Below, one piece after another: positions 1-64,000 of a DNA stretch of 64,000 nt. The notes under the pieces are model-generated. The model had not been told where the DNA came from and made no database searches. It saw only the letters and a program-made list of their open reading frames with translations. The translations under genes and the position numbers were made by a program. Position 1 is the first letter of the stretch, and each line of letters starts with the position of its first letter. The stretch comes from Echinarachnius parma (Eukaryota; Echinodermata; Echinoidea; Clypeasteroida; Echinarachniidae), in contig JBAMJV010009155.1 of NCBI GenBank assembly GCA_037951105.1, positions 1 through 64,000 of the forward strand. The letters are read 5' to 3'.

Positions 1-293
1 ATGCATGTATTGTTAATTTGAAGTTAGCGAAGAAGATGAAAGATGGCACTATGCAGTTGCCAATTTGAGTATCTTACCCCCAATCCTAATTTTAAAATTG
101 AAGTTAGGTTTGGGGTTAGGAAAACTAATTGGTCCTGCATTTTTTATGCCATTTATAAATCTGATTGAGATGAGAATAGGCAGTCACATGTTTCTAAAAA
201 TCATGTTTTAAAAAATGTTTGATATAGACCTTCTTTTTTATTATTTGTATCAATTGTTAATTATCCATTCTTTCTTTATCTCGTTTCAAACAG

Positions 294-4255
<3,962 letters not shown>

Positions 4256-5670
4256 TTACTATTATCTACTGATATGTATTTCTGCAGAGAAGAGTCTAGG
4301 ATTGTCTCCGTACTACATGCATCTGTAAGAATTGAGCTATAAGTCTTACCAGCAAGCATGTATCCGACAGACTTTTTAATTAATATGAACGTTTGAATTG
4401 TTCATTGTTGCCACGGTGGCTTTGATTTCAACATTCCAAAATTCCAGTGCACTGGAAATCAAGTCACTTCAAATGATATGAATTTAATTTCTTCCATTAC
4501 TCTTTCACTTTACTACCCAGCCTCCAAGTATTTGTTCACTTTAAGACTGTGTTTCAGTAAGATCAGCTTATGAAAAATAAGTGAATAAGTATTTAAATGA
4601 ATGCGATGGGGGTTACTCTTACATGTTCTAAGGCTTGAGGAAATATGTATAAAACCATGAATCCACATTTTCTAAAACATTTTGAAATGTGAGAATACAC
4701 TCAATTGTTTCATGAGGCATAGTCCATAACATATATTTGAAGCCTATTAATGGTACTTGTTACAGATGTGTGCACATTATTTAATTGAGATTGTCTTATT
4801 AATTCATCTGCTCATGTTGTAAAACCATGTGCGATAGAACTTGAATAAAGTTCTGAAAGGTTTATATGCAAAGAAAGGGACTACACTTCTGTAAATTCAG
4901 TTACAGTAATGTTTGGACTTACATTATAAGAAAAACAAATCTACATTGAATTTCCACTATATCCATGAATAGTGCTACATAAAATTTCTTTTTGTTGACT
5001 TGTAAAGGAAAATCAGATGGTTTATTTGTATGCATGTGATCTGATTATATCATATATATGAGAAACTTTCTCATGTTTTAGGATAGTGAATGGCTTACTG
5101 TTACAGCTGTGAGGCTAACATATTTAAAGAAAACGGCATTTTAAATCAAATTTATTGACAAGAATTGGACTCTTTTTATTAGTGAATGTACATAACCTTT
5201 ACCCCTAAATCATAATTGTTTATATTGTATTATACGATGTAGATATTTTATTATATTGTGAATGTTTTTTCTTTTGTTATTTTCTCATCTTTAGTTTCTA
5301 AGTTCCTATATTCTATTCTATGCATGCATCACAGGATTTCCAAGATCAATTTTGAATTAATAGTATAAAAACAAAATGCACATTTCGCTACACAAGAAAG
5401 TGATAGTCTGATGGTATTTAATAATAACAATAATTTGTAAATTGTTATCTTTTTTCATACTCTTTGGGTGACAGAAATATGCCTTCCAGAGTAATATTGA
5501 GAAAGGATAAATTTTCTTTTATCACAGATGTGAAAAATGTTTGCAAAACAAATTTGTTGATTTGCTACCATATCTTGGTAGCTCTCATCAATTATAAAAC
5601 CTCATGTCATAGCACCCATCATTCATAAGTGGCATATTTATTTCAAATTTCAAAACAATAAACTGCCTGG
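4256..5670 (+). other. Probable DYNLT1 3' UTR and flank
   Basis: AT-rich and without an open frame worth calling. AATAAA polyadenylation signals lie at 4844-4849 and near 5657. Either could end the transcript; the sequence alone does not decide. Confidence 0.5.
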
Positions 5671-6432
5671 GATACACAATGACTGTTGCACCAATATCTA
5701 CAATTTATTGTATGCTTGACATAGATCACATTTATATCTTGCTTTGTTTTCTTTATTTCTCTTTTGTTGTGTATAATGTTTTCTGATGTGTGTATAATAT
5801 ATTATTAAATTGCTCTTAACAAAGTATTCACTTTTCTTGTTATTGATTCCTGATAGCTCCATGTGGTGATGTACATGTATATATATGTACGTACAGACTA
5901 CATAATGTAGTTGGAAGTAAATTGTTTGCTTGTCTGTATGTGGAAAATGTCTCAACTAAATATAAAGTACAGCGGAACCTTGTTCTGAACTGATTTAACA
6001 AAAGTACAAAACCAACTTATAATGAGACAAATTTGCTGATCCAAGCTCTTAACCAGTACATATTATTCTTATTTGTTTTTACCCTGGTGATAAAGCAAGA
6101 TCATTTCCATGGTCCCAAGCACCTGGTTATGGCGAGGTTCCACTGTATAGTTAACCTTGCTCAAGTCAAAGTTGTCAAAGTTCTGTTCCGATCCTCTTTC
6201 CATTACTTGTATCGTTTGGTATCCACATATTAGTCCCAATGGATTAGACTCGGTAGGGTTCGACTCGGCAGCCTTGTGACAAGGCTTCGCATCTTGAGGT
6301 GAATGCATAGGAGGAACAACTGGCAAAATGTTACTATCACCGCAAGGCAGCCACCTCATATATATGTGCAACTATTCTTTCACCAGTTGTTTATGACATT
6401 CAGATGTGAGGCCTTGTCAAAAGACTAGGTTG

Positions 6433-6573
6433 ACTGTAGTCCAGTTTGGACGAATTGGACAAGCACTATCCAAGATGGATAATTTGTTGCTCTCTTATGA
6501 CCGAATCTTTGATTACTAGTACAAGTAGCGCTTGACCAATTCATCCGAAATGGACTAGGTTAACTGTGACATG
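6433..6573. repeat. Small foldback repeat
   Basis: TAGTCCAGTTTGGACGAATTGG on the left is matched in inverted orientation by CCAATTCATCCGAAATGGACTA on the right, about 140 bp end to end. It resembles a MITE. Confidence 0.6.
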
Positions 6574-6654
6574 GACTTGTCTTTTCAGAAGTACATCTTT
6601 CATTCTATAACATGTCCCAATAAACAAGAAGAAGAATGGGTTGCTGGATGAATT

Positions 6655-8032
6655 AATTGAAATTGATGAGTAGGTGTGGATAGTAGGTGTGGATAGATGG
6701 ATGAATGGATAGAATCAAAATAGGTGGATGGATTGGGGGGGGGGGGGGGGGGGGGGGGGTAGAAAGTTGGATGGATGAATGAGTAGGTGGATAATATGAA
6801 AGGATAATAGATGAACAGATAATGGATAGGTGGATGGATGAATGGATAGATAGATGAGCAGATGAATGAACAGGTGGATGGATGAATGGATAGATGAGCA
6901 GATGAATGAATAGGTGAATGGATGAATGGATAGATATATAGATGAGCAGATTAATGAATAGGTGGATGGATGAATGGATAGATAGATGAGCAGATGAATG
7001 AATAGGTGGATGGATGAATGGAGAGCAGATGAGAATGAATGAACAGGTGGATGGATGAATGGATAGATAGATGAGCAGATGAATGAATAGGTGGATGGAT
7101 GAATGGATAGATAGATGAGCAGATGAATGAATAGGTGGATGGATGAATGGATAGATAGATGAGCAGATGAATGAACATGTGGATGGATGAATGGATAGAT
7201 AGATGAGCAGATGAATGAATAGGTGGATGGATGAATGGATAGATAGATGAGCAGATGAATGAACAGGTGGATGGATGAATAGATAGATGAGCAGATGAAT
7301 GAACAGGTGGATGGATGAATGAATAGATAGATGAGCAGATGAATGAACAGGTGGATGGATGAATGATAGATAGATGAGCAGATGAATGAACAGGTGGATT
7401 GATGAATGGATAGATAGATGAGCAGATGAATGAACAGGTGGATGGATGAATGAATAGATAGATGAGCAGATGAATGAACAGGTGGATGGATGAATGGATA
7501 GATAGATGAGCAGATGAATGAATAGGTGGATGGATGAATGGATAGATAGATGAGCAGATGAATGAACAGGTGGATGGATGAATGGATAGATAGATGAGCA
7601 GATGAATGAACAGGTGGATGGATGAATGGATAGATAGATGAGCAGATGAATGAATAGGTGGATGGATGAATGGATAGATAGATGAGCAGATGAATGAACA
7701 GGTGGATGGATGAATAGATAGATGAGCAGATGAATGAACAGGTGGATGGATGAATGGATAGATAGATGAGCAGATGAATGAATAGGTGGATGTGATGAAT
7801 TAATGGATATATAGATGAACAGATGAATGAATAGGTGGATGGATGAATGGATATATAGATGAACAGATGATGAATAGAATAGGTGAATGGATGAATGGAC
7901 AGATAAAAGGTTGATGAGTAGGTGGATGAATGAATGATGAGTAGGTGGATATATAAATGGATAGGTGGATAGATGAATAGATACATGAATACGTGAATGG
8001 ATGAATGGATAGGTGGATAGATAAATGGATAG
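6655..8032. repeat. 44-bp satellite array
   Basis: About 30 tandem units built on GATGAATGGATAGATAGATG, GAGCAGATGAATGAACAGGTGG, with small length variants and degenerate GGTGGATA units at the right end. Open frames of more than 440 codons across it are by-products of the repeat. Confidence 0.95.
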
Positions 8033-8169
8033 CCAGTGCCCCCACCCAAAATCATGCTTGAAAAAAGACATGGATCAAATAAGGGAATCAGCCCAAATCA
8101 AGGTGAATATAATAATTTGAGGGGGAAAATATATCAATGGTCAAAAAATAATTTGATTATAAATCATAT

Positions 8170-8420
8170 TCTGTAAACTTTTTGCCTATAGTGGCCCAGT
8201 CGGGCAAGTAAAATCAAGATTGTTCAACTTTGAGTGGCCCGAAACCTAAATCTGGTGGCCCCAAACAAAGAAAAACATAACAAATTCTGTTAAATTTGGT
8301 TGCCCGAACAGGCCAGTTGAATTTAGGATCAATGAAATTTGTATGTGGCCCGGAGATAATTTTTAGTGGCCCCGGGCCAGCAGCTGGCCTATGCTAATTT
8401 CAAGCACTGCCTAAACGACT
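8170..8420. repeat. Degenerate GGCCAGT-family repeat
   Basis: Recurrent GTGGCCCGA, GGGCAAGT and GGGCCAGC blocks match the family seen better preserved at 59637-60001. No intact ends were found here. Confidence 0.5.
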
Positions 8421-8505
8421 ATAGTCCTTTTTTCTTTTCTTGTCAGGAAAAAACCTGTGCCCCCTAGTATGAACATTAGGCTATGCTCCCTCCTAATAGT
8501 GCTAG

Positions 8506-8586
8506 CCCCCCCCCCACCCCCCCCCCCCCCCCCCCCCCCCACTGGAAAAATCCTAGCAACGCGCGCTGATAAAAAAAAAAAAAAAA
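8506..8586. repeat. Poly-C tract followed by A tract
   Basis: A C-rich run of about 35 bases (8506-8540), then an A run of 17 at about 8570-8586, just upstream of the TIMM13 promoter region. Confidence 0.9.
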
Positions 8587-8719
8587 GCTTCTGTGAAAGA
8601 TTTCACAAAAGTGTATAATTTGTGTGTGGAAGCACAATTTTCATCTCACGTGGAAACGTTACGCAAGGCACGTCGACCGGCGTTTCATCAGAATATAACC
8701 GTATCAAAAAGAAAACAGA
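8587..8719 (+). promoter_or_regulatory. Probable TIMM13 5' UTR and proximal promoter
   Basis: The 130 bp before the start codon contain a CACGTG E-box at 8647-8652 and no TATA box at a usual place. The transcription start cannot be placed from sequence. Confidence 0.4.
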
Positions 8720-8830
8720 ATGGATTTTGGATCATCCGGAGTTGGAAAAATGGATAGCGCCAAGAAGGGCCAGATGATGGAAGAAGTTCGAACTCAAATT
8801 GCCCTCGCAAATGCCCAAGAATTACTACAG
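8720..8830 (+). CDS. TIMM13: TIMM13 coding exon 1
   Basis: Encodes residues 1-37, [10 protein letters not shown] to NAQELLQ. The donor GTGAGG follows CAG at 8828-8830. A glycine/serine-rich start followed by [16 protein letters not shown] is as in the animal family. Confidence 0.95.
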
Positions 8831-11800
8831 GTGAGGTTGTATAAATCAAATTATGCATGCGATGTGCAATTGTAACTGCTACATCATTGTCCCACCTACT
8901 GATAATCATGTTAGTCTTCAGAATTGTAGGATCTGAACTTGTCATGCATGATCATGAATGGTGCACATAGCCCGCTGTCCCATTCATCGTGTATTCCCAT
9001 TATATGACTTCGCCGAGCGCCAGTACAGCCGAAGTGCGCTTGCGCATGAAAATCATATGAATATTTATGAGGCCAGCCCCACGCACACTAGATCGACAAA
9101 TCTATCGCTTTCATGGCCTTTTTGACATTATTATTGTTATTTTCACTGTAGTCATTCTAGCGATAGACGCGACCGATACACGGTGCCTTAAGTCTAAGTC
9201 TTAAGAGGCAAGAACACCGTAGCTCTACAGTAAAAGTTACTTACGGAAAATCATTTTTGTTTGCACATAAAACACCACATTCTCACACTTTGAGCGACAT
9301 TTGTAGCCCTATCAATACATTTAGGGCTGCTATAATAATTAAACTCACCGATCTCGTGTGTCGCTATACATGTCATTCTATAATTACGGCGATTTGTCAC
9401 ATTTTCCACGATTTTCCATGACTCTTCATCGGTCTTTCGCGGTACTTTTTGTTCAAACTGCAAAAAAAAAAAATATAATGTGCATCCGTATGCGCGAACA
9501 CTTTTTCAGAAACTTAGGCAGCTAGGCACCCCTGGACATAGGAGCTGCCGCTTGCGGCAGCCCCATGGCGATGCCACCCCTACAAGACAAGGGGTTAACA
9601 GCATGCTGCATTAACCCCTTACTCCATTGCCTTGAAAAAAGCCTGATAGTCGGCTGCCTTCATTGTCCAAGACCAAGTAAACACTGGGGAAATCCCCTGT
9701 CTACCTAGCCTTAAAACTAGATGTTTTTCACACTATTGATCAATTTGATGCTGTGTATGTCTGTATAAATTGCATAATTGCTTTGGCCTTTGTTCAACAA
9801 ACAATTATAGCATGCCTTCATTGAATCATTGTGTTAATCTGTTCAAAGCTGGTTGTAAAGAATTCCTTAGAGTCACAAATTGACCTATATTCATTGTTAT
9901 ATACTTTGGAATGTGATACAAAAGCCACATGTATTGACTATTGTCTTGTCCAGACACCTATTGAAATGCTGCACCCCTGCAAATAGTACAAGTCAGAGTA
10001 CTTTGCAGAACCCATTGTCAGTTAGGTCATTCAGACACTAATCTCTGAAATAATCCCTTCAGCCTTTTGATAATACTGGCTGGCAGACAAGCCTAAACAT
10101 GTAAACAACTGTTCTAAAACCTGTGATTGAGGGCTGCACAGTCAGAAAGCTCAAGCTCAGATTGGAGCTTCAAGTCATAGATCAAATAATTTAAAAACTG
10201 GAATTTAAAGTGCTTCTGACATTGGAAAGCTCATGTAAGTTTTAAATTATATTCAATTCTAACCCCCTGTTATGTTAAGTTTGATTAATTGGTGAGATTT
10301 TAGCTAGAAATGATTTTATGATTTTTGCCAATCTCACAAATTTGTTTACTGCAGCCTGCCTATGAGAGTGACCCTAGGGTGTGGCGATGCAGTGTACAAA
10401 TCTCTTACATGGTCTATCATTCTCTGTGCACACTGATTTCTTTTTGTCTTTTTTCGTGTTTTTTGCAACATTTGAACATTTTCAACTACTGTGTATCTTC
10501 ACAGACTTAAACTACATATAAAATACTTTTCAGATATGATTAAATGTTAAAAAACGACAAGTAATTCGTGTAAAACTTACCAAATTCTTGCTAGCAGTTC
10601 TTTGTGAATTCTTATATTCGGCATGTATCGGTGCAGTATGACCCCGGAACCGGAAGTTCGTAAACCATCGATCATTTCGTTCCCCTAGCAGTGACAGACA
10701 GCCGTTTTTATCTCCGAACAGTAGAGGGAGACGTGTCATTAATATTGGGACATCACCCAACGGTTGCCAATATAAACAAAACGGCTGTACATACAGTCTA
10801 AAGTGATGTTCGCGCAGTGGCCGATCAGAAAGAAAACAAAGAAAATCAAAACAAATGGTGCATTATTACCGATAGAGGGCGGACTAGAGGTCAATCTCCG
10901 CACGACATTTTAAAATTCATCACTTACAAGGACTTCTTTCCATATTAAAGTGGGAAAATTCGACGCAAAAAGCAGTTTTATGGGGAAAAAACATCCAATC
11001 GTACCCAAAGGAGTGTCAAGACAAGATACAAGACCGAAGAAGAGGGTTGGTAAGTTGCATTTCAGTAGTTATAAGGGAAATCAGTGATCGTAATATACCT
11101 TGTACTATGTACGGGTAGCTGCATAGGCTTTGTACACACGGAGCTATTCGTACTAACATAATGATAGGGGACCTCTCTGGGGTGGCAGCTAGGTACGGTA
11201 CAGCGCGCGCGCCGCAAAGCTGCTACAGTATACAGAACTTGGGCGCCCAAGTTCTGTATAGCAGCTTTGCGGCGCGCGCGCTGTACCATACCTAGCTGCC
11301 TAAGTTTCTGAAAAAGTGTTCGCGCATACGGATGCACATTATATATTTTTTTTTTTGCAGTTTGAACAAAAAGTACCGCGAAAGACCGATGAAGAGTCAT
11401 GGAAAATCGTGGAAAATGTGACAAATCGCCGTAATTATAGAATGACATGTATAGCGACACACGAGATCGGTGAGTTTAATTATTATAGCAGCCCTAAATG
11501 TATTGATAGGGCTACAAATGTCGCTCAAAGTGTGAGAATGTGGTGTTTTATGTGCAAACAAAAATGATTTTCCGTAAGTAACTTTTACTGTAGAGCTACG
11601 GTGTTCTTGCCTCTTAAGGCACCGTGTATCGGTCGCGTCTATCGCTAGAATGCCGACAGTGAAAATAACAATAATAATGTCAAAAAGGCCATGAAAGTGA
11701 TAGATTTGTCGACCTACACGCACACGTGCCAGAGCGCTCCACTGTCCTGTGCATGCACAAAAAAGTACGACGATAGCTACTGTATATCGGGACTGCAAAA

Positions 11801-14639
11801 CCATGCATAATGTCCATGTCAACAACTTTATCAACACTCGCACACAAGAAAATTCCAATGAAACGATCGATAAAAGTATGTAGAATTCAGATAAATTATC
11901 ATCATTCACATACAAAATTTTCGAAATATCGAAAACTTACCTTATTATAAACGGCATCCCGAATAGCTCAAAATCCATTTTGGCGAAAAACAGCAGGTGA
12001 AAAAGACCTTCTTTCACAAGATTTTGTCCAAAGAGTCGCGTATCGAATTTGGTATCAACGTGTAGAATGGGCGTTCAGAAAGCCAATGACGTAAGCATCG
12101 AAATGAATTGTGGGAAGAGAATGCAGCGAAAAGGGTAAACCCTGTGCTATGTCCAGACCGATACCGCTCCGATACCACATTTTCATGGCATGCATAATCG
12201 GCCCAGAAGCCAGCCAAGTCTCGTAATGAGATGCGTGCGCTCGCGATCAATGACGTCATGCATACATTACCGTTCGCGAAAGGTACCGCTCGCTGGCTAT
12301 ATGTGGTGGAACTTTGCCAATTTGGAGACAGAGTGGCATACATTACTTGATGCTTAAATGAGTCCAGCAGTGATCAAATAGTTAACTTTGATAAGTCCTG
12401 TACTCCTGTATCATAATAATCATATTAACAGTTTTCTTTTAGTTTTACTTTTACACTCAACTCACAACTGTCCGTGAAAATGTATTTCAATAAATTAATG
12501 TAATATATTCATGTTTTTATTCTAATTAATTACTGGCTAGCCTAATTAAATTCTGTATTTAAGTGTTGGCGATTGGTTAGTTATGTGCTGTGATTATAAT
12601 TAAACAAAAACTTTTAAGTTTGATTTATTTTTATTTTTAACTTGTCTTTGACTTTGTCAAACTGTCACTCAGCTTGCCTTTGACTTTGTTGAGATCTTCA
12701 GCCAACTTTTCAATTACTTTGCATGTGAGATAAAAATCATAAAATCCTGCAATTTGGCCATCACACTAAAATCTTCACTTTATTCTTCATAAGTAAGGAA
12801 AGTTGTAGGCATCTGTAATGTTTGTTTTCTCTCTAAAACTGGTGGAAATGCAGAAGGGTGCTGACACCTGGACCATTTACAAATTACAATACTCAAGACA
12901 ATAGTGTTGTAGATGTGGGTGCCGATGTGTAGAACACCCAACCATTCCCAATCATGTCATACACCTTTGATGTTTGGTTGGGTCAGTTGGGTGTTGGTCT
13001 TTTAAATGACGAAATCCTACTAGTTTGGCTTTTTCTATTTTGTTCTTTAGAAAATGACTGACAAATGCTTCAAGAAGTGTGTTAACAAGCCAGGGACCTC
13101 ATTAGACGGCTCTGAACAGGCAAGTATCACAAGTATACGTCAGGGGCCCGTAACATAAAGATTCAGGATTAATTGTACGATTGATCAGCCAATCATACGA
13201 TCAATTGATATGATTTCAAGATCATTGATTGATCAGTCAATGGTACGATCAATTGATATGATTGATCGTACGATTGATCAGTCAATCGTACAATGAATTG
13301 ATTGATCATACGATTAATCTTGAATCTTAAAGTTACGGGGCCATGTATGCAAGAAATCCTTCAAAAGTTTTATAGTACAAATTATGAATCAATATTAGGT
13401 GGGAAGACATTCTTGTGCAAATGCTACGTTTTGCCGATACACAACTGGCTTCATCCACCCCTGCAAGTCAAGGGGTTAACTGTAGGCTGCATTGGGCTTC
13501 ATTTTGCAACCTTAAGATGGGGAAAGTGGTTTCTATTTAGGTTGTTTAGGATGGATATTTACATACTGATATATGCATTGACCAGTATTGCTAGGCAAAC
13601 AGCTCAGATATTTCAGAAGGCCCTGTTGAAAATACAATCCCCCTTTTTTGCAATCCTGAGATGTTTTTCTTGCACTACCGATGCATTGATGTGTGACAAT
13701 CCATCCTACACAGCCTTGTGATCCATTAACTTAAATTATATTCAACCAAAATCACCTGGAGTTTTCACATTTCTCTTGTACCTTGTTGTTTGGCTTATGG
13801 CAACAGAAGAAGGAATGGATTTGCATTTTTCAAATGTAACTTTATTTATGGAGATATTTATGGTTGAATTAAAAATTGTTCCGGAATGCTATTTGATCAT
13901 GTAGTCAAAATCATGATAAAATCAGACATTAATTTCCATTTTTTCAATAGGTAATCATTGTCCTTTTTAAAAACAAAAATATCACACATCATTCAAAGGA
14001 ATCTTACAATGGTCGTTGGGCTATGATTGAAAATTTGAAATGTTAAATATCACTTGTGGAAAAGTGTTATGAAGTTTAATAGTAGATCACTTTGATAAAG
14101 ACCACTCTGGCACTCTCCCCATCAGAGGGTTGCCCGTTGAAGCCAGTTGTTAATCGGCAAAACGTCACACTTACAAAATGAAATCTTTCCTGTTTAAATG
14201 ATTGATTTGTGATTTGTACTATTCCCTTTGGACGGGATGAATGATAATTTGCATCAGTTTACTCTTGAAATTTTCTTTTAGCAGTAGACAGTGCTAGATA
14301 TGATCAAGAAAATTTTAATGACAAAATTTAATGAAAGCAGCAAAAATCCCTAACTATGAAATGACTGAAGAAATTAAACTTCTGATGTTTACGTCGCATT
14401 TTCAATGTTGGAATGTTAATTCCTTAGAACTTTAGAAGTGAGGAAAAGGTTTGCCATTTGAGTGATTGCCTACAGGAAAACATACATTTCTAGTAGTTAT
14501 TAACCATTGTATATTCTCACTTCTCTTGTTTTTGTTGCAGAAATGCATAGCTATGTGTATGGACAGATACATGGATTCGTGGAACACGGTGTCCAAGGCG
14601 TACCACTCGAGACTTCAACGAGAGCAGAATAGGACATAA
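8720..14639 (+). CDS. TIMM13: Mitochondrial import inner membrane translocase subunit Tim13 (gene span, 3 exons)
   Basis: Tim13 partners Tim8 as a hexameric chaperone in the mitochondrial intermembrane space, carrying hydrophobic precursors to the inner membrane. The joined exons 8720-8830, 13051-13119 and 14541-14639 give 92 residues (human about 95). They contain the family signature [21 protein letters not shown] and the twin CX3C motif: CFKKC in exon 2 and CIAMC in exon 3, whose cysteines form the two disulfides of the helical hairpin. The tail [22 protein letters not shown] is typical. As in the family there is no cleavable presequence; import uses the MIA disulfide relay. The first ATG that gives the conserved N-terminus was chosen. 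Intron 2 uses a GC donor. Confidence 0.96.
9352..9460 (-). other. Exon-like segment in left arm of foldback element
   Basis: On the minus strand a T-rich tract and GCAG precede an open stretch starting [20 protein letters not shown] and ending CIATHEI, followed by GGTGAGTTT, a good donor. Its mirror copy is in the right arm. I do not recognise the protein; it may be a captured host exon or part of the element's own gene. Confidence 0.45.
11186..11300. repeat. Long near-perfect hairpin, about 55-bp arms
   Basis: GGCAGCTAGGTACGGTACAG with GCGCGCGC and GCAAAGCTGC runs into AAGTTCTGTAT and a GGGCGCCC centre, then the complement back to CTAGCTGCC. One arm has a few extra bases. It lies at the inner edge of the right arm of the foldback element. 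Confidence 0.9.
11361..11469 (+). other. Exon-like segment in right arm of foldback element
   Basis: Mirror copy of the left-arm segment, with the same acceptor-like T tract plus GCAG, the same open frame ([29 protein letters not shown]) and the same GTGAGT donor. It is on the plus strand, the same sense as TIMM13. Confidence 0.45.
13051..13119 (+). CDS. TIMM13: TIMM13 coding exon 2 (first CX3C)
   Basis: Acceptor TTCTTTAG; 23 codons [10 protein letters not shown] to DGSEQ. The intron begins GCAAGT directly after CAG, a GC-AG intron. No GT nearby preserves the frame and the conserved SEQKC junction. Confidence 0.95.
13143..13343. mobile_element. Foldback MITE (GGGCCCGTAAC ends)
   Basis: Starts GGGCCCGTAACATAAAGATT and ends AATCTTAAAGTTACGGGGCC, with repeated TACGATTGATCAGTCAAT blocks inside. 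About 200 bp, beginning 24 bp after the GC donor of TIMM13 intron 2. Confidence 0.8.
13850..14110. repeat. Dispersed repeat, related to 45271-45724
   Basis: Blocks such as GGAGATATTTATGGTTGAAT and TATCACACATCATTCAAAGG recur at 45190-45724, 49070-49240 and 52720-52910. No termini could be defined. Confidence 0.5.
14541..14639 (+). CDS. TIMM13: TIMM13 coding exon 3 (second CX3C)
   Basis: Acceptor TTTGTTGCAG; reads [14 protein letters not shown] to QREQNRT and the stop TAA at 14637-14639. Confidence 0.95.
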
Positions 14640-16526
14640 TAGAAGAAGACTTCCTTGTTTTTTAGCCATTATATTTTGTACCTTTTAAAAATGTTTTGTG
14701 TAATTATGGTAATGCAACAAAGATCGTTGTTGTCATATTTAATGATGTTATAACAAATGCTTGCAATACCAAATTACAAATTCAAAGATTTTGTCATGTA
14801 TGGCAACATATATCCGACATTGAAGTACAAGTATTGCATACATTGCAAAGTGTGTACTACAAAAACTGCCAGAAGTTGAATTTTTCTCATCTCACAATGA
14901 GTGACGGGTGTTTTTGTAGTGCACAACATAATTTGTAATTAATTGTTTGCCTTTATACCAAAAACCTCACAAGTTGTGCTTGTCAGATATAATGTATTGT
15001 TTATAATTTTGACAATACATGCCACAATCTTGAATCAAGGAAAGTGAGGTGGTTCTGGATCTGGATGTTGTACAGTGCAGGACCTGGTATGGTATAGTGC
15101 ACCGGATAGATTACATTGCGAAGACAGATTGCAAAATGCTAAAAGATATCAGATGTGAGTGAATTTAGTGTTATACTTGACTTGACTTGACTGTTTTATT
15201 AGCAGAATGGCTTGTTATATTTAAATCTAAAATGTGAGATATAATACGGCTGCCAGTATTCTTTATTATTTTTACTAGCCCAAAGAAATTTCCACTAGCT
15301 GTTTATAAGTGGAATACTTTACAATTATTTATATATACAAAAAGTTTCATCACTTCAGGTGATCCCTTCCACTTTGTTCTTATCCTTCGGGGATGTGTCA
15401 GGTTTATATAGCTGGGGGGGGGGGGGGGGGGGGGTTGATTTGCATGGCAACCAATTCTCTTTTTCATTCATTGAAACAAATATCTTGGGCAGTTTCCTAT
15501 GTTTTCATTTAGTATGGTAATGTTATATCAGAGCTCTTTATAATGAAGTTCCACTGTGTAATATATGTGTGTTTTAGATTTTCTCTACCTGTATGTAGAA
15601 TGAAATGTTTTCTACCAGGAAGTTACTGCTATATTTTTCATTGTCGTCTAATCTTTTGTCTCTCTCTTGTAACAAAAAATGCATATATGAAAGAAATGCA
15701 AAACAATGGATCCACTGCAAAGTTGTGTGTTGTATATGAACAGAGTATGAACTCTTATTCACTGTGGGACCATGACAATTACCGTATTGTATCAGGTGTT
15801 GTGTTATAATGGGGTAAACAACATACACAGAGCTTGTACTAGTAAGAGTACCTTGTCATTAAGTGAGTTTTGTTATATAACAGAGGTCTTTATAGCACCG
15901 AGGCTGCACTGTACATGAATATGAACTTATTTGAGCACAGAGTTGTTTGAGAAAGTCTGATGTGTTAATATAGAATGCTAAAGTTTGTATCAGGGAATGC
16001 TAACGGATCTTAGTTCATGAATCCAGTTTGAATTAGTAATTTGTTGAATTTTAATTCAGTGTTCAACTTTTGTCTTTTATAGAACTTTCTTTGTATTGTG
16101 TTTTTACTCACATAAGCATAAATTTGCTTAAGTTGAAGCCTTTTCTGCAGTCATGATGGATTTGATTTACAATGTATGCAAGGGGAATTGTAAATTAATT
16201 ACAGTGATACCTCATTATAAGGAGCATCTTGGGCCCATTGAATTTACCTCGTATCCGATTTCCAGTTGTTTCAGGGCTTAAAATAATAAAATACATACAA
16301 ACCTGGACCTGTGAAATTACCTCTCTGTATCAGGTACCTGGTTATAACAGAGCTCGTTATAAAGAGGTTCCACTGTATAGGAATTTGTAAACAAACGATA
16401 GATGTAATTAACTGTTATTGTCTTCCAGTTTTGTTGAAGCCGTCTAACCCAACTGTTGCTTTGCTGTGTTCACCAAACCATATTTCCTGTATCTTGTGTA
16501 TTAGACCTTTCAACACATCACGTTCA

Positions 16527-16690
16527 GTCAAACCTGTCTAAAGCAGCTAACCTGCCTATAGTGGCTACTGACAGTGATCCTCTGCAGACAGAAACACTAT
16601 TATGGAACCTGTCTATAGAGGTCACCTGTCTAACAGAAGCCACTTCCCTTGTGTCCCGTAGGTGGTCACTTTACACAGGTTTGACTGTAA
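16527..16690. mobile_element. Foldback MITE (AGTCAAACCTGT ends)
   Basis: Begins AGTCAAACCTGTCTAAAG and ends CACAGGTTTGACT; about 160 bp with imperfect internal symmetry. Confidence 0.65.
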
Positions 16691-16948
16691 TTATAAGCTA
16701 TTTTGTTGAAGTGCACCTCAAGAAATGCATATCACAGAATTGTCGAGCATTGAGCACTTTTATACTTTTAACCATCTGAGTGCCATATTGAATTGCTGGA
16801 ATCCATTCCACCCAGTTCTTTTAATAGACAATTTTACATGAATGGCTTAATCCCCCATTGAATAGAAGCTTGGTAAGAAGTAGAGTGTCCATCCGTTCAT
16901 TTTGCACTTTAGCACATATATTGTGCGTGCATTTAGGGACGAATTATC

Positions 16949-17068
16949 AACAGGGGGATGTTGCATAAAGAGTTGCGATCAATCGCAAGTCAGAAAGTGT
17001 CCCAAAATGCTCGAATCTGATTGGTTGAAATGCGCATATTTTCTGACTTGTTGATTTAAGCAACACTC
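16949..17068. mobile_element. Short foldback MITE (GGGGGATGTTGC ends)
   Basis: GGGGGATGTTGCATAAAGAG on the left is mirrored by TAAGCAACACTCCCCC on the right, with TCAGAAA/TTTCTGA inside; 120 bp. Confidence 0.75.
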
Positions 17069-17747
17069 CCCCAGATCTGATTCTATTATGAGCATTGTGT
17101 CTGGGGTCAACCATGGCACTTGAATGATTAATGTTTCATAGAATACTAATGGGAACCCTGTGTGGTTGTATGTGTGTTGTCAGTACATGTAATGCAGTCC
17201 AGAAGTGTGATCTCGCTGTTATTATCTTTGTACATGTATATTAATTAAAAGAAAAACATCTTTTAAATGAATGGATGGTGATTATGTAGCTTCATTATGT
17301 ACCATTTCGTCGGTTGAGAAAGAGAAGGGCATAATTATTCATTTTCACTTTTTGTACTTCAGAGATAGCATTGTAGAAACTAAATGAAGCTCTATTTTAT
17401 TTTTTATTAATTTTCCAAAAATTAAAAAATAATTATTACCTGCAAATTGGCATAACTAAATTTAACCCAAAATCACTCTCTCTCTCTCACCCGATGGTTT
17501 GTTGACATTTTTAGATGGGTACAAATGCACATGAACATATTTTCCCCACAATCAAACATGCTTGCACACATACAGCCAACTTTGAAGCTTTTATTTTTCA
17601 GGTCCCCTCTTTCAGGTCCTGGTTTATACCTATGCAATTCAAAATCTGTGTCAATTCTTGTCTGCAATCCCAATGGATTTGATTTATACATGTACAAGAT
17701 CGACTGTACAAGTGTTTTAAATGCCAACACACTTATCTCATCCATGA

Positions 17748-18085
17748 CGAGAGCTATTTCATGGCAAATTGTTCATTATTTCCTTAATCAAATTGGCAAC
17801 TCTTTTATGAAGTCAAATATGTGGAAAATATTTAGTTTTAATAGTTTGCAGTGAAATTGCCAACAAAATCTGATTAGAATATGCGACAATGCATTAACAA
17901 TTTAAGGGTTTTCCTGAATAATAGCGATTTATGCACTAATACAAATCATATCAAAATAATGAAAGCAAGTACAGCAATGCAATAGGTCTCAAATAATAGA
18001 TTTATGCCCTTGTTCTCTTTGTACACTGAATACAACTCGTTATATCTATGGTCAAATGTAAGACTACCAAACCACAAATATATAT
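17748..18085. repeat. Dispersed repeat, copy 1 (second copy at 39163-39450)
   Basis: The two regions share a collinear series of blocks: GAGCTATTTCA, GACAATGC, TTTTCCT, ATGCACTAAT/ACGCACTAAT, TCAAATGTA and ACCAAACCACAAAT. Same orientation, moderately diverged. Confidence 0.65.
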
Positions 18086-18762
18086 GTGGGCCATCGTTGT
18101 TGATGGGTTAATAGCAAGAACCATGCTGAAAAAAAAAATCTAAACACACAAGAATTTCTGTATATCACTCTTTTTATTTTATTGGATCATGCATGCACAG
18201 CACATTTAAAATAGCACATAATAACATAATGGCAATGTATACGAGCACAGATGTGTTACAGATATTTATACCTCCCCTTTCAAATATTTTTCTGATGCAA
18301 ATTTTACTTTTACTACCCTAGCATGAAATAATAAAGCATTACAGAATAATAGTGTTTGTGTTTCATGCTTAATATACCAAAGTTAGTATAATTTAACAAA
18401 ATATTCATTGAAAAATAATAATCTAGATTATATCAGCCTTCACTTTCAACTTCAACATTTCGATGAATATCTTAACCTCACTACAACCAAGCATGCAATA
18501 TTGAAGAAGCATTAAGAATAAACGTGTTTCCCATTGAATATTTAGTGAATACTCTTTGTCAAAACAAATTAATTCAAACACAATATACTGATAGCATCAT
18601 TAGTGAAAAAGCAAGTAGGCTCACAAAATACAAGATAACATTTATTTTGCAACACACATAATACATGTAATTGTTTATATAAAGTTAAACATTCAAAATC
18701 AACTGCCAACACCATTTCAAATACATGACCATAAAATAATTCAAATATTGAACACAAAGTAA

Positions 18763-19580
18763 GAAACTTATTTACTCTAATAAATGCTAAATATAATCAT
18801 CAAAATATAAATTAGATTTCTCACACGCTCTAATCTAAACATTCAAGGCATGTTTTCCCCTTCAGAAATGGATGGATGTTTTTAGCAACGAATGGACGGA
18901 ATGGATGTTTATAGTCTTCTCGAATACTCTGTAATAACAATCTTATCTATTTATAGTAATATATTTTCAACTGCAAATTCTTTTAGAAACTTATTTACTC
19001 TAATAAATGCTAAATATAATCATCAAAATATAATTATAGATTTCTCACACGCTCTAATCTAAACATTCAAGGCATGTTTTCCCCCTTCAGAAATGGATGG
19101 ATGTTTTTAGCAACGAATGGACGGAATGGATGTTTATAGTCTTCTCGAATACTCTGTAATAACAATCTTATCTATTTATAGTAATATATTTTCAACTGCA
19201 AATTCTTTTAGAAACTTATTTACTCTAATAAATGCTAAATATAATCATCAAAATATGAATTAGATTTCTCACACGCTCTAATCTAAACATTCAAGGCATG
19301 CTTTCCCCCTTCAGAAATGGATGGATGTTTTTAGCAATGAATGGACGGAAAGGATGTTTATAGTCTTCTCGAATACTCTGTAATAACAATCTATCTATTT
19401 ATAGTAATATAGTTTTAACTGCAATTTTTAATTCAACAAAACATTGAATATACGAAAATCACCAATGGATGGAAGTTTCTAGCAATTTAACTGGACGGAA
19501 TGAGCTGATGAAAGGATTATCTTCTTGTAATACCATCAGAATGATCTATGTATGAAGTTCACTTTAACTGCATATTTTAA
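18763..19580. repeat. Tandem array, about 224-bp unit, three good copies and one diverged
   Basis: Units start GAAACTTATTTACTCTAAT at 18763, 18986 and 19211 and contain AAATGGATGGATGTTTTTAG. The third grades into a diverged fourth copy (ATGGATGGAAGTTTCTAG). Confidence 0.9.
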
Positions 19581-19647
19581 TTCAACAAATCATGAACATC
19601 GAAAATCAAGTTCTCCAAAACATACATGTATATCACAAACAAGATCT

Positions 19648-20080
19648 CTCAAAGATACTGACATTTTATATACTAATTTGGTGTGATCTGATTAATACAT
19701 CTTGGACGGATATAACTGCATCTGTACATGTATATGAGAAGTTGACAAGCGGCTTGAGTTCTCAACAATGGTTTAAATTTAACTCTGGGTTTAAATCTTG
19801 TAAATTTTATTATTAATCCATGGACTACATTTTAATTCGTAGACAACATTTGAAAAATGCAACCCTCAAAGATACTGACATTTTATATAAATTTGGTGTG
19901 ATCTGATTAATACATCTTGGACGGATATACATGTAACTGCATCTACATGTATATGAGACGTTGACAAGCGGCTTGAGTTCTCAACAATGGTTTAAATTTA
20001 ACTCTGGGTTTAAATCTTGTCAATTTTATTATTAATCCATGGACTACATTTTAATGCGTAGACAACATATGGAAAATGGC
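19648..20080. repeat. Tandem duplication, 217-bp unit, two copies
   Basis: CTCAAAGATACTGACATTTT begins copies at 19648 and 19865. The unit also contains GAGTTCTCAACAATGG and GGACTACATTTTAAT. Confidence 0.9.
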
Positions 20081-20176
20081 AATTCCAAGCAAACCGTCAC
20101 AGCTAGGTTCACCAAAACTTCACCCTTCTGCCGTTTGAATCCTTCCAATATTTATATGGCTACTGCAAGCATTTCA

Positions 20177-20494
20177 GGGGGGTGTTTCACAAAGATCCTA
20201 AGATGAACTTAGCACTAAGTTGGACTTAAATATCATGGTAAGCCATTTGTAGCCTTGGAATATAAAATATTCCAAAGCAAACAAAATAGAATTTTAAACT
20301 TTTTATAAATGTTGCATCAAGAACATGAACTCTCCTTCAGTTGATAATAGAAAAATATTAGTGATTTGAAACAACATTGTATGCCTTTTAAAAGGACTTT
20401 TAAAATGTTTGTTCAAAGAAACTAATGGCTTTCCATACTTTTTAAGTCCAACTTAGAGTTAAGTTCAACTTAGGATCTTTGTGAAAAACCCCCC
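20177..20494. mobile_element. Foldback MITE, GGGGGTGTTTCAC family, copy 1
   Basis: Left end GGTGTTTCACAAAGATCCTA, right end TAGGATCTTTGTGAAAAACC, with near-palindromic interior (GCCATT and AATGGC blocks). Same family as 30190, 40778 and 50230. Confidence 0.85.
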
Positions 20495-21301
20495 TGTACT
20501 TATAATAATGAGAACATACATATTTGAAGTATAATTTAAATGCCAAAAGGGTTATTTGTGGCTACACCGTGACATGTTGTCCACTTTTGAATGGAACTGC
20601 CCTCAAACCAAATGTGCGGAATTAAATTTAACCATGGACTGAAATAACCCAGAGGTGAATTTAACCCTCTGATGAGAATTTGGGCCTTTAAAAAAAATGT
20701 TTATTGCTACAAAAATGATGTGATGAAACATATTTCAGACATATTAGTCAAGGTATTTGAAAATTCAGATATATATTTCTATTTCTTCTCCGACATAATG
20801 ACAGCAAGGCACGAAAAATACATTAATATATAAAAAAAGGAATAGAAAATGTAGAAAAGGAGCATTACACCATCATGGTGAATGTGCACAACTATATTTA
20901 GGAGCAACACCATATATAATAAATATACCAAAATATACACTATAGAGTACTTTCAAACTTCAAAATTATCCACATTGCCCCAAAATGAACACTTTTTTAA
21001 TATCTTGGAAAATCAGCAAATCTAAAGATTTTAAATTGTTCAAGATATTTCATTTCAATTCATAACTGTAATAAACAATTTGCATGATGCTAAGACAGAG
21101 ATGATTAGATCCTCGTGATATTATAATTATATATGACGAGAAAGCAATTAAGGAAAATCGCCTGAACGACACTAGTTGCAGATAAAGTCAATATGAAATT
21201 ATTTAACTAGCACAAAAATGATTTTGGCTCTGTACTATGTATGTATTAATTTTGTAGATGGAGCACGTGTGTGTGGGGTGGGGGGGGGGGTATGTCAGAG
21301 G

Positions 21302-21470
21302 GGGCAGGGCCCCTACTTTGTGTCACACAGCAGGGCTACTCCCCTCAGGATCCAGTGGTCAGGGCGCTGTACGGTCTTGAGGTACAGGTAAATATATATG
21401 TCAGATTTGTATGGTGCAGCTTCTTGTAGCTGACGTGGGATGTGCAAAGACTGAGATCCTTATTACCGAT
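21302..21470 (-). pseudogene. Shadow copy of heavy-chain terminal exon
   Basis: Matches the last exon and its 3' side (CCCCTACTT-GTGTCACACAG, CAGGATCCAGTGGTC, GTACGGTCTTGAGGTACA), then decays through TTCTTGTAG and GATCCTTA. It lies 40 bp beyond the functional stop codon, same strand. A G-run of 15 or more separates it from the true exon. Confidence 0.9.
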
Positions 21471-21511
21471 GGGGGGGGGGGGGGGTGGGGATATCAGAGT
21501 GGACATGGCCC

Positions 21512-63488
<41,977 letters not shown>

Positions 63489-63525
63489 CTGTTGAAAGTA
63501 ATGAAAGTAAAATTAATCATAATGA

Positions 63526-63557
63526 TCAATGTCATCATCATTATCGTCAACAACACG

Positions 63558-63588
<31 letters not shown>

Positions 63589-63874
63589 CCACTACCATCA
63601 GCAGCATCATTCATAATCATTACTAGAATCCTGCTCCTCATCAACATCATCATCATCATCATTATTATCCTCACCACCATCATAACCATAATCTTAATTA
63701 TCATTATCATCATCATTGTCATAAACATCCTCCTCATCAATATCATAATCACCACCACCATTATTCTCATCATCATCATCATCATCACCATCATCATAAT
63801 CATCATCGTCACTACCACCACCATCACTAGCATCAGCAGCATCATTATTTTATCATCCTTATTCTCATCATATT

Positions 63875-63916
<42 letters not shown>

Positions 63917-63970
63917 TTCATCATCCTCACCACCATCAGAATCATTATTCTCATCATCATCATCATGATT
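63526..63970. repeat. Degenerate CAT microsatellite
   Basis: (ATC)n with many interruptions to near the right edge; frames here are not genes. Confidence 0.95.
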
Positions 63971-64000
63971 TTAAGACATTTTTTGGGACTAAAACAAGGC

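Follow-up and report, generated by a model that had tools for sequence, protein, structure and literature searches.

The window, i.e., the whole stretch of 64,000 nucleotides that was analysed, contains most of one long gene on the minus strand:

21512..63488, minus strand, DNAH5/DNAH8-type axonemal dynein heavy chain gene, found with gene-model scripts and phmmer against PDB, 50 exons modelled

The 5′ end of this gene lies beyond the window. The best PDB match of the heavy chain (phmmer) was 8j07_n0, "Dynein axonemal heavy chain 5", and it also matched 9fqr_I3 (4730 aa), whose label names another protein and which we take to be DNAH8. The 50-exon model came from a gene finder trained on the window and was corrected by open-frame inspection; one of the 23 training peptides and one forced peptide were unmatched and therefore unused in the gene models. 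Exons 15, 21, and 41 of an earlier model were dropped as spurious. A relaxed model chained copies of exon sequence as exons (its exons 23-26, 33, 35-36, 43-44, and 57); these were removed by hand, as was its unsupported exon 56, and exon 14, which it overran, was kept as in the earlier model. The exon numbering coincides with that of the original prediction. Chains matching DNAH5-type PDB sequences included 47 of the 50 exons, some with provisional ends, and exons 20, 24, and 40, which were added after the first search, aligned in place to PDB chains; the 5′ part of exon 13, an addition from the relaxed model, was outside the DNAH5/DNAH8 alignment search. The translated exons aligned in order to DNAH5/DNAH8 chains, which shows the parent exons to be intact and coding beside the repeats described below. 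Median exon and intron lengths were 156.5 and 571 bp, with GC contents of 0.562 in exons and 0.366 in introns, and GC3 was 0.784. A search with Rfam over the window gave a single tRNA, a tRNA-Ala (AGC) gene at 41960-42034 on the plus strand, located in the dynein intron between exons 29 and 30 and thus on the strand opposite to the dynein gene. No contaminating relatives were found among the bacterial and archaeal genome contigs scanned.

Each of the 50 exons, without intron sequence, was compared by Smith-Waterman alignment to its own flanks (1.5 kb per side), in which all exons and TRF repeats with a period of at most 12 were masked. The maximum score of 1200 comparisons between exons and foreign flanks, 30, was used as the threshold. 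Fourteen of the 50 exons scored above it on the same strand (exons 3, 19, 23, 25, 27, 28, 30, 33, 35, 38, 39, 40, 47, and 50), and none of the 100 comparisons between exons and their own flanks did so on the reverse strand (maximum 27, exon 29). The copy of exon 14 was concealed by the mask; unmasked, a comparison that has no null, it scored 103 and showed an intact donor. Over the whole window, 84 same-strand local matches with a score of at least 50 were found compared to 14 inverted ones, overlapping rows of the same array being counted separately. These results confirm that same-strand partial exon copies, hereafter shadows, are present in the flanks of the dynein exons. The shadows, including borderline cases and a related intronic pair, are:

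21275..21629, minus strand, exon 50, copy at 21275-21429 and parent at 21474-21629, period about 200, exon identity 0.85
23855..24111, minus strand, donor end of exon 47, copy at 23855-23926, shift 185, identity 0.89 in exon and 0.79 in intron
24199..26513, minus strand, acceptor end of exon 47, array at 24199-24762 that resumes at 26281-26513, units of about 168-170 bp
29619..29643, minus strand, borderline copy of the acceptor end of exon 42, 25 bp, 84%, score 30 and thus equal to the null maximum
30782..31361, minus strand, exon 40, copy at 30927-31022 with microsatellite intron to 30782, exonic identity 0.93, donor deleted
31813..32526, minus strand, exon 39, older donor-side copy at about 31822-31870
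32339-32400, minus strand, upstream copy of exon 39, aligning solely with the exon interior
32304-32358/32472-32526, minus strand, intronic pair near exon 39
32597..33248, minus strand, exon 38, donor copy at 32597-32673 (shift 209, in-frame stop in the copy) and acceptor copy at 33181-33248 (shift 202)
34877..35018, minus strand, duplication at the donor of exon 36, 80 bp, mostly intron with 6 exonic bases
35421..36099, minus strand, donor-side array of exon 35, period about 197, about 3.45 copies
37397..37918, minus strand, acceptor-side array of exon 33, period 211, about 2.5 copies, identity 0.94 in exon and 0.92 in intron
41281..41767, minus strand, acceptor-side array of exon 30, period 195, about 2.5 copies, identity 0.95 in both exon and intron
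42947..43212, minus strand, donor-side tandem pair of exon 28, period 133-134, 1.99 copies
43642..43669, minus strand, marginal copy of exon 27, 28 bp, 82%, score 31 compared to the null maximum of 30
44825..45168, minus strand, exon 25, acceptor-side copy at 45017-45168, exonic identity 0.94
46824..47533, minus strand, acceptor-side array of exon 23, period 154, 4.6 units
50583..51013, minus strand, exon 19, acceptor-side copies at 50703-50788 and 50846-50952, period 164 between the copies
53425..54003, minus strand, exon 14, donor-side copy at 53425-53488, identity 0.92 in exon and 0.93 in intron, donor kept
62097..62338, minus strand, exon 3, two-piece copy with an exonic part at 62135-62169 and a donor-containing part at 62097-62134

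Shadows had originally been claimed for 17 exons, about a third of those in the gene. Fourteen of them are clear (exons 3, 14, 19, 23, 25, 28, 30, 33, 35, 38, 39, 40, 47, and 50), and exons 27 and 42 are borderline; the copy of exon 27 includes no exon edge and may be a chance match. The strict share is thus 28% (14/50), and the overall share about a quarter to a third. The duplication at exon 36 is essentially intronic: a 63-bp copy aligned at 78%, but the exon sequence scored 22 against the threshold of 30, and exon 36 was rejected as the parent of an exon shadow.

Most copies consist of a unit that runs from the interior of an exon over its edge into the intron, with the copy adjoining its parent on the same strand. 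The exceptions are exon 25, in which the intronic alignment comprises 3 bases, exon 50, in which the copy holds the last 117 coding bases and 38 bases of 3′ flank and the edge is the stop codon, and the interior upstream copy of exon 39. Boundary copies were found on the acceptor side of exons 47, 38, 33, 30, 25, 23, and 19, and on the donor side of exons 47, 40 (donor lost in the copy), 39, 38, 35, 28, 14, and 3. Exons 38, 39, and 47 were copied on either side with differing shifts and therefore probably in separate events. In the acceptor array of exon 47, which is split by a later insertion of about 1.5 kb, the acceptor AG is gone from both aligned copies, and between exon 14 and its copy an expanded TCA microsatellite is found. 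Among the 23 events within the gene, 17 overlap an exon, and exon 14 is one more. The same-strand adjacency and the presence of intron support the claim that the copies are DNA-level tandem duplications, mostly of an exon edge plus intron, and not retrocopies. The differing ages assigned to them were also borne out, as exonic identity ranged from 0.78 to 0.97 (0.78-0.88 for the donor-side and upstream copies of exon 39).

No whole-exon duplication was found among the 17 exon-overlapping events, whose arms were inspected, and none of the aligned copies had both splice sites of its own exon. The shadows are thus mostly one-sided, as had been noted, but a separate cause is unneeded: for units placed at random, a whole exon is included in 0.8% (130 bp) to 16.6% (230 bp) of the units that contain an exon edge, so that geometry predicts one-sided truncation. 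A special process, selection or a break preference was accordingly dropped as an explanation of the truncation. Whole-exon copies might also be lost by selection, since splicing might include them. A unit that spans one edge was shown to leave the exon intact at one of the array ends, while the neighboring intron receives a half-exon that has no more than one splice site. Tandem exon duplication that gives rise to alternative exons also produces local same-strand copies of exon sequence; the present structures differ from it in that none of the duplications found comprised a whole exon together with its two splice sites. Some exon-edge arrays showed fractional copy numbers (2.47-4.61) compared to near-integer numbers elsewhere, a contrast that is hard to interpret because of internal deletions and older end units. 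The copies do not discriminate between template switching, slippage, and break repair.

The lengths of the duplicated units fall within a narrow range, a regularity that the original prediction had overlooked. Twenty-one listed unit sizes, 18 from the gene and three from upstream DNA, ranged from 127 to 227 bp (mean 180, sd 30); this list omits units of 337 and 515 bp that microsatellites had lengthened, repeats below 100 bp, and, in the upstream DNA, one 819-bp pair of 39 bp. The upstream DNA contains two arrays in AT-rich sequence away from the modelled exons:

18762-19427, upstream tandem array, 225 bp, 97%
19648-20078, upstream tandem array, 219 bp, 93%

Their units of 225 and 219 bp belong to the same size class as those of the exon shadows. 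Counted by lag, the 12-mers shared within the gene numbered 184 (125-150), 485 (150-175), 479 (175-200), and 262 (200-230), with a single one at lag 230-260 and a second rise at 260-400 (62, 314, and 125); at shorter lags there were 212 (12-60), 197 (60-100), and 77 (100-125). Between lags of 125 and 230, 1410 direct 12-mers were found in the gene compared to 101 inverted ones and a block-shuffled mean of 0.3. As a few arrays supply most of the shared 12-mers, the event list is the better evidence on size. For this class of units only, unit length is confined to about 130-230 bp.

Duplication was not restricted to exons. Local same-strand copies above threshold were found for 14/50 exons (28%), 61/183 intron tiles (33%), and 41/140 upstream tiles (29%), and such copies scoring above 60 for 11 exons, 40 intron tiles, and 27 upstream tiles. 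The intron count includes tiles that hold the shadows; with exons masked it was 53/183. Judged by the inverted copies above threshold (none for exons, 18 for intron tiles, and 29 for upstream tiles), some of the non-exonic tile matches represent dispersed or palindromic repeats. The similar tile rates in exons, introns, and upstream DNA indicate that duplication is general in the window. They agree with the proposal that the whole region turns over by duplication and not the exons alone; a frequency no higher than in random genes had been named as evidence against the original prediction, and within the window, to which this part of the comparison refers, exons were no richer in copies than other sequence.

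Besides the tandem copies, several other repeats were observed. An inverted pair at 974-1810/2453-3269 (93%) is made up of units of about 151 bp, and related pieces are located in dynein introns at 29111-29324 and 51202-51563; together these probably form a dispersed repeat family. A second inverted pair of about 430 bp is present at 9089-9526/11291-11716 (96%), and a sequence related to its ends was found at 25633-25775, inside the insertion that splits the exon 47 array. Members of a dispersed repeat family, in part palindromic and up to about 350 bp long, match each other on both strands and are located at 20172-20498, 30189-30513, 40772-41124, and 50230-50411. Long arrays at 6774-8032, 53183-53952, and 56114-56413 consist of a minisatellite (44 bp) and microsatellites (TCA, TTCA), and the array at 53183-53952 extends around exon 14 and the shadow of this exon as well as between the two.

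Duplication may instead be aimed at exons or exon-intron edges, e.g., through well-placed nucleosomes or base composition, and the higher GC content of exons given above would fit this reading. Among events with a period of at least 100, 17/20 overlapped an exon compared to 7.8 expected at random (p 4e-5, uncorrected). When exons were given a twofold visibility, 11.2 overlaps were expected (p 0.006), and with a threefold visibility 13.1 (p 0.05). For young events, 8/10 overlapped an exon compared to 4.0 expected, with p values of 0.012 uncorrected, 0.053 at 1.5-fold, and 0.12 at twofold visibility. Among arrays detectable with exons masked the overlap was 6/9, with p 0.086, and 0.23 at 1.5-fold visibility. 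The visibility correction is itself not firmly backed by the decay figures given below, which favors targeting; on the other hand, the signal weakens with correction, exons do not differ from introns and upstream DNA in their tile rates, and the event lists were assembled by hand. The list of 20 contains the 23 in-gene events without the short-period events 34406, 34877, 42573, and 54143 and with exon 14 added by hand. Event 49835 (period 96) was kept at 148, exons 33, 35, and 19 were set to 211, 197, and 164, and units above 230 were capped at 230. The ten young events were likewise chosen by hand, and the exon-masked list was a hand-picked 9 of 14 events, without 32305, 33102, 34406, 42573, and 54143. 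With p values from 4e-5 to 0.23 depending on the correction and the event list, the exon bias of the duplication events is suggestive only, and we consider targeting of exons unlikely.

If a parent exon is held by selection while its copy drifts, exonic divergence is expected to be about half of intronic divergence. Pooled over 17 comparisons, divergence was 0.099 (119/1206) in exonic and 0.135 (113/840) in intronic parts, a ratio of 0.73. However, the intron part of exon 40 is a microsatellite that contributes 41 of the 113 intronic mismatches, and without exon 40 the values were 0.101 and 0.104, a ratio of 0.97 (bootstrap 0.65-1.42). At least 20 intronic sites were available in 13 of the 17 comparisons, which were split by age. 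The seven with intron divergence of at least 0.15 showed 0.119 in exons compared to 0.234 in introns (ratio 0.51), or 0.130 compared to 0.202 (ratio 0.65) without exon 40, and the six young ones, with intron divergence below 0.15, showed 0.071 compared to 0.052. When the split was made at an exonic divergence of 0.08, the exon/intron ratio was 0.91 above and 0.47 below this value. The intron was more diverged than the exon in 11/15 pairs. In five older events (exon 47 donor, exon 39 twice, and exon 38 twice) about 34-40% of the unit aligned, always including the exon; as a local alignment ends where the intron has decayed, some of the contrast between exon and intron is hidden. With their arms separated, these five could also be short non-adjacent copies. 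A twofold slower exonic decay had been deduced from the pairs picked for high intron divergence (0.119 compared to 0.234) and was withdrawn in view of the values without exon 40. The earlier claim that purifying selection makes exonic copies recognisable is thus plausible but not established, and the same applies to the idea that constraint keeps exonic shadows visible for longer. Since slower exonic decay is not firmly supported, the twofold and threefold visibility corrections used above are weakened.

Seven of the 16 copies checked contained a frame-shifting gap or an in-frame stop (exons 50, 40, 39 twice, 38 donor, 28, and 25, the last with two frame-shifting insertions); one of the seven is ambiguous, as the gap in the donor copy of exon 39 is located in a run of G at the junction and is possibly intronic. 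At the three codon positions, mismatch rates were 0.094, 0.062, and 0.14, i.e., with a mild third-position bias. In the exon 23 array, the acceptor was retained in all four copies that the relaxed model linked, and these four shadows (46966-47501) each continue in a 75-nt open in-phase stretch followed by a weak donor, by which they are candidates for occasional exonisation. It is very unlikely that the shadows in general are functional alternative exons or splicing regulators under selection: the exon 23 copies, which a gene model accepted as exons, would suit such a role, but close to half of the copies checked are disabled, aligned copies never carried both splice sites of their exon, and the third-position bias of the mismatches is mild.

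An assembly artefact in which two divergent haplotypes were joined in tandem has to be weighed too, as several copies and arrays are 94-97% identical. Identities in this range are possible between haplotypes of a highly polymorphic animal. Exonic identities nevertheless extend from 0.78 to 0.97, and the units are of one narrow size and present in up to 4.6 copies. Furthermore, the exonic parts of young pairs were no more alike than the intronic parts (0.071 compared to 0.052), unlike what is seen in haplotype pairs. We therefore regard a mis-join as very unlikely indeed. Return of reverse-transcribed exon pieces to introns hardly deserves consideration, although the exon 25 copy ends 3 bases past the acceptor and the upstream copy of exon 39 is exon only, as all other clear edge copies hold intron or 3′ flank where it is expected, on the same strand and beside the parent, acceptor-side copies are about as frequent as donor-side ones, and no copy joining two exons was seen among the alignments.

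Structures of this kind are already known from lancelet genes, a parallel that the original prediction had missed. In amphioxus, tandem duplications of intron-exon boundaries, first named "mirages" for Adh3, are described in the globin genes BflGb6 and BflGb9 (units of 150-160 and 157 bp), with haplotype differences in copy number, concerted evolution, and apparently undisturbed splicing, and were put forward as a model for intron gain (PMC3087553). Further amphioxus mirages are described in PGBD5 (units of 60 and 108 bp) and TnC (PMC3902484). The dynein shadows share with these a minisatellite-like unit over an exon-intron boundary, on either side of the exon, with an intact coding exon adjoining, and in structure they are mirages. 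They differ in that 14/50 exons of one gene are affected, with widely varied ages, and in that the DNA of one haplotype only is considered. In the literature searched, no case with so many copies in one gene and no report of 127-227 bp units with a sharp upper edge was found.

Short duplications of other origin are comparable in part. Small tandem duplications ascribed to break repair (CST/Pol alpha-primase fill-in and "patch-mediated" double-strand breaks) are likewise short, local, and head-to-tail, and small tandem duplications are reported to be the most frequent kind of short insertion in human DNA (PMC8355091). The units described for this class are below 100 bp, whereas those found here are mostly 127-227 bp. 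In yeast rad27 (FEN1) mutants, small inverted triplications with median 148 bp units are reported, the breakpoints of which fall on nucleosome midpoints and Okazaki termini, and tandem duplications are also raised (PMC13334657). In the dynein gene, by contrast, direct repeats predominate, and the events are known from sequence alone.

We consider it probable that the shadows result from repeated local tandem duplications of about 130-230 bp, which produce a structure of the amphioxus mirage kind. Such duplications would strike the region repeatedly, in introns, at exon edges, and in upstream DNA. A half-exon without a partner splice site within exon-definition distance would be ignored by splicing, and the duplication would thus be near neutral, persist, and drift. 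With the parent exon constrained and the copy drifting, exonic parts may stay recognisable longer than intronic ones. The narrow unit size would suggest that the units derive from pieces of fixed length, in the simplest case the size of a nucleosome or an Okazaki fragment, that are re-copied in lagging-strand synthesis, and arrays could later be enlarged by slippage or unequal exchange. By analogy with the rad27 mutants, the nucleosome repeat or the Okazaki fragment may be the obvious ruler for units of this size, but a single fixed size does not accommodate the published mirage units of 10-72, 60, and 108 bp. It is unlikely, though conceivable, that a process emits tandem duplications of very nearly one nucleosome repeat (about 130-230 bp) with a preference for the edges of exons, which have the best-positioned nucleosomes, and that boundaries are continually re-copied in this way.

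If such an edge-preferring process exists, it would keep half-exons constantly available as material for new introns and alternative splice sites. A conserved exon beside its drifting half-copies could also be used to date small tandem duplications that would otherwise vanish, provided that slower exonic decay is demonstrated at further loci. Should the unit size observed in this gene hold genome-wide, these arrays would constitute a natural record of replication- or chromatin-sized duplication in the germline of an animal, on which the old idea that duplicated splice sites give rise to new introns could be tested.
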